Part shown: one piece after another, positions 1 to 64,000 of the stretch
How the letters are laid out: each line of letters begins with the position of its first letter
How positions within the stretch are numbered: position 1 is the stretch's first letter
Assembly (NCBI GenBank): GCA_025059195.1
Contig: JANXDU010000015.1
Location: 1-64,000, forward strand
Origin: Candidatus Bathyarchaeota archaeon
GTDB taxonomy: Archaea; Thermoproteota; Bathyarchaeia; Bathyarchaeales; Bathycorpusculaceae
DNA length: 64,000 nucleotides
Direction of reading: 5' to 3'
Program-made: the position numbers and the translations under genes
The notes under the pieces: generated by a model
Database searches by the model: none
The model's input: only the letters and a program-made list of their open reading frames with translations
Told to the model about the DNA's origin: nothing

Positions 1-300
1 GGCTCTTAGAGGGCTCATTTAAGCTTCATTTTTGGGTTTGTATGTGCAATAATTGGAGCTGTAGACTATTTTTCCCTTACATAAAATGATGCAAGATAAG
101 CAACCAGTTTTCAAAGAAGACTGCAAAAACGGCCACGAAAACATCGCAAATGTTCCACTAACAGCGACTGATAGAAAATGCACTCTTTATGGAGTTTTAT
201 TTTAATTTGCGCCGATTAGTCTTGAACCTGAAAAGTTTAAATTATAAATTGCCCAGTGGCGTTCTTTGTAATTGGCATGTAAGTTCTGTGGTGGCAACCG
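1..300. other. Leading stretch without a recognised gene
   Basis: No reading frame here looks like a real protein. The only structure I see is an AT-rich TATA-like run at about 236-249, which could drive the small membrane peptide that starts at 301. The left edge is cut by the window, so the 3' end of an upstream gene may be missing. Confidence 0.4.
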
Positions 301-417
301 ATGTTGGAAAGGAAGAACATCGGGGTGCTTGTATTGACTATAGCTGCGTTGCTGTTGTTAAGCGGGTTATTGTGTATTTATTTGTCGCCGCTGGTGTTTT
401 TGGTCCCAGCGACTTGA
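301..417 (+). CDS. Putative 38-residue single-span membrane peptide
   Basis: This is a very short frame with ATG at 301 and TGA at 415-417. A GGTGG ribosome site at about 291-295 lies five bases before the ATG, matching the style of ribosome site seen at other genes in this window. The product is a short charged head (MLERKN) followed by one long hydrophobic stretch rich in Leu, Val and Ala, so a one-helix membrane peptide is expected. A TATA-like run lies upstream at about 236-249. A different frame covers the same bases (189-437) but is poorer in composition and has no ribosome site. I do not recognise a family. Existence is supported only by start context and hydrophobicity. Confidence 0.4.
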   Translation: MLERKNIGVLVLTIAALLLLSGLLCIYLSPLVFLVPAT

Positions 418-461
418 AGACAGCATGGTATAGTTAAGACATCTAAAATGGCGGTGTTGAT

Positions 462-1457
462 ATGACATGCGAATTTACGATGATTCCTGAGTTTGCTCCG
501 CAAAAGGGTGTGTGGCTGCAGTGGCCAACTTTTAAGGTGTCAAGAGGAGTTAATGGGCGTTCCTTTGTCTCTGCCTTTATAGAGATTATTCGGGAATGCT
601 CCACAGAAGGCGAGGTCCATATTATTGTTTTAGATTCCAACGCTAAAAATGAGGTGAAGCAAAAACTTGCTGTCGCAGAAGTTCCCCTGAAAAATATTTT
701 CTTCCATATACTTCCATATGACTCATGCTGGATTCGGGATAATGGCCCTATTTTCGTTAGAAAGAACGGGCAAGAACACATATTAGACTTCGGCTTCAAC
801 GCTTGGGGTTATGCTCCTTGGGGACCTTGGGATAAAGATGACGAAATACCTAAGCGAATAGCAAATCTACTCGGCATAGGTTACACTACTCTAAAGTATG
901 TTGATTATCGTGAAGGGGGGAAAGCCAAAGATTTTATATATGAAGGCGGGGCGTTTGAATTCAGCGGTGAAGGAACCGTCATAGCCTCATGGGCAATATG
1001 TCGACAAAGAAATCCGCATCTAAACAAAAAACAAGCGACACGTGTCTTTAAAAAATTCACAGGCGCGCACACAGTTATATGGATAGATTCTATCTGGCCG
1101 GGCACCAGTGCCAAAAAAGCGGATAACCACACTGACGGCTACATAAAATTTTACGCAAAAGACAAAGTTTGTGTTCTTGGGTCAGAAATGGAGGGGCCAG
1201 GTAAAGAAGCGGCTAAAAAACTTGAAAGAGAAGGGTGGGATGTTTTTAGGCTCCCCCAAGGATTCAGATGGACTTTCGTAAATTGTTTAATTTTCAACAG
1301 CAAGGTGATTTCTGGTTGTCTGGGCGCTCCAACCCCTTTGGAAATGGAAATCATGAAAGAGCTTTACCCCGGCAAGACTATTGTCACTGTGGAAATCAGT
1401 CCGCTGGCCAAAGCAGGTGGAGGTGTCCATTGCGTAACCCAACAACAGCCTAAATAG
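462..1457 (+). CDS. Agmatine deiminase / peptidylarginine deiminase-family protein
   Basis: A 331-residue enzyme of the guanidino-group-modifying (PAD_porph) family, which hydrolyses agmatine to N-carbamoylputrescine and ammonia. Visible family motifs are WIRDNGPIF near residue 90, EGGAFEFSGEG near 163, HTDGYIKFY near 223, and the C-terminal GGGVHCVTQQQP, whose Cys is the nucleophile that forms the covalent amidino intermediate. All catalytic positions look intact. Length is slightly short of typical agmatine deiminases (about 340-370). ATG at 462 follows GGTGTTGAT, a good ribosome site; a later Met at 480 is less likely. It stands alone, so a polyamine role is inferred from family only. Confidence 0.85.
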   Translation: MTCEFTMIPEFAPQKGVWLQWPTFKVSRGVNGRSFVSAFIEIIRECSTEGEVHIIVLDSNAKNEVKQKLAVAEVPLKNIFFHILPYDSCWIRDNGPIFVRKNGQEHILDFGFNAWGYAPWGPWDKDDEIPKRIANLLGIGYTTLKYVDYREGGKAKDFIYEGGAFEFSGEGTVIASWAICRQRNPHLNKKQATRVFKKFTGAHTVIWIDSIWPGTSAKKADNHTDGYIKFYAKDKVCVLGSEMEGPGKEAAKKLEREGWDVFRLPQGFRWTFVNCLIFNSKVISGCLGAPTPLEMEIMKELYPGKTIVTVEISPLAKAGGGVHCVTQQQPK

Positions 1458-1584
1458 CATTCCGTTACGATAAAAGCCCCAAAACGGTTTGTTTTACTCA
1501 AAAAGGAGCATGTTCATAAAGTGCCAACAGCCATATTGCCACCAATTTTCCCACAATACACAAACGACAACTTTGCGTTTCCTA

Positions 1585-1699
1585 GTCTCTCCTTGAGCTT
1601 AGAGGGCAAATGGTGGGCATACTAACCGCTATTATTAGCGACTCTCAAGGGCTGGGCTTTGCAATTCCATCAACTTTATACCGTTTCGAGTTTTTCTAA
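1585..1699 (+). pseudogene. Remnant of a trypsin-like (HtrA/DegP-type) serine protease
   Basis: One frame of this gap reads LELRGQMVGILTAIISDSQG and then LGFAIPS before a stop at 1697-1699. This matches the short conserved block of HtrA-type proteases in which the substrate-binding loop is followed by GxGFAIPS. Nothing before or after gives a start, a catalytic triad or a PDZ domain, so only a scrap of an ancestral gene remains. The rest of 1458-1924 holds no frame I can support. The call rests on about 38 residues. Confidence 0.5.
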
Positions 1700-1924
1700 G
1701 GATTGCGCTTATAAGCCATCAATTATTATTCCGCAACGTATTCGGTTGATACGTGGGTTAACTTCATGGTTTCCAAATTAAAATGTGGTTTTTATAAACT
1801 ATAATGTGTAGTGTAGTCAAGGCCGCAGATAATTCAGCCTTCTAGAACAAAGTTCCATAAGATTTAAGAGTAATTAAGGGTTTAACTGTTTTGAAGGAAT
1901 AATAATTTTGTTCTGGTGTGAACC

Positions 1925-2925
1925 GTGCCAGCAAAAACGATAGAAAAGGCATTTATATTCTCGCTTGGGTTCCTACTTGCAATTAGTTATTTCAATCCCG
2001 TTTTTCTAAAGATCCTGCAGACGTATATCTTTTCATAACCCTACCACTTACATCGCAAATGAAACAGGTGAGATTTTCTGCATAGCCATAAACATTTCAA
2101 ATGTTAAAAATTTGTTCAGCCTTGAGTTTACTTTAGTTTATAACACGTTTTTCTAAACATTGTAAAAGTTGACCGAGGATCATTCCTTCCCCCTTCTCCT
2201 AAGGCCTTGTTCCAATATGAAACGAACGAGGCCATTGGGTGTATTAGAGTTAACATGACGCTTGTCGAACCTGAAACGGGAATAAGCGGTAATGGCACTT
2301 TATTGCTGATAAGTTTTGAAGTGGTCAACGGTTTGGGTTCATGTGTTGGTAGCCCGTTAGAGTTTAAGCAAACTTTGATTATAGACTCCGCGGTAAATCC
2401 CATAGCGCACGATCAAGTTGGCGCCGTAGTTTTTGGAAATCGATGTGGCCTGACCCTATCAGAGGCCGTGTTTTAGATATTTACACCAATAAAGGCGGAG
2501 TTGGCTTGAATAAGCCTGGAGGAAATTTTATAGCTGGAGAACCCATATATTTGGTTTCGCTTGTCACATATAACGACTGCCCCGTACGATGGAAGCTGGT
2601 TGCTTTTGAAGTTCGGAACCCAATGGATGAAATTGTCTTAATTAGGACAGCGGTAACGGATGAAAATGGTTTAGCAACAATATGGTTTAGGACGCCCGTT
2701 CTTCCCATCAGTAATGGTACGTGGACGGCCATTTCAACCGTTGACGTAGCGGGTACAGTTGTATTGGATACAATAAGTTTTCAAGTTTCTTTTATAATGC
2801 CCGTCGGAGGCAACTCTTATTCCATGATGGCAGAATACGAATTTGAAAAGATTTTAACTGCATATCTAATTTCAGTGTTAACGTTAACAGCATCTGTTAT
2901 GGAAATAAAACGTAGAATCTATTAA
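1925..2925 (+). pseudogene. Decayed membrane-anchored cohesin-domain protein (frameshifted)
   Basis: Pieces of one secreted protein lie in order but in different frames. A GTG start at 1925, after a GGTGTG ribosome site, opens a signal-peptide-like segment that stops near 2038. Another frame gives TTYIANETGEIF and then ISNVKNLFSLEFTLVYN, the first half of a cohesin module, closed by a stop near 2156. A third frame (about 2160-2476) gives GISGNGTLLLISFEVVNG, the second half. A fourth (about 2443-2925) gives an Ig-like segment ending TWTAISTVDVAGTVVLDT and a C-terminal hydrophobic helix. The intact cohesin genes downstream show what the ancestor looked like. Sequencing error is possible, but at least three disruptions argue for real decay. 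Confidence 0.75.
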
Positions 2926-3146
2926 TGGTCTATTGTTTAAAATGCGTGTAACCGTTCGCCATATCTTTCGTGTAGACTGACAACAAAGGGTACTTAACTT
3001 TCTCATGTTCTTAAAGGGATTGCTGATAATTCAAGACTATGGACAGTTACGCCTAGAAGGTAAGCATAGAAGATTTTTCGAGAAAGCTTTTTTAAGAGGG
3101 GCGTTCAACTTTCTGTTGCCTATTGATAAAGGGAGAGAGGAGATAG
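2926..3146. other. Intergenic spacer upstream of the cohesin-dockerin cluster
   Basis: I see no coding frame of convincing composition. The end of the spacer carries GGGAGAGAGGAG (about 3131-3142), the purine-rich ribosome site for the GTG at 3147. No clear TATA box could be fixed. Confidence 0.3.
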
Positions 3147-4241
3147 GTGTTGTACAAGAAATTATGTTCCATTGTCTTTTGCAGTGTTTTTCTGGCTAGC
3201 GTTTTCACCGCAATAAGTGACAACAATTTCGCTTCAGCTCAGAATGGAACCAAAATAATAATAGTTCCAAGCAGCATTGAAATTATCCGAGGGCAAGAAA
3301 GCACAGTTTATATAAACGTAACTAATGTTGAGGATCTTTATGCTTGGGAGTTTCAGCTCACGTATAATCCTTTAATCTTGGACTTAACCAGTTGCGCAAT
3401 AGTTCCCAACGGTTTGAACGAGCCTACTCAAACTTTTTACAGCCTCACGGACGAGGTAAATGGGCTTTTATGGTGGGCTGTTTCAACCACTCACCCAACA
3501 AGAGAAGGAATTTCTTACGAGTCACATGCCATTTTCGAGATACGCTTTAAAGCAGTCAACGCTGGCACCTCCCCTCTTACATTAAGAGGTACAATCCTTT
3601 CAAACAGCCAAGCTCAACCAATAGAACACACCACCTATAGTGGTGTCATTTACGTCAAAACTTTAGACTTGGTTGTTACAAGCATTAAGATACTTAATAA
3701 ACATGCCAACGAAATTTGGATGCACAGCATATATGCCAACGACACATGGGCAGATGGAGCAGCCTACTATTACCCCGTTAACGTTACGATAAAGAACACT
3801 GGAACGTTAGTTGCGGCTAACTTCAAAGTAAAACTTGAAGTTTACTACGGTACATCGCTTAAAGCCTCTGCAGAAAAAGAAGTAATAACCCTTGAAGGGG
3901 GAGCGTCAAAAGAATTAACTTTTCATAACCTGTTCCATCCAACCAAAACCGGCGATCTAGGCGCATACATTCTCAAGGCTACTGTAGATAGCGAAAACAC
4001 TGTCATAGAGGACGACGAAACCAATAACCAGTTGTTAAAGATGGATTTTATGGTAACAATAATGGGAGACATCAACCGCGACAGAAAAGTTAACATACTA
4101 GATGGTGTAATCCTTGCCCTTGCTTGGACAGGAAAACCCGGCGATCCACAATGGAACACCGCAGCAGACCTTAACCACGACGACGAAATCAACATTCTGG
4201 ACGGTACACGAATGGGCTTGAACTGGGGCAAATCCTGGTGA
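3147..4241 (+). CDS. Secreted cohesin-CARDB-dockerin protein
   Basis: A 364-residue exported protein. Residues 1-32 form a signal peptide, about 37-171 a cohesin module (INVTNVEDLYAWEFQLTYNP, and the later IFEIRFKAVNAGTSPL block), about 173-303 a CARDB Ig-like adhesion module, and 307-364 a type I dockerin with two calcium-binding repeats (DINRDRKVNILDG and DLNHDDEINILDG). Cohesins bind dockerins, so one chain carries both halves of a binding pair and could link to its neighbours or to itself. There is no catalytic domain. Start is GTG at 3147 (TTG at 3150 possible) behind GGGAGAGAGG. Close relatives follow at 5250 and 8349, so this is a tandem paralogue family. The outside-cell scaffold role is inferred. 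Confidence 0.85.
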   Translation: MLYKKLCSIVFCSVFLASVFTAISDNNFASAQNGTKIIIVPSSIEIIRGQESTVYINVTNVEDLYAWEFQLTYNPLILDLTSCAIVPNGLNEPTQTFYSLTDEVNGLLWWAVSTTHPTREGISYESHAIFEIRFKAVNAGTSPLTLRGTILSNSQAQPIEHTTYSGVIYVKTLDLVVTSIKILNKHANEIWMHSIYANDTWADGAAYYYPVNVTIKNTGTLVAANFKVKLEVYYGTSLKASAEKEVITLEGGASKELTFHNLFHPTKTGDLGAYILKATVDSENTVIEDDETNNQLLKMDFMVTIMGDINRDRKVNILDGVILALAWTGKPGDPQWNTAADLNHDDEINILDGTRMGLNWGKSW

Positions 4242-4253
4242 AACGTCAATATT

Positions 4254-4269
4254 CCTTATTTTTATTTTT
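4254..4269 (+). terminator. Oligo-T terminator after the cohesin-dockerin gene
   Basis: Several T-runs follow the stop at 4241 within 30 bases. Archaeal RNA polymerase ends transcripts at such runs without needing a hairpin. The T-rich segment has no other evident role. Confidence 0.45.
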
Positions 4270-4340
4270 GAGGAAACTTAAAAGTGAATTAAACAACGTG
4301 GTGATATTGTTCTTTGAAGTGTACCGTTAGAAAATAGAGG

Positions 4341-4352
4341 CTATATATTTTT
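4341..4352 (+). promoter_or_regulatory. TATA box for the membrane-anchored cohesin gene
   Basis: CTATATATTTTT lies about 35 bases before the ATG at 4383. Transcription would begin near 4372 and give a short leader holding the GAGGTG ribosome site. Confidence 0.55.
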
Positions 4353-4382
4353 GGTTCTTAGTTTTATGATGTGAGGTGTTAA

Positions 4383-5051
4383 ATGAAAAAGCGTGGTTTA
4401 TTATTGAGACAACGGTTCTTGTTGGCTTCTGCCTTTTTTGGCATGATTTTTTTAAACGCAGTTATAAGCTTGACTGAGGCGCAAACCGCAGTTGTTTCCA
4501 TAAAACCTACTTATTTAGAGGTGCCTCAAGTCGGCGAATCTTTTGACGTAGACATAAACATCACCAATGTAAACAACCTTTTCGCTTACGAGCTTCAAGT
4601 TTTCTACATGAGAAATGTGGTAAATTGTATACGTGCATCCAGACCGCCGGGACATTTTCTAGAACCAAAATTGAGCCCTGACAATTATTTGATTTTTAAA
4701 TGGGAAATTGAAAACGAGTTCAACGCAACTCATGGTAGGATATGGCTGGCGTATACGTTAAAAATCGGTGAAACTGGAAGATCTGGAAGCGGCATTCTGG
4801 TGAGGCTTACTTTTATCAGTGTAAGTTTAGGCACTACGCCGTTAATACTTGCTGATGACAGTGGAAGGGGTGGACATGTTCTTCTTGCAAGGTATCCAGA
4901 CAGCGCATCTATACCCAACGTGACAGAAGATGGGATGGTGAAAGTGATACCTGAATTTTCAATAGAGGTCATTCTTCTTGCGTTTCTAATAACTTCATCG
5001 TTTGCAATAGCTTTAACCATGAAATCAAAATCTAACCAAACAAAAGCTTAA
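4383..5051 (+). CDS. Membrane-anchored single-cohesin protein
   Basis: A 222-residue protein with an N-terminal signal sequence (about 1-33), a single cohesin-like module (about 38-185; INITNVNNLFAYELQVFY and VRLTFISVSLGTTPLI), and a C-terminal hydrophobic helix after VIPEFS, followed by a basic tail KSKSNQ. The layout is that of a cohesin held on the outer face of the membrane. The VIPEF motif before the helix resembles the C-terminal anchor signals of many archaeal surface proteins, but I cannot tell whether a sortase-like enzyme cuts it. ATG at 4383 follows GAGGTG. With dockerin proteins on both sides it is the natural candidate for the surface anchor of a cohesin-dockerin complex; that pairing is inference. 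Confidence 0.8.
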   Translation: MKKRGLLLRQRFLLASAFFGMIFLNAVISLTEAQTAVVSIKPTYLEVPQVGESFDVDINITNVNNLFAYELQVFYMRNVVNCIRASRPPGHFLEPKLSPDNYLIFKWEIENEFNATHGRIWLAYTLKIGETGRSGSGILVRLTFISVSLGTTPLILADDSGRGGHVLLARYPDSASIPNVTEDGMVKVIPEFSIEVILLAFLITSSFAIALTMKSKSNQTKA

Positions 5052-5249
5052 TGGCTCTTTCATTTCAGCTTTCATTCAGATAGACTTGTGTCGGGCGAAT
5101 CTCGATAAAAACAGCCGGACCTTTCTTTTAAAGTTAGTGACCATGCAGTTGTTAATGGTCTCATTTAAATTTGCATTATGGGTAGAAAATTGTTCCATAA
5201 CCCTTAAACGAGTAGTAAAAGACGATATACACGAGAAGGGAGAGTTTAA

Positions 5250-8174
5250 ATGCGAAGTCTCACGCGTCGTAATCGACAACTGTCAACTACATTAATGCTA
5301 GGAATAATTTCACTTGGTTTTCTTGCTTCTTCTGCGGTTCTTGCACCTGTTCCTCCTCCTAACTGGTGGAACATCGGCTGGCGATATCGTAAATCGTTAA
5401 TTATAGATCACACGAAGATAGCCTCTGACCTTACCAATTTTCCAGTTTTGATAAACCTCACCGATTCTGATCTGGCGGAAAAGGCTCAATTCTATGGCGG
5501 AGACATCGTTTTTACAGACATAAATGGTCAAAAATTGGCTCATGAGATCGAATTTTATGACGGAACATGCGGGGCGCTCATTGCATGGGTTAAAATTCCA
5601 TATTTATCACCCACCAGAGACACAACCATCTACATATATTACGGCAACTCTGACTGCCCAAACCAAGAAAATCCACGGGAGGTTTGGGACTCAAACTATA
5701 TGATGGTGCACCATTTCAATAATAAGAAATACAACTCTATAGAATGCCGCTTTTGGGGTATGATTTCGCAAACAGTGCTGCCGCGGGCCGTGGTTTTGGA
5801 TCATCTGATAAATCTGCCTAACTCGCTGAAAAACCTCGGGCTAACAAATCCTGACGGATGGGGACTTGCCTACTACAATAACAATGCACCAGTCATTCTA
5901 AGAGGACAACCTTCTGCTTACACGGATCCAAATTTCTTCTTAGCCGCCCAAGAGTTAGCGTCGAACGGTGCTTGGATTGGAATTGGGCATGTCAGGAAAT
6001 CAACTTCTCCCCCATATAATGTTCCCAACCCTCATCCGTTCATCCGTTCAAAGCTTGGTAAAATGTGGACTTTCGCTCATCATGGTGTGATAGACAAATC
6101 AGTGCTTGTCACGCTGATTGGAGAAGACTATCTAGCTGCTAATCCCCCTCAGCATGGAAGTAGCATAAGCGACTGGAACGATTCAGAACTATATTTTATT
6201 TATCTCCTAAAATGCATAGAAAAAAAGCTGGGTGACGTTAAAAAGGGTGTGGCAGAGGCTGTAACAACAATATGCTCTTACAGCTCAAGTTACAACATGA
6301 ATTTTGTCCTCTCTGATGGTACAACGCTGTGGGCTTTCCGAAGGGGTGACCCAATACATCAGGTTTACTACTACTATAATTCGACTTATCCCCAATACTC
6401 GGCTGTTGTTTCACAGTATCCCGGAAGCACTCAAGGGAACTGGGTTCCACTAAAAAATTACAATTTTGTTGAACTTACAGGAAATAATGCGCCGCTTATA
6501 GTAGAGGACGTGCGGCAATACGCGACCGCAGAGCACTTTGACTCAACAGCAAATCGCAACGATGGAATTGCCCGTAATGGTGTGGTTACAAAGGCGAAGG
6601 GGAAAATAGACGGAGGCGATTATTTTGACGGAGTTGATGATTACATCTTTGTGGCTCATGACTCAACTCTTGATGGTGGTGGAAATTGGCAACAAATAAC
6701 CGTTGAGTTCTGGGCAAAATCAACCAGAGACCATCAGAAAGCAACAATAATTCTCTCGAAGAGGGAGACGGGAACAACCCCGTTTAACTCAAGTTACCAA
6801 ATCGGATTCGACTCTAACGGAAACAGTCAGCTCTTTTGGGGGCTCTACTTGGATACAGGGTATGTGGATACGCCCTACAGTAGTTGTCCCACGCTTGTTA
6901 CGGATCAATGGTATCATGTAGTAGCCACCTTTGAAAGCCCATCAATAAAACTCTACGTCAACGGCCAACTTGTTTCCACAAGTATTAAAGCAGGAAAGAT
7001 TCTTCAATCAAGAAATGTTCCGCTTCGCATAGGTTGCAGAGGCACGGGCACAGGGCTTGAAAGGTTTTTTGCCGGTTTTCTTGATGAAGTGCGCATTTCA
7101 GATATAGCCCGTTCTGAAGGGTGGATACGTACGTCCTTCGCGAACCAAAATAACCCTTCTGAGTTTTACACTGTTGGAAGCGAGGAAGCTGTAGCTCCAA
7201 CAACCATGCAAGTAAACCCGGAAGTCACAGCGGTCCCCCTTGGCGCAGAATTTACTGTATACGTCGAAGTCACCAATGTGGTCGACCTCTACTCCTGGGA
7301 TTTCCGGCTAAACTACACAACTGCAGTTTTAGAGCTCATCTCGTGCTCCATTGTGCCCGGCGGCTTAAACGAGCCCACTTACATCCAATACAACATAACG
7401 GACAAGGAATATGGACACATTTGGTGGGCTGTGTCAACAACTATGCCGACTGAAAGAGGGGTTTCATATAATAGGCATGCAATATTTGAGATCCGTTTTA
7501 AGGCGAAGGCGTTGGGCACTTCAAGCCTTAACCTTTACGGCTCAACCTTATACAACAGCACTGGAAACCCGATAGAACACGCGGTTAAAAGCGGACAAGT
7601 AAAAGTAGCTGGAAAAGTTGATCTGTTGGTTGAAAGCGTAAGAGTGTTGGATTACAGCTGCAGCGTTTACGCTAATGACACTTACGTGGACGGTGCTACC
7701 TACTATTACCCAGTCGAAGTTAGAGTGCGAAACATTGGCACAGCTTCAGCTGGATCGTTTTATGTTAAACTAGAAGTCTTCTGGATTAACGGCTTAACAA
7801 CTGAAACTTCAGAAGAAAAATTTGTTTTAGAACTAGCTGGAGAAACAAGTGTTGTTGTCAACTTTACCGATGTTTTTAGTCCGGCCCACTCGGGCTTTTA
7901 CAGGTTGATCGTCACTGTGGATAGCAGAAATAACGTCACCGAAAGTGATGAAACAAACAATACACTAAGCTTAGAAAACATTAAGGTCACGGTTATTGGC
8001 GACATTAACGGCGATAGAGTAGTCAACATCTTCGACGGAGTAATCGTCTCTTTAGCTTGGTCAGGGACGCCTGGATCGCCGCAGTGGGATATTAGGGCCG
8101 ACGTTAATCATGACGGCCAAGTAAACATCCTAGACGGTGCTAGAATATCGCTTTATTGGGGACGAAGCTGGTAA
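5250..8174 (+). CDS. Secreted DUF2341 / LamG / cohesin / CARDB / dockerin protein with a class II amidotransferase domain nested in LamG
   Basis: A 974-residue exported protein. In order: signal peptide (1-33); DUF2341 (about 45-150); the first strand of a LamG/concanavalin-like lectin fold (VWDSNYMMVHHF, about 146-157); an insert (about 159-427) with the features of a class II glutamine amidotransferase of the YafJ/EgtC type; the rest of LamG (about 428-648, resuming HFDSTANRNDG); cohesin (650-785); CARDB (787-915); two-repeat dockerin (917-974). The insert shows CRFWGM at Cys166, NPDGWGLAYYN, GHVRKST, a HPFI segment and FAHHGVI. Cys166 would have to become an N-terminus to act as an Ntn nucleophile. 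The usual HNG oxyanion Asn is His here. The frame is open throughout and the insert has no start of its own. ATG at 5250 follows AAGGGAGAG. Confidence 0.8.
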   Translation: MRSLTRRNRQLSTTLMLGIISLGFLASSAVLAPVPPPNWWNIGWRYRKSLIIDHTKIASDLTNFPVLINLTDSDLAEKAQFYGGDIVFTDINGQKLAHEIEFYDGTCGALIAWVKIPYLSPTRDTTIYIYYGNSDCPNQENPREVWDSNYMMVHHFNNKKYNSIECRFWGMISQTVLPRAVVLDHLINLPNSLKNLGLTNPDGWGLAYYNNNAPVILRGQPSAYTDPNFFLAAQELASNGAWIGIGHVRKSTSPPYNVPNPHPFIRSKLGKMWTFAHHGVIDKSVLVTLIGEDYLAANPPQHGSSISDWNDSELYFIYLLKCIEKKLGDVKKGVAEAVTTICSYSSSYNMNFVLSDGTTLWAFRRGDPIHQVYYYYNSTYPQYSAVVSQYPGSTQGNWVPLKNYNFVELTGNNAPLIVEDVRQYATAEHFDSTANRNDGIARNGVVTKAKGKIDGGDYFDGVDDYIFVAHDSTLDGGGNWQQITVEFWAKSTRDHQKATIILSKRETGTTPFNSSYQIGFDSNGNSQLFWGLYLDTGYVDTPYSSCPTLVTDQWYHVVATFESPSIKLYVNGQLVSTSIKAGKILQSRNVPLRIGCRGTGTGLERFFAGFLDEVRISDIARSEGWIRTSFANQNNPSEFYTVGSEEAVAPTTMQVNPEVTAVPLGAEFTVYVEVTNVVDLYSWDFRLNYTTAVLELISCSIVPGGLNEPTYIQYNITDKEYGHIWWAVSTTMPTERGVSYNRHAIFEIRFKAKALGTSSLNLYGSTLYNSTGNPIEHAVKSGQVKVAGKVDLLVESVRVLDYSCSVYANDTYVDGATYYYPVEVRVRNIGTASAGSFYVKLEVFWINGLTTETSEEKFVLELAGETSVVVNFTDVFSPAHSGFYRLIVTVDSRNNVTESDETNNTLSLENIKVTVIGDINGDRVVNIFDGVIVSLAWSGTPGSPQWDIRADVNHDGQVNILDGARISLYWGRSW

Positions 8175-8348
8175 GCTTAATCAGCCTCTTTTAGGCTTTG
8201 ATTTATTTTCGATTTTCCATATTCTGATTCATTGCAACAGGAGTGTAAGGCTACATCCACTGAGTTTCAGATAGAAGATGTTTCCATAAAATTTTTAGGC
8301 TTGTTTAACTTTTAATTTAATTCGTCGAGGAAGAAAGGAGATGAAAAT

Positions 8349-10148
8349 TTGCAGAATCGGATTTTGCCCATTCTGCTAATTGTGGCACTCCTGTTGGCTA
8401 GCGTTGCCGTATTAAATTTCAATATCAAGCCCGTAGCGGGGCATACGGATTTGCTTGTTGACCCAGGGTTCGACGACAGCGTCAACAGCACCGATTTGAG
8501 GAACAACTCTCCTTGGCAAGACTGGTACGAAAGTCGTGGAAGCTTTTCAACGGGCGATTCAACTCTCCTTTCTCTTGACACTTCTGACGTCGGAGGCAAC
8601 AAAGGCAAAAAAGCTGCACTGAAAAACTTTGGTGTCTCACGTAATGCTTACCTAACCCAAGAGTTCAGCTCGCCGCAAATCGGAACATTCAACGTTACCT
8701 TCGACATCTATATAGATAGGATACAGGACAACGGCGACTATGATCGCGTAGGCCACATTTACATAGGGGACGATAGATATACAGTGGACGCACCGACGGG
8801 AAGAAGCGACGAAAGATTCGTATTATTAGCTTTCTACGACCCAACTCCAGGCGAAACAGGAACCGACATCCAAATAAGAGCGCGGACTACAGCCAGCCAG
8901 TCTTGGAGCATCACCTCTCAATGGTTGCAAGTGGCAACAGGCCTAAGCTACAAAACATGGTACACCATTAAAATAGTGGTCAAAGTAGCCAGCGGCGTAT
9001 ACGACGTTTACGTCAACGGAGAGCTGAAAAAGGCCAACATTACAAAATATTCAGGTTACACGCCTACGTCCGTAATTTACATAACTTTTTCAGCAGACAG
9101 CGACGGCAGAGGAGACTTCTATGTAGATAACGTTTTCTCTCCAGATCCAGAAACCCGAATTAAGGTTGTGTCTAAGGTTTCAGAAGTCCTTGTTGGACAA
9201 GAGTTCGCAGTATACATAAATGTGACAGACGTCGCCGACCTCTACGGCTGGGAATTCCAATTCAACTACAACCCATCAATCCTTGATCTCACACACAGCG
9301 TTATAATATCTGGAGGGCTTAACGAACCAATCAATATTTTCATGAGCTTAATAGACGAGGAAAATGGGCGTCTATGGTGGGCAGTTTCAACCCGTTATCC
9401 TACTACCGCTGGAATTGCATACTTAGACCGAGCAATCTTCGGAATGCGCTTCAAAGCCATAGCTGCCGGAGCCACAAGCCTCGATTTAAGCGGAACAGTC
9501 CTTGTTGATAGTAACGGAAATTCAATCCAGCACAAGGTGGTTAACGGTTCTGTAAGCGTGCAAACCTTGGACTTGATAGTGGAAGCAATTGAAATAACGA
9601 ATAAGCACGCAAAAGAAACATGGCTTGGAAGTATATACGCCAACGACACGTGGTGGGATGGAGAGACACCCTACTATTACCCAGTTAACGTCACAATCAA
9701 AAACACTGGAACGAAGCCAGCTACAAACTTCAAAGTCAAACTGGAAGTTTACTACGAAACGTCGCTTGAAGCCTGGGGCGAAATAACTGTTGGAAACCTG
9801 CCCGGATCATCCTCGCTAGAATTGACCTTTGCCAACGTGTTTCACCCCACAAAAACAGGAGACATAGGAAAATACGTTCTAAAAGCAATAGTGGACAGCG
9901 GAAATGTTGTGATGGAAACCGACGAAACCAACAACATGTTAGAAAAGAAAGATTTTATGGTGACAATTATGGGTGATGTTAACGGCGACAAGACGGTTAA
10001 CATTCTCGACGCAGTGAAAATTGCATTGGCATGGAATGGCAAGCCAAGTGATCCCCAATGGAACATATACGCCGACCTGAACCATGATGATGAAATCAAC
10101 ATTAATGACGGAATCCGGATAGGACTTAACTGGGGAAAACGGTGGTAG
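8349..10148 (+). CDS. Secreted LamG-like / cohesin / CARDB / dockerin protein
   Basis: A 599-residue exported protein. A signal peptide (about 1-34) is followed by a jelly-roll domain (about 36-265) of LamG or glycan-binding type (WYTIKIVVKVASGVYDVYVN), a cohesin (about 271-405; INVTDVADLYGWEFQFNYN), a CARDB module (407-537) and a type I dockerin (542-599; DVNGDKTVNILDA and DLNHDDEININDG). The CARDB and dockerin are close in sequence to those of the gene at 3147 (shared SIYANDTW and YYYPVNVTIKNTGT), which points to tandem duplication. The start is TTG at 8349 behind AAGGAG; an ATG at 8341 is in another frame. The lectin-like domain suggests the binding of a carbohydrate or surface polymer; the ligand is unknown. 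Confidence 0.82.
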   Translation: MQNRILPILLIVALLLASVAVLNFNIKPVAGHTDLLVDPGFDDSVNSTDLRNNSPWQDWYESRGSFSTGDSTLLSLDTSDVGGNKGKKAALKNFGVSRNAYLTQEFSSPQIGTFNVTFDIYIDRIQDNGDYDRVGHIYIGDDRYTVDAPTGRSDERFVLLAFYDPTPGETGTDIQIRARTTASQSWSITSQWLQVATGLSYKTWYTIKIVVKVASGVYDVYVNGELKKANITKYSGYTPTSVIYITFSADSDGRGDFYVDNVFSPDPETRIKVVSKVSEVLVGQEFAVYINVTDVADLYGWEFQFNYNPSILDLTHSVIISGGLNEPINIFMSLIDEENGRLWWAVSTRYPTTAGIAYLDRAIFGMRFKAIAAGATSLDLSGTVLVDSNGNSIQHKVVNGSVSVQTLDLIVEAIEITNKHAKETWLGSIYANDTWWDGETPYYYPVNVTIKNTGTKPATNFKVKLEVYYETSLEAWGEITVGNLPGSSSLELTFANVFHPTKTGDIGKYVLKAIVDSGNVVMETDETNNMLEKKDFMVTIMGDVNGDKTVNILDAVKIALAWNGKPSDPQWNIYADLNHDDEININDGIRIGLNWGKRW

Positions 10149-10169
10149 AAAACTTCGCCAAGTTTCCCC

Positions 10170-10175
10170 TTTTTT
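10170..10175 (+). terminator. Oligo-T terminator
   Basis: An uninterrupted T6 run lies 20 bases after the stop of the LamG-cohesin-dockerin gene, as expected for archaeal intrinsic termination. Confidence 0.4.
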
Positions 10176-10242
10176 ACATCAAATTTTGCCAACTCCATTT
10201 ATATGTAAAACGTTTTAGACCCTAGAGGATAACTCCAGAAGA

Positions 10243-10254
10243 CTTATATTAAAA
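10243..10254 (+). promoter_or_regulatory. TATA box for the double-cohesin cupredoxin gene
   Basis: CTTATATTAAAA lies about 55 bases before the ATG at 10304, leaving a leader of roughly 30 bases that ends in the purine-rich ribosome site GGGAGAAGGG. Confidence 0.5.
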
Positions 10255-10303
10255 TGTAAATTCATAATTTAACCGAAAACGTTTGAGGAAGGGAGAAGGG
10301 AAC

Positions 10304-12139
10304 ATGCAAATTTTAAAGTTATGTCGTGGGATTTTGTTTCTTAACATCATAATTACAGTAATTTTAATGAGCATTTTTACAACATCCGTGGTTCACGTTT
10401 CTGCAGCGAATCCAACCATCTACATCGATCCCGCTGCAAAAACAGTCAAGGTTGGAGAACAATTTACTGTAAATATAAGTTTGGATTATGCAGAAAAACT
10501 ATATGGTTATGAAGTGTGGTTAAGCTTCGACAAAAACAAGTTAAATGCAACAGCGATCGAATACAAAGGTTTCCTTAATACGCCTATAATGGTTTGGTAT
10601 AAATTGGTTAACAATACGGGCGGATATGTAGCTTTGGCAGTGTCAAGTCTTCACCCTGCAGAGGCAAAGACAGGAGGATCACCTCCCCCATTAGCGACTG
10701 TTCACTTCAAATGCATAGGAGTTGGAAAATCTCCACTTCGTCTTTTCAAGACTATACTTTCCGACAACCAAGCCCGAGCAATCCCCCATACAGTTTTAGA
10801 TGGTGAATTAAATTGTGTCCCCCATGAACCGAAAATATTAATAATGCCTGCCATCACGTTCGTTAGAGTAAACGAAGAATTCAACGTAACAGTAGCGCTT
10901 GACTATGCGGAGAACCTTTACGGTTTCGAGTTCTGGTTAAGCTTCGACAAAACCAAACTGTATGCCAAAGCAATACATTATACAGGATATCTAAACGAAC
11001 CATCAATAATCTGGTACAAGCGGATCAACAACACAGCGGGATACTTAACATTAGCGGTTTCAAGCCTTCATCCTGCGACGGGAAAAACAGGCGGTGGCAA
11101 CCTTGCCATCCTGAACTTCAGAAGTATCTCAACCGGAACTTCTGCACTGCGTTTATACAAAACATATCTTGTGAATGACAAAGGCAAAGCGATAGCGCAC
11201 ACCGCCATCAACGGAACAGTTCACGTAGTAACGGGTGTATTACACGATATAGCAGTGACAAAAGTAAAGTTACTAAAAACTGTAGTTGGGCAAGGATATG
11301 CCACAAATATAAGTGTTACCGTTGAGAATCAAGGCGCCTGCCCTGAAACCTTTAATGTTTCCTTGTATGCTTCAAGACCCGACGTTGGAATTGTCAACAT
11401 TAAATTGTTCGGCTCTACCGCTAGAGGATGGGGCTTCACAAGAGACGGTATGACGATTCCAGGACCCCCAATAACCGTCAAAAAGGGAGACATTGTTAAC
11501 CTAACGCTTACCAGTGTTGATGCGAGAATTCATAATTTCTTTGTTGATTACAACGGAAATACCTATCGAGATTTAGACGAGCCTATCTCACCAGACTTTC
11601 CAGCCCCGCCATATTATATGCCAACAATCACCTTCAAATTTAAAGCAGAAAGAGTTGGAACATTCAAATACTATTCTAGTTATGATAAAACTACCATGTA
11701 CGGCGATTTTATAGTTGAGGAACCAACAGTCCGTACAACAGAGATAAGCAAAAAAGAGATAACTTTGAACGGGGGGTCCTCTGCAATTCTAACCTTCACA
11801 TGGAACACTAATGACTTTGCTAAAGGAAATTACACCATTTGGGCCTATGCTTGGCCCGTACCGGACGAAATAGATGTCGCTGACAACACGCTTGTCGGTG
11901 GATGGGTTTTTGTCTCCATTCCAGGCGATGTAATACTAGAGTTTCGCCTAGTTGACATTTACGATGTGACAGCCCTATGCGCTGCTTACGAAGCTAAACG
12001 AGGCTTTGACGGCTATTACTGGCATGAACATGTCTGCAACCAATGCCCCCACAGTTCCAACTTCGACATAAACGACGACGGCATCATAGATATATTCGAC
12101 GTAGTTATATGTACAAGCCGCTACGAGCAAGCATGGTGA
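10304..12139 (+). CDS. Secreted double-cohesin protein with a cupredoxin-like domain nested in CARDB and a divergent dockerin
   Basis: A 611-residue exported protein. Signal peptide 1-35; cohesin 1 about 38-170 and cohesin 2 about 176-307 (both with YAExLYGxExWLSFDK); then the first half of a CARDB module (about 313-357, ending ETFNVSLYA), an insert of about 120 residues (358-477) resembling a cupredoxin (TVKKGDIVNLTLTSV, RIHNFFVDYNG, GTFKYYSSYDKTTMYGDFIV), and the second half of CARDB (ITLNGGSSAILTFTWNTN). The C-terminus is a dockerin whose first repeat is degenerate and whose second is normal (DINDDGIIDIFDV), with WHEHVCNQCPH between them. In the cupredoxin part the usual copper Cys is Ser, while a His and the late Met remain. 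ATG at 10304 follows GGGAGAAGGG; an earlier in-frame TTG at 10283 is less likely. Confidence 0.78.
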   Translation: MQILKLCRGILFLNIIITVILMSIFTTSVVHVSAANPTIYIDPAAKTVKVGEQFTVNISLDYAEKLYGYEVWLSFDKNKLNATAIEYKGFLNTPIMVWYKLVNNTGGYVALAVSSLHPAEAKTGGSPPPLATVHFKCIGVGKSPLRLFKTILSDNQARAIPHTVLDGELNCVPHEPKILIMPAITFVRVNEEFNVTVALDYAENLYGFEFWLSFDKTKLYAKAIHYTGYLNEPSIIWYKRINNTAGYLTLAVSSLHPATGKTGGGNLAILNFRSISTGTSALRLYKTYLVNDKGKAIAHTAINGTVHVVTGVLHDIAVTKVKLLKTVVGQGYATNISVTVENQGACPETFNVSLYASRPDVGIVNIKLFGSTARGWGFTRDGMTIPGPPITVKKGDIVNLTLTSVDARIHNFFVDYNGNTYRDLDEPISPDFPAPPYYMPTITFKFKAERVGTFKYYSSYDKTTMYGDFIVEEPTVRTTEISKKEITLNGGSSAILTFTWNTNDFAKGNYTIWAYAWPVPDEIDVADNTLVGGWVFVSIPGDVILEFRLVDIYDVTALCAAYEAKRGFDGYYWHEHVCNQCPHSSNFDINDDGIIDIFDVVICTSRYEQAW

Positions 12140-12150
12140 ATGTCTCAATT

Positions 12151-13257
12151 TTATTGTTTGTAGGTTTTTAACGGTTTTCCAAGCTTTGCGGTATCCAGCT
12201 CTCTTATGCCCAGCCCATAGATTTTGGGGAACACCCGCATGGATTTTTTAACCTTCGTTCCACCCCTCTTGACAAGCTTGTCTTTAAGCAGCAAATCCGA
12301 GTCTAGATCTGCGTATTGAATATTTCTTACTGCTGCTGCTAGGTGGGCGCCGGCGGCTATGCCTATTTCTGATTCGCCCATGCACCCTATCATGCATGGT
12401 ATGCCAGCAGCCTCAGCTATGGCGGCTATTTTCCTAGCTTTGTGGATTCCGCCGCTCTTCATCAGCTTAATGTTGATGAGGTCTACGGCTTCAGCCTTTA
12501 CTAGGCGTATGGCGTCTTCTGGCGAGTGGACGCTTTCATCCGCCATGACCGGTATGGGCGAGTTCCGTTTAACTTCGATTAAGCCTTTCAAGTCTTCGGC
12601 TGGGACTGGCTGTTCTGCAAATTGCACATTGTATTTTGCCATCTTGTTTAGGGCTTGTATGGCTTGTTTCGGCGTCCACCCTTGATTAGCGTCTATCCGA
12701 ATTTGGACGTCGTCGCCGACAGCCTCTCGAATAAGCTTAACTCGCTCAACGTCTTCTTGAGGGTTTACGCCCACCTTAACTTTTAGGGCTTTAAATCCGC
12801 GTTTAACGGCTTTAACGGCATCCTTAGCCATTTCTCTTGGAGTTTTTATGCTTAAAGTTACGTCTGTTAAAACTTCTGTTCGGTAGCCGCCCAGCACACG
12901 ATGAAGCTCTTTTCGAGCAGTTTTACCGAAAACGTCGTGGAGAGCTATATCTATGGCTGCCTTCGCCGAGGGGTTTCCCGCCACAAGCTTATCCATAACC
13001 TCAACAATCTGTTCAATGCGTAATGGGAACATGCCAATCAATTTCGGTGCAATCTTGTCAACGGCTTTGATGACGGTTTCAGCTGTTTCGCCGGTAACCC
13101 TTTCTGAGGGTGAGGCCTCACCCCAACCATAAACGCCGTAATCCGTGACCATTTTGACGATCACGTTGTGGCTTTCAGTGCTTGCACCTGGTGCAATCCG
13201 AAACGGCTCACGATAAGCCAGCGTCACGGGGTAGACTTCAATCTGTTGGATGCCCAA
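12151..13257 (-). CDS. L-Ala-D/L-Glu-type dipeptide epimerase (enolase superfamily)
   Basis: A 368-residue member of the muconate-lactonising branch of the enolase superfamily. These enzymes abstract the alpha proton of the C-terminal residue of a dipeptide by a Lys/Lys pair. Visible are KVKVG (first catalytic Lys), RIDANQGW, AEQP and MADESVHS (the Mg-binding Asp/Glu/Asp set), INIKLMKSGG (second catalytic Lys) and CMGESEIGIAAGAHLA, which is typical of the Ala-Glu epimerase clade. Length is normal. The start is TTG at 13257 behind GGTGAG. It converges with the cohesin cluster, its stop lying 11 bases from that gene. Substrate specificity in archaea is often other than Ala-Glu, so a broader dipeptide epimerase is possible. 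Confidence 0.88.
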   Translation of the reverse strand: MGIQQIEVYPVTLAYREPFRIAPGASTESHNVIVKMVTDYGVYGWGEASPSERVTGETAETVIKAVDKIAPKLIGMFPLRIEQIVEVMDKLVAGNPSAKAAIDIALHDVFGKTARKELHRVLGGYRTEVLTDVTLSIKTPREMAKDAVKAVKRGFKALKVKVGVNPQEDVERVKLIREAVGDDVQIRIDANQGWTPKQAIQALNKMAKYNVQFAEQPVPAEDLKGLIEVKRNSPIPVMADESVHSPEDAIRLVKAEAVDLINIKLMKSGGIHKARKIAAIAEAAGIPCMIGCMGESEIGIAAGAHLAAAVRNIQYADLDSDLLLKDKLVKRGGTKVKKSMRVFPKIYGLGIRELDTAKLGKPLKTYKQ

Positions 13258-13319
13258 TCAAACTCACCAGCCGAATAGTGTGCATGTTTTCTGGAAAAGC
13301 TTTTGTCCATTTTAAGCCT

Positions 13320-14615
13320 TTAAATTTCTTCTGCGGGTTTTTCGCTCCGGCGAGTCTTTAATCCTTTAATTTTCAGCTTTGCTGTTAGAATTTTCTCTGT
13401 AGCGAAGAGCTTCGAGGCTACATACATAACAACCAGCGTGAAGGCTGAAACGTAGACTATGCCTAGCCCTGCTGTCCAGTAGTCACCCATTACAACGGCT
13501 TTTGAGGCTATGACTGGGTGGCTGAAGGGTATGGCGAACAAAACAAGTTTCAATGCAAAAGGCAACGTATTGATGTCCAAGTATATCAGAGCAATGGATG
13601 GGACGAAAACCAGCGGGTAAATGTTGCTGACGAGGGATTGGGCGCTCCTAACGTCTTCGGCGAAAGCCGACAGTATAACAGCCAAGGCCAAAGCCGAAAT
13701 CATGGCTACAAAAAGCGATAAACCCAAAAGCAAATAGCCCCACGCCGAAGGCACAAGCCCCAACGAAGCCAAATCTAAATTTAAGCTCGCAGGGGCCCCA
13801 GCCATAATAGAGCTAAACATGTAGCTGTAGCCAGCCATGTAGGCGACGGCGCCGACGGCTGCGACAATAATGGAGCTGGAAAGCTTCCCCCAAAGAATCG
13901 CAAGGCGGTCCATGGGAAGCGTCAAAAGAGTTTCAAGGGTTTTCTCCTCCTTTTCTATAGCCATAGAAGCAGCGGCAATCTGAGGGGCATACGAAAGCAA
14001 AATGAGAACGGTGAGAGGCAAAGCTATGGACTGCGACATCAAAAGCCCAGAAACAACAGCTGGATCCACACCATACTTAATTTCGCCCTTGATTACAGCT
14101 GCCTTTTCGGAATACACAACATCCGGAGCCACGGCTCTGTTAAACTGGTTTATTAAAACGTCAATCACCGAGGAACCGGTGCCTTCGAAAATGCTCGTTC
14201 CAGCCAAGACACTGTAAAACCTTAAGGAAGCTTTTACAGCCGGATTGCTGAAGTGGGCTGTCACATTTTCGCTGAAGCCCTTCGGAATTTCCAAAATCTG
14301 TGTAGCGTTATGTTGGGACAACAGTTCCAAAACTTTTTTGTCATCCAGTTTCGTGTTGTTTACAACATAAATCGTAACATTCAACCTCTTTAAGAAACTG
14401 ACAAAAGAATTGGACCAGCCTCCGCCGTCGTTGTTTACCACGATTAGTTTGGCTTTTATGGCTTGTTCTTGGGCTGTTTGCACTGCATAACCCATTACTG
14501 CGCCTAACACTGGGAACATAACCAGGGGAATGACAATCATGGGCAACAGGATTTTTGGGTCTCTCACCAATTCTTTAAGCTCTTTCAGAAGGAAGGTTCC
14601 AAACCCCTTAAGCAA
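13320..14615 (-). CDS. ABC-2 type transporter permease
   Basis: A 431-residue membrane subunit with one N-terminal helix (FLLKELKELVRDPKILLPM is the cytosolic entry), a large extracellular loop of about 170 residues, then five or six helices. This is the NatB/YhaP-like layout of ABC-2 exporters. The coupling-type block SMAIEKEEKTLETLLTLPM sits after the second helix, as usual. TTG at 14615 follows GGTGAAAA, and the start overlaps the end of the ATPase gene by eight bases, so the two are translationally coupled. Together they should form an exporter. Sodium, drug or lipid export cannot be told apart from sequence alone. Confidence 0.82.
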   Translation of the reverse strand: MLKGFGTFLLKELKELVRDPKILLPMIVIPLVMFPVLGAVMGYAVQTAQEQAIKAKLIVVNNDGGGWSNSFVSFLKRLNVTIYVVNNTKLDDKKVLELLSQHNATQILEIPKGFSENVTAHFSNPAVKASLRFYSVLAGTSIFEGTGSSVIDVLINQFNRAVAPDVVYSEKAAVIKGEIKYGVDPAVVSGLLMSQSIALPLTVLILLSYAPQIAAASMAIEKEEKTLETLLTLPMDRLAILWGKLSSSIIVAAVGAVAYMAGYSYMFSSIMAGAPASLNLDLASLGLVPSAWGYLLLGLSLFVAMISALALAVILSAFAEDVRSAQSLVSNIYPLVFVPSIALIYLDINTLPFALKLVLFAIPFSHPVIASKAVVMGDYWTAGLGIVYVSAFTLVVMYVASKLFATEKILTAKLKIKGLKTRRSEKPAEEI

Positions 14616-15339
14616 TTTTCACCACCCTGGCGAAAACCTCTTCAAGGTTTTTGCATCCAAACTTTTCCTTAAGCTCCTGGGGGGCGCCTTCAGCTACAAT
14701 CCTACCCTTGTTGATTAAGGCAACTCTGTCACACAAGTGTTCCACTTCCAACATGTTGTGGCTTGAAAGAAGCACCGTCACGCCATGCGTTTCCACATAT
14801 CGTTTTATTATCTCTCTAACGTGATAGGCGTGGACAACATCCAAGCCGCTTGTGGGCTCGTCTAAAATCGCCAGCTTAGGCTTAGTCATAAGCGCCCTAG
14901 CCACCAGAAGCCGCCGCTTCATACCCTTACTGTAAGTTTTAGTTTTATCCTTTAGGCGCTCGCCTAAACCGCAAATTTCAGCAGCCTCCATAACCATGGC
15001 GCGAACTTCATCCTTGCTTTTGGCGTTAAATTTCGCCATGAACTCGAGGTACTCCCACCCAGAAAGATAACGATAAGCACCAGCCTCTTCTGGAAGGTAA
15101 GAAATAACCTTACGAACTTCGCCGGCTTCCTTAACAACGTCCAACCCAAAAACCTTCACGGTGCCAGCTGTTGGCAAAAGCAAAGTCGAAACAATCCTTA
15201 AGGCGGTGGTTTTCCCAGCGCCGTTAGGGCCGATAAGCCCGTAAGTCTCTCCGGGTCTAACTGCAAAGCTTAATCCATCCAAAGCGCGAACGTTGCCAAA
15301 AACCTTGACAACGTTTGAAGCCTCCACAGCCAAACTCAT
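14608..15339 (-). CDS. ABC transporter ATP-binding protein (exporter type)
   Basis: A 243-residue nucleotide-binding subunit that powers the permease encoded directly downstream. It shows Walker A GPNGAGKTT near residue 38, the Q-loop region SYLPEEAGAYRYLSG, a signature YSKGMKRRLLVAR (an SxGxxxR form common in ABC-2 exporters), Walker B LAILDEPTSGLD and the switch His in LLSSHNM. The ATG at 15339 is a clear start. Gene order ATPase then permease on the minus strand with an eight-base overlap indicates one operon. Confidence 0.9.
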   Translation of the reverse strand: MSLAVEASNVVKVFGNVRALDGLSFAVRPGETYGLIGPNGAGKTTALRIVSTLLLPTAGTVKVFGLDVVKEAGEVRKVISYLPEEAGAYRYLSGWEYLEFMAKFNAKSKDEVRAMVMEAAEICGLGERLKDKTKTYSKGMKRRLLVARALMTKPKLAILDEPTSGLDVVHAYHVREIIKRYVETHGVTVLLSSHNMLEVEHLCDRVALINKGRIVAEGAPQELKEKFGCKNLEEVFARVVKIA

Positions 15340-15397
15340 TGGTCAAACCGTCCCTTTAACCGAACAGACGGGTAGGCTATTTAAAGGTTTTCCGCAG

Positions 15398-16591
15398 TTA
15401 AACCTTCCAGTCCAATTCATGGTTCTGGAAGATAAATGCCCTCAATATGCCGACAAAAAGCACAAGGGCGGCTATTGGCTGATAAACAAAATAGTAGACT
15501 AAAAACTCTGCAAAGTTGAATCGAAAATCAAACCTTCTTGAAACAGCGTAAAAAACAAATGAGAAAGCCAAAAAACCCAAAAAGAAATTTGTCAAGCCAG
15601 TGAAAATTATGGATAAAAGCGAATCTGGAATCACCTGTGGAAGGGGAAAACTTAGTTGCGCCGCCAAAACCGATGGAACCAAATTTTGAAGCTGCACTTT
15701 TAGGAAGGCGGAGCAAATGTAGCTGAACAAAAGCGGTATAACCGTTGGGAAAAGCACGATTGCGCATGGAAGCGCAACGTGGGGATATTTTGCTATGTAT
15801 CTGACCAGTTTTCTCCAGTACCCTTTAATCCACAAGCCAGTGCCAATTCCCCATCGTTTTCTCTGCTTAAGCCAGCTTTTCCAATTAGAAGGCGCCTTCG
15901 TGTAAACCTCAACTTTCTCTGTATATTTAAACTTCCTATTCTTCAAAAGGATTTTAACCGCCAAATCCAAGTCTTCTGATATAACCCTTGAAAAACCTCC
16001 AACTTCTTTGAAAACATTCCTTCTAATTGCAAAAGCTGTTCCTCCAACGCCAAAACATTTCCCTACAAGCTTAGAGTAAAGGTAGCTTGCAAAGTTTGAG
16101 CCAGCATATTCATAGTTCACCATTCTGGAAATGAAGGAATCCCGCAAAATCTTCTTTTTAAAGTCAAGAATGTCCGTATCCGCCATCTCTTCCACTACAG
16201 TCTCCAAAAAGCCTTCCATATTGCCAATTTTTACATCAGCGTCTAAAAAGACGAGAATCTCCCCGGAGGATATCGCCACAGCGTTGTTTAGGGCCTCAAC
16301 CTTTCCTTTTCTTTCATTACTTAAAAGAAAATGCACCTTCCCATTATAACGCTTAACAATTTCGAAAAATTCTCTGTTAGGTTTGTCCACAGCAACGAAA
16401 ATCTCCTTATCTACATACTCATCGTTTACCAGCCTTTCTAATAAAGGCCCAAGCAAATCCGAACCTTCGTAAACGGGGATGAAAACGCTAATCTTTCTTT
16501 TTCCAGCTTCTGCGTGAAAGGAACCATCAGAAAAACAGTTTTCCAACTTTAAACCTCGCCTAACAGTTTCACATCCGCACGCCAACTGCAT
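15398..16591 (-). CDS. Membrane-bound family 2 glycosyltransferase
   Basis: A 397-residue processive-type GT2 enzyme. The catalytic domain begins at ISVFIPVYEG and carries the nucleotide-sugar motifs FLDADV (DxD-like), SEDLDLA (catalytic Asp region) and the acceptor motif KQRKRW. Three or four hydrophobic helices fill the C-terminal 120 residues, as in cellulose- or hyaluronan-synthase relatives and dolichyl-phosphate sugar transferases. I start it at ATG 16591, because the longer frame to 16696 runs through the tRNA-Gln gene. It probably builds a surface polysaccharide or modifies a lipid-linked sugar; the sugar is unknown. Confidence 0.8.
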   Translation of the reverse strand: MQLACGCETVRRGLKLENCFSDGSFHAEAGKRKISVFIPVYEGSDLLGPLLERLVNDEYVDKEIFVAVDKPNREFFEIVKRYNGKVHFLLSNERKGKVEALNNAVAISSGEILVFLDADVKIGNMEGFLETVVEEMADTDILDFKKKILRDSFISRMVNYEYAGSNFASYLYSKLVGKCFGVGGTAFAIRRNVFKEVGGFSRVISEDLDLAVKILLKNRKFKYTEKVEVYTKAPSNWKSWLKQRKRWGIGTGLWIKGYWRKLVRYIAKYPHVALPCAIVLFPTVIPLLFSYICSAFLKVQLQNLVPSVLAAQLSFPLPQVIPDSLLSIIFTGLTNFFLGFLAFSFVFYAVSRRFDFRFNFAEFLVYYFVYQPIAALVLFVGILRAFIFQNHELDWKV

Positions 16592-16648
16592 TTTCAAAAC
16601 ATTTTGAAAAGCATGCAAATAAGCTTTGTTTATATCAAGGTGTGAAGT

Positions 16649-16720
16649 AGCCCGGGGGAGATTCGAACTCCCGTCGACGGGTCCAAAGCCCGCCATGCTT
16701 GTCCGCTACACCACCGGGCT
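16649..16720 (-). tRNA. tRNA-Gln (anticodon TTG)
   Basis: Reading the minus strand, AGCCCGG pairs with a 3' CCGGGCT acceptor strand. The anticodon arm is GCGGG-CTTTGGA-CCCGT with anticodon TTG, and the T arm is CGGGA-GTTCGAA-TCTCC-like with the invariant TTCGA. No CCA is encoded and no intron is seen. Confidence 0.93.
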
Positions 16721-16735
16721 TCATTAATGATTGCG

Positions 16736-17851
16736 TTAACTCTTAGATATGTGGGTTTTGATTAAACGTTTTCTTTCCATTCGCAACTTAACTATGTTTT
16801 TTCTAGCCTTTTCAACGATTTCGTTTGTTTTTGTTCCGTCTAAGCTTGCAAGCCCCAAAAATTTTATCATGTTTTGGTAAGTTTTTGGGTTTGCCTTTTC
16901 AAGGTTTTCCATGGAGCGCATTAATGTAGTGTAGTCTATAGGTTGCCCTTCCAGCGTAGATTTCAACCAAGCGTAATATTCAAGCATGCTTAGAAAAACA
17001 TCCCTCGAGTAGTGAACTGCCTCGGCGAAATTTTTGGCGCTGATGATGGAAGCAGCCCTTAAAACAACGCCTTGCATGAAAACTGGATTAAAATAATATT
17101 TTATTCTGGTTCTTGCCTTAAAGTGGAATTTTTCAACCATTTGGAGGTTTTGTCTAACCGTAAAGTACATCTCGTCCCAAAGCGTCTTGAAAAGTTTCAT
17201 TTTTTCCTCTGCCAACGTCTTATCCACAGTTTTTAACCCCGCCATTTCCATGTAGTCTGCAAGTATTTCTTTCAAGCCCAGCCTTTCTGTTGCTTTTTCC
17301 ACCTTTTCTATAAAGCGGCTGTTTGAAATCGGCTCAAGCGCTATTTCTAACGGTATTTTTAAAATGTTTTCCATGGCCGTTGAAGCGAAAAGCCATGCAC
17401 TTAAAAAGTCTCCTTTTGATAGGGCTGAAGTCGCCCTGCTTAAATGGATGTCAGCCTCCATCACGTGAACATTTGTTCGAATGTCAACCCTCTCTGGTGA
17501 GCCGTAGAATTTTGCCATTAACAGCTTAACGTTTGTCAAAGCCCAGTCTCTATCATAAAAAATTTGGACTTCGAAAAGTTTCTGGTCCAGTTCTGGTGGG
17601 ATGACCCCCTGAATCCATTTAATGGGTACAAAATTCAAATCTATTAGGAGGCCGTTAGCCATGATTCTTTCCACATACTCCTCTGAAACATCGCTTTTTG
17701 TTAAGACAAGGAGGTCAACGTCGCTTGCGGTTGTCGCGTCACCTCTGCTCCAACTTCCAAACAAGCCTAAACCGTAAACATCCTCTTTCGCCGACATTTC
17801 CCTAACTATCTTTTCAAGGGCTCTTCTGATTTTTTCCGGGAGCCTCATCAT
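16736..17851 (-). CDS. MNT-type nucleotidyltransferase with a C-terminal helical domain
   Basis: A 371-residue protein. Residues about 20-120 form a minimal nucleotidyltransferase fold with GLFGSWSRGDATTASDVDLL, the GSxxxG and DxD signature that binds metal and nucleotide. The remaining 240 residues are mostly helical and resemble HEPN-like substrate or toxin-interacting regions (SAWLFASTAMENILKIPLEI). It may add a nucleotide to RNA, protein or a small molecule; such proteins include antitoxins of HEPN/MNT pairs, but no separate HEPN gene lies alongside. An ATG is chosen at 17851; a GTG at 17860 is also in frame. Target unknown. Confidence 0.7.
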   Translation of the reverse strand: MMRLPEKIRRALEKIVREMSAKEDVYGLGLFGSWSRGDATTASDVDLLVLTKSDVSEEYVERIMANGLLIDLNFVPIKWIQGVIPPELDQKLFEVQIFYDRDWALTNVKLLMAKFYGSPERVDIRTNVHVMEADIHLSRATSALSKGDFLSAWLFASTAMENILKIPLEIALEPISNSRFIEKVEKATERLGLKEILADYMEMAGLKTVDKTLAEEKMKLFKTLWDEMYFTVRQNLQMVEKFHFKARTRIKYYFNPVFMQGVVLRAASIISAKNFAEAVHYSRDVFLSMLEYYAWLKSTLEGQPIDYTTLMRSMENLEKANPKTYQNMIKFLGLASLDGTKTNEIVEKARKNIVKLRMERKRLIKTHISKS

Positions 17852-17936
17852 GTAGGACACTTCGGTTTTCTAATAATCAGTAGTTTGCATCAGTATTCAA
17901 AATTTGTGAGGGAGATATTCCAGTTTGAACCGTAAA

Positions 17937-17950
17937 ACTTATATATTAAA
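17937..17950 (+). promoter_or_regulatory. TATA box for the TFB gene
   Basis: ACTTATATATTAAA, preceded by a purine-rich BRE-like CGTAAA, is one of the clearest archaeal promoters in the window. Transcription would begin near 17970, leaving an unusually long leader of about 85 bases before the ATG at 18057. Confidence 0.65.
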
Positions 17951-18056
17951 ACATTTCATCTGAGTAAGCACGCAGGGCCCGGATGGCTGTCTTCTATTCC
18001 GATTTGATGAGGAAAATGAAAAGAGCAACGGTTCTACCGTGCAAAATGGTGGGATC

Positions 18057-18995
18057 ATGAGCGAACAAGAAGCCAAATTCCGTCAACGCCTGGTTGACAA
18101 GTGTCCAGAATGTGGTAGCCCAAACCTTATTCATGATTATGACACCGGTGAAACCGTTTGTGGAGAGTGCGGGCTTGTTCTCCACGAACAGATGATGGAT
18201 AAGGGGCCGGAATGGCGAGCTTTCACCCAGGAGGAAAAAGCCTCGAGGAGCCGTGTAGGTGTTCCAACATCCTATTCCGTCCACGATAAGGGGCTTTCAA
18301 CGGCCATAAGCCAGGTTGACCGTGACGCTTTTGGAAGGAAGCTTCCCCTTTCAACTCGCCTGCAGATGTGGCGTCTGAGGAAATGGCAGATACGCTCAAG
18401 AGTACATTCCTCAATAGACCGCAACCTAGCCCAAGCAATGGCTGAACTTGACCGTTTATCCGATAAGGTTTACATTCCCCAACCTATTAAAGAGAAAGCT
18501 GCGGTTATATACCGTAAAGCCCTCGATAAAGGCCTTGTAAGGGGTAGGTCAATAGCCGCCATAGCCGCTGCCGCCCTTTACGCAGCTTGCCGTGGAAGCG
18601 GGACGCCAAGGACGCTTCGGGAAATAGCTGAAGCCAGCCTAGTCGATAGAAAGGATGTCGCTCGATGCTACAGGCTTTTGCTCCGCGAACTAGATGTGCA
18701 AATGCCCATAGCCGACCCCTTAACATATATCTCGAAAATCGCCGAGAAGACGGGGATTTCCGGCCAAACACAAGGACTTGCCATACAGATTCTAAGGGAG
18801 GCAAAAAAACGGAGGGCTGCAGCCGGAAAAGACCCTATGGGTTTGGCTGCCGCCGCCCTTTACATTGCATGTTTAATGAATAATGAAAAGAAGACTCAGA
18901 AGGATATTGCTGAAGCCGCTGGTGTTACAGAGGTTACTGTGCGAAACCGCTATAAAACTTTAAAGAAACAGCTTAGCCTTGAATTGCCCGATTAA
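18057..18995 (+). CDS. tfb: Transcription initiation factor B (TFB)
   Basis: A 312-residue archaeal homologue of TFIIB that bridges the TATA-bound TBP and RNA polymerase. The N-terminal zinc ribbon uses Cys16, Cys19, Cys35 and Cys38 (CPECG and CGECG). The B-reader region has MDKGPEWRAF, and two cyclin-like repeats follow (about 110-200 and 210-305; AAAALYAACRGSGTPRTL and GLAAAALYIACLMNN), ending in a BRE-reading helix-turn-helix (GVTEVTVRNRYK). ATG at 18057 sits behind GGTGGGAT; an in-frame GTG at 18039 is the weaker choice. It converges with the zinc-ribbon gene, overlapping by four bases. Confidence 0.95.
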   Translation: MSEQEAKFRQRLVDKCPECGSPNLIHDYDTGETVCGECGLVLHEQMMDKGPEWRAFTQEEKASRSRVGVPTSYSVHDKGLSTAISQVDRDAFGRKLPLSTRLQMWRLRKWQIRSRVHSSIDRNLAQAMAELDRLSDKVYIPQPIKEKAAVIYRKALDKGLVRGRSIAAIAAAALYAACRGSGTPRTLREIAEASLVDRKDVARCYRLLLRELDVQMPIADPLTYISKIAEKTGISGQTQGLAIQILREAKKRRAAAGKDPMGLAAAALYIACLMNNEKKTQKDIAEAAGVTEVTVRNRYKTLKKQLSLELPD

Positions 18996-19225
18996 GTGTT
19001 GGCGGGCGTTAAGTTTCTTTTCCGTTTTTCTTTCAGCTCCAGCTCCATAATTATTGAGCCGTAGTAGCCGCAGTTTTCGCAGATATATTTTTTAGGTGTA
19101 AGCCAGTAGTCAAGGCTGCTTGACAAACGGATTTTAGGGCTCCCACATATTGGACAGTATATTTTTGATGGCCAACGATGTTTTAGGGCCTTAAATACTT
19201 CTAGCATGTTCTGTAGGATTTTCAT
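18992..19225 (-). CDS. Small zinc-ribbon protein
   Basis: A 77-residue protein with one zinc ribbon: CPICG near residue 24 and CENCG near 48, separated by a basic stretch. The rest is charged (ELKEKRKRN). The ATG at 19225 follows AAAGGAG, a strong ribosome site. It lies 28 bases after the aIF1 gene on the same strand, so the two are probably co-transcribed, which hints at a role near translation or transcription. I cannot assign a family. Confidence 0.7.
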   Translation of the reverse strand: MKILQNMLEVFKALKHRWPSKIYCPICGSPKIRLSSSLDYWLTPKKYICENCGYYGSIIMELELKEKRKRNLTPANT

Positions 19226-19253
19226 GGGCTTTCTCCTTTGACGGTTTTCACCT

Positions 19254-19562
19254 TTACTGGACTTCTATGTTTTCTTCTGGGTATCCAAGTTTTATTAGGT
19301 ATTGGCGAACCTTTTCACGGTGGTCTCCTTGAAGGATTATTTGTCCATTTTTGGCTGTTCCGCCGCAGGCGCAGAAGCTTTTAAGTTTTTGGGCAATGCT
19401 TCCGAGGTCTGTGTCTTTGTCGTCTATTCCCTCGACTATTGTCGTTGGTCTACCAAACTTTCTCGTTTCAAACCTTATGCGAATCCTTTGCTGTTCCTTG
19501 CCTATCTCACCGCAGACACACAAGTCTTTAGGAAGCCCGCATACCGGACAGATATCAGCCAT
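19254..19562 (-). CDS. Translation initiation factor aIF1 (SUI1 family)
   Basis: A 102-residue archaeal eIF1 homologue that monitors start-codon selection on the small ribosomal subunit. The N-terminus has a zinc-knuckle-like CPVCGLPKDLCVCGE, as in many TACK and euryarchaeal SUI1 proteins. The core has TTIVEGID, IAQKLKSFCACGGT and IILQGDHREKV. The ATG at 19562 gives the usual family N-terminus (MADICP); a longer frame to 19607 would read into the promoter. A TATA box sits about 35 bases upstream, so the transcript is nearly leaderless. Confidence 0.92.
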   Translation of the reverse strand: MADICPVCGLPKDLCVCGEIGKEQQRIRIRFETRKFGRPTTIVEGIDDKDTDLGSIAQKLKSFCACGGTAKNGQIILQGDHREKVRQYLIKLGYPEENIEVQ

Positions 19563-19590
19563 GACGCTCAACACTACAATAACAACAGCC

Positions 19591-19603
19591 ATATATAAAA
19601 TTT
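19591..19603 (-). promoter_or_regulatory. TATA box for the aIF1 gene
   Basis: On the minus strand the bases read AAATTTTATATAT, with the box centre about 34 bases before the ATG at 19562. The start of transcription would fall within about ten bases of the ATG, giving a leaderless or very short-leader mRNA. Confidence 0.6.
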
Positions 19604-19807
19604 TCAACTTGCCAGTAAAAACTGATCAAGTTAAGACCGAGAAACATGAAAAAGATTTGGAAGAAAACTCAGCAAGAAAGGCACAGTAATCATCCGCATG
19701 GCAGCCTGCCCATATGTAATGTTCCGAATCCGTGTTTATGATAAATCAATAACTGGAACATCCTTTAAAGGCGTGCGTTTAAAGTTTAAGGGAAGAGGTG
19801 GTTAAAA

Positions 19808-19969
19808 ATGAAACGCATGTGGGCGGTGATAACCGTCGAATTAGTTGACGAAAGTTCCGCGGAAAATGCTAACACTATTCAAAGAGACCTTTTAAAGTGG
19901 TTTAAGGAAGACTGTCTTTTTATTCCATGGGTTAAACAAGTTAAAGGCATTGTGGTTAAAGAGGAATAG
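19808..19969 (+). CDS. Small conserved-looking protein of 53 residues
   Basis: ATG at 19808 follows GAGGTGG by six bases, and the frame ends with TAG at 19967-19969. The product begins MKRMWAVITVELVDESS and ends PWVKQVKGIVVKEE: a beta-strand, a helix (NTIQRDLLKWFKED), then two strands, a ferredoxin-like half-fold pattern. There is no signal or membrane segment. The balanced composition and good ribosome site support a real gene. Family not recognised. Confidence 0.6.
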   Translation: MKRMWAVITVELVDESSAENANTIQRDLLKWFKEDCLFIPWVKQVKGIVVKEE

Positions 19970-19985
19970 ACCTAAAAGGCTAGTT

Positions 19986-20111
19986 TTAGAACAGAATTTG
20001 CTTCGCTAGGAAAAATCCTAAAACAGCAAAAGCTATGAAGCAGAAAATCAGCATAAGAGCGTCCATCTTACTCCAAGGCTCCAAGCGTTCATTCCTATCT
20101 AAATCGTCCAT
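19986..20111 (-). CDS. Small single-span membrane protein of 41 residues
   Basis: On the minus strand ATG at 20111 opens MDDLDRNERLEPWSKMDALM followed by a hydrophobic helix (LIFCFIAFAVLGFFLA) and a short KQILF tail. A GGAAGG ribosome site lies about eight bases before this ATG; another ATG six bases earlier is too close to it. The layout is an acidic cytosolic head plus one membrane helix. No family is recognised. Confidence 0.55.
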   Translation of the reverse strand: MDDLDRNERLEPWSKMDALMLIFCFIAFAVLGFFLAKQILF

Positions 20112-20215
20112 AAGCATTCCCTTCCAAAACAAGAATTATCGAAAACTTTGAAAAAGGTTTTATGAAGCAAAGATAATAACTTTGAATAAGCAAAAAGCAA
20201 ACCATTTTAAAAACA

Positions 20216-20289
20216 GGGCCGGTAGTCTAGCTGGCTAGGACGTCGCCCTCACGCGGCGAAGGTCGCCGGTTCAAATCCGGCCCGGCCCA
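20216..20289 (+). tRNA. tRNA-Val (anticodon CAC)
   Basis: The acceptor stem GGGCCGG pairs with CCGGCCC and the discriminator is A. The anticodon arm is TCGCC-CTCACGC-GGCGA with anticodon CAC, and the T arm is GCCGG-TTCAAAT-CCGGC. CCA is not encoded. A gene scrap follows directly. Confidence 0.95.
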
Positions 20290-20310
20290 CTGGTCCGAAA
20301 AGAGTTTTCG

Positions 20311-20567
20311 TATGCCGCACTAAGTGTTGAAGGTTCAGAGTGGGCAGCCCTAACCCTCTGCAAACAAATAGGCAGGCCAACAATAATGCAGATAGAAAAA
20401 CATAATGTGAATGTGTACCCCACGTTCTGAATCCTATGGTACTAGACGTCTTTGGGCAGGCCTACTACATAGACTATAAGAACGAAAGGGCGAAATTCGT
20501 TGAGGCTTTCTGGAGAATAGCAAATTGGGACACGGTAAACAAAAGGTTAGAAGAAGCGCTGAAATAG
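20311..20567 (+). pseudogene. Truncated, frameshifted gene fragment next to tRNA-Val
   Basis: One frame from 20311 reads [20 protein letters not shown] and [15 protein letters not shown] to a stop. Another frame picks up at about 20430 and reads MVLDVFGQAYYIDYKNERAK then FVEAFWRIANWDTVNKRLEE to a stop at 20565. Both look like protein, in order, in two frames, with no start. The fragment begins almost at the tRNA 3' end. I do not recognise the family. It may be the leftover of an element that used the tRNA as an attachment site, or simple gene decay. Confidence 0.5.
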
Positions 20568-20977
20568 TTCCTCCATTTTTTCTTTGAAGTTAAGCTGTGT
20601 AAGTGGAGCAAAATCCCAGTAGATGAATTGAAGGACAATGCGATCATCCTACACTAACCTTGAAGAGTAAAGTTAATAGACTTTTTAATCCCGTACTTCA
20701 TATCGTCTAGATCAAATAAAAATTCGAATTTGGTTTTCGTTGGAGATTCAAGCTCACTAATTATTTTTTTAACAAAACCACTCTTTTTTATTTAACCCAT
20801 CTTTTAATAATGTAGATCTGTAAAATCTGTTTTATTGTAAAATGTGTAAAACTATGCTATGATGGCTCATTTTCTCTTTTGTTTTTGCTTTAAACAGTCA
20901 TAGAAGATTATTTCTTAACGTTTAAATACTTAAACGGCAACTACGGAACCTTTTAGTAAAATGAGGAGTGAAAATCT
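20568..20977. other. Long AT-rich intergenic stretch
   Basis: No intact gene is visible. On the minus strand about 43 codons near 20658-20790 read as protein (ISELESPTKTKFEF, then LFDLDDMKYG) to a stop but have no start, so they may be another decayed fragment. The 3' part is AT-rich; a TATA-like TTTAAATACTTAAA near 20920-20934 probably serves the carboxypeptidase gene. Confidence 0.35.
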
Positions 20978-23329
20978 GTGAAGAATAATAAGGCGCGATT
21001 TTTGTTTGTTTGTCTGCTGATTCTTTTGTCAACAACGGTTATATGCTGCCCTTCGCTGGTCTCTGCTGAGCCACGGGATTTCACTCCGTACCATAAAATA
21101 CAAGGGATTCTTGCGGAAATAGCAGCGACGAGCAACAGAGTTAAAGTGGAAGTCATCGGGCAGTCTGTTGGTGGAAATGATTTATACCTTGTAACTATAG
21201 CAAGTCCGCAAGTGCTCAATAAGTTGAACTATTACAAGTGGTTCGTCCAGTTTACTGTGAATTACCCCGAGAAGGCTAGATGGCTCGTAGAAAAGGGTGT
21301 AGTGGACTATAAGGCCACAATTTATATTCATGGAAGCATTCATGGCAACGAAATGGCTGGGACAGATGCTTGCCTGGACCTAATACGGTTGTTGGCCTAC
21401 GACAACAGCGATGAAGTGCAAGAGATTTTGAAAAACGCTATTATCATTATAAACGTTTGTGCAAATCCTGATGGAAGAATAGCCAATATCAGACAAAATA
21501 ACAACAATTTTGATTTGAACAGGGACTTCATAACGGCATCCCAGCCTGAAACTCGGTTAACCATACAGAAAGTTTTTCTCGAATGGACACCCCTTGTGAC
21601 CCTTGATCTTCATGGCTACATGGGACCCGACTGGGTTCTTATTGAGCCTTGTACACCACCCCACAACCCGAACACAGAATTTGACGTTTTGATAAAACAC
21701 TTGTATCCTATGGCCTTGGAGATGGAGGCCGCCCTTAAAACAATAAACATTTCTACAGTGATTCCCTATAGAGATTGGCCGGCTGAATGGGATGATTACC
21801 CACCAATCTTTACGCCAATGTACGGATTTTACCACGCTTCGTATGGCATAACCTTCGAGACAGCCAATTGGCGTTCTCCAGGAACCATTGAAACGTCAAT
21901 AAAGTGCCATTACTTGGGTTCTTTGGCGGCAATAAAGTATACCGTAAAACACAAATATGAAATGTTCTGGGGGCAAACAGAAATTTTCCTCAGAGGACTG
22001 CGCCGTGGAAACGGAAGATTCCCCTACGCATATATTATACCGGTAGATCCTAAATTGCAAGTGGACCCCCTGGAAGCGGTGGACCTTGTGAACCACCTGA
22101 TTTTCCATGGAGTAAAAGTGCATGAAGCTACGCATCCATTCAAAATTGGCAAAACAGTTTATCCCAAGGGTACTTATGTCGTTTTAATGAACCAGCCGAG
22201 GAGCGGTCTTGCGAACACTATTCTTTGGGATGGAGAAAACCTTTCACCCCCACCGGACTACGGCTTAGACTTGCCAATGTATGATATCTCGGGTTGGAAC
22301 TTTCCAGAGCTTTGGGGAGTAACAGTGATACCTGTTGACCAAAAGTTCCATGCATGTCTTAAACCCGTTAAGCAAGCGGATTATCCAAAAAGTGAGATAG
22401 TTGGTTTTGGCGATTGCTACTTTGCCCTCAAAGACGACACGAACAATGCTGTTAAAATGGTTAACAGGCTTCTCGCCGAAGGAATAAAGGTTTACTGGAC
22501 AATTGAATCTTTCAACTGGTGTGGCGCAACGTTCAGGACGGGAACGTTCATAATTCCAGTCAAAGACTTCTGGACAAGGAGGATGGTATACAAAATCGCC
22601 AAAGAGCTGCATTTAACTTTGTACAAGGTGGGCAACGTAAAAGTGGGTATGAAACCTCTTCAAGAGCCAAAGGTGGCTATAGTCTTTGATAGTGGAGTGA
22701 GCAGAGCATCCTACGGTGCGGCAAACTTCGTTCTCAAAAACCTTGGCTTCAAGGTGGACACCATTAACTATGCCGCCATAAGACGAGGAGCCTTGCAAAA
22801 CTATGATATTGTGATTATTCCCGACGGTACAAATACAACGATAGCAAACAGGCTTGGAAGCGTTGGACACCAGAAGCTCAAAGAGTTTGTGGAGGCTGGC
22901 GGCGTCTACTTAGGCTACGGTGAGGGGGGAGGATCCCTTGCAAGCATAACAAGCCTCATCAACGTTAAAGCCATTCGTTCAGGGAACTACGGAGGCTACA
23001 ACAATGGGGTAGTACGAATAAACTATAATCCAAACGATCCCGTAACCGCTTACTATCCGTTAAACGGATACGCGTTTGTCTTCTTCCCAGTATGGTTTGA
23101 AGCAGGCCAAGGCGCCGAGGTCTTGGCAAAATACGCAGAAAAAGACCTCCTTGTCGCAGGATGGTGGCCATACTACGACGTGACAGCCTCGGGACAGCCC
23201 GCTATTGTCAAAGGATCCTATGGTAATGGAACCATCATTTTGATGGGAATAGAACCCACCTTCAGAGCTCATCCAGAAGTAACCTTTAGACTGGTGGCAA
23301 ACTCAATTTTTCTAGCAGCCTCCAATTAG
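20978..23329 (+). CDS. Secreted M14-family zinc carboxypeptidase
   Basis: A 783-residue exported peptidase. A signal peptide (about 1-30) precedes an M14 domain with zinc ligands in SIHGNEMAG (His/Glu near 121-124) and LDLHGY (near 210), the substrate-binding FDLNRDF, and a catalytic Glu candidate in GITFETANW. Zinc carboxypeptidases of this type remove C-terminal residues from peptides or cell-wall stem peptides. The last 230 residues form a class I amidotransferase-like flavodoxin fold (PKVAIVFDSGVSRA, VIIPDGTN, GGVYLGYGEG), a known tail of large M14 proteins with no evident catalytic Cys. GTG at 20978 follows GAGGAG. It probably feeds extracellular peptides to the cell. Confidence 0.87.
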   Translation: MKNNKARFLFVCLLILLSTTVICCPSLVSAEPRDFTPYHKIQGILAEIAATSNRVKVEVIGQSVGGNDLYLVTIASPQVLNKLNYYKWFVQFTVNYPEKARWLVEKGVVDYKATIYIHGSIHGNEMAGTDACLDLIRLLAYDNSDEVQEILKNAIIIINVCANPDGRIANIRQNNNNFDLNRDFITASQPETRLTIQKVFLEWTPLVTLDLHGYMGPDWVLIEPCTPPHNPNTEFDVLIKHLYPMALEMEAALKTINISTVIPYRDWPAEWDDYPPIFTPMYGFYHASYGITFETANWRSPGTIETSIKCHYLGSLAAIKYTVKHKYEMFWGQTEIFLRGLRRGNGRFPYAYIIPVDPKLQVDPLEAVDLVNHLIFHGVKVHEATHPFKIGKTVYPKGTYVVLMNQPRSGLANTILWDGENLSPPPDYGLDLPMYDISGWNFPELWGVTVIPVDQKFHACLKPVKQADYPKSEIVGFGDCYFALKDDTNNAVKMVNRLLAEGIKVYWTIESFNWCGATFRTGTFIIPVKDFWTRRMVYKIAKELHLTLYKVGNVKVGMKPLQEPKVAIVFDSGVSRASYGAANFVLKNLGFKVDTINYAAIRRGALQNYDIVIIPDGTNTTIANRLGSVGHQKLKEFVEAGGVYLGYGEGGGSLASITSLINVKAIRSGNYGGYNNGVVRINYNPNDPVTAYYPLNGYAFVFFPVWFEAGQGAEVLAKYAEKDLLVAGWWPYYDVTASGQPAIVKGSYGNGTIILMGIEPTFRAHPEVTFRLVANSIFLAASN

Positions 23330-23340
23330 ACGCAACTCCC

Positions 23341-23355
23341 TTTTTTCTTTTCTAG
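23341..23355 (+). terminator. Oligo-T terminator after the carboxypeptidase gene
   Basis: TTTTTTCTTTTCT lies just past the stop codon and ahead of tRNA-Asp; this is the form expected for archaeal termination. Confidence 0.5.
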
Positions 23356-23430
23356 AAATTCATACTCAGCATCCTTGCCAAGAAAACTTAATTAATCCAT
23401 GCGTTTCTCTATTCCTTTAGCTACAACAAT

Positions 23431-23505
23431 GCCCTGGTAGTATAGTCCGGTCTAGTATAGGCGGCTGTCGCCCGCCCGACCCGGGTTCAAATCCCGGCCA
23501 GGGCG
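23431..23505 (+). tRNA. tRNA-Asp (anticodon GTC)
   Basis: GCCCTGG pairs with CCAGGGC. The anticodon arm is GGCGG-CTGTCGC-CCGCC with anticodon GTC, and the T arm is CCGGG-TTCAAAT-CCCGG. The discriminator is G, and CCA is encoded directly after it (23506-23508), unlike the other two tRNAs here. Confidence 0.95.
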
Positions 23506-23598
23506 CCACATTCTCCCCTTTCAAACATGTTTTGGGCGTGACTGGTTGTTTGTGAAAAAAGATATGAGAGTGTAACTTCTTAACAGTTTTGAAGAGCC

Positions 23599-24954
23599 TT
23601 GAGCCCTTTACATAGGCTTCCTGACAGTGTTTCGCCTAATGTTTGGTTATTTGAGGTTTTGAAGGATTCCGGCTTGGCCGCTGATGTACGCTGTGATGAA
23701 GGTCAGGTTTTGGTTAGGGCTTCCCGCAGCGGCTTATGCGTCGCCTGTAAGGGTTCCCGTTTTCTTTGCGGTAAGACCCGCTGTCCAATAATTGTTAGGG
23801 CGAATTATTTCCTAAAAAGTGTCCCGCTTATGCAGAGCGAGGATATCGCTGGGGCTTCTCCGCCTAGCGTTTTTGTGGGTAGGATTGGCTATCCGTACGT
23901 CTATGCTGGGCCGCTTGTTCCGCCCGTTCAAGACGACACAAGCCTTTATGATTTGCCAGAGCTGTGGTTTGGCAAACCGATTGACGAAATTGTGGGTTTC
24001 CGTTCCATGTTGGTTCGCGGTAAACACCGTGTCCACGTGCGGAAGTTTGAAGAAGCTGGAAAAATTATCGAGAAGACGCGGGAGCTAGCGTTAGCCATAA
24101 AGCCCGTAGATGTGGAGCTTCTTTTAAAGAAAAAGCCTCGAGGCTTCATAGTTTTGGATGATGAGGTTCAACCTTTCGGGCCTTCCGCGCCTATCCGCGA
24201 CCTACGGGTTGGAAATGCCCGCTGGGACCACCAGATCGAGAAAGCTTATTACGATGGGGATTTGAAAGCTGCCGACGCCGTTTTAGAGCTCTATCAGAAG
24301 GGCGTGTTGATCACCAAAATTCAGCGAGCCTTCAGCGTTGGCGCCTTCGGCCTAGAGCGGAACCGTCGCCTTGTTCCTACGCGTTGGAGTATAACTGCCG
24401 TAGACAGCATAGTTTCAAAGGCGTTAATGGATAAGGTGAAAACTTTTCCAGAGATAAGTGAATACCGCGTTTACGAGTCCCGTTATTTGGACAACATTTT
24501 CGAGGTTTTGTTGATTCCGGGAAGGTGGAGCTACGAAGCCATGGAGGCTTGGTATCCAGGCACTGTTTGGAACCCTAATGGCAGAAGCATCGTGATGTAC
24601 TCTGACTGGGAAGGCTACGAGGGACGCACAACTTATGCGGAGATAGGCGGGTGCTATTACGCGGCGCGCCTAGCGGTATGTGAACAGCTTGTCAAAGAAC
24701 AACGGCAAGCCACGGTTTTGGTGCTTCGGGAAGCGCATCCGGGCTACATTATGCCTGTCGGCGTCTGGCAGGTTCGTGAGAATGTCAGGAATGCTATGCG
24801 TCAAAAACCTTACATCTTCAAAACCTTAGAGGAGGCTCTGCGGTTTATTGCAAGTCGTTTCCAAATTCCCATTCAGCGGTGGATAATGCGGAGCACCCTC
24901 TTGAAGAGCGCCTTGTTTCAGAGGAGAATGACTGATTATTTAGAAAGACCTTAA
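23599..24954 (+). CDS. nreA: DNA repair protein NreA with a C-terminal PCNA-binding motif
   Basis: A 451-residue member of the archaeal Nre family, implicated in DNA-damage response with PCNA. A Cys-rich segment (CVACKGSRFLCGKTRCP) near residues 47-63 looks like a zinc site. Family blocks follow: SPPSVFVGRIGYPYVYAGPL, LVRGKHRVHVRK and FGLERNRRLVPTRWSITAVD. The last residues, QRRMTDYLERP, fit the PIP-box pattern for PCNA binding. The start is TTG at 23599 with only a weak GAAGAG before it; no earlier ATG is available. It stands alone between tRNA-Asp and a decayed gene. Confidence 0.9.
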   Translation: MSPLHRLPDSVSPNVWLFEVLKDSGLAADVRCDEGQVLVRASRSGLCVACKGSRFLCGKTRCPIIVRANYFLKSVPLMQSEDIAGASPPSVFVGRIGYPYVYAGPLVPPVQDDTSLYDLPELWFGKPIDEIVGFRSMLVRGKHRVHVRKFEEAGKIIEKTRELALAIKPVDVELLLKKKPRGFIVLDDEVQPFGPSAPIRDLRVGNARWDHQIEKAYYDGDLKAADAVLELYQKGVLITKIQRAFSVGAFGLERNRRLVPTRWSITAVDSIVSKALMDKVKTFPEISEYRVYESRYLDNIFEVLLIPGRWSYEAMEAWYPGTVWNPNGRSIVMYSDWEGYEGRTTYAEIGGCYYAARLAVCEQLVKEQRQATVLVLREAHPGYIMPVGVWQVRENVRNAMRQKPYIFKTLEEALRFIASRFQIPIQRWIMRSTLLKSALFQRRMTDYLERP

Positions 24955-25123
24955 GGCTGTGAAGTTTCCTGAATTGGTGCAAGCGGCGAGAATTAGAAAA
25001 TCTTTTAACGGCCGTTGTTCCTTCTCGAACAAAATTTTAAGCATAATCGCCATAGATCCAATCACGCTTGCTTCTTTTTGGCGTGATGCTTGGCAATGAA
25101 ATAGAAATTTACCGAATTTTAGG

Positions 25124-25547
25124 ATGGAACAACTTTCTGCCACGGTTATCGACGCGGGCTTGAAAAGGTTCGGGTATGAAACAGTCTTTCTCTTCCTTAT
25201 TTTTCATTTATTCAGGCTTGATAATTTCAATAGGTAACGTCAAAACCGTGATAATCGGCGGGGTCCCTTCACTGACGCTGCAGCTGTCGAGGCTTTCGCC
25301 GTCAAAGTTGCCACCGTCCGCTGCAGGAACTTGCTCAAGATCGTCCCATAATGAGCGCGCTACTTACCCTAGGGCTGGCGACAGCCGTGCTTGCAACTTT
25401 GCCTATGCAATACACCGCTGAAAATCCGGTTTTTCTGTCAAAACGGCCCCTCTTTTCATTAACATTACGGTTTTGGTTATCTTAGCAACAGCCATAATAG
25501 CCTCTTTGGGCATTCCGGTGTTAAGGCGAAAGGTTCAGAGGGTTTGA
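25124..25547 (+). pseudogene. Decayed small membrane-protein gene with several frameshifts
   Basis: Following the three frames in turn gives one plausible membrane protein: MEQLSATVIDAGLKRFGYET, then LFFIYSGLIISIGNVKTVI, then FTDAAAVEAFAVKVATVRCR, then IMSALLTLGLATAVLAT, then ITVLVILATAIIASLGIP with a basic tail RRKVQRV and a stop at 25545. Each segment is in a different frame from its neighbour, needing at least three shifts. About four hydrophobic helices are implied. I do not recognise the family. Repeated sequencing error cannot be ruled out. Confidence 0.55.
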
Positions 25548-25593
25548 CAAGACATTTAAGTCGACGCTGTGATAATTCTACATCGGTGACGGT

Positions 25594-27219
25594 TTGTCCA
25601 GCAAAATCGAGAAGTTTAAAGTGCCCTTCACCGTTTTGGCTGAAAACCGGAAGGAGCCGTTCACGGAGGAAATGGAAAAAGCCGCCGTATGTTGTTTCGT
25701 TGAACTTGAACGGGCGAAGGGCGGAGGCCTAATCCTAAAAAAGCCTGAAGAGAAAACCGTTTTCATAGCCGAGTTTTATTATCCCTTTTGGGTTGCACCT
25801 TGGAACGGTTTAAACCTAGTTTTTGACGGACTGAAACAATTATCCCACAAAGTAGCCTACAAAAGGATTTCAGACATTAAGGAATTTTTTGAAAACGCCT
25901 CTAGAAGCTCTAAGTTTATGGAAACCTACATGGCTTTTTTGTCCGACAACTTGAACTTTTTCCAAGTGCCAAGCGAAGAAAAGACAGTGACCCTAGAGAC
26001 TTTGGTCGCCGACCCCGCCTTTATAGGCGAATTTGCCCAGTGCTTAGTCGAGGCAAAAACCTTTGAAGCTAAGGAAGCTGGAGAAGCTTTTATAGCCCCT
26101 CACGTGGACGAGTTGACAGTTCTCTCCGCCGTAGAGGACCTTGAAAAGTTGAAGGCGCACTTTGAGGCGGAGATTGCCGTTCTTAACAATTGCATTAAAC
26201 TTTTGAACAAGACAACAAAAGGTTTTGTAAAAAACGTTCGCGGGAAGATAAAGGCTGTCAGGGAGGAGTTTGAGGCGGAAATTCGAAAACAGGAGGAAGC
26301 CACAGCCCAGAAGGTTAGCCGCATAAACGAGGATTACGAGGAAAGGCGTGTGAAGCTTATGAAAGATTTTGAAAAACAGCTGCTGCCACTTCAAGAGGAG
26401 AAGCTCAAACTGGAAAAAACAAGGAACCAACTCGCAAGAAAAATGGAGCAGTGCCATTTGGAGGCGAAATCATGCGCTGCAGGTGGGGACTCGGCTGGAG
26501 AGAGAAGGTGGAAGGAAAAAGCCAAAGAAGCTAAAAAGGAGCTTTCAGAAATAGAGCGCAAAATTAAGGAAGCTGAAGAAAGAATAAGAGAGCTTGAGGA
26601 AAGCCGGGAGGCTGAAACTTTTAGGCTTAGGTCTGAATGGGAAACCCGAATAAAAGAGGCTAGGAAAGGCCTCCTCGAGCTTGAGGCTTCAAGGGACGCC
26701 AAAATCCAAGTGCACCAAGATGAGACGGCGAGGCTGGAAAGCCTTACGTCAAAAATAATTCAGCAGATAAACAACATTGTTAAAATGCGGGAGGCGGATT
26801 TAGCCGGTTTCAAAGGCCTCGGGTTTCCATTAATCCGCAAAACCTTAAGCCTTGTGTATGTGCCTTTTTACATGGCTTGTTTTGAGGCGGAACTGAGAAA
26901 GCGTTACGTGGTTTTTCCACTTTCAACTGTCAACAGCATAGGCTTCACCGCGCGGCTTAAAGGAGCCCTTGGCAAGGCAAAAGTCAAACACCTTCTAACT
27001 CCGAGGTTTAAGGCTGTGGGTTCGCTTTTGGAGAAGCTTCCCACATTAGTTGAGAAGGATGTAGCCTTCGCCAGAGAAATCTATGAGGCTGGAGAAAGGG
27101 TTAACCTTCTTAAAAATGAGGCTTCAAGGAAAACCATCAGCGAGGGCTTAAGAAAGCTTAGGGATGAGGGTTGGCTTTCCGACAAGGAGTTTGAAGCCTT
27201 CAGCCAAAAACTTGCCTAA
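25594..27219 (+). CDS. Large coiled-coil protein of unknown function
   Basis: A 541-residue cytosolic protein. The first 170 residues are a globular alpha/beta-looking domain (VFIAEFYYPFWVAPWNGLNL). Residues about 180-400 are a long coiled coil rich in Glu, Lys and Arg (EEAEERIRELEESREAETF). The last 140 residues are again globular (FKGLGFPLIRKTLSLVYVPF) and end in helices. There is no signal or membrane segment. TTG at 25594 follows CGGTGACGG. The layout, with a coiled coil between two globular ends, recalls structural or SMC-like proteins, but no nucleotide-binding motif is visible. Confidence 0.7.
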   Translation: MSSKIEKFKVPFTVLAENRKEPFTEEMEKAAVCCFVELERAKGGGLILKKPEEKTVFIAEFYYPFWVAPWNGLNLVFDGLKQLSHKVAYKRISDIKEFFENASRSSKFMETYMAFLSDNLNFFQVPSEEKTVTLETLVADPAFIGEFAQCLVEAKTFEAKEAGEAFIAPHVDELTVLSAVEDLEKLKAHFEAEIAVLNNCIKLLNKTTKGFVKNVRGKIKAVREEFEAEIRKQEEATAQKVSRINEDYEERRVKLMKDFEKQLLPLQEEKLKLEKTRNQLARKMEQCHLEAKSCAAGGDSAGERRWKEKAKEAKKELSEIERKIKEAEERIRELEESREAETFRLRSEWETRIKEARKGLLELEASRDAKIQVHQDETARLESLTSKIIQQINNIVKMREADLAGFKGLGFPLIRKTLSLVYVPFYMACFEAELRKRYVVFPLSTVNSIGFTARLKGALGKAKVKHLLTPRFKAVGSLLEKLPTLVEKDVAFAREIYEAGERVNLLKNEASRKTISEGLRKLRDEGWLSDKEFEAFSQKLA

Positions 27220-27224
27220 CTGCG

Positions 27225-27755
27225 CTACTTCCCTAACTCTTGAAACTTTTTGATGGCATACTCCACAATTTTCATGGATTCTTCGGCGTTTTTCCATTCC
27301 CTAAACTTAACCCACTTGTGGGGCTCCAGCCGCTTGTAAGTTTCGAAAAACTCCTGGATTTCCCTCAGCTTGTGGGGATGCACGTCACCTATATCCTTGT
27401 AGCCGTTAAATCTTGCGTCGTCCGCGAGCACTGACAATATTTTTGGGTCTATGCCCTTCTCGTCCTCGATTATCAAAGCGCCTATAACCCTAACCCTTAC
27501 TAGGCAGCCGACTTCAAGAGGCTCATAGCTAAGCGCCATAATATCCAAGGGGTCTTCATCGTCAAACCATGTTTGTGGCACAAAGCCGTACTCGACGGGA
27601 AAAACCACCGAAGATGGTATTATACGGTCTAAGACGAAGGTTTCCCATTTGATGTTGTATTCATATTTATCTCTTGAACCGCCGACAACCTCCACAACCA
27701 TGTTCAAGATTTCCGGAGGCTTTTCACCGCACGGAATGTCCTTCCAAAGATTCAT
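27225..27755 (-). CDS. ppa: Inorganic pyrophosphatase, family I
   Basis: A 176-residue soluble pyrophosphatase that hydrolyses PPi and pulls biosynthetic reactions forward. Family signatures are KYEYNIKWE, VFPVEYGFVPQT and the metal-binding WFDDEDPLDIMAL, with a second Asp cluster in DARFNGYKDIGDV. The ATG at 27755 gives the usual N-terminus MNLWKDIP. An upstream in-frame ATG at 27788 is possible because a TATA-like TTATAAAA lies at about 27832-27839. It converges with the coiled-coil gene, five bases apart, and is divergent from the DUF1614 gene. Confidence 0.93.
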   Translation of the reverse strand: MNLWKDIPCGEKPPEILNMVVEVVGGSRDKYEYNIKWETFVLDRIIPSSVVFPVEYGFVPQTWFDDEDPLDIMALSYEPLEVGCLVRVRVIGALIIEDEKGIDPKILSVLADDARFNGYKDIGDVHPHKLREIQEFFETYKRLEPHKWVKFREWKNAEESMKIVEYAIKKFQELGK

Positions 27756-27877
27756 ACGCTGACGCCCTAAGCCCAAACCATCTAACATGCTATTTAATTT
27801 TTCCGTTTACACCTTAAAGTTTGGCAAGCCTTTTATAACTCTGCTATAGAGTAGCAGTAGCCTTGTGGTGGTGATAT

Positions 27878-28567
27878 TTGAGTAGGAGAACCATATACTG
27901 CCCCCACAGTTACACATTTTTCGCGGTTCTATTTTTGATTCTTATCCTAATCATAGGTTTGCTTTTCGTAGGTGTGGTGGGCCTCGCCTTTAGGCATGTT
28001 GGTTTTAATCCGCAGTTAACAGCGCTTATTCTTGTGGCAACCTTTGTGGGAAGCTACATTAACATTCCATTGTTTAGGCTTAAGGCCGTCATTCCAATAG
28101 TTAGGGAGGAGTACATAAGCTTCTTCGGCATAGTTTTTAGGGTTCCCCAGTTTGACTTTGAGGAGTCTACAACGCTAATTGCTATAAACGTCGGCGGCGC
28201 CTTAATCCCAACGGCAGTATCTATATACCTCCTTTGGAAATTGCCGTCGGTTATGCCCTATGCTATAGTTGGAATTTTAACAGTTGCAACGATCACCCAC
28301 CTTGTAGCTAGACCTGTAAGGGGTTTAGGTATAGTTACACCTGCCTTTATCCCACCTTTAGCAGCTGCGCTTGTGGCTTATTTTCTGCCTTCAAGCGCAC
28401 CTGTAGTCACAGCCTACACTTCTGGAGTGCTTGGCACACTTATGGGCGCAGACCTAGCAAATCTTCATAAAATTCCCAAACTTGGAGCCAGAATAGCAAG
28501 CATTGGTGGGGCTGGAACCTTCGACGGAGTTTTCCTAAGTGGGATAATAGCTGCCCTTCTAGTCTAA
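27878..28567 (+). CDS. DUF1614-family membrane protein
   Basis: A 229-residue integral membrane protein with about seven hydrophobic helices. It has the DUF1614 features of a conserved loop FVGSYINIPLF, the helix AINVGGALIPTAVSIYLL and a glycine-rich end GAGTFDGVFLSGIIAALL. The family is widespread in archaea and function is unknown. TTG at 27878 follows GGTGGTGAT, a strong ribosome site. It is divergent from ppa and convergent with the metallo-hydrolase gene. Confidence 0.8.
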   Translation: MSRRTIYCPHSYTFFAVLFLILILIIGLLFVGVVGLAFRHVGFNPQLTALILVATFVGSYINIPLFRLKAVIPIVREEYISFFGIVFRVPQFDFEESTTLIAINVGGALIPTAVSIYLLWKLPSVMPYAIVGILTVATITHLVARPVRGLGIVTPAFIPPLAAALVAYFLPSSAPVVTAYTSGVLGTLMGADLANLHKIPKLGARIASIGGAGTFDGVFLSGIIAALLV

Positions 28568-28573
28568 GGGTGG

Positions 28574-29485
28574 CTATTCTTCCCTTAAGGGGCGCCTCTT
28601 AACCTCAAACCCTTCTACACCGTATTTGGCGTAGAGGTCTCTCCGCAGAGCTTCCAGCATCTCTATTTTTATTCCAGCGAACTCTGCCGCGGTTACAACT
28701 TTCACATCATGTCTTTGGGCTTCCTCGTAGACAGGTTTTACCCGCATTTTATAGTTTAGGTCCCTTAATAAATGATGGTCCAAAACCAGTGTGTGCAGCA
28801 TCCCCTCCTTGATGGCTTTCACGAGGTTGGCGTTGGATGCCTCCAAGCTTTTGAACGAGTAACGATATCCAAGCATGTAGGTCATCGGTCCATCCACAAA
28901 CAGAGTGTCTGGCTTCTGTTCCAAAATGAAGGCGATCTGGCCCTCAAGGGATGGGCCTTCCACGTCAGATGTGTGGAGAAACTTTTCGCCGCCGCATGTT
29001 ATGCAGGTTTCCGTAACATAGCCAAGCTTTGGGTTTGTTCCATGGCAAACCGCCCTCGAAAAGTTTATGGTGGTTTCGCCGAACACGAAGCTTTTGCCGT
29101 CAGCGACCTCCAGTTTTTCCGGCAAGCCTTTTATGGCTTCTAGGAAATAGGCGGCTCGCCCCTTCTGGCTTAGGTTTATGTTTTGGGCTGGATGCTTAAT
29201 GAAGACCGTTTTGCCACGATAAAGCTCTGGATAATCTGGGTCATGATGATCGTAGTGGTAATGTGTAATAACAAGCACGTCGGATTCTTGAGCATAATCC
29301 TTTATAACATTCCATGTTTCCTCAAGCCTCTGCCACTCGAGGGGATGCGGCTCCAAACCATAACGCAGAGGCGCCAGAGACACGCCCGGGTCTATTAGGA
29401 TTTTCAAGTTTTTTGTTTCCACGAAAGTTGCCATGGAACGCACGCCAAAACTGTCAAAACCCAAGGGGATAATTTTCTCAATCAT
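28574..29485 (-). CDS. UPF0282-family metallo-beta-lactamase-fold hydrolase
   Basis: A 303-residue MBL-fold protein. The metal-binding motif is THYHYDHHDPDY (HxHxDH), with further ligands in AVCHGTN, HTSDVEGP and LVLDHHLLRD. GFDSFGVRSMATFVET at the N-terminus is typical of the archaeal UPF0282 group. The reaction is unknown. ATG at 29485 overlaps the end of the NucS gene by eight bases, so the two are co-translated, which may link it to nucleic-acid metabolism. Confidence 0.85.
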   Translation of the reverse strand: MIEKIIPLGFDSFGVRSMATFVETKNLKILIDPGVSLAPLRYGLEPHPLEWQRLEETWNVIKDYAQESDVLVITHYHYDHHDPDYPELYRGKTVFIKHPAQNINLSQKGRAAYFLEAIKGLPEKLEVADGKSFVFGETTINFSRAVCHGTNPKLGYVTETCITCGGEKFLHTSDVEGPSLEGQIAFILEQKPDTLFVDGPMTYMLGYRYSFKSLEASNANLVKAIKEGMLHTLVLDHHLLRDLNYKMRVKPVYEEAQRHDVKVVTAAEFAGIKIEMLEALRRDLYAKYGVEGFEVKRRPLREE

Positions 29486-30287
29486 GGCCTGTTTCCTCTC
29501 CTAAATAGGCTTCAAGCCTCCTTGTTTTCGCCCTTTTTAGGATTTCGGTGCACTTCTTTGGGTTTAAAGCCTTAAACTCAAGTTTCAGCGTTTCCAGCAG
29601 CCTTTGAGCGTCTTTAGCTATGTCTGGCGCCACTAGGATTCCGCGCACCTCCCGGTTCGTTCTTGTTTTAACCGCTTCAACGTATTTGGCAAGCTGTAAA
29701 ACCGCCTCTTTGCCGGCTGTTTTGCGTTTAATTTCCACAACCACGAGTCGCCCTTTTCTGTCTATGCCGTAAACGTCCACGAAGCCTGGCTCAACTTTTT
29801 TCTCGAAGCTTATTGGCTTAAAATCCTCCTCTAAAAGCGAGGGCTCGGCGAGGATGGCTTTTTGCATGTCTTCCTCGCTGGCATATAAAGCGAATTCGCC
29901 GGAGTCTCGTAGGCTTAGGGCTGAAGCCATTTGAACCTTGTCAAAAAACACCTGGACGGTTTCGGGAGGCCTCTGCCTGACAGCATGAATTTCCAAAAGG
30001 TTGTTGCGTGTTTGAGCATGAAATATGCAACCGGGGGGCTGCCAGTTCACCGGCTCGTAGCCTACTGAACGGTGGACGAGAAGCGAACCATCCTTTTTTA
30101 TTATGAGGATGCGTTCTCCAGGTTCAAGTTTTGATGAGGCTCTTCCCTTGTAGTGGACCCAGCAGTTTCCAACAATTAACAGCGTTTTACGCTGGGATAA
30201 GGCTTCTCTGACTATTTTTTCCGCCTCGTTTATGGTGGGGTTAACCGAAACCGTTTGGGGCTTGGAGTCTGACAATTTTTCCGCCAA
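29478..30287 (-). CDS. nucS: Endonuclease NucS (EndoMS, mismatch-specific)
   Basis: A 269-residue nuclease. The N-terminal beta-rich DNA-binding domain contains NCWVHYKGRASSKLEPGERI and VNWQPPGC. The C-terminal RecB-like nuclease core contains GFVDVYGIDRKGRLVVVEIK, the Asp/Glu/Lys triad, plus QLAKYVEAVK. NucS/EndoMS cuts both strands at mismatches and is the archaeal answer to MutS-MutL. The start is TTG at 30287 with no strong ribosome site; a second TTG four codons on is possible. It is coupled to the UPF0282 gene downstream. Confidence 0.9.
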   Translation of the reverse strand: MAEKLSDSKPQTVSVNPTINEAEKIVREALSQRKTLLIVGNCWVHYKGRASSKLEPGERILIIKKDGSLLVHRSVGYEPVNWQPPGCIFHAQTRNNLLEIHAVRQRPPETVQVFFDKVQMASALSLRDSGEFALYASEEDMQKAILAEPSLLEEDFKPISFEKKVEPGFVDVYGIDRKGRLVVVEIKRKTAGKEAVLQLAKYVEAVKTRTNREVRGILVAPDIAKDAQRLLETLKLEFKALNPKKCTEILKRAKTRRLEAYLGEETGHD

Positions 30288-30335
30288 ACACTTTAGAAGC
30301 CTTGTTTGCTACATAAGACTTCTGAAGGATCTGGT

Positions 30336-30902
30336 ATGAGCGGGTGGAGACAAAAACGTGAAACCATGCAGCATTATAATGTGACGGCGAAATCCTATGA
30401 TGAACTTTACGCTGCTGAACAGAGGGTGAAAATTGAAAAGGCCCTTGAAAAAGTTAGGATACCCAATAACAGCCTAATATTAGATGGTGGCTGTGGAACC
30501 GGCTTGTTGTTCGAGTATGTGGCGGACAAAGCCCAATTGGTTGTTGGAATAGATATTTCAAGGAGGATTTTGGAGGAAGCTAAGAAAAGGGCTAAAAAAT
30601 TTAGCAACGTGCATCTGGTTTTGGCCGACGCTGATCACCAGCCTTTTAGAGATGGAGTTTTCAGTCATGTTTTCACCGTAACTTTGCTTCAGAACATGCC
30701 GAATCCGGAAAAGACGCTGATTGAGTTTAAAAGGGTGGCTGTGGAAAACGCCCTTTTTGTTATAACCGGTTTGAAGAAGAAGTTTTCACGGTCTTCCTTT
30801 GAATTTTTGTTGCGTAAGCTTAAATTAAGCGTAATGGAAATTGTGGACGGAAACGCTGAGTTGAAATGTTACGTGGCTCTTTGTGTGAGGGATAAACGTT
30901 AA
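30336..30902 (+). CDS. Class I SAM-dependent methyltransferase
   Basis: A 188-residue Rossmann methyltransferase with motif I LILDGGCGTGLLFEY, motif II VVGIDIS, motif III HLVLADADHQPFRDGVF and a post-motif VFTVTLLQNM. The N-terminal MQHYNVTAKSYDELY is the usual lid of Methyltransf_11 proteins. The substrate cannot be told. ATG at 30336 is preferred because GAAGGAT lies about eight bases upstream; an earlier in-frame start at 30306 would add ten residues. Confidence 0.83.
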   Translation: MSGWRQKRETMQHYNVTAKSYDELYAAEQRVKIEKALEKVRIPNNSLILDGGCGTGLLFEYVADKAQLVVGIDISRRILEEAKKRAKKFSNVHLVLADADHQPFRDGVFSHVFTVTLLQNMPNPEKTLIEFKRVAVENALFVITGLKKKFSRSSFEFLLRKLKLSVMEIVDGNAELKCYVALCVRDKR

Positions 30903-30993
30903 TTTTTGCGTGGTTGCCCCTAAACCTATATATGAAGGTGATATGTCTAAGCTATAACTTCACATAGGTTTCGACTAAACCTTGGTGGTGGGT

Positions 30994-31920
30994 TTGCCCC
31001 TAAAAACCTTAAAGAAAGCTGATGCGGAAACCCTCACATTGGAATGGATTTTGCATGTTAAAAATTACAAGCTGACTCTTAGCAGGAAGCTTTGCGTTGG
31101 ATGTGAAATCTGCAGCCTTGTATGTCCCAAAGAGGCTATCAAACTCGTAAATCAGCCTAAAACTGTGGATGGCAAAGCTCAAAAGGCAAAGGTTGACATA
31201 ACCCTTGAGAAATGCAATTTCTGCGGTATATGCGATATCCTCTGTCCTTATGGCGCTGTAAAGGTGACGCTTAACGGCGAGCACGTGCTAAACGTTGTGG
31301 AGAAGGAAAGCTTTCCAACCATTATTCGCGATATTCAAGTGGACGCTGCTAAGTGCCCGGTGGACTGCGTTGAATGCGAGAAGGCTTGTCCCCTTAAAAT
31401 CATCAAAGTGACGTGGCAAACTCCGGACGGCAAAGTCCTCGAGGATTTAAGTGGTGTATCCTATAGGGAAGGATTGAAGGTTAACGTTAACGTGGATAAA
31501 GAGCGGTGTCCCTGCTGCCGTGTTTGCGAGTTTAAGTGTCCCGAAGGTTTGCTTCGTGTGCGCAAAGCCTTTTACGGTGTGATTCGCATTCACCCGGAAA
31601 AGTGTCCTGAGGGTTGCCGGGACTGCTTGGACGTTTGTCCCATAACTGGGGCTCTTTACCTTTCTGAAGCCGACGGGAAGGTTCACGTGAATGAGGTTTT
31701 CTGCGTTTATTGTGGAGCCTGCAAGGTTGTTTGCCCTGTAGATGGGGCTCTCGAGTTGAAGAGGACCAAGATTATGCATACGCCGGTTCGCTCCGGGGCT
31801 TGGAACAAAGCCTTGGAGCGTTTGGCTTCACCTCTTGAAATGACGAAGGAGTTGAAGGCTAAAAGTTCCCTTAAAGCCTTGGACTCTGTGGAAAGGAGGT
31901 TTATTCGGAGGCCATCGTAA
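30994..31920 (+). CDS. Polyferredoxin with six 4Fe-4S motifs (FwdF/MvhB-like)
   Basis: A 308-residue soluble electron carrier. Six cysteine blocks each fit a 4Fe-4S cluster: CVGCEICSLVCP, CNFCGICDILCP, CPVDCVECEKACP, CPCCRVCEFKCP, CPEGCRDCLDVCP and CVYCGACKVVCP. FwdF, the polyferredoxin of formylmethanofuran dehydrogenase, has this style of repeats. The gene is directly upstream of HdrA-MvhD (six bases apart), so it probably passes electrons between that protein and formylmethanofuran dehydrogenase or another partner. TTG at 30994 follows GGTGGTG; other in-frame starts at 30982-30988 overlap the ribosome site. Confidence 0.8.
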   Translation: MPLKTLKKADAETLTLEWILHVKNYKLTLSRKLCVGCEICSLVCPKEAIKLVNQPKTVDGKAQKAKVDITLEKCNFCGICDILCPYGAVKVTLNGEHVLNVVEKESFPTIIRDIQVDAAKCPVDCVECEKACPLKIIKVTWQTPDGKVLEDLSGVSYREGLKVNVNVDKERCPCCRVCEFKCPEGLLRVRKAFYGVIRIHPEKCPEGCRDCLDVCPITGALYLSEADGKVHVNEVFCVYCGACKVVCPVDGALELKRTKIMHTPVRSGAWNKALERLASPLEMTKELKAKSSLKALDSVERRFIRRPS

Positions 31921-31922
31921 AA

Positions 31923-34382
31923 ATGGCGGAAAAAAGCGAAACTAAACCTCAAAACAAGCCTGAAGAGCTTCGCATAGGCGTTTTCATTTGCCACTGTGGT
32001 TTGAACATTGCCGGCGTCATAGACATTAAAGAGCTTGTAGAGTTTGCGAAAACGCTTCCAGACGTTGTTTTCGTGAAGGACAACCGTTACACGTGCGCCG
32101 ACCCGGGACAAGAGGAAATTCGCAAAGCCATTAAAGAGCATAAGCTGAACCGAGTTGTAGTGGCTGCATGTTCGCCGCGCATGCACGAGGTCACCTTTAG
32201 GCGAACGGTTTCTGAGGCAGGCTTAAACCCCTATCTCTTTGAGATGGCAAACATCCGTGAGTTTTCTTCGTGGTGTCACTCCAGCACGCCCAGAGAAGCC
32301 ACGGAAAAGGCTAAAGACATTATTAAAATGGCTGTGGCGAAGGCTAGGCTGTTAATGCCACTGCAAACTATCGAGGTGCCCGTCACTAACAGGGCGCTGG
32401 TTATTGGCGGCGGCATTGCCGGCATAAATGCGGCTTTGGACTTGGCTGAAATGGGCTTCAAAGTATACCTTCTAGAAAAGAGCGAGAGCATAGGCGGACA
32501 CATGGCGCAGTTGGACAAGACTTTCCCAACTTTGGACTGTTCCATCTGCATTGAAGGCCCAAAAATGGTGGATGTGGGAAGACATCCGAACATCGAGATC
32601 ATTTCATATGCGGACTTGCTCAGCGTTAGCGGCTTCATAGGCAACTTTAAAGTTCGCGTTAGAAAGAACCCGCGCTACGTTATTGAAGAGAACTGCACTG
32701 GCTGCGGCGAGTGCAAGGACGTCTGCCCCATTGAGTATCCTAACGAGTGGGATATGGGCCTTGGCACACGGAAGGCTATATCTGTCCCCTTCGACCAAGC
32801 TGTGCCGCTTGTTTACACGATTAACCGCGACTACTGTATTGAGTGTTATAAGTGTGTAGATGCGTGTGGCGCCCGGCAAGCCATAAACTTTGACCAGAAA
32901 CCCGAGGAAATTGAGCTTGAAGTGGGCGCCATAATTGTGGCTACTGGCTACGACATTTATCTGCCCTACGACAACCAGCTTTTTGGTTATGGACGCTACA
33001 CGAACGTGATAACCTCCATAGAGTTTGAAAGACTTATTTTGGCGGCGGGACCAACGGGCGGCAAGGTGGTGCGAGCCTCAGACGGGCAGAAGCCTCACAG
33101 CGTAGCGTTTATTCAATGTGTTGGTTCTAGAGACACGAACAAGTATCCATACTGTTCAAACTTCTGTTGTATGTACACGCTTAAGCACGTTGTCCAGCTC
33201 AAAGAGAAGTACAAGGAGGACGTTGAGGTTTACGTTTTCTATATGGACATGCGAACCAACTTTAAGGGATTTGAGGAGTTTTACCAGCGTGCCCGCGAGT
33301 TGGGCGTAAACTTCATCCGTGGCAGAGTAAGCCGCATCTTCGAGGATCCGAAAACCAAAAAACTGATTATTCATGCGGAGGACGCGAATCTTGGCATGCC
33401 CATCGAGGTGGAGGCGGAAATGGTGGTTTTGGCGACAGCCGCCATCCCAAAGAAAGGCACAGAGGAAGTAGCCCGCATTTTAAACTTGACGAGGGGCGCA
33501 GACGGCTTCTTTATGGAGAGCCATCCGAAGCTCAAGCCTTTGGACGCGCCGACGGACGGTATATTCTTGGCTGGAGCATGCCAAGGACCAAAGGATATTC
33601 CATACAGCGTTTCGCAGGGCTGTGGCGCGGCAGCTAGAGCCGCCACGGTGCTTTCAAAGAAGACTTGGAAGATTGAACCAATAATTGCGGTTGTGGACCC
33701 GTCTAAGTGCAGAAACGTCACGGTTAAGTGTGGCATTTGTGCTGAGCGCTGTCCCTACGGCGCCATAAAAGTCGAGGAGAAGCAGCCAGCCCAAGTTATA
33801 ACTGCCATGTGTCATGGCTGCGGCACATGCGTCGCCGAGTGTCCAGCCGACGCCATTCAGCAGATGCACTTCACCGACGCCCAAATCTTGGCGCAGCTTC
33901 GCACCGCCTTGGAAAAAGACCCTGAAGACAAGATTTTGGCTTTCTTGTGCAACTGGTGCAGCTACGCAGGCGCCGACCTGGCTGGAACAAGCCGCTTCGA
34001 GTATCCGCCAACCATCCGCCCCATACGCGTCATGTGTTCTGGGCGGGTGGACCGCGACTTTGTTTTGGAAGCTTTCAGGCTTGGAGCTGGCATGGTGCTG
34101 GTGGCGGCGTGCCACCTACCCTACGACTGCCACTATATTAGCGGAAACTGGAAAATGAAAGCCCGCATGGACGCATTGGCGCCCATGCTTCACAAGCTGG
34201 GCTTAAGCCCCGAAAGATTCCGCGTAGAATACATATCGGCGGCGGAAGGCGTAAAGTTTGCAGAGCTTATACGCGAAATGACGGAACAAATGAAAGCTCT
34301 GGGAAAGGAGCGCATAAAAGCAGAAAACCAAAAACTCCGCCCAATCCTAGAAAACATGCTAAAACGCAAAGAAAAACGCTAA
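31923..34382 (+). CDS. hdrA: HdrA-MvhD fusion, flavin-based electron-bifurcating subunit
   Basis: An 819-residue fusion. HdrA part: N-terminal VFICHCGLNIAGVIDIKELV, an FAD-binding VIGGGIAGINAALDLAEMG near residue 158, GGHMAQLDKTFPTLDCSICI, two ferredoxin motifs (CTGCGECKDVCP and a variant CIECYKCVDACG), and CVGSRDTNKYPYCSNFCCMY. A further pair of clusters (CGICAERCP, CHGCGTCVAECP) precedes the last 150 residues, which match MvhD (FLCNWCSYAGADLAGTSR and a CxG pair later). In methanogens HdrA bifurcates electrons between heterodisulfide and ferredoxin, and MvhD links it to a hydrogenase. No HdrB, HdrC or hydrogenase gene is nearby. ATG at 31923 is close behind the polyferredoxin gene. Confidence 0.92.
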   Translation: MAEKSETKPQNKPEELRIGVFICHCGLNIAGVIDIKELVEFAKTLPDVVFVKDNRYTCADPGQEEIRKAIKEHKLNRVVVAACSPRMHEVTFRRTVSEAGLNPYLFEMANIREFSSWCHSSTPREATEKAKDIIKMAVAKARLLMPLQTIEVPVTNRALVIGGGIAGINAALDLAEMGFKVYLLEKSESIGGHMAQLDKTFPTLDCSICIEGPKMVDVGRHPNIEIISYADLLSVSGFIGNFKVRVRKNPRYVIEENCTGCGECKDVCPIEYPNEWDMGLGTRKAISVPFDQAVPLVYTINRDYCIECYKCVDACGARQAINFDQKPEEIELEVGAIIVATGYDIYLPYDNQLFGYGRYTNVITSIEFERLILAAGPTGGKVVRASDGQKPHSVAFIQCVGSRDTNKYPYCSNFCCMYTLKHVVQLKEKYKEDVEVYVFYMDMRTNFKGFEEFYQRARELGVNFIRGRVSRIFEDPKTKKLIIHAEDANLGMPIEVEAEMVVLATAAIPKKGTEEVARILNLTRGADGFFMESHPKLKPLDAPTDGIFLAGACQGPKDIPYSVSQGCGAAARAATVLSKKTWKIEPIIAVVDPSKCRNVTVKCGICAERCPYGAIKVEEKQPAQVITAMCHGCGTCVAECPADAIQQMHFTDAQILAQLRTALEKDPEDKILAFLCNWCSYAGADLAGTSRFEYPPTIRPIRVMCSGRVDRDFVLEAFRLGAGMVLVAACHLPYDCHYISGNWKMKARMDALAPMLHKLGLSPERFRVEYISAAEGVKFAELIREMTEQMKALGKERIKAENQKLRPILENMLKRKEKR

Positions 34383-34471
34383 AGTTCCTTTATCTCCCAA
34401 AATTCCAATAGGCGGATTTTGTTATCAGCGGAATTGCTGATTGCCCCAGTGGAATGATGGGCGTCATCGTT

Positions 34472-35737
34472 TTAGGAAAGTTTCATCTCAACAACGTAGT
34501 AAACAACACCTACTATTATAGTTGCGATCCCTATTGTCCAAGCTTCTGGTTTAGTTGGTAGTGTTGTTGCTAGAAATGTTAGGCATGTGGCTGTTCCTAG
34601 GATAGAGACTGCTTTTGGGTAGCGTCTTTTGTGGTTCTTTATTTTTAGAGCTGCGACGTTGGCTAACGTGTAATAGAATAGTAGGGCGAAGGTGCTTACG
34701 GCTACAACCCCTGTTAAATCCACGAACAACGCCAGCCCTGTCATGGCGGCGCCGGTAATCCAAACTGCGTAATGGGGCGTGTTAAAGGCGGGGTGAAGCC
34801 TACCAAGTTTTTTGGGTAAGTCGCCTCTCCTTGCCATGGCGTACATCATTCTTGAAACTCCCAGTATAGCGGTTAGCAATACGCTGGCGGTGGCTATCAA
34901 TCCGCCCGCTGACACCAAATGGGCTGCCGCAACATTGCCCGTGGCTTTTATGGCTCCTGTCAGGGGCGAGCTTGACTCTGCAAGTCTTTGAGCGCCTACA
35001 AGCCCAACCGCCACAACTCCCACTGACACGTAAACTGCTGTGGAGATTAAAAGCGACAACAAAATCGCCCTCGGCACATTCCGCCTAGCATCTTTAACTT
35101 CTTCGGCGACAACTGCCACCCGTGCAAAGCCGCCGTAAGCGAAGAAAATGTAGAAGGCTGCATACAAAGCCCCCAACTGAAAGGGGTTGAAACCCGCAAA
35201 ATTTAATGGATTCGTGTAAAGGGCGCCGTAAACCACGAAGAATCCAAGAATGCCAAGCTTAGCCACCACGAGGATGTTATTTAGGAGGGCGGACTGGCGG
35301 ATTCCTACAAAGTTGAGCACTGTGAAAAATAGGCAGAGCATGGCGGCAGCCCAACTGGGCGAAAAAGCCGGAAACAAAGCGTGCAAGTAGCTTGCGAAAC
35401 CCAAAGCCACCGCCGCACCGGCAAACGTGTTGGAGACTATCCACATCCAACCCGTCAAGAAACCGGCAAAAGGTGAAATTAACCGGTAGACATACTCATA
35501 TATGCTGCCCTCCAGAGGCTGCCAAGCCGCCAACTCACAGAAGCTTAAGGCTGTAAAAACCGAAACTACGGCAGCTAAAGCTGTGGAAACCGCCAAAGCT
35601 GAACCCGCATAGCCCGCGGCAACGCCAACAACCACGTAAATGCCAGCCCCTATCACGGCGCCAACGCTTATGGCTGTAGCGTCCCACAAGCTCAAAGAGG
35701 GCTTGAGGCAAATCCGTTGAGAATTCTTCTCCACCAC
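34472..35737 (-). CDS. APC-superfamily amino acid permease
   Basis: A 421-residue membrane transporter with about twelve helices. The N-terminal ISVGAVIGAGIYVVVG carries the GAVIGAGIY motif of APC permeases, and FAYGGFARVAVVAEEVKDAR is the conserved helix 6/loop region. It imports or exchanges amino acids or related amines; the substrate is not readable. GTG at 35737 is the probable start. It may act with the extracellular peptidase in supplying amino acids, but no operon links them. Confidence 0.85.
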   Translation of the reverse strand: MVEKNSQRICLKPSLSLWDATAISVGAVIGAGIYVVVGVAAGYAGSALAVSTALAAVVSVFTALSFCELAAWQPLEGSIYEYVYRLISPFAGFLTGWMWIVSNTFAGAAVALGFASYLHALFPAFSPSWAAAMLCLFFTVLNFVGIRQSALLNNILVVAKLGILGFFVVYGALYTNPLNFAGFNPFQLGALYAAFYIFFAYGGFARVAVVAEEVKDARRNVPRAILLSLLISTAVYVSVGVVAVGLVGAQRLAESSSPLTGAIKATGNVAAAHLVSAGGLIATASVLLTAILGVSRMMYAMARRGDLPKKLGRLHPAFNTPHYAVWITGAAMTGLALFVDLTGVVAVSTFALLFYYTLANVAALKIKNHKRRYPKAVSILGTATCLTFLATTLPTKPEAWTIGIATIIVGVVYYVVEMKLS

Positions 35738-35842
35738 TATGATACCAGCTAAGCTCTCAACCGTGAAGATTATTAAAACTTTAGTTTTCTCCCCTATTCT
35801 TTTTCGCCGAGGAATAGTTTTTGTTGGAACGCTTTTCCTTCG

Positions 35843-36631
35843 CTAAGGCAAATCAAAAACAAAAGTTTCCTTATAATTTCCTTCTCGGCCGTATGAAATC
35901 GCCACATGTTCCACAAACTTGCCTCCGCCTAAAATGTGGCTGAAACATTGGGTCAACGGCTCTTTTCTAGAAGAGAAAACCACTTCGCCTACCTCATTTT
36001 TCCAGACGTGCAATCCTCTCGTTTTCCCTTTATGAACGAGATGCAAGGACAGTCGCCCGTTTTTGACTTGTAGGAGGTTTATAGTGTTGTTTCCCTCTAT
36101 GGTTGAGAAAAGGCCCTCTAAGGCTTTACTGGAGTTTTCCTCAGCGACCAGCAGTTCCTCGAAAAAGTGAGGTATAACCTCCGAATCTATAAGCGTGGCT
36201 TTTCTCTCCGACTCGAAAAAGTGCCCGGCTCCAAGCCTCTTTCTAAGATCCTCGTAATTCGCCACATAACCATTATGCGCTGAAATAACCACCAGTTTGG
36301 AAAAACACTGCACCGCATAGGGTTGAGCGGTCTCCTTTAAATGGGCTGTGTCCATAAACTCTGGGCTTGGAAACCTTACATGTCCAATTAAAACCGAAGC
36401 TCGCTGCACCCCACAAATTCTCGACAAGTACTCCGCGGGGGAACCGTCAACCTTTCCAGTTTTCTCCAATAAAACTTCACCAGAACTTGTGAGAACGGCA
36501 ACCCCAGCGCCATACCCGCCCACAGGGTTCTTTTCATTTGGATACTGATGCTTCTCAAGCCTCTGCAAAACTTCAAAAACAACAGCCATTTCAACGGGTT
36601 TCCTCAAAACAAAGCCGAAAATGCCACACAT
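35843..36631 (-). CDS. Cytosolic class II glutamine amidotransferase-domain protein
   Basis: A 262-residue stand-alone Ntn amidotransferase domain. Starting at ATG 36631 places the nucleophile as Cys2 (MCGIFGF), exactly as the family needs after Met removal; the longer frame to 36688 would bury it. Other motifs are GAGVAVLTSSGEVLL, IGHVRFPSP and SAHNGYVANYEDL (with the oxyanion Asn). No synthase domain is attached, so it either acts as a glutaminase or works with a separate partner. The product is unknown. It makes a useful contrast with the secreted, internal copy of this fold at 5250-8174. Confidence 0.82.
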   Translation of the reverse strand: MCGIFGFVLRKPVEMAVVFEVLQRLEKHQYPNEKNPVGGYGAGVAVLTSSGEVLLEKTGKVDGSPAEYLSRICGVQRASVLIGHVRFPSPEFMDTAHLKETAQPYAVQCFSKLVVISAHNGYVANYEDLRKRLGAGHFFESERKATLIDSEVIPHFFEELLVAEENSSKALEGLFSTIEGNNTINLLQVKNGRLSLHLVHKGKTRGLHVWKNEVGEVVFSSRKEPLTQCFSHILGGGKFVEHVAISYGREGNYKETFVFDLP

Positions 36632-36832
36632 ATGTCTTCGCCTTGTCTCTTTCATTACTAGCCTGTAAAACATAAATAATTTCGCCACCCTAATCCTATT
36701 GGACTATGATGACATCGAGGTACGCTGAACAGTGATTGGTTTTTCCGCTTCTGAGTCCAAAACACAAAAAGCGTAAAGAGCAACGCTAAGAAACCGTTTC
36801 GCTGAACCGAGAAGTAAAAAGGATGGATGGTT

Positions 36833-37054
36833 TTAGGTTTCTTTAGGTCCAGTGACGTAAGCCCATATACTTACTAGGATTAGGGTTAGAAACGCGCCTG
36901 CCAACCCTGAAAGCATGTACCTCGTTATTACGCCTAAGGATGGCAGCAGTAGGATGAGCGCTGGAATCACGTAGGTGGCTGTTATGTCAGCTATGATGCC
37001 TGCAAAGAATCCTAGAAGCGCCACGAAGGCGAAAACTTTTAACCTTTCACCCAT
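36833..37054 (-). CDS. Small two-helix membrane protein
   Basis: A 73-residue protein with two hydrophobic segments (VFAFVALLGFFAGIIADI and LSGLAGAFLTLILVSIWAYV) around a short loop. ATG at 37054 follows GGTGG by five bases, a better start than the in-frame GTG at 37063. It is divergent from the cdv operon. No family is recognised. Confidence 0.65.
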   Translation of the reverse strand: MGERLKVFAFVALLGFFAGIIADITATYVIPALILLLPSLGVITRYMLSGLAGAFLTLILVSIWAYVTGPKET

Positions 37055-37233
37055 CTGTTCCACCTAGCCTAGAGTTGTTTTCTAGGCTTCTTTTTAGTCT
37101 AACTTACAAGTTTCTGTCTATTCCAGCGAAAACAGCAAACAATTCTTTTCACTGGAAAATTAAAGCTCAAAAAGGTTTCAGCCTACACATATATCTCTAC
37201 ATATATACGCAAATATTTCCAGCATATTAACAA

Positions 37234-37243
37234 TGTATAAGAT
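37234..37243 (+). promoter_or_regulatory. Probable TATA box of the cdv operon
   Basis: TGTATAAGAT lies about 45 bases before the TTG at 37283, leaving a short leader with GGAGG. Two further TATA-like repeats, ACATATAT, occur at 37186-37194 and 37199-37206 and could be alternative promoters; I cannot tell which is used. Confidence 0.45.
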
Positions 37244-37282
37244 TTCTACGAGCCCCTAAGCCCTTTCTCGGAGGAATCCCAA

Positions 37283-37945
37283 TTGTCAGAAAGGTTTAGT
37301 AAACGGTGGGAGGAGAGACGCGACGAGCAACCGCTTACCGAACGCATCAAAGAGGCTGTGAGGCCCCCAGGACCATTGAAGCCGAGGCTTGACATGGCTG
37401 TTCGCCGCATAGAACTGCAAATCCAGAAGCTAGATCAAGCAAGCGAAAGATTCAGCCAAAGAGACAAGTCCATATTCGCCAGAATAGTCGACGCCTACAC
37501 GAAGCATGACATGGCAAGGGCCAACGTGTTCGCTAACGAACTAGCCGAAATAAGGAAAATGGAAAAAATGATAATGCAGGCTAGGCTTGCCCTTGAACAA
37601 ATCGTCTTAAGATTACGAACCGTATCAGAACTTGGAGATGTTGTTTCAACTCTTGGTCCAGCGGTTAGCGTATTAAAAGCCGTAAAAACTGGAATGGCTA
37701 ACATCTTCCCAGAAGCCGAAAGGGAGCTGGGGCTTATCGGCAACCTGCTCAGCGGAATAATAGTGGAGGCTGGACAAAGCACAGGGTTATCCATAAACTT
37801 TGAAACAGCCAACGAAGACGCCCAGAAAATCCTAACAGAGGCAGCCGCCGTCGCCGAACAGAGAATAAAGGAGAAGTTTCCAGAGCTTCCGGCTGGAATA
37901 CCTCAAGTGCCCTTATCCGAGAAAACCCCCACAGAAACATCCTAG
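37283..37945 (+). CDS. ESCRT-III-like protein (CdvB paralogue)
   Basis: A 220-residue Snf7/ESCRT-III-fold protein, first gene of the division operon. The basic helix pair (DMAVRRIELQIQKLDQASER) and NVFANELAEIRKMEKMIM match the ESCRT-III core at about 35-190. There is no C-terminal winged helix, unlike the second paralogue. Near the end FPELPAGIPQVP resembles the proline-rich MIM2 motif that binds the MIT domain of CdvC. ESCRT-III filaments remodel the membrane in division. TTG at 37283 follows GGAGG by eight bases; 18 bases separate it from cdvA. Confidence 0.88.
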   Translation: MSERFSKRWEERRDEQPLTERIKEAVRPPGPLKPRLDMAVRRIELQIQKLDQASERFSQRDKSIFARIVDAYTKHDMARANVFANELAEIRKMEKMIMQARLALEQIVLRLRTVSELGDVVSTLGPAVSVLKAVKTGMANIFPEAERELGLIGNLLSGIIVEAGQSTGLSINFETANEDAQKILTEAAAVAEQRIKEKFPELPAGIPQVPLSEKTPTETS

Positions 37946-37963
37946 CATAATGGAGGAATCTCC

Positions 37964-38680
37964 ATGCCACAAGACTCCAATATTTTTTTATCCCTTGGAA
38001 AACCCGTTAAAGACGAATACGGACGCTTGATCGGAGAAGTCACCTCTTTTGCCGTTAAACCCCACGGTGTAGTTGAACATGTCTACATAAGACGCAACGA
38101 TGGAAACTTCATAAAATACCCTGTCGGAAACATAAAGTTTAACGGTTCAGAGGTGGTCTACCTTTCAGACATAAAGACAGAAACAGCCATCTTCTGCGAC
38201 CAAATCCCCCTAATATGGCGTAAAAGTCAAGCCCTAAAAGAGCTTTACGAGAAAAAGAAGATATCCCCAGAAGTCTACGAAGATTTGCACAGCAGTTTTG
38301 AAGGCGCTCTCAACCAGCTTAAAACAGAAGCCCAAGCTCTCCTAGAAAGAATAAATAAAGAAATTGAAAGATGCGTCAAAGAAATTAGAGAGCTCAACTA
38401 TGCCCTCGTCCATTTGGAAGTTGAACACGAAATAGGAGAGGTGGACAATACTTCCTATCAAATGGCCTTTTCAACCATACAGGAATGTCTGAAACGGGCT
38501 AACATGGAAAAAGCTGACCTTGAAGGTTTGAGGAGCAAGCTTTCAAATATTCTGTTAGGCGAAACCATTCCAAGGCCTTTTGGGAAGGAAACTGTTGAAG
38601 TCCCATCTCCCATGGCTCCGACTCTTCCAGAACCCCCTGTCATAGTTTACGTGAAGGAAGCGGGTGGATCAAGCGTTTAG
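37964..38680 (+). CDS. cdvA: Cell division protein CdvA
   Basis: A 238-residue protein with an N-terminal PRC-barrel (GKPVKDEYGRLIGEVTSFAV) followed by a coiled coil (about 95-180, NQLKTEAQALLERINKEIER), the known CdvA architecture. CdvA marks the division site and recruits CdvB. The C-terminal PEPPVIVYVKEAG may be the short motif that docks on a winged helix of CdvB, by analogy with Sulfolobus; the match is by eye only. ATG at 37964 follows ATGGAGGAAT. Confidence 0.88.
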   Translation: MPQDSNIFLSLGKPVKDEYGRLIGEVTSFAVKPHGVVEHVYIRRNDGNFIKYPVGNIKFNGSEVVYLSDIKTETAIFCDQIPLIWRKSQALKELYEKKKISPEVYEDLHSSFEGALNQLKTEAQALLERINKEIERCVKEIRELNYALVHLEVEHEIGEVDNTSYQMAFSTIQECLKRANMEKADLEGLRSKLSNILLGETIPRPFGKETVEVPSPMAPTLPEPPVIVYVKEAGGSSV

Positions 38681-38729
38681 GTTACTAAAGGCGTAGCGGG
38701 CGGAGGGAGCTAAAATAAAAAACCCTTTC

Positions 38730-39608
38730 GTGTCACCCCCTCCACCACTGCGTGAGGTTTTAACCCAGTCGGTGCACAAGCTGCGGGTTCAACAGCAAAA
38801 GGTGGTTCAAGCTTCGCTGAGACTTAAAGAAAGGGACAAGAGCCTTTTCCAGACCTGTGTGAACGCTTTAAAGGCTAACAACCGTGAGAGAGCCGCTATA
38901 TGCGCCAACGAGCTGGCTGAGGTCCGGAGACTGATAAGTTTTCTCCAGCAAGTGGAGCTCGCCCTTGAAAGGGTTATCCTCCGCCTTGAAACGGTGCGGG
39001 AGCTAAGCGACATAGTCGTAGACCTAAAACCAGCATTGAAAACCCTTCAAAGCGTTTCGAGACAGCTTTCTGAAATATTGCCTGAAGTATCGTCGGAGAT
39101 AAACGAAATCAACGACGTCATAGGCGAAACCATCTATTCAACAAAGATTTCCGCCGACGAAGTCGTAATACCAGTGGATAGGGTTACGCCGGCTGGAGAA
39201 CAAATCTTAAACGAAGTGGCAAGTTTCCTTGAAAAAAGGATTGCGGAGAAGCTTCCTGAACCGCCTGCTACGCAGGAAGCGCCTAAACTTGAGCAAGCTA
39301 AAGCTGAAATCAAGCAGATGGTAGCCCTAGCCGCCTCTTGTTCTCAAACCGTGGGCGAAACCGTTGAAGAAAATGGAAGCCGTTCTGAAAACCTAATTTC
39401 CTTCAGAAAGGCGGAGATCCAAGAGATTAGCCTAAAAGTTGCCAAACCATCTCTAGAAGAAGCCCTCTTGGAATATGTCCGGCGGAGCGGCGGCGAAATA
39501 GACCTTATTCGTTGTTCAAGCGACCTTGGGGCTTCTTGTGAAGAGGTGGAGAAAGCTCTACAGAGTTTGGGAGCTAAGGGCAAAGTGAAAATTGAAGTTA
39601 AAAGGTGA
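38730..39608 (+). CDS. cdvB: CdvB, ESCRT-III protein with a C-terminal winged-helix-like region
   Basis: A 292-residue division protein. The ESCRT-III core is at about 8-150 (KERDKSLFQTCVNALKANNR, CANELAEVRRLISFLQQVEL). KLPEPPATQEAPK near 182 is a good MIM2-type motif for the MIT domain of CdvC. The last 60 residues (EALLEYVRRSGGEIDLIRCS) look like a winged helix, the part that binds CdvA in Sulfolobus. GTG at 38730 is the annotated start, but the ribosome site GGAGGGAG at 38702-38709 is about 20 bases away; an in-frame ATA at 38715 is better placed (see findings). Seven bases separate it from cdvC. Confidence 0.88.
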   Translation: MSPPPPLREVLTQSVHKLRVQQQKVVQASLRLKERDKSLFQTCVNALKANNRERAAICANELAEVRRLISFLQQVELALERVILRLETVRELSDIVVDLKPALKTLQSVSRQLSEILPEVSSEINEINDVIGETIYSTKISADEVVIPVDRVTPAGEQILNEVASFLEKRIAEKLPEPPATQEAPKLEQAKAEIKQMVALAASCSQTVGETVEENGSRSENLISFRKAEIQEISLKVAKPSLEEALLEYVRRSGGEIDLIRCSSDLGASCEEVEKALQSLGAKGKVKIEVKR

Positions 39609-39614
39609 GTTGTA

Positions 39615-40781
39615 ATGGAAGCCTCCCAAGAACTGGAGAAGTCAGCTACAAACTACGCGTTAGAAGCCGTTCGCCTCGACAAGCAAGGCGCAAAGGGCAT
39701 GGCAATAACCATGTACCAGAAAGCCATAGAAACCCTGCTTAAACTTGTGCAGCTTTATCCGGACTACAGCCTGAACAAAGTTTACATTCAAAGAGCTATA
39801 GCCTACCAGGAAAGGATAAAGGTGCTGCAAGGGGCGATGGCCCCCCCAGAACAGCAAACAGAGCCAAAGGATGTTGAAGGAGCAAAACCTGGAGAGGGAA
39901 AAAAGGCAAGCTATGAAGACCTAATCATAAAGGAAAAGCCAAACGTTCGATGGGAAGAGGTTATAGGCCTTGACACTGCGAAAAGGGCGATCAAAGAAGC
40001 CATCATATATCCTGTTCAGAGGCCAGATCTTTTCCCGCTGGGTTGGCCCAGAGGTATACTGTTGTTTGGTCCGCCTGGCTGTGGAAAAACCTTGCTGGCA
40101 GCCGCTGCCGCCACGGAGATTGACGCTGTTTTCATTTCCGTGGACGCCGCCTCCATAATGTCTAAGTGGTTGGGGGAGGCTGAACAAAATGTTGCTCGCC
40201 TTTTTGAATCTGCAAGGAAATCCGCTTTAGAAGATAAGAAGCCAGCCATAATCTTCATCGACGAGCTGGATTCCTTGATGGGTAAGCATTCCAACGAAGT
40301 TGGCGGCGAGGTTCGTGTACGAAACCAGTTCCTCAAAGAGATGGATGGCATAATTGATAAAGGTAAGAATCTCCACGTTTACGTTATCGGCGCCACCAAT
40401 AAGCCTTGGGATTTAGACTGGCCGTTTATTAGGCGTTTCCAGAAACGCATCCTAGTGCCGCTTCCAGATCATCACGCCCGCTTGATGATGTTTAAACATT
40501 ACACAAGCAATCTAACTTTGGCTCAAGACGTGGACCTCCACGAGTTGGCAAGGCTTTCTGAGGGCTTTTCCGGAAGCGACATAAAAGACGTCTGTCAAGC
40601 AGCCCACCTGAAGGTTATAGGGGAATTCTTCGAGTCTGGACAGGCTGCCAACAAGCTTGCCAAGCCTAGACCTTTGCGGATGAGCGATTTCAGACAAATC
40701 CTGGAAGAGCGGAAGCCTAGTGTTTCCCTCGATATGTTAACGCTTTACAACCGCTGGTTTGAGGCCTTCAAAGCCCTCTAA
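39615..40781 (+). CDS. cdvC: CdvC / Vps4-type AAA ATPase
   Basis: A 388-residue ATPase that disassembles ESCRT-III filaments. An N-terminal MIT domain (about 5-78, NYALEAVRLDKQGAKGMAIT) is followed by the AAA core: VRWEEVIGLDTAKRAIKEAI, Walker A GPPGCGKTL near 151, Walker B IIFIDELDSL near 212, and the arginine-finger region WPFIRRFQKRI. ATG at 39615 follows GGTGAG. It is the last gene of the cdv operon and overlaps mobB, on the opposite strand, by four bases. Confidence 0.93.
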   Translation: MEASQELEKSATNYALEAVRLDKQGAKGMAITMYQKAIETLLKLVQLYPDYSLNKVYIQRAIAYQERIKVLQGAMAPPEQQTEPKDVEGAKPGEGKKASYEDLIIKEKPNVRWEEVIGLDTAKRAIKEAIIYPVQRPDLFPLGWPRGILLFGPPGCGKTLLAAAAATEIDAVFISVDAASIMSKWLGEAEQNVARLFESARKSALEDKKPAIIFIDELDSLMGKHSNEVGGEVRVRNQFLKEMDGIIDKGKNLHVYVIGATNKPWDLDWPFIRRFQKRILVPLPDHHARLMMFKHYTSNLTLAQDVDLHELARLSEGFSGSDIKDVCQAAHLKVIGEFFESGQAANKLAKPRPLRMSDFRQILEERKPSVSLDMLTLYNRWFEAFKAL

Positions 40782-41461
40782 AAGGGGGCGCCCCATCGGT
40801 GGAAGGATTTGGAGAACCCTTTTCTTCTGTTTTTGCGAGCTCTCCTTTCTCCCCCTACGGAATCTCCAAATCCCGCAAATGTTTGATGGGCGTCCCGGTT
40901 AAGAGGGCCTTTCAGCCTAAATTTCCCCCTTTTTCTCATAAAATCTTCAACCAACTCTGCGAGTTTGCTGCCGTCCTCTAAAACGTTCATGTAAGGGATC
41001 TCCACCTTTGCATGGTCTATTTGAGCAAGTCCGGTGAAGGCTATGATTGGCTTAAAAGTTTTCAGCGCGCCTAAGGCTTCTTCGGCGGTTTTCACTGTAA
41101 TGATTTTTGGAATTTTCACATTTTCTCCAATAAGTTTTCTGAACCCTTCTATTATGGCTATATCGCTTCCCACACATTTCTCCACGATGTTTTTTAGGGT
41201 TAGTTTGCTTGTGTCGACCTTTTCTATGGTGGCTATTTCTGTCGGAGATATGGCGACCACTGTTTTGGCGCCCGCCTTCGCAAACCGCCATGTGTCTTTG
41301 CCTTCCGTGTCTATGGTAAAGTCTCTTTCTGAAATGTGCTTTACAGCTGCCACGCGGTAGCCTCTTCTTGTTAATTCTCGCGTCAAAATTTCTATTACCG
41401 TGGTTTTTCCAGAGTTTTTGCTTCCTATGACAGATATGACTGCTGGCTTGCGGGTTTTCAT
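40778..41461 (-). CDS. mobB: MobB, molybdopterin-guanine dinucleotide biosynthesis adapter
   Basis: A 227-residue GTP-binding protein. P-loop GSKNSGKTT at the N-terminus, then VAAVKHISERDFTIDTEGKD and SDIAIIEGFRK are the MobB hallmarks. MobB assists MobA in making the MGD form of the molybdenum/tungsten cofactor. The C-terminal 50 residues are basic and unusual for the family. ATG at 41461 overlaps the stop of the regulator gene (ATGA), so the two are coupled. A likely client in this window is formylmethanofuran dehydrogenase. Confidence 0.88.
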   Translation of the reverse strand: MKTRKPAVISVIGSKNSGKTTVIEILTRELTRRGYRVAAVKHISERDFTIDTEGKDTWRFAKAGAKTVVAISPTEIATIEKVDTSKLTLKNIVEKCVGSDIAIIEGFRKLIGENVKIPKIITVKTAEEALGALKTFKPIIAFTGLAQIDHAKVEIPYMNVLEDGSKLAELVEDFMRKRGKFRLKGPLNRDAHQTFAGFGDSVGGERRARKNRRKGFSKSFHRWGAPF

Positions 41462-41937
41462 TCCTTCATCTCTTCATCAAATATTCTTTTCAAGGTTTCC
41501 GTGTTCATGTGGAGTTTTGCCGAGAGGTTTTTAACCCATTTAATGTAGCTTCTGAAAATGTTTTGAAGTATTTCTACCTTTTCCTTGTCCGAGAGCTCCT
41601 TCTCCTCGGCTATTAGGAGGGCGAACCACTTGCCGATGTCCGAAAGCCTGTAGGCTTTAACCCAAACGGTTCGCCCCTCGTGTTCAGCTTTTTCCATATA
41701 CTCGGTGAGAATGCCCAGCTCGGTTAAGGCTTTCAAATTCTCAATTATCGTCTTGTTAGAGTAGGCAAGTCTCCTAACAAGGTCTTTCTGGTATGTTTTG
41801 TTGGCTATCCCCTGTTTAAGGAAGAATCTTAAAATTTCAAGGGAAGCTTTAGAGCCAAAAATTGCGCTTAAGATTTTGTCTTTCTTTTCCGCTGGAAGAA
41901 AAACCACGTAGGGATGGGATTCCTTTGAGAAACTCAA
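41458..41937 (-). CDS. Winged-helix transcriptional regulator
   Basis: A 159-residue protein whose middle (SKASLEILRFFLKQGIANKT, YQKDLVRRLAYSNKTIIENL and KALTELGILTEY) is a winged helix-turn-helix. The C-terminal part is helical. It is co-translated with mobB, so it could control cofactor genes or simply be paired with it; this is not shown. TTG at 41937 follows GGTGG. Confidence 0.75.
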   Translation of the reverse strand: MSFSKESHPYVVFLPAEKKDKILSAIFGSKASLEILRFFLKQGIANKTYQKDLVRRLAYSNKTIIENLKALTELGILTEYMEKAEHEGRTVWVKAYRLSDIGKWFALLIAEEKELSDKEKVEILQNIFRSYIKWVKNLSAKLHMNTETLKRIFDEEMKE

Positions 41938-41998
41938 ACACAGCCACCCTTTTAATCTTTTAAGACAGGTTGTTTAATATTGCTTTTATCCTATCGCT

Positions 41999-43069
41999 AT
42001 GCTTTTAAACAGCCAGCTAAAAGTCTATCAGAGGTGCCCAAAAACGGTTGAATGGAAACCTTTAGACGGCGACACTTTCCTAACACGGGAAGGCTTCATC
42101 TTAAACGTTTTTGGGTATGAACATCCAGAAAACCGTGTTTTCGCCTTCCTAAAATACATTCCATCCAAGTTTAAGGAGCTTTTCAACGTTCGCCTTTTAG
42201 AGAGGACTTGGCGTTTTCGTGAAACCGAGCTTTTCCGAGCTGAAAAACTCTACACCGCCAAAAATTATCAGGTTTTTCTTGAAGTTTTCAGGAAAAATTT
42301 TCCAGGCTACGTTTATTTTTGCCCCTTTAGACGGAAAGAAGTTATTAGCGTACCCAAAAACCGCATTGTTGAAGTTTTTGTCCCAAAAGAGCGTCTTAAA
42401 ACCTTATTAGAGGCCAAAGAACGGGATACCCTCCAAGAGCTTACCTTAGAGTTTATCCGTCTTGTTTCCGACGAGGCTGCTGTGCCTTTAGACGATTTTG
42501 GGGTTCACGGTTCTGTAGCTTTAAACATGCATTCAGCCGAATCAGACATAGACATAGTGGTTTATGGAAGCCAAAACTTCCGCCGTGTTGAAGCCGCCAT
42601 CGAAAAGCTTGTTCATGAGGGCGTTTTAACCTATGTTTTCAACAATCGTTTAGACGCTGCGAGACGATTTAAAGGGCGCTTCAAGAACAAAATTTTCATG
42701 TATAACGCCGTCCGCAAACCAGAAGAAATCAAAGCCAAATACGGCGAATGCCAATACACGCCCCTAGCCCCCGTCAAGTTTCGGTGCAGAGTTAGGGACG
42801 ACAGCGAAGCCATGTTCCGCCCTGCCATCTACAAAATTGGAGACTATACTCCCCTCAGCGGTTTACAACCTCCAAAGGGCATGGTTCCAGAAACCGTTGT
42901 CTCCATGATTGGATGTTATAGAAATGTCGCCAGAAAAGGAGAGTTCATGGAGGTTTCCGGAATGCTGGAGCGAGTGGAGCATGCAACGACTGGCAAGACC
43001 ACTTATCAAGTGGTTGTTGGCACTGCAGAAAGCGAGGAAGAATACATTTGGCCAGTTCAGACAGCTTGA
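41999..43069 (+). CDS. Nucleotidyltransferase-fold protein, paralogue 1
   Basis: A 356-residue protein, possibly of the archaeal COG2413 type. An N-terminal domain ([20 protein letters not shown]) and [18 protein letters not shown] precede the nucleotidyltransferase block [20 protein letters not shown] (then DIVVYG). The C-terminal third ([20 protein letters not shown]) looks like a beta-rich nucleic-acid-binding domain. The ATG at 41999 has no ribosome site and lies about 27 bases after an AT-rich TTTAATAT, so a leaderless transcript is likely. Two paralogues follow. Substrate unknown. Confidence 0.72.
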
Positions 43070-44139
43070 GGCTTAGAGATCGGGACGCCATAGTCACGCG
43101 GGAAGGCTTAATCTTCCGTGTTTTTGGTTATACGCATCCACCAGAAGGCTTCATATGCGACTTAGAGTATGCGCCCTCAACCCTTTTCCAGTCCACTAAC
43201 CCGAAAGCTTATAGGACCGATGGCAAAAGGGTTTTCTACAAGTTTTACGAGGATGAGGGTTGGCGTTTCGTCCAAAAAAACTTTCCACAACATATGGTTC
43301 TCCACAAACCCTTGGGCAGAAAGGTTGTGGGCGTTCATAAGGCGGACATTGTCGAAGTGCGCAGGCCAGAGCAAGCCCTCAAAAGACTTGTGGAAAAAAG
43401 GCAAAAAGACGATTTGCTTATAGCTTTGCAGAAAGTTTTAGAGGCCACAGTGTTCTCTCTCAAGCTACGTTTAGAAGATTTCGGGGTTTTCGGCTCGCTG
43501 CTCCACGGTTTTTATCATCCAAGGTTTTCGGACATAGACATCATTGTTTATGGTAGAGAACACCTAGAGAAAATCCGCAGCCTTCTACGGGAACTGTACA
43601 GCGATGGTGGCTCCGGCTTTTTCAACGAGTTTATTGGCTACTCATCCATTCGGGGGAAGGTTTGGCGCTACAAAAATCTGACTCCTCAAGAGTTTGTTTG
43701 GCATCAGCGGCGCAAACTAGTTTACGGAGTTTTCCACGATAAGGTTTCTGGACGCGCCATAAAAGTGGAGTTTGAACCAGTGAAAAGCTGGAGAGAAATA
43801 AGCGGTGATTACGGGGAAACCGAGAAAATCACATGGGGAGGATGGGTTAAGGCGGTCCTCCGCATAAAAGACGATTCAGAAGCCCCCTACATGCCATCAG
43901 TCTATCAAGTCGAGCCAATATGCATCCTAGAGGGCCCGCAAGTTGGCGACTTGAGGAGAGTTATCTCCTATCTTGAGGAGTTTAGGATGCAGGCATGGAA
44001 GGATGAAGCCGTTTATGTTGAGGGGAACCTTGAAAAAGTTGAAACGTCTAACGGTTGTTTCCATCAAATAACATTGACCTACGGACCCCGCTATTACGAA
44101 CAAGTTTTGAAGGTTGTAAACGTCATAAGCCAAAATTAG
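43048..44139 (+). CDS. Nucleotidyltransferase-fold protein, paralogue 2
   Basis: A 363-residue protein with the same layout as the preceding one: N-terminal [20 protein letters not shown], the nucleotidyltransferase block [20 protein letters not shown] (then IDIIVYG), and C-terminal [19 protein letters not shown]. The start is TTG at 43048 behind GAGGAAG, inside the end of paralogue 1 (22-base overlap), so the two genes are co-translated. The catalytic signature GSLLHG and SDID is intact. Function unknown. Confidence 0.72.
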
Positions 44140-45158
44140 CCCTTCAGAATCATGTAGTCTGAAGGCTTATTTCCAACAAGCAGCCTGAAATGTTCTCTTC
44201 TACTCCTGCAGTCTATTACATGTTCAATTTTGCCCTGTGCCACAACCTTTTCGCCATATTTTGCTTGCTCGCAGAACCTTCCACGGAACGAGACTATTTC
44301 CTCTATCGGTTGAAGTTTTGGGCCTTCGATAACTTTGACTTTATCAATCTTGTATGTGCATGGTGTGAAAATGGATTCTGCGTCGTCCACCACCACAGCC
44401 TCAATTTTCGCATAGCCAGAGTTCTTATAACATATGTCGCCGTACTTTTCGCTTATTTCGCTAAAATCCTTCACAAAACGAATGAAATAGTCCCTTCCCC
44501 AAAACTTGCCCTGTAAAACCTTCCGCGATTCGGTTTTGACAAAGTTCTTGAAGCTTACTGCTGTGTCCTTTGAACGGAAATAAAAAAGCCTCTTTAAATC
44601 CTCTTTGGAGTAAGGTTTCAGTGGACAGGAGGGTTTCTCAAACAAGGATTTAATCGCCGAGTAAACTTTCCAACAGTTTTCAGATCCATAAACAACTAGG
44701 TCTATGTCTGAACTGGCCGTGTGCAAGCCGGCCATAACCGAGCCTGAAGCTCCTATGGCGTTCCATGGGATATGGGCAGAATTTTTAAGCAGGGAAGCCA
44801 TTTCCAAAATTATGCTTTCCAAGCCGTCAAGTTTTTCGGCTTTTCGGAGCCGTTTAAGCACTTCAACCGGCATGTAATGCCTCTTAACGTGGCCTGTTGG
44901 CACTTCGCATAGCACTTCGTCGAAAACTGGGTCATAAACCAAGTATTCTGGAAAGTTCTCTTTCAGCCATTCATACCGCCTAAAAAGAGAATAAACTTTC
45001 TTATAGAGGTATTTTCTGCCCCGTCTATCCCCGGTTTTGCTTGGATAATACCTTACGAAGGCTACCACTTTGTGGGGCGGGTGGATTAGCCCCTTCACAT
45101 CGAATATTAAGCCTTGCTTGGTTTCTATGAAGTCTCCTTCCCGGAACCTTTTCTCCAT
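44136..45158 (-). CDS. Nucleotidyltransferase-fold protein, paralogue 3
   Basis: A 340-residue third member of the group on the opposite strand: N-terminal FIETKQGLIFDVKGLIHPPH, the nucleotidyltransferase block GASGSVMAGLHTASSDIDLV and C-terminal AVVVDDAESIFTPCTYKIDK. It converges with paralogue 2, overlapping by four bases. ATG at 45158 is clear but lacks a ribosome site. Having three diverged copies together suggests subunits or different substrates rather than recent duplication. Confidence 0.72.
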   Translation of the reverse strand: MEKRFREGDFIETKQGLIFDVKGLIHPPHKVVAFVRYYPSKTGDRRGRKYLYKKVYSLFRRYEWLKENFPEYLVYDPVFDEVLCEVPTGHVKRHYMPVEVLKRLRKAEKLDGLESIILEMASLLKNSAHIPWNAIGASGSVMAGLHTASSDIDLVVYGSENCWKVYSAIKSLFEKPSCPLKPYSKEDLKRLFYFRSKDTAVSFKNFVKTESRKVLQGKFWGRDYFIRFVKDFSEISEKYGDICYKNSGYAKIEAVVVDDAESIFTPCTYKIDKVKVIEGPKLQPIEEIVSFRGRFCEQAKYGEKVVAQGKIEHVIDCRSRREHFRLLVGNKPSDYMILKG

Positions 45159-45187
45159 CAGGTTTAGATGGCTTCCCTACCTGTATT

Positions 45188-46147
45188 TTATTGTTTCTTG
45201 AAGATGAGACCCGCCTTGTAAAGCCCCGAGATTAGGCCCACCCCAACTATTGTTGCTACCCCGGTCATTAGTATTCTTTCGATGGCTGACACTGGAACCA
45301 TGTACATGAATAGGGATGGTATGTCCGGCAGCCCTAGAGGTTTGAGGAAATAGTTTTCTACAACGCTGATGGGGATGAGAATGTCTATGGTTCCGATGAA
45401 TATTAGGTTTCCAAGCATGTGGTCGGCGATTATCCCGCAGTAGCTAGCTAGGAAAACTGATGAGATGAAGGAGAAACGTCCCGTCCCGAATATTCCATAG
45501 AGGACAAGGACTGCAGCTATTATATATAGGGGAAGCGAGAGATAGTTTAATGGAACAGTCTCGTTTAGGTATGGTTTTGTGAACATGTAGCCAGCGACGA
45601 ACAGAATCACGCCGGAAAGTATAGATGCTGGTTTAAACTGCCAGCCTCCCTTTGGGACTCCAATTTCCTTGAACGAATTTGCAACCCAGCCTCGCGTAAT
45701 TAGAATGGCAAATAAGCCTGCGAAATGTAGAACCGGATAGAATATGGCTTTTTGTCCAACCCATGTGGCGTACCATCCGGCTATGAGAGCGGCTAGGATT
45801 ACTGCGGATATGGGCCATCCTTGAATTTTGCTGTTTTTTGAGATTTTGTCCATTGTTAGAAACCCGGCTACCATGGCTGATGTTGCTGTGCAGAAGGAAG
45901 TTAAAACGCTGAAGGGGCTTCCAGCGGCGATTAAACCACCTATTAAGGCGGCTAGAAAGCCTAAATATGGGCCTATTATCATTCCGTAGAGGGGGGCGGC
46001 GGCTGCGTCAAACTTTATTTGGGCGTCTGGAACGCCGACTATGGGTATCCCGGGTATGAACTTGCAGATTATAAAGGAGAGGGCGGCGAAAATTGTAAGT
46101 AGTGCCACGTTTTTGGCGGATAGTTCGGTGCTTGCCAAGCGTTTCAC
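45188..46147 (-). CDS. ECF-transporter S-component-like membrane protein
   Basis: A 319-residue membrane protein with about nine helices. The N-terminal half (LTIFAALSFIICKFIPGIPI, IKFDAAAAPLYGMIIGPYLG, FLAALIGGLIAAG) has the look of ECF substrate-binding (S) components, and the second half adds further helices, so it is longer than a standard S-component (about 180-200). The ligand is probably a vitamin or metal. No ECF A or T gene is nearby. GTG at 46147 is the likely start and the leader is short. It shares its upstream region with the divergent CitG-like gene. Confidence 0.65.
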   Translation of the reverse strand: MKRLASTELSAKNVALLTIFAALSFIICKFIPGIPIVGVPDAQIKFDAAAAPLYGMIIGPYLGFLAALIGGLIAAGSPFSVLTSFCTATSAMVAGFLTMDKISKNSKIQGWPISAVILAALIAGWYATWVGQKAIFYPVLHFAGLFAILITRGWVANSFKEIGVPKGGWQFKPASILSGVILFVAGYMFTKPYLNETVPLNYLSLPLYIIAAVLVLYGIFGTGRFSFISSVFLASYCGIIADHMLGNLIFIGTIDILIPISVVENYFLKPLGLPDIPSLFMYMVPVSAIERILMTGVATIVGVGLISGLYKAGLIFKKQ

Positions 46148-46150
46148 CTT

Positions 46151-46186
46151 GTGTACTTTTGGTAATTGCAGTGTAATTTTTTACAC
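46151..46186. promoter_or_regulatory. Candidate operator between two divergent genes
   Basis: GTGTACTTTT (46151-46160) is repeated as GTGTAATTTT (46171-46180), exactly 20 bases apart. The second copy also opens an inverted repeat GTGTAA-TTTT-TTACAC (46171-46186). This symmetry between divergent genes fits a dimeric repressor site; no regulator is identified. Confidence 0.4.
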
Positions 46187-46240
46187 AACATTAATAAGCC
46201 TTTCCATACAATCTAACATGTGACAGAAAGGTGCACGCCT

Positions 46241-47191
46241 TTGCAGTCAAGTTTCGACAAAGCCACCCACATTGCTCAGTGCTTAGAACTAGCCATATTG
46301 TTGGAAGTTAGCGCCGACAAGCCCGGCAACGTTAACTTGGTTGTGGGTTTCGAGGACACTGATCACGTGCATTTTTTGGCTTCGGCTGTGGCTGCATCCC
46401 CCCTTTTTAGGCTTGCCGCGGAGAGGGGTTTGGCTGTTTCCAGAGGCGAAATCAGCCTAGAAGAGGTTGGGGTTGGGAGGATTATTCGTGATTGTGTTGC
46501 AGAGATAGGCAGTTGGCAAAGCGGCGGAAACACTTTGCTTGGCACGGTTTTGTTGTTTGTGCCATTAGCCGTGGCGGCTGGCATGACGCCTTCAGAGGAG
46601 GGCTTCTTCCAGCTTTCAGAGTTGAGGCTAAACCTGAAACGGGTTGTGGAGGCGACGACGCCTGAAGACGCCGTGGCTGTTTACGAAGCGATCAGAATTG
46701 CCAAGCCCAGCGGCCTCGGCAAAGCACCGGACTTAGACGTAAACGACTCCACATCAACGGAGAGGATTCTTCGGGAACGGATCACCCTTTACAAGGTTTT
46801 TCAGATAGCGGCGCCCTACGACATGATTTGCTCAGAGTGGGTTAACAATTACCCCGTAATCTTCGACTTTGCCTATCCGAGGCTTACGCGTTGGCTTAAA
46901 GAGGACGGCAACATAAACAGCGCAGTGGTCCACGCCTTTCTTGAGGTTTTGGCAGCTTACCCGGACACGTTTATCGCAAGAAAGGTGGGCATGCAGAAAG
47001 CCCGCGAAGTTTCAGCCATGGCTGAAGAAATCTTGAAAAACGGCGGCTTAAAAACACCCGCTGGACGGGAGAAACTCCGCTTGTTCGACGCTTTTTTACG
47101 GTTGGATGGCAACAACCTAAACCCGGGCACAACAGCTGATATCATAGCCGCAGCTATAGCCTTAGCAGTTCTCAACGGTTACAGACCATGA
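46241..47191 (+). CDS. CitG-like triphosphoribosyl-dephospho-CoA synthase family protein
   Basis: A 316-residue soluble protein of the CitG/MdcB family, which in bacteria makes the prosthetic-group precursor of citrate lyase from ATP and dephospho-CoA. The family block is LEVSADKPGNVNLVVGFEDT, and SWQSGGNTLLGTVLLFVPLA is also conserved. There is no citrate lyase here. CitG-like genes also accompany tetrahydromethanopterin genes in other organisms, and this one lies just upstream of the fwd-mch operon, so a C1-cofactor role is a reasonable inference. TTG at 46241 follows AAAGGTG by about seven bases; an in-frame GTG at 46220 has no ribosome site. Confidence 0.72.
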   Translation: MQSSFDKATHIAQCLELAILLEVSADKPGNVNLVVGFEDTDHVHFLASAVAASPLFRLAAERGLAVSRGEISLEEVGVGRIIRDCVAEIGSWQSGGNTLLGTVLLFVPLAVAAGMTPSEEGFFQLSELRLNLKRVVEATTPEDAVAVYEAIRIAKPSGLGKAPDLDVNDSTSTERILRERITLYKVFQIAAPYDMICSEWVNNYPVIFDFAYPRLTRWLKEDGNINSAVVHAFLEVLAAYPDTFIARKVGMQKAREVSAMAEEILKNGGLKTPAGREKLRLFDAFLRLDGNNLNPGTTADIIAAAIALAVLNGYRP

Positions 47192-47313
47192 ATTATTTGC
47201 TAAACAAATATCGTTTATCCGCAGCTTGTTGAAGGGATAAATTAATTAAGATTGAGATGATTGTATGTATTTTTCAAATGGAGCCTTGAACAAAAAGGGT
47301 TTGAGGTTGGCTG

Positions 47314-47721
47314 ATGGTTGAAAAGCATAAACTGAAGGTTGTGCTGTTGACGGGGCGCACCATAGAGCAAGGCGTCGGAAAAGAGCTTGGAAAAATTACG
47401 AGTGAGTATGCGGAAAGCGTTTCCGTATGCTACATGGATCCAGAAGACATGAAAAAGCTTGACATAAAGGACGGAGCAAACGTGCAAGTTTCCACGGCTT
47501 TCGGTTCGGTTGTAGTGAAAGCCAAAAAGTCTTTGAGGGCGCCCCATCCCGGAGTGATATATATCCCCTATGGTCCTTGGGCAAATGTCGTTGTGGATCC
47601 GGAAACCCATGGGATTGGAATGCCCACTTTTAAGGGCGTGCCTGCCACTGTGGAGCCTGCTCCGGACAAACCGGTTTTGGGCTTATCGGAGCTTCTTAAA
47701 CAACAGTTTGGGAAGGGTTGA
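47314..47721 (+). CDS. fwdD: Formylmethanofuran dehydrogenase subunit D
   Basis: A 135-residue molybdopterin-dinucleotide-binding beta-barrel subunit. LLTGRTIEQGVGKELGKITS, DIKDGANVQVSTAFGSVVVK and PYGPWANVVVDPETHGIGMP are conserved in FwdD/FmdD. The complex reversibly reduces CO2 to formylmethanofuran, the first step of the archaeal methyl branch. It is the first gene of fwdDBAC-mch. ATG at 47314 follows GAGGTTGG. Its stop overlaps the start region of fwdB. Confidence 0.92.
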   Translation: MVEKHKLKVVLLTGRTIEQGVGKELGKITSEYAESVSVCYMDPEDMKKLDIKDGANVQVSTAFGSVVVKAKKSLRAPHPGVIYIPYGPWANVVVDPETHGIGMPTFKGVPATVEPAPDKPVLGLSELLKQQFGKG

Positions 47722-47723
47722 AA

Positions 47724-49184
47724 ATGCCGGTTGTTAAAGCCGTGTCATGTCCAGTTTGTGGAAGCCTCTGCGACGATATAGAATTGACCATTGAAAACGG
47801 TGAGGTTGTTAAGGTTAAGAACGGCTGCGCCATGTGTGAAGCAAAATTCTTAAGCCACCGCAGTGAACATCGCATCCGCAAGCCTTTAATTAGAAAGGAC
47901 GGCGAATTCGTTGAGACAACCCTTGAAGAGGCCATCAGACGGACTGCGGAGATCCTTGCAGAAGCAAATTACCCAGTGCTTTACGGCTGGAGCAACACAA
48001 GCTGCGAAGCCATAAGCGTTGGCATAGAATTAGCCGAAGAAGTTGGAGGCGTCATAGATAATACGGCGGTTGTCTGCCACGGTCCATCGCTTTTAAGCGT
48101 TCAAGACATGGGCATACCCTCATGTACTCTTGGGCAGATTCGCCACAGAGCAGACCTAATCATATACTGGGGATGCGATCCGTGGAGCGCCCATCCACGG
48201 CACATTGAACGCTACACGGCCTTCGCTGAGGGACGGTTTGAGAAAAGCGCTTGGAGAGGCTACATGGCTAAAATTAGATCCCTCATAGGGCTGAAAAAGA
48301 TTCGAAGCGCTGCCAAAAGGCTTGTCCTCAAAGAGCCTTCAGAAATTGAGGCTCGGCTGAAACCCACCTTTGTGCCGTCCATTGCCCGAGAGGGTAGAAA
48401 ACTCATAGTTGTAGATGTTAGGCGGACGAAAACGGCGGAGATGGCTGACTTCTTCATTCAAGTGGAGCCGGGCAAGGACTATGAACTTTTGCAGGCTCTC
48501 AGGGCGCTGGTCCGCGACCAGGAACTTGAGGTTGATCATGTCGCCGGCGTACCCGTCGAGTATTTGGAGGAAGTTGTCGACGCCATGGTAAGCTGCGACT
48601 TCGGCGCTCTATTCTTTGGGCTCGGCTTAACCATGGGCGGCGCAAAACTGCGAAACATTGACGCAGCCTTGTCGCTGATCCGCGACCTAAATATGCGGAC
48701 AAAATTCGTGATCATGCCTATGCGGGGCCACTTTAACGTGACAGGCGCAAACATGGTGTTTACTTGGCAGACGGGCTACCCCTACGCTGTGGACTTTTCG
48801 TTGGGCTATCCAAGGTACAATCCTGGCGAAACATCGGTTGTAGATGTGCTACTGCGAGGCGAGTCCGACGCCGCCTTAGTGGTGGCTTCAGACCCCGTTT
48901 CAAGCTTTCCACGGAAGGCCGCCGAACATCTTGCTAGGAACCCGTTAATCTATGTGGGGCCTCACATGGATGTCACAGCGCAGGTGGCTGATGTAGTGAT
49001 CCCATCGGCTTTTGTCGGTATTGAGGCTCCTGGAACTGCTTACCGCATGGACCATGTGCCCATACCCCTCAAGAAAGTTGTGGACCCACCTGAAGGCGTT
49101 TTGCCAGACGAAGAAATTTTGAGGAGAATTCTATCCGAAGTTAGAAAAATAAAACGCGAAAAGACGAAGGCGGAGGCTGCCTAA
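47724..49184 (+). CDS. fwdB: Formylmethanofuran dehydrogenase subunit B (molybdopterin/tungstopterin catalytic subunit)
   Basis: A 486-residue catalytic subunit that reduces CO2 to formate at a bis-MGD metal centre. Four N-terminal cysteines (CPVCGSLCDD and GCAMCEAKF) hold a 4Fe-4S cluster. YGWSNTSCEA near residue 90 contains the Cys expected to coordinate Mo or W. It is a cysteine, not selenocysteine, as there is no in-frame TGA. An insert-like, basic stretch near 175-215 (YMAKIRSLIGLKKIRSAAKR) is unusual and may be lineage-specific. ATG at 47724 follows AAGGG; a TTG at 47718 overlaps the fwdD stop. Confidence 0.93.
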   Translation: MPVVKAVSCPVCGSLCDDIELTIENGEVVKVKNGCAMCEAKFLSHRSEHRIRKPLIRKDGEFVETTLEEAIRRTAEILAEANYPVLYGWSNTSCEAISVGIELAEEVGGVIDNTAVVCHGPSLLSVQDMGIPSCTLGQIRHRADLIIYWGCDPWSAHPRHIERYTAFAEGRFEKSAWRGYMAKIRSLIGLKKIRSAAKRLVLKEPSEIEARLKPTFVPSIAREGRKLIVVDVRRTKTAEMADFFIQVEPGKDYELLQALRALVRDQELEVDHVAGVPVEYLEEVVDAMVSCDFGALFFGLGLTMGGAKLRNIDAALSLIRDLNMRTKFVIMPMRGHFNVTGANMVFTWQTGYPYAVDFSLGYPRYNPGETSVVDVLLRGESDAALVVASDPVSSFPRKAAEHLARNPLIYVGPHMDVTAQVADVVIPSAFVGIEAPGTAYRMDHVPIPLKKVVDPPEGVLPDEEILRRILSEVRKIKREKTKAEAA

Positions 49185-49186
49185 AA

Positions 49187-50884
49187 ATGGAGCTTCTCAT
49201 AAGAAACGGGTTTGTTTTCGACCCGATTAATGGTGTTAACGGCGAAAAAATGGACATAGCCGTAAAAGATGGCAAAATAGTGGATAAAGTTAACGAGAGC
49301 AGAGCTAAAACGATAGACGCTACTGGCATGGTTGTCATGCCCGGCGGCGTTGACATTCACAGTCACATAGCCGGCGGAAAAGTGAATGCTGGACGACTAC
49401 TGCGTCCAGAAGACCACTTTAAGGATGTTGAGAGGAAGACCGCCGTTACAAGGTCTGGTGTTGGCTATTCTATTCCTTCCACGTTTACAACGGGCTACCG
49501 TTATGCGCGGATGGGCTGGACAACGGTTATGGACCCCGCCATGCCGCCTTTGGAGGCGAAACACACCCACGAGGAGCTCAGTGACACTCCAATTATTGAT
49601 AAAGCTAGTTATCCGCTTTTGGGCGACTGGTGGTTTGTACTTGAATACCTACGGGACGGTAAAATCGAAGAGTGCGCCCGCCACGTAGCCTGGATGATTA
49701 AGGCGACTAAGGGCTATGCCATAAAAGTCGTGAACCCCGGCGGGCTTGAAGCTTGGGGCTACGGCCGCAACGTAGAAAGCCTAGACGACCCTGTCCCATG
49801 TTTTGGGATCACCCCCCGCGAAATCATCCGCGGCCTATGCAAGGTTAACAAGCTTCTACATCTGCCCCACACCATTCACTTGCACACGAATAATTTGGGC
49901 AAGCCTGGCAACTATCTGACGGCTTTGGAGACCATGCGGTGTGTTGAGGACTTGGCGGAGAATGGCAAGCCAGTCATCCACATAACCCACTGTCAATTCT
50001 GCGCCTTTAAGGGCGACGACTGGCGAACCTTCCAGTCCGGAGCTGAGGAAATAGCCAACTATGTTAACGCCCACTCCCACGTAACGTTAGATATGGGGCA
50101 AGTTATATTCACGGACACTACAACCATGACGGCGGACGGCCCCTTCCAGTACACGCTTTACACGCTTACCGGCAACAAGTGGACAAACCATGATGTTGAG
50201 ACGGAAACAAGCGCTGGAATAGTGCCCTTCCACTATAAACGGAAAAGCTATGTACACGCCACCCAATGGTCCATAGGCCTTGAACTCGCCCTCCTAATTA
50301 AAGACCCATGGAAAATCATGATGACAACCGACCACCCCAACGGCGGCCCTTTCACTGCCTATCCGCGGATCATAGCTTGGCTTATGAGCCGAAAAGCCAG
50401 GGAAGCCACCCTAAGAAAGATCAACCCGAAAGCCAGAAGCCGAAGCTTGTTGCCCTCCATAAGCCGCGAACTAGACTTTTACGAAATAGCCATAGTGACC
50501 CGCGCTGGACAAGCCAAAGCTTTAGGCCTAAAAAACAAGGGTCATCTGGGTGTGGGGGCAGACGCAGACATCGCCATATACAACTTCAACCCGGAAACCA
50601 TGGATCCCGCCAAAAATTATAGGGCGGTTAGAAGGGCTTTCAAGCGGGCTGCCTACACCATTAAGGGCGGACAAGTTGTTGTTAAGGATGGCGAAGTTTT
50701 AAAGCATATGGACGGCGCCACCATGTGGCTGGACGTGCAATTGTGTGAACCGTGCGAGATAGAGTTAAACGAGAACCTGAAGAGACGTTTCAAGGAGTAT
50801 TGGACTGTTGAGTTTGAAAATTATCCCGTTTCAGAGGACTATTTGGCGGTTTCCCATCCAATACCCGTGAAGGCTGATGTGTGA
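49187..50884 (+). CDS. fwdA: Formylmethanofuran dehydrogenase subunit A (amidohydrolase)
   Basis: A 565-residue metal-dependent amidohydrolase subunit that condenses formate made by FwdB with methanofuran. GGVDIHSHIAGGKVNAGR near residue 52 contains the HxH metal ligands; further ligands lie in TIHLHTNN, VIHITHCQF and MMTTDHPNGG (final Asp). GADADIAIYNFNPETMD is typical of the family C-terminus. The start (ATG 49187) is two bases after the fwdB stop, so the operon is tight. Confidence 0.93.
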   Translation: MELLIRNGFVFDPINGVNGEKMDIAVKDGKIVDKVNESRAKTIDATGMVVMPGGVDIHSHIAGGKVNAGRLLRPEDHFKDVERKTAVTRSGVGYSIPSTFTTGYRYARMGWTTVMDPAMPPLEAKHTHEELSDTPIIDKASYPLLGDWWFVLEYLRDGKIEECARHVAWMIKATKGYAIKVVNPGGLEAWGYGRNVESLDDPVPCFGITPREIIRGLCKVNKLLHLPHTIHLHTNNLGKPGNYLTALETMRCVEDLAENGKPVIHITHCQFCAFKGDDWRTFQSGAEEIANYVNAHSHVTLDMGQVIFTDTTTMTADGPFQYTLYTLTGNKWTNHDVETETSAGIVPFHYKRKSYVHATQWSIGLELALLIKDPWKIMMTTDHPNGGPFTAYPRIIAWLMSRKAREATLRKINPKARSRSLLPSISRELDFYEIAIVTRAGQAKALGLKNKGHLGVGADADIAIYNFNPETMDPAKNYRAVRRAFKRAAYTIKGGQVVVKDGEVLKHMDGATMWLDVQLCEPCEIELNENLKRRFKEYWTVEFENYPVSEDYLAVSHPIPVKADV

Positions 50885-51711
50885 TGATAGTGAATCTCTA
50901 CCCCTTAAAGGAGTTTAAGTTGCCAGTAATAGCTGAATGCATAAACCCAGAAGTTTTCAAAGGAAAAAGCATCGAAGAAATCGGGAGACTGGAGGTTTGG
51001 GAGGGAAACAAACAGAGAAGGCTCAACGAACTCTTCAAACTCGAAGCGGAAGAGGCTGAAAGCAGCCCAGAAGCCCCCGTTATAACAATTCATGGCGATG
51101 TTAGCCGTGTTAGACGGATAGGAGCCGGCATGAAAAATGGCGAAATCGTTGTTAAGGGCGATGCTGGCATGCACTTGGGCGAGGAGATGCGGGACGGAAA
51201 AATAACCGTTTACGGCAACGTGCTGGGCTGGGCTGGCTCCATGATGAGAGGCGGCACCATAGAGGTTCATGGCAACGCTGGCGACTATTTGGGTGCGCCC
51301 TACAGAGGCAGCACAGAGGGGATGAAGGGTGGAAAAATAATCGTGCATGGAAACGTTGGCCGCGAAGCCGGAGCTCACATGAAAAAAGGCATTATCAAAA
51401 TCTATGGCTGCGCCGGGCAATTTGTGGGCTTCCGTATGAAGGGCGGCACAATTTACGTGCAGAAGGACTGCGAAGCAAGGGTTGGCGCGTGCATGGTGGA
51501 CGGCACAATAATAGTAGGCGGTTGCGTGGAATCCGTTTTGCCGTCCTTCACTATCGAAGGTTTAAGGAAGAGGGTTAAAATTGAGGAAGGCGAGGTTGTG
51601 GAGGCGCCCTTCTATCTTTTCACTGGCGACTTAACGGAAAACGGCCGTGGAAGGCTTTTCGTCGCCAAAGGGCCGAACCCCCACTTAAGCCACTATGAAA
51701 AATTTCTCTAA
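50884..51711 (+). CDS. fwdC: Formylmethanofuran dehydrogenase subunit C
   Basis: A 275-residue subunit of the glutamate-synthase alpha-C family. Repeated GxxMKxGxIxVxGxxG turns (RIGAGMKNGEIVVKGDAGMH, YRGSTEGMKGGKIIVHGNVG) form a right-handed beta-helix. FwdC binds FwdA and FwdB to complete the core. ATG at 50884 overlaps the fwdA stop by one base (an alternative GTG at 50881 overlaps by four); mch starts 17 bases after its stop. Confidence 0.92.
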   Translation: MIVNLYPLKEFKLPVIAECINPEVFKGKSIEEIGRLEVWEGNKQRRLNELFKLEAEEAESSPEAPVITIHGDVSRVRRIGAGMKNGEIVVKGDAGMHLGEEMRDGKITVYGNVLGWAGSMMRGGTIEVHGNAGDYLGAPYRGSTEGMKGGKIIVHGNVGREAGAHMKKGIIKIYGCAGQFVGFRMKGGTIYVQKDCEARVGACMVDGTIIVGGCVESVLPSFTIEGLRKRVKIEEGEVVEAPFYLFTGDLTENGRGRLFVAKGPNPHLSHYEKFL

Positions 51712-51728
51712 AATGGAGCGGGCAAGTC

Positions 51729-52691
51729 TTGAGAGCAAGTCTAAGCGTGAACCGTTTGGCTTGGAAGCTTCTGGAAAAACTTTGCGAAAACCCGGATTAT
51801 TATGGCGTGAAGGTTGAAAAGTCGAAGAGCGGCGCCATAACGGTGGATGCTGGCATAAACGCGAAGGGCGGATTCCAAGCGGGCAAAATAATAACGGAAA
51901 TCTGCATGGGCGGATGTGGAAAAGCCCGCATAACTTGTAGACAGTATGGCGAACTTGAACTTCCAACAATATTTGTTTATACAGACCATCCCGCCATAGC
52001 CACTTTAGGCTCACAGTTCGCAGGCTGGAACATTAAGGAAGGCGACTACTTCGCCATTGGTTCAGGGCCAGCCCGAGCTATAGCCCAAAAGCCAAAAGAA
52101 ATCTACGAACGCATAGGCTACCGGGACGAATGCGACAAAGCCATAGTAGTTTTGGAAGCCGACAAATACCCGCCAGAGCCGCTTATAGAGCGTCTAGCCC
52201 GCGACTGCAAAGTGGAGACGCAAAACCTAGCCATCATCTTAACACCAACGGCTAGTGTTGCCGGTGCTACCCAGGTGGCTGGCCGCATTGTAGAAACGGG
52301 GATACATAAGCTTAACAAGCTTGGCCTTGACCCTAACGTGATTCTCTTCGCCTGCGGATATGCTCCAATACCGCCAACTCACCCAAAATTTGTTAAGGCT
52401 ATGGCGAGAACCAACGACGCCATCCTTTATGGCGGAGTAGCCTACTATGGGGTCAACTACGAAAACGAAGAAGAGCTGGCAAAAATCGTGGCCAAGACGC
52501 CCTCTAAAGCCTCCAAAGACTATGGAAGGCCTTTCCTAGAAGTTTTCAAGGCGGCGGGCTACGACTTCTACAAAGTAGATTCAAACATTTTCGCGCCGGC
52601 AGTGGTGGCTGTAAACAATCTTAAAACTGGCAACGTGTTTAAGGCTGGAGAGATAAACATCAACGCTTTGAAAGAGTCATTTGGCTTCTGA
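51729..52691 (+). CDS. mch: Methenyltetrahydromethanopterin cyclohydrolase
   Basis: A 320-residue enzyme that interconverts formyl- and methenyl-H4MPT, the third step after CO2 capture. SVNRLAWKLLEKLCENPDYY at the N-terminus, CMGGCGKARI, and VYTDHPAIATLGSQFAGWNI and FAIGSGPARA are Mch signatures. TTG at 51729 follows GGAGCGGG. It ends the fwd operon. Its 3' end overlaps the convergent membrane-protein gene by 15 bases. The intervening formyltransferase (ftr) and the later mtd and mer genes are not in the window. Confidence 0.95.
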   Translation: MRASLSVNRLAWKLLEKLCENPDYYGVKVEKSKSGAITVDAGINAKGGFQAGKIITEICMGGCGKARITCRQYGELELPTIFVYTDHPAIATLGSQFAGWNIKEGDYFAIGSGPARAIAQKPKEIYERIGYRDECDKAIVVLEADKYPPEPLIERLARDCKVETQNLAIILTPTASVAGATQVAGRIVETGIHKLNKLGLDPNVILFACGYAPIPPTHPKFVKAMARTNDAILYGGVAYYGVNYENEEELAKIVAKTPSKASKDYGRPFLEVFKAAGYDFYKVDSNIFAPAVVAVNNLKTGNVFKAGEININALKESFGF

Positions 52692-53276
52692 AGCCTTGCC
52701 TTTGGCATGTGTCGGCCTTGTAAAGAAAAACTTGCTTAGGAAATCGTTAAACCCTTTGTTTCCTATCAATGCAGCCATAAAGAAGCTCATTATGGCAACT
52801 TCTGCTAGGGCCTTCGGCAAAATGTAGAGAAGGAACACCTCTGGCCCTCCCCTTCCAAGGAAAAAGGGCATTAAGCATGCGAAGTAAGCATAGGTGTAAA
52901 GGCCTTCTGGAACGTAAGCCAAAACTGTGGCTGGAACCGCTAAAAGCGAAGAATGCCCGCTTTGCCCTAACCCCAAAACTTTTGCAAGAATTCCAGCCAT
53001 TAAACCCGTCAAAGCCTTTCCAAGTGGTAATCCCACCAAACCAAGCCAAGCCCCCATACCCATCGGGCCGAACATGATTCCGGGAAGCACTCCGACAAGA
53101 AGTCCCGAGACAAAGCCAACAACGGGGCCGCCGTAGAAACCCGCAATGAATGCTGCCAACAGAGAAAAGTCTAGCGCCACTCCTGGCGCAAGCTGTCCCA
53201 CGTGATAGGAGACTGCAAATAGCAAGTTTCCAAGGGCACCCATCATTAATGTGAATGCCACTGTTTTGGTGTCCAT
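52677..53276 (-). CDS. Small ECF-type S-component-like membrane protein
   Basis: A 199-residue membrane protein with five or six helices. FSLLAAFIAGFYGGPVVGFV and LLVGVLPGIMFGPMGMGAWL have the glycine-rich helix pattern of ECF S-components such as BioY/ThiT relatives. Its length is normal for an S-component. The ligand is unknown. ATG at 53276 is clear. It runs against mch. Confidence 0.6.
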   Translation of the reverse strand: MDTKTVAFTLMMGALGNLLFAVSYHVGQLAPGVALDFSLLAAFIAGFYGGPVVGFVSGLLVGVLPGIMFGPMGMGAWLGLVGLPLGKALTGLMAGILAKVLGLGQSGHSSLLAVPATVLAYVPEGLYTYAYFACLMPFFLGRGGPEVFLLYILPKALAEVAIMSFFMAALIGNKGFNDFLSKFFFTRPTHAKGKASEAK

Positions 53277-53370
53277 TTTAATCGGTGCTGTTTTGGTTTT
53301 GTAATTATTTAAGAGTAGCTACCTAAAAATGAGTAAAACCTCTTTAACCGTTGAAAATTAAATAAGGCTT

Positions 53371-54648
53371 ATGTTTATCAGTTATTGGGAAACTGGTTTG
53401 TCCGCACGCTTAGAAATCCCGTTGTCAGAGCTTAAAGATTGGCTTGGAAGCCAGATATCCCCCGCTTTCACACCAGTTCAGGTGAGGGCTGAAAAGCTCC
53501 TTAAAGAGATGCGGGAAGCCCACGAAAACTTAATTGAAGCTTGCAAGCTGCTTATAGAGAATAGTCGAAAAGAAATTGAGAAACATAACCCGCGCACCTT
53601 TAAAAGGGCTCAGGCCTTAAACAAGTTGGCTAAGCTGTTTTTGGAGCGACTGCAGCCGCTTAAGGTTCCAGAAAAGCCGTCCTTTAAAGACGTTGAAGAG
53701 TTCATAAGCGCGGCCCAGAAGGCCTATGCTGTTACGGACGTGGATGTGAAAAACTGGTTTCCAAGGATTTCACCTTTCTTCATAATGGATCGCGGAAGAT
53801 TTCTGCGGGTGTTTGAAGGCGCTGAGGCTTCGCTTAAAGAGTTAGGCGGTTTCTTAGCGAAGGAGTATGGGAAAGCCAAAACTTTGGAGGAAACTTTTCA
53901 ACTCGTTGAAGAAATTGGCAGGTTGAAAAATCAGCTGGCAAGTCTAGAAAATGAATGCAGAAGGATTGAAGGGGAAAAGGCTAAGCTGGAAGAGGAGCTA
54001 GACCAAACAAAACGTAGAAGGGCTGAACTGGAGAGCGGTGGGGAAATCGCCGAATTAGCCAGCATAAATGAAACTATAGAATGTTTGAGGAGGGAAATAT
54101 CCCACAGCCTTAGGCACTTGCAAAAGCCTTTGGTGAAGCTTCAATCCATTGCAGTGCACGGTTCAGGAAGCGGCTTAACACCCGAGGAAACGAGGAAGCT
54201 TAACGAGTATTTGGCGGATCCCTTCGAGGCTTTGGCAACGGAGAGCACGGGCTATCCCCTTTTGAGGCAGATTCTCCAGAAAACTGCTAGGCTAATGTCC
54301 GAAGGGAAGCTTAAACTTAAAGAGGATAAGGAGCGGAAAGCAAGGCAATCCATAACAGAAATCGTGGACAAGACTTCGCTTACAAGCCTACATCATAGAT
54401 GCGTAGGGGCGAAAACGCGTAAAACTCAACTCTCAACATCCTCAACCATAACTGAAGCCAAAGCCGAAATTTTAAGGCTAAGGGAACACGCAGACAATCT
54501 CCAGAAAAAGCTTGAGCGACTGGAATCCGAAACAGCCTCCATAAAGAAAAAAGTGCAGGAAACCGTAAAACAAATTGAAAGCGCTAAAAGCCGCGTGGAA
54601 AAGAACATTTTAGACTTTAGCGGGCGTGAAATAACCCTAATTATCTGA
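53371..54648 (+). CDS. Coiled-coil protein paired with a PPP phosphatase
   Basis: A 425-residue protein. A helical N-terminal half (LLKEMREAHENLIEACKLLI) leads into a coiled coil at about 190-230 (NQLASLENECRRIEGEKAKL), a middle helical domain, and a second coiled coil at about 355-415 (LQKKLERLESETASIKKKVQ). No catalytic motif is visible. It ends 11 bases before the phosphatase start, so the two are surely co-transcribed and the coiled-coil protein may be a scaffold or substrate. Family unknown. Confidence 0.7.
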   Translation: MFISYWETGLSARLEIPLSELKDWLGSQISPAFTPVQVRAEKLLKEMREAHENLIEACKLLIENSRKEIEKHNPRTFKRAQALNKLAKLFLERLQPLKVPEKPSFKDVEEFISAAQKAYAVTDVDVKNWFPRISPFFIMDRGRFLRVFEGAEASLKELGGFLAKEYGKAKTLEETFQLVEEIGRLKNQLASLENECRRIEGEKAKLEEELDQTKRRRAELESGGEIAELASINETIECLRREISHSLRHLQKPLVKLQSIAVHGSGSGLTPEETRKLNEYLADPFEALATESTGYPLLRQILQKTARLMSEGKLKLKEDKERKARQSITEIVDKTSLTSLHHRCVGAKTRKTQLSTSSTITEAKAEILRLREHADNLQKKLERLESETASIKKKVQETVKQIESAKSRVEKNILDFSGREITLII

Positions 54649-54659
54649 GGCTGAAGGGT

Positions 54660-55583
54660 TTGCAGCTTCAACAAACAGTTAAAGAAGCCTTAAGCGCCTC
54701 ATGTAGGGACTTCTGCCGGCTTGTGGAGGAAGCAACCAGCCTTCTTCAAAGTGAAAACGGAAGAATTGGAAACCTTGATGTCTTGGGGCGGCTTGTGAAG
54801 CTTGAACCCGTCGGTGAAGCTTTGGTTATGAGCGATCTCCATGGCGACCTTGAAAGCCTCATTGATATATTAGAAGACAGCCAATTTTTCCAAAAAATGA
54901 GCCAAGATCCCAACGCTGTCGCCGTTTTTCTGGGCGACTATGGAGATAGAGGCCCATATTCGGCTGAGGTTTACCATGTAGTTTTGAGGCTTAAACTTCA
55001 GTTCCCAAGGCAAGTGGTTTTGTTGCGGGGCAATCATGAAGGGCCAGAAGACCTTATGGCTTCGCCCCATGATTTGCCGTGGCAGTTTGAAGCGCGGTTC
55101 GGTGCTGAATGGGAGGAAGCCTACACGCGCATACGTGAACTTTTCAACTGCCTATATAACGCGGTAATCGTGGATGACCGCTACTTAATGGTGCACGGTG
55201 GGCCACCGCCCCAAGCTAAAACGCTTGAGGATTTAGCTTACGCCCACATAAAGCATCCTAAAGAAAGCTTGTTAGAAGATTTACTGTGGAGCGACCCCAC
55301 AGATATCATAAGCGAAACTTGCGCTTCACCTCGCGGGGCGGGAAAACTTTTTGGACAAAAAGTGACAGACGCCGCCATCAAAACTTTCGGCGTAAAAATA
55401 ATTGTTAGGGGGCATGAGCCGTGCATGGAAGGCTACAAAGTGGGGCACAAGGGAAAAATCTTGACACTGTTTTCGAGAAGGGGGGCCCCCTACTTTAACG
55501 AGCACGGCGCATACCTAATGGTGGATCTTTCCCAAAAAATGCAAAATGCCTTTGAACTTACACAGTTTACCCATAAAATTTGA
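54660..55583 (+). CDS. PPP-family serine/threonine protein phosphatase
   Basis: A 307-residue metallophosphatase. The three PPP signatures are present: SDLHGDLE (GDxHG-like), FLGDYGDRGPYS (GDxxDRG) and LLRGNHEGP (GNHE), with later ligands in MVHGGPPP and IVRGHEP. It should remove phosphates from Ser/Thr using two metal ions. An N-terminal helical extension of about 55 residues is unusual. TTG at 54660 follows GAAGGG. The gene forms a pair with the coiled-coil protein. Confidence 0.85.
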   Translation: MQLQQTVKEALSASCRDFCRLVEEATSLLQSENGRIGNLDVLGRLVKLEPVGEALVMSDLHGDLESLIDILEDSQFFQKMSQDPNAVAVFLGDYGDRGPYSAEVYHVVLRLKLQFPRQVVLLRGNHEGPEDLMASPHDLPWQFEARFGAEWEEAYTRIRELFNCLYNAVIVDDRYLMVHGGPPPQAKTLEDLAYAHIKHPKESLLEDLLWSDPTDIISETCASPRGAGKLFGQKVTDAAIKTFGVKIIVRGHEPCMEGYKVGHKGKILTLFSRRGAPYFNEHGAYLMVDLSQKMQNAFELTQFTHKI

Positions 55584-55691
55584 ACGCTTTTCTCCTTCGT
55601 ATGAGCTTGCTGCGTTGGGATGGCGCGGAAGCTTTAAGAGTTTAGCAAACATGGTTTTTCATGGTTAAACATTAAACCGTGGCGTTTAACC

Positions 55692-56570
55692 TTGAAGTTT
55701 GGAATAGTGACGCGGAACCCCAACGCATATAGTTCAGCTCAGCTTCGTATGGCACTGGAGAAGCGCGGCGTCCCCCATGTATGCTTTAGTTTTCCATGGC
55801 TTGTGGCCCGCGTGGGGTATACGCCCTACTTAAACGTGCGAGGCGTAAACGTCTTGAAAGACTTAGACGCCTTGATAATTCGGCCTATTGGACGCGGCTC
55901 GTTGGAGGAAATTGTCTTCCGCATGGACGTGCTTTACAGGCTTGAGCGTTTAGGTTTCTATGTGGTTAATCCGCCTGAAGCCATTGAACACTGTGTTGAC
56001 AAGTATGATTTACTGGCGATTCTGGAAGACGCAGGCATCCCGGTGCCCCGCACCGCTGTTACGGAGGACGCAGATGAAGCCTTGAAGGCTTTTCATGAGC
56101 TTGGCGGCGACGTCGTCGTAAAGCCCATCTTTGGCTCCCGGGGAGTGGGCTCCACCCGCCTAACCGACCCGGAAGTGGCCTCCACCGTTTTTAGGGCCAT
56201 CACGTTCTATCATGGCGTGATTTACCTTCAAGAGTTTGTGCCCCATGGGTGCTCAGATATCCGCGCCTTCGTCATAGGCGACCGTGTGGCGGCAGCCATG
56301 CGCCGAGTTGCCACCAGCTGGAAAACCAACTACAGCCAAGGCGCCCGCCCCGAACCGTTAAAGCTTGATGGCGAACTTGAAGAGTTAGCGGTGAAATCCG
56401 CTCAGTTAATAAAATGTAAGATTGCGGGTGTAGACATCCTCGAAAGCCCAAAAGGGCCAGTGGTGGTTGAGGTTAACAGCCAGCCGGGCTGGCGGGGATT
56501 GCAGTCCGTAACCAACATCAACATTGCAGACGAAATAGTCGGCTTCATGCTTTCAGAGCTGAAAAAATAG
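55692..56570 (+). CDS. RimK-type ATP-grasp ligase, probable tetrahydromethanopterin:L-glutamate ligase (MptN-like)
   Basis: A 292-residue ATP-grasp enzyme. VKPIFGSRGVGSTRLTD is the ATP-binding loop; CSDIRAFVIGDRVAAAMRR and GVDILESPKGPVVVEVNSQP carry the metal and ATP ligands. The RimK clade adds glutamate; MptN adds it to tetrahydromethanopterin to make tetrahydrosarcinapterin. Its place next to the fwd-mch region favours MptN, but CofF-like F420 ligases and lysine-biosynthesis LysX/ArgX are close relatives. TTG at 55692 is the start; a TATA-like run lies just upstream. Confidence 0.78.
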   Translation: MKFGIVTRNPNAYSSAQLRMALEKRGVPHVCFSFPWLVARVGYTPYLNVRGVNVLKDLDALIIRPIGRGSLEEIVFRMDVLYRLERLGFYVVNPPEAIEHCVDKYDLLAILEDAGIPVPRTAVTEDADEALKAFHELGGDVVVKPIFGSRGVGSTRLTDPEVASTVFRAITFYHGVIYLQEFVPHGCSDIRAFVIGDRVAAAMRRVATSWKTNYSQGARPEPLKLDGELEELAVKSAQLIKCKIAGVDILESPKGPVVVEVNSQPGWRGLQSVTNINIADEIVGFMLSELKK

Positions 56571-56595
56571 AGAGGGGGTATAAATTTTAATCAAG

Positions 56596-57372
56596 GTGGA
56601 AGCCGTCAAAATCGACAGCGTCACTGGAACAGCCCAGAAAATCGAGGACCTTGTGGCTGTGGAGCGGCCGCTTCACATTTTTCTGGGTAAAAACCTTTAC
56701 GCCACCATTTTCTGCACGCCAACAGACCTCAAAGAGCTTGTTTTGGGTCATCTTTTGTCGGAGGGCTTAATGAAAACTGTTGATGAAGTTCAAGATGTAT
56801 CCTTTAAGGAAGAAGGCTTATGCCAAGTCAGCCTGAAACCATCCGTAAACGTTCAGAGCCGCCTAAAACTTGCAGTGCGCCTTCACCGCATAATCCCGTC
56901 TGCGTGCGGAGGCCCTTACCGGCTTGAGGTTTTGAAAAGCCTTAAACCTGTGCAATCAACAGCTTTGGTTAAAGCCGAAACTCTTCAGAAGTGTGTGAAC
57001 AGCCTAAACCGCATGGCGGAGACTTTCAGAAAAACTGGTGGGGTGCATGCTGCTGCAGTTTTTAAGGCAGATGGAACACTTTCGGCTTTTGCTGAAGACG
57101 TGGGACGCCACAATGCCGTGGACAAAGCCATTGGAAAATGCGCCATAGAAAAAATGGTTTTCAATGAATGTTTTCTCGCTTTAAGTGGAAGGCTTTCAGC
57201 CGACATAGTCCTTAAAGCCGCAAGGGTTGGCATCCCTATAATTGCCTCGATAGCTGCGCCTCTGGATTCTGGCATAGAGGTTGCCCGAAAAGCAAACCTA
57301 ACACTGGTAGGCTTTGTCCGTGGAAAACGCATGAACGTCTATAATGCTCCGGAAAGAATACTATCTTCCTAA
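56596..57372 (+). CDS. fdhD: FdhD, formate dehydrogenase accessory sulfurtransferase
   Basis: A 258-residue protein that transfers sulfur to the Mo/W-bisMGD cofactor. SACGGPYRLEVL contains the position of the sulfur-carrying Cys, and GGVHAAAVFKADGTLSAFAE followed by DVGRHNAVDKAIG is the core family motif. The formylmethanofuran dehydrogenase FwdB, with its bis-MGD centre, is the likely client here. The annotated start is GTG at 56596; GAGAGGGGG is 18 bases away, so an in-frame ATT at 56584 may be used (see findings). It converges with the zinc micro-gene, overlapping by 12 bases. Confidence 0.88.
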   Translation: MEAVKIDSVTGTAQKIEDLVAVERPLHIFLGKNLYATIFCTPTDLKELVLGHLLSEGLMKTVDEVQDVSFKEEGLCQVSLKPSVNVQSRLKLAVRLHRIIPSACGGPYRLEVLKSLKPVQSTALVKAETLQKCVNSLNRMAETFRKTGGVHAAAVFKADGTLSAFAEDVGRHNAVDKAIGKCAIEKMVFNECFLALSGRLSADIVLKAARVGIPIIASIAAPLDSGIEVARKANLTLVGFVRGKRMNVYNAPERILSS

Positions 57373-57492
57373 AAGCCTAGCGCATTCCACGCAAATTCCG
57401 TGGTAAAAATAGCAGCCTCTGCAGACACGCTTGCCACATCTTCGGCAAGTGTAATTTGCAATTTTTCCCTTACAGAGGCTGCACAAGTTCAT
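57361..57492 (-). CDS. 43-residue eight-cysteine zinc micro-protein coupled to thi4
   Basis: The product [20 protein letters not shown] and its continuation contain four CxxC pairs at residues 4/7, 16/19, 24/27 and 34/37, enough for two zinc ions in a treble-clef or cross-brace fold. Its ATG (57492) overlaps the thi4 stop as ATGA, so it is read by coupled translation from the thiamine operon. I do not recognise the family. A metallochaperone or regulatory role with Thi4, which needs iron and sulfide, is only a guess. It is too short for many gene finders. Confidence 0.65.
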
Positions 57493-58295
57493 GAAGATTT
57501 TGCGCCTTTGCCCTTCAGCTTCTCTATAACTAGCTGCGCAACCTTAGCGCCGCTGAGAAGCATGCCACCGAAGATAGGCCCCATACGTGGCGTTTGGTCT
57601 ATGGCGGCTACGGCCATCCCCGCTGCAAAAAGTCCTGGACAAACTTCCCTAGTGTTTTTGACTGTTAGCTCTTCTGCGCGGGATGACCACATGGACTTTT
57701 CGCCTTGAATGGTGATTCCTAACTCTGGAATTTTTCTAGAGGCTACTGCGAGAACCTCCGCGTCGTGGCCGGTGCAGTCAATAACAGCCTTAGCCTTAAC
57801 GGCTAAAGGGTCCACGTGGATGCCCGCCATGATAACGGATGTCCACTGCACAACAACGCCGACAACCCTTGTGGGCGAGTCGCGGTATATTAAGTCGTCG
57901 ACGGTTACGCCCAAAATTATTTTTGCTCCAGCGTCAAGGGCTCCGCAAGCCAGCTTAGCCATCATATCAGCCGTATCCACGATGAAAAGTCCATTTTCTA
58001 AAGGCTCAAGCTTGCAGCCCACATCTTTTAGAATTTTGTCTGCTGGCGTTTGCACAACAATTTTGTGGAACTGCATGCCTCCGCCGCCTATTCCCCCGCC
58101 AAAAGAGAGCTTCCTCTCAAAAACAACGGTTTTCAGTCCAGCCTTCGCCAAGTGTCTTGCTGCAGTCAAGCCAGAAGGCCCAGCTCCAACGACGGCAACG
58201 TCGGTTTCTGCTAGGTTTATCCAGTCTTCCATGGCTTTCTGAATTATCGCCCTTGTTATTACTTCCTCCTCAACCTCCCTAATTTCCTCAGCCAT
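57489..58295 (-). CDS. thi4: Thi4-family thiazole synthase (archaeal, sulfide-using type)
   Basis: A 268-residue FAD/NAD-binding enzyme that builds the thiazole of thiamine from NAD, glycine and sulfide. [20 protein letters not shown] is the Rossmann motif, and [17 protein letters not shown] and [14 protein letters not shown] are family blocks. Yeast Thi4 uses up its own Cys as sulfur donor. Here the equivalent position is His160 ([11 protein letters not shown]), as in methanogens, so free sulfide is the probable sulfur source and the enzyme turns over repeatedly. ATG at 58295 follows GGAGG. It is coupled to the micro-protein. Confidence 0.9.
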
Positions 58296-58365
58296 CAGCT
58301 ATTTCCTCCAGTTTTAGGAAGAGCTTTATACTGCTTAAAACCATTTCCTCGTTGGGCAGCTCAAT

Positions 58366-58506
58366 ATGCGGTGTCAAGTCTGTGGAAAAATCATAACCGG
58401 AAAACCAGTCGTGCGCAAGACGTGCTGTGTGAATAAGCTTTACGTTTTCTGCTCTGAAGAGTGCTTGCGAAAATGGGCTAGAAACTGGCTTAAGCGCCAA
58501 ATATAA
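58366..58506 (+). CDS. 46-residue TRASH/YHS-like zinc micro-protein
   Basis: On the plus strand ATG at 58366 gives MRCQVCGKIITGKPVVRKTC and then CVNKLYVFCSEECLRKW, with a stop at 58504. The C-x2-C plus FCSEEC pattern is the TRASH-type metal-binding fold found in metallochaperones and metal regulators. It lies against the thiamine operon, filling the gap between thiDN and thi4 on the other strand. No strong ribosome site is seen. A longer minus-strand frame over the same bases (58288-58536) has no such motif and is a less likely gene. Confidence 0.55.
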   Translation: MRCQVCGKIITGKPVVRKTCCVNKLYVFCSEECLRKWARNWLKRQI

Positions 58507-58507
58507 T

Positions 58508-59875
58508 TTACAAATCGCTATTTTTCCCTCCAGCAATTTCCACGACCAGCTTCGCTAAGGAAACAGCATCTTTTCCCAAAACAACTATCATGGGCTCTTT
58601 TCCAACGTCGCCCCTATGATAGATCACGTCTGGCACTTTTCCAACACTTTTTATTGCTTCTCTTACGCCCCAAGGTATGGTCATTCCCTCAACCCTCTTG
58701 ATCTCTTCCGGCTCTTTAGCGCGGTCATAAGAGGAAACGGTTAAACCGCGTTCTTCTAAAATTTTGAGGGTTTTTTCTGAAAACTTTAGATTTATTGCCG
58801 CTCTCTTATCTTCATCATGCCTAACAACTTCAACCAAATACTTTGCTAGGTGGCGGGAGCACCCAAATTTCGGGTTTCCAGCAGCTCTAACGCCGTTTAA
58901 TGTTCTGACAATTCTTCCATCTATGGCGGCGACATCATTGACGCTTTCAGCATATTTAACAGCCATGGCAACATTCATACCCACCTCGGGAACAAGTTCC
59001 GCAACTTCTGGATGCCCTTCCAAAAGGTTTTTAGCCTCTTCCAAATTGAGCAAAACCTCATACCTTGAAGCTTCGCGATAAAGATAGGCCATGGGGTTAA
59101 CTGGGCCGTAACCTCTTCCAACGTTTAAACCAAACCTTATGCTTAAAGTTACAAAATTCTTGGCGTTTTCAACGGCTTCTGGAATGTCAAGTTTTTTGGC
59201 AAGCCCAGCTGCTATGGCTGCTGAGAAGCTACATCCAGTTCCGTGGGTTGTCTTAGCGTCCAGCCTAGACGATGTGAACTTCCAGAATCTTCCCTTATAG
59301 TAGAGAATATCTGTAACCTCTACGCCTTCAATGTGTCCGCCCTTAATTACGACGGCATCCGGCCCCATTTTGGAGATTTTCTCGGCGGCGGCTTCAGCAT
59401 CCCTTAGGCTTTTTATCTCCAAGCCTGAAAGCCTTTCAGCCTCGAACTTGTTGGGGGTAATAACTGTTGCCAAAGGAAGTAAGTGCTCTTTTAGGGCGTT
59501 TACGGCTTCGGGCTTTAGCAGGGGTGCTCCAGACTTCGCCACCATTACTGGGTCTACAACCATTGGGAAATTATATCGAGAGACTTCTGAAGCCACGGCT
59601 TTTATGATTTCCTCCGTGTGAAGCATGCCTGTTTTTCCAGCGTCAATGCCGAAGTCCTCGGCCACCGCTCTAATTTGCTCGCTGATAATTTCCGGCTTTA
59701 AGTCTTGAACAGCCCTAACTGAATACGTGTTTTGAGCAGTGACGGACGTGATGGCAACTGTTCCATGAACGCCTAAAGCTGCAAAGGTTTTTAGATCCGC
59801 TTGGATTCCGGCGCCGCCACCGGAGTCGCTTCCAGCAATTGTTATTGCAACTGGAATTCGGTTTTTCACAGGCAT
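58508..59875 (-). CDS. ThiD-ThiN fusion: HMP kinase/HMP-P kinase and thiamine-phosphate synthase
   Basis: A 455-residue bifunctional enzyme. Residues 1-265 are a ribokinase-like ThiD ([55 protein letters not shown]) that phosphorylates hydroxymethylpyrimidine twice. Residues about 285-450 are ThiN ([58 protein letters not shown]), which joins HMP-PP and thiazole phosphate. The fusion is common in archaea lacking ThiE. ATG at 59875 overlaps the thiC stop by ten bases. Confidence 0.92.
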
Positions 59876-61167
59876 TGTCCCTCCGCTTTTAGTGCTTCCT
59901 TTAAAACTTTTAGGGCGCAGTATTTAGAGCACATGGAACATGTTTCCGGAGTTTTCGGCTTTATTCGTCCATGAATTCTTCTAGCCTTCTCCGGATCTAT
60001 GGCGTTTTTAAATTGTTCCTTCCAATTGAGACTTGCCCTAGCCTTAGCCATCGCTAGGTCCCATGCCATAGCTTTTGTTCCAAGTTTTGCGATGTCCGTG
60101 GCGTGCGCGGCAATTTTCGTCACTATCACTCCCTCCTTGACATCTTCGATGTCAGGCAAACCTAGGTGCTCCGCCGGTGTTAAATAGCATAGGAAGTCAG
60201 CGCCTGCGAGGCCTGCTAACGCTCCACCTATAGCGCCTACAATGTGGTCGTATCCCGGAGCTATTTCAGTGACGACGGGGCCAAGCACGTAGAAGGGGGC
60301 GCCTTTGCAGATGGATTTTTCAAGTTGAACGTTTGCAGCCACATCGTTTAACGGTAAGTGGCCGGGTCCCTCAACCATAACCTGAACGCTTGCGGCTCTG
60401 GCTCTTTCAACGAGTTCTCCGATTGTGAGCAGTTCTTGAATTTGAGCCCAGTCTGTGGAGTCAAAAATGCAGCCTGGCCTTAAGCCATCTCCGAGGCTTA
60501 AAGCAAAATCATATTTCCTAGCAACCTCTAAAAGATAATCATAATTTGCATACAGCGGGTTCTCTTTATCGTGATGAAGTATCCACGCGGCTAGGAACGT
60601 TCCGCCGCGGCTTACAACTCCCATGCGTCTAGGATGTTTCGCTAACTTTTTGACGATTTGTTTCGTGACGCCGCAGTGTATTGTCATGAAGTCAACGCCG
60701 TCTTTTGCATGCTTCTCGATAACGTTGAATATGTCGTCTTCTGTTGTATGGATGATGGCGCCCTTTTTCTCCGCCGCCTCGATAGCCGCTTGGTAAATTG
60801 GAACCGTTCCAACAGGCACGTTTACAGCCTTAATTATGGCCCTCCTAATTTGGTCTAAGTCGCCAGCGGTGCTGAGGTCCATAATTGTGTCGGCACCGTA
60901 TTTAACGGCAATCTTGGCTTTTTCAATTTCCATTTTTAAATCACATAGGTCTTGGCTTGTGCCAATGTTGGCGTTAACTTTAGTTCGCAATCCCTTGCCA
61001 ATTCCAATAGGGTGAACATTTTCCCGTTGAATGTTACGTGTTATAATAACGGTGCCTTCTGCTATGCGCTGGCAGAGAACTTGAGGCGCTTCGCCTTCCT
61101 CTCTAGATACTATTCGCATTTCCTCGGTTATCTGCCCTCTTTTAGCCGCATCCATTTGGGTTGCCAA
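59866..61167 (-). CDS. thiC: ThiC, HMP-phosphate synthase
   Basis: A 433-residue radical-SAM enzyme converting aminoimidazole ribotide to HMP phosphate. [50 protein letters not shown] and the C-terminal cluster motif [15 protein letters not shown] are conserved. TTG at 61167 is chosen because GGAGGT lies seven bases upstream and the product then starts as typical ThiC ([10 protein letters not shown]); a longer frame to 61188 runs through that ribosome site. It is the first gene of the thiamine operon, behind a TPP riboswitch. Confidence 0.93.
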
Positions 61168-61247
61168 AACAAAAACCTCCATAACCAAGAAGAATAGGTT
61201 AAAGTTGATTGTTTAAAGAAGCTGGAAGCCACCTTTGCTCACTCCAT

Positions 61248-61338
61248 TTTCCCTCCGCCGGCATTACCCGGATCAGGTTCTAAGGGTCGACGGCGCTCAG
61301 CCGTCCTCTCAGCCGGGTCACCGCCCAGCTCCCCCAAA
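61248..61338 (-). promoter_or_regulatory. TPP riboswitch (THI element)
   Basis: Read on the minus strand, GGGGGAGCTGGGC, GGCTGAGAGGACGGC, GCCGTCGACCCTTAGAACC, TGATCCGGGTAATGCCGGC and GGAGGGA occur in the order of the TPP aptamer. CTGAGAG is the pyrimidine-sensing helix, and CCTGATCCGGGTAATGCCGG is the pyrophosphate-sensing side. GACGGC/GCCGTC forms the variable P3 stem. The aptamer starts at about the predicted transcription start and lies about 80 bases before the thiC start codon. The expression platform is unclear; no strong terminator hairpin is visible, so control of translation start is possible. Confidence 0.93.
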
Positions 61339-61363
61339 ACCTTTAACAAAGGTAATAACGCCT

Positions 61364-61374
61364 TTAATATAAAT
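61364..61374 (-). promoter_or_regulatory. TATA box of the thiamine operon
   Basis: On the minus strand ATTTATATTAA lies about 26 bases before the 5' end of the TPP aptamer, so the transcript would begin right at the riboswitch. Confidence 0.6.
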
Positions 61375-61411
61375 GCGTTTTGGAGCGGAGTTTTAAATGA
61401 GAAAAAGGATG

Positions 61412-62194
61412 CTATTTTGGACGGGGTTTCCGTCTGTAACAGATTATTGGAGCGGCGGTTGCGGTTAATGTTAGTATTATAAGCGGCCATTTGGGGTGTT
61501 CTGGGATCACTATCCCCCAGTCGTAGCTTGAATCTATCAACTCAAAGATGGCAATGTACTCGTATCTACCTATGGGCTGGAACTGTTGGTCATAGGCTGT
61601 TGAGTTTTCCCGAACCTCGTACCTAACCTGAATCCCTGTTTGGTTGTCCCACCAGTAAATTTGCCTTGTGAAGCTTCCTGGAATGAAAGCTGGGATAATC
61701 CAGTCCAAAACTTTGGTCGCCCTGGGCGAGCCGCCTATGTAATCAACGATTATTGTTTGGTTCAGGTATCTCGGCGGCCATACGTATCCAAACCCCCAGT
61801 CATAGGCTGGCCGCACCATGTCGCCGGGTTTAAGGTCGGCGTCGATAACCATCATGGTGAAGCTCGTGTCCATCTGGTCTTCCAAAATGTATTGGGTTTC
61901 GGATCCATTTTTCCAGCGGTTTGTAACCCGGAAGGTTACGTTGTGCGCTGCTGTTTTTATTTCTATAACTTCGTATCTAATCCATTCTGTCTGGTTATAG
62001 ATTTGAAGGATGAACGCGTATTGGTGGGGTGGGAATGGCACACCTGGGTCGGCTCTCCAGTAGACCACTCTGCCTTTATATTTGAACCAGTCGCCCACTC
62101 GGATGCCTATCCTAAAGGCTTGGCTCTGAGGCATGGTGGATGAAACAATAACAAGCAAAATTAAAGTTACGAGCATGGCGGTTGCCTTTTTCAT
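61412..62194 (-). CDS. Secreted, C-terminally anchored protein of unknown function
   Basis: A 260-residue protein with a signal peptide (1-26), a beta-rich extracellular region with several Asn-x-Ser/Thr sites (YNQTEW, HNVTF, LNQTII), and a C-terminal helix (WPLIILTLTATAAPIICY) followed by RRKPRPK. GIRVGDWFKYKGRVVYWRAD near the start is a pattern of archaeal surface proteins. No catalytic motif is seen. It lies alone between the thiamine operon and valS. ATG at 62194 is the likely start. Confidence 0.65.
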   Translation of the reverse strand: MKKATAMLVTLILLVIVSSTMPQSQAFRIGIRVGDWFKYKGRVVYWRADPGVPFPPHQYAFILQIYNQTEWIRYEVIEIKTAAHNVTFRVTNRWKNGSETQYILEDQMDTSFTMMVIDADLKPGDMVRPAYDWGFGYVWPPRYLNQTIIVDYIGGSPRATKVLDWIIPAFIPGSFTRQIYWWDNQTGIQVRYEVRENSTAYDQQFQPIGRYEYIAIFELIDSSYDWGIVIPEHPKWPLIILTLTATAAPIICYRRKPRPK

Positions 62195-62266
62195 AAGACT
62201 CCCTCAAATTTTTCTCTACCCTTAAATATTTAAAACTTTAATTTTCAAAAGTCGAAGGCTGTTAGG

Positions 62267-64000
62267 ATGTCCGGCGTGAAGCCTTTACCAAAAGAGCTTG
62301 ACATATTAGCCATTGAGCGCAAGTGGCAGCGGCTTTGGGAAGAGTGGGGCATATACCGCTTTGACTGGAACGACTACACGCGGCCAACCTTCAGCATCGA
62401 TACGCCTCCGCCCTACCCCTCCGGCGAGTTCCACATGGGCAACGTTTTAAACTGGACGTATTTCGACATTGTAGCCCGCTACAAGCGCATGGGAGGCTTT
62501 AACGTATTTTTCCCGCAGGGCTGGGACTGCCACGGCTTAGGCATAGAAGTCCAAGTGGAGAGGGAGCATAACATCCGCAAGCGTGATTTGCCTCCAGACA
62601 AGTTTAGAAGCTTATGCATGCGGCTTGTGGAGAAATACATTGCCATGATGAAGGAGGGCATCATGCGCCTCGGCTGCAGCGTCGACTGGACCACCGAATA
62701 CCGCACCATGGACCCGGACTATTGGCGTAAAACCCAGCTAAGCTTCATAATCCTCTACAAGAAGGGCTATATTTATCAGGGGACGCATCCCGTAAACTGG
62801 TGTCCAAGATGTGAAACCGCCATCGCAGACGCTGAAGTAGAATACGAGGAGCGGGATGGCAAACTCCACTATATCCGATTTCCATTGGCAGATGGTTGCG
62901 GACACTTAACAATAGCCACAACTCGCCCGGAGTTTATACCTGCCTGTGTGGCTGTAGCCGTAAACCCCACGGACACTCGCCACAACAAATACATCGGAAA
63001 AAGCGTAACCGTTCCCATAGTGAACCGCACGGTGGAAATTATTCCGGACGACGCTGTAGACCCGTCCTTCGGCACCGGCGTCGTCATGATTTGCACCTAC
63101 GGCGATAAGGAAGATGTCCGCACCGTTAAAAGGCATAATTTGCCCGTAATCACGATTTTAACGGAAAACGGACTGATAAACGAAAACGGAGGAAAATATA
63201 AGGGCTTAACGGTTGAAGAAGCCAGAAAGGCTATAGTTGAAGACTTGAAGGCTGAAGGGTTTCTGGACAAAATTGAGCCGATAAAACAGGAGATAGGCTT
63301 ATGTCAAAGATGTGAAACCCCCGTTGAAATTTTGGAGCGCAAACAGTGGTTTATGAAAACTCGACCCCTCACAGACCGCGTTGAAAAAGAAGCCCACGAA
63401 GTGGTTTGGTATCCAGACTACATGAAATACCGCCTCATAGACTGGGCGCGCTCGCTGGACTGGGACTGGGTGATAAGCCGTCAACGAATCTTCGCCACAC
63501 CAATCCCAATATGGTACTGTAAGAACTGCGGCGAAACAATACTGGCTGATGAAAGCTGGGTTCCCGTGGACCCAAAACTTGAAAGGCCCCGCATAGACGC
63601 CTGCCCTAAATGTGGACACCGCGAATTCACACCGGAAACCGACGTGCTGGACACGTGGATGGATTCGTCAATAACGTGCGCGGTGCACGCGGGTTGGCCT
63701 GACCGCCCAGACTGGCGAAGGCTTTTCCCAGCGGATTTGCATCCTTCCGGCGTGGACATCATTCGCACATGGGCTTACTACCTCATGGTTAGGCACTTAG
63801 CCCTCTTCGACATGAAGCCCTACAAAAGCTGTCTCATAAACGGCATGGTGCTCGGCTCCGACGGCAGAAAAATGAGCAAATCCCTCAAAAACTATGTGGC
63901 AACTCCAGAAGTCCTAAACAAGCATGGCGCAGACGCCGCTAGACAGTGGGCGGCGGCAGGCGGAGCCACAGGCTCAGACATTCCATTCCGTTGGCCCGAC
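62267..64000 (+). CDS. valS: Valyl-tRNA synthetase (5' part, cut by the window edge)
   Basis: The open frame gives 578 residues and runs off the end without a stop. Class I signatures are PYPSGEFHMGN (HIGH motif) and DGRKMSKSLKN (KMSKS), with the valine-type FPQGWDCHGLGIEVQVE and ETDVLDTWMDSSIT. The connective editing domain (HLTIATTRPEFIPACVAVAV) and a zinc motif (CPRCET and WYCKNCGET) are present. ATG at 62267 follows GAAGGCTGTTAGG. The archaeal valyl form is favoured over leucyl or isoleucyl by the DTWMDSSIT block. Confidence 0.9.
   Translation, partial: MSGVKPLPKELDILAIERKWQRLWEEWGIYRFDWNDYTRPTFSIDTPPPYPSGEFHMGNVLNWTYFDIVARYKRMGGFNVFFPQGWDCHGLGIEVQVEREHNIRKRDLPPDKFRSLCMRLVEKYIAMMKEGIMRLGCSVDWTTEYRTMDPDYWRKTQLSFIILYKKGYIYQGTHPVNWCPRCETAIADAEVEYEERDGKLHYIRFPLADGCGHLTIATTRPEFIPACVAVAVNPTDTRHNKYIGKSVTVPIVNRTVEIIPDDAVDPSFGTGVVMICTYGDKEDVRTVKRHNLPVITILTENGLINENGGKYKGLTVEEARKAIVEDLKAEGFLDKIEPIKQEIGLCQRCETPVEILERKQWFMKTRPLTDRVEKEAHEVVWYPDYMKYRLIDWARSLDWDWVISRQRIFATPIPIWYCKNCGETILADESWVPVDPKLERPRIDACPKCGHREFTPETDVLDTWMDSSITCAVHAGWPDRPDWRRLFPADLHPSGVDIIRTWAYYLMVRHLALFDMKPYKSCLINGMVLGSDGRKMSKSLKNYVATPEVLNKHGADAARQWAAAGGATGSDIPFRWPD

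Follow-up and report, generated by a model that had tools for sequence, protein, structure and literature searches.

A GATase_4 domain of EgtC/YafJ type within an exported bathyarchaeal protein, likely nested in its LamG domain, and its exported relatives

The window, by which we mean the whole 64,000-nucleotide stretch of Candidatus Bathyarchaeota contig JANXDU010000015.1 that was analysed, encodes a 974-residue exported protein whose domains are listed in Table 1. This open reading frame and the motifs quoted from it in the preliminary description (C166-RFWGM, NPDGWGLAYY, GHVRKST, HPFI and FAHHGVI) are all present. The GATase_4, Laminin_G_3 (PF13385, 94.7 bits) and DUF2341 (PF10102, model match at residues 83-169) matches all exceed the curated Pfam cut-offs; because of these E-values the domain matches are far beyond chance, and the observation is confirmed. 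The gene is one of three closely spaced genes on the same strand that have a common tail type and differing heads. Because this tail is common to both flanking genes (49-54% identity), they form a tandem surface-protein set with exchanged heads, and a chain that bears both cohesin and dockerin points to a surface array that assembles itself.

Table 1. Features of the nested-domain gene and its two flanking genes (positions in the window)
Feature	Position	Strand	Basis or remark
Neighbour, cohesin-CARDB-dockerin tail 54% identical to that of the nested protein	3147..4241	+	Pfam, tail comparison
Gene for the 974-residue exported protein	5250..8174	+	Signal - DUF2341 - [GATase_4 insert] - LamG - cohesin - CARDB - dockerin
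Sec-type signal peptide, residues 1-32 (...FLASSAVLA, cut before PV)	5250..5345	+	Read by eye from the sequence
DUF2341 region, residues ~37-144	5358..5681	+	PF10102 E 4.7e-11; whole-region homology to L204/L207/L208/L033
First LamG strand and start of the interrupted loop, VWDSNYMMVHHFNN, residues 145-158	5682..5723	+	Matches VWDANF..V.HM/HL of uninterrupted relatives and the start of L035/L036
Inserted GATase_4/Ntn (EgtC-YafJ type) domain, residues ~159-424	5724..6521	+	PF13230, AlphaFold2, EgtC fold match, exported clade
I164-E165-C166, candidate nucleophile Cys with -2 and -1 residues	5739..5747	+	Clade alignment
H277-H278-G279, oxyanion motif (codon of 278 is CAT)	6078..6086	+	Clade alignment
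Remaining LamG domain, residues 429-640	6534..7169	+	PF13385 (Laminin_G_3) E 7.7e-27, at 461-626
Cohesin-like domain, residues 658-786	7221..7607	+	PF00963 E 6e-9
CARDB domain, residues 820-907	7707..7970	+	PF07705 E 2.1e-12
Type I dockerin, residues 917-966	7998..8147	+	PF00404 E 6.1e-7; phmmer match to 2y3n_B
Neighbour, tail of the same type 49% identical, different head	8349..10148	+	Pfam, tail comparison

Further along the window lies a gene for a double-cohesin protein (10283-12139) with a weak cupredoxin-like C-terminal stretch (Cu-oxidase_3 E 0.02; nitrite reductase model E 6.6e-5). Adjoining the surface-protein cluster is an enolase-superfamily gene (12151-13257) that resembles L-Ala-D/L-Glu epimerases (E 6.7e-90, below the equivalog cut-off); from its position we would guess that it fits scavenging of Glu-containing peptides.

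According to Pfam the insert belongs to the GATase_4 family (PF13230), with an E-value of 4.9e-18 (65.5 bits) in the whole protein and of 3e-19 (69.5 bits) for the insert alone, against a cut-off of 23. When modelled alone with AlphaFold2 and 56 relatives, it reaches a pLDDT of 90.6 and a pTM of 0.89, and a Foldseek comparison of this model with the PDB returned EgtC first (4zfk, E 4.8e-14), followed by the YafJ-like 1te5, GlmS and PurF. Model and matches place the insert in the Ntn alpha-beta-beta-alpha fold. The preliminary description had set this fold beforehand as a test of its proposal, and the proposal withstood it, with the high pLDDT and EgtC as the top match; Pfam family, predicted fold and Foldseek matches agree on the YafJ/EgtC-type class II amidotransferase domain that it had named.

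EgtC of ergothioneine biosynthesis (4ZFK/4ZFJ/4ZFL) is the best fold match (TM 0.78 by target) and, like the insert, an Ntn Cys amidohydrolase that stands alone and lacks a synthase domain, but the identity is only 16-18%, and the oxyanion Asn of the insert's clade is a His in the nested copy. EgtC is cytosolic and begins with Met-Cys. The YafJ-like GATase_4 proteins (PF13230; Pseudomonas 1TE5) share the Pfam family, the motif order and the fold with the insert, but they are cytosolic, carry the Cys after Met and are not nested. PurF (glutamine PRPP amidotransferase) has the class II fold as well, but it works in biosynthesis in the cytosol or plastid, has a PRTase domain and resembles the insert only remotely in sequence. 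Among amidotransferase-type NCBIfam models the EgtC equivalog TIGR03442 is the top match of the nested protein and its relatives, yet the nested protein stays below its cut-off (43.9 vs 218.65 bits). The nested protein has no acceptor or synthase domain; a hydrolase that, like EgtC, has no synthase partner is more in keeping with secretion than an amidotransferase would be. To our knowledge, domains of the class II amidotransferase type are taken to be intracellular. Among Ntn Cys hydrolases, the penicillin V acylase, C45 and PLBD types include secreted or lysosomal enzymes whose Cys is uncovered by processing (PMC9140057), but these are other Ntn families, and the insert has no such Pfam match.

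The insert is best bounded at residues ~159-424 (5724-6521), and a short linker, RQYATAE, precedes H429-F430-D431. Insert-free relatives are continuous at this site, where they read VWDANFKAVYHMRDATTSTIKDSTSGSHDG (L207), VWDANFRLVAHLAQDPNGDGASAIKDSTSNGNDG (L204) and VFHFNNNFNDSVDGN (L033), and so is a further relative, L208; the 974-residue protein reads VWDSNYMMVHHFNN before the insert and EHFDSTANRNDG after it. The earlier claim that a class II/Ntn domain was inserted in frame near the LamG start of an exported chain is upheld. Surface proteins that combine DUF2341 and LamG with cohesin, CARDB or dockerin have the same host architecture, but an enzyme domain in the first LamG loop is absent from the relatives that we read.

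Current Pfam limits (DUF2341 83-169; Laminin_G_3 461-626) place the insert between the two models, as would be expected if the order were linear, DUF2341 - GATase_4 - LamG, with the pre-insert strand counted as part of DUF2341 and no nesting at all. We consider this order quite unlikely. Stand-alone LamG proteins without DUF2341 open with the same strand (L035 with GLVGWWPGDGN...DANHGTL, L036 with LALWHFDQIQTPDATGNDN), and HFDSTANRNDG, directly after the insert, resumes their LamG pattern. Because L035 and L036 start in this way, the strand MMVHHF belongs to LamG, and the insert therefore lies in the loop that follows the first LamG strand. A model of 604 residues of the nested protein was poor (pLDDT 60.5), MAFFT having pulled LamG rows into the insert, so that true nesting in this loop is to be taken as likely, on the sequence comparison.

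The nested form was found in one MAG only. No second nested protein was present among the matches in 257 genomes of the class, 398 of the phylum and 147 of the WOR-3 phylum, in 227, 345 and 376 genomes of three further phyla, or among 80 loci from a genome-collection scan. No relative of the insert was found in viral contigs, and phages and plasmids gave only remote YafJ-type matches. A single occurrence, with the gene absent from three genomes of the same genus, is also what an assembly chimera or a frameshift artefact fusing two genes would produce. We nevertheless reject a chimera as scarcely credible: both junctions are in frame and lie within a loop that is variable among relatives, the insert lacks precisely the signal and C-terminal anchor that free relatives have, and the genome holds no other copy of the insert for recombination during assembly. 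The GC and GC3 of the insert are the same as those of the host gene, and its codon use is within the range of other genes in the window, which makes a chimera unlikely in its own right. Insertion by a mobile element was likewise rejected, the ends showing neither target duplication nor inverted repeats beyond short chance-level matches, and so was a stand-alone enzyme made from an internal start: the TGC at 5745 is preceded by GAA and has no start codon just before it; Cys166 is encoded inside the precursor chain.

The preliminary description knew of no described secreted example of such an enzyme. This needs correcting insofar as the insert falls into a monophyletic clade of exported GATase_4 proteins from Bathyarchaeota and WOR-3 bacteria. 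In a maximum-likelihood tree all 13 exported rows form one group (support 100/100; stem length 1.46 changes per site), in which the nested copy, alongside members that bear export signals, is the sister of L069 (support 99/94). L069/L002 (Bathyarchaeota archaeon L.E.AR.33) is free-standing and 47-49% identical to the insert; it consists of a signal, a pro-stretch (..SEAFHE|CRFWAM.., the bar marking the position before the nucleophile), the GATase_4 domain and a C-terminal membrane helix. Two further bathyarchaeal genomes hold a frame-broken free-standing copy with a signal and HQ|CRFWAM (G076, L003/L027) and a remnant (G117, L026), respectively. About 1.2 kb from the frame-broken copy lies a gene for an AAT/C45-type Ntn hydrolase (L216:5148-6227 in G076; PF03417, E 1.4e-36).

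Fourteen WOR-3-phylum genomes encode exported GATase_4 proteins, either whole (about 400-440 codons) or as fragments. These proteins begin with a signal or lipobox, followed by H[NE]|CR[FLM]W and the GATase_4 domain, and four of the five scanned end in Por_Secre_tail (T9SS) and/or FlgD_ig tails. These proteins (L174-L187, L209-L215) mostly carry T9SS/FlgD-like tails. In the closely related L174, L177 and L182 a lipobox-like Cys is located about 8-10 residues ahead of the nucleophile Cys, and cleavage at the nucleophile would therefore free the lipid anchor.

In cytosolic relatives, which make up the majority of matches across order, class and phylum and in the genome-collection scan, the Cys stands directly behind the start codon (Met-Cys). 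Exported members have H-[N/E/Q]-Cys after a short pro-stretch instead, with a -2 His that is invariant among the clade members other than the nested copy. The internal position of Cys166, which had been noted as needing cleavage, is thus real but not peculiar to the nested form. No exported member was found among the matches in 948 genomes of the three further phyla, where the best hits read were cytosolic, and open-access text yielded no published account of secreted class II amidotransferases or of such LamG insertions; the exported GATase_4 family is small and apparently undescribed. Export of GATase_4 is thus not unique to the nested protein, and the nested form itself is a single case. 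Nesting would be a derived state, because free-standing exported members are spread across the clade and the nested form is a single tip.

The nested copy departs from this clade at its active site. The -2 position is Ile164, whereas each of the 16 other members with coverage there has His, and position 278 of the oxyanion motif, Asn in 16 of 16, is His, so that the nested copy reads H278-G279; the replacement of the oxyanion Asn by His had been reported correctly. The Gly that is invariant in the clade at position 254 is Pro. For N278H a single base substitution suffices (for example AAT to CAT), and with only one MAG it might be a sequencing error. On the other hand, the core residues Cys166, His247, Arg249, Gly279 and Asp311 are kept, among them the substrate Arg of HVR (Arg249) and the Asp of DS[DE] (Asp311), so the nested copy may still be active. 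The nested copy departs at 7 of the 43 sites that are invariant in all other members, the -2 His, Gly254 and the oxyanion Asn being among the seven, while L069 departs at 1 of 37 and the others at 0-2, a borderline difference that is based on one nested sequence set against the comparably distant L069 (Fisher p 0.063).

These seven departures, together with the gene loss that the frame-broken G076 and the remnant G117 document in other Bathyarchaeia, could be taken to mean that the insert is a decaying, functionless remnant. This is very improbable, because the 974 codons run without a stop or frameshift, the fold is predicted with confidence, and the branch of the nested copy (0.49) is no longer than that of its intact sister L069 (0.61). 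Given these branch lengths, we read the departures as a sign of changed function rather than of general decay, and an active site of this kind suggests that the nested copy may have ceased to work as a normal enzyme. The class II domain stands, but a working amidotransferase is doubtful, since the -2 His and oxyanion Asn of the clade and any acceptor or synthase domain are missing. For the same reasons it is more cautious to speak of an amidohydrolase-type domain that may be altered or inactive.

The architecture and the exported clade are observed; on this basis we lean, with moderate confidence, towards a real domain-in-domain insertion in an uncut chain, in which the nested copy is a catalytically altered module and the free-standing members are extracellular gamma-glutamyl amidases. 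An exported EgtC/YafJ-type Ntn amidohydrolase domain would sit behind the first LamG strand of a Sec-exported surface protein, in the loop that follows, and it lacks both a signal peptide and a C-terminal anchor. Free-standing members would be exported and then lose the pro-stretch at H-[N/E/Q]|C, before the nucleophile Cys. We infer this removal from the position of the Cys, the invariance of the -2 His and the pro-peptide cleavage of PurF enzymes, in which self-cleavage exposes the Cys (PMC7056826). After maturation they would hydrolyse gamma-glutamyl amides (or glutamine) outside the cell, and judging from sequence and analogy they are most likely extracellular gamma-glutamyl amidases or glutaminases. 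The nested copy, in contrast, would remain uncleaved as a folded module beside the lectin fold in a single chain, and would bind, or slowly hydrolyse, a gamma-glutamyl-type ligand. It is probably uncleaved, catalytically altered, structurally intact and domesticated: the missing -2 His and oxyanion Asn make the uncut, altered state the most likely one, and cleavage before Cys166 is improbable because it would detach the first strand of LamG.

Could the nested copy be a working enzyme? It might cut itself before Cys166, so that DUF2341 and the first strand of LamG would form a chain of their own, kept in the lectin fold by contacts, while the freed Cys would hydrolyse extracellular gamma-glutamyl amides. 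Retention of Cys166, HVR, Gly279 and Asp311, the internal Cys behind a pro-stretch throughout the clade, the occurrence of E165 at -1 also in L069, L174, L177 and L182, and self-cleavage of the pro-peptide in the related PurF enzymes (PMC7056826) would all fit. We still regard this reading as doubtful, because the -2 His that is invariant elsewhere is Ile, the oxyanion Asn is His, and such a cut would split the host fold behind its first strand. In a bolder and rather unlikely version, a self-processing extracellular Ntn gamma-glutamyl amidase would cut its own host lectin, so that enzyme maturation and reshaping of the lectin would be one event within a cohesin/dockerin-linked archaeal surface assembly.

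A monophyletic exported clade common to Bathyarchaeia and WOR-3 bacteria would imply extracellular gamma-glutamyl amide chemistry in sediment microbes, and it offers a clear test of how extracellular Ntn Cys enzymes mature. The nested copy, perhaps an enzyme turned binding module, illustrates cleanly how one globular domain can be set into another while the reading frame stays intact.

Elsewhere in the window, a 783-residue protein (20978-23329) pairs an N-terminal M14 carboxypeptidase match with a C-terminal match to BPL_N (biotin-protein ligase N-terminal), which is an unusual combination. A TPP riboswitch is located on the minus strand of this archaeal contig at 61233-61345 (69.7 bits against a gathering threshold of 54.3).
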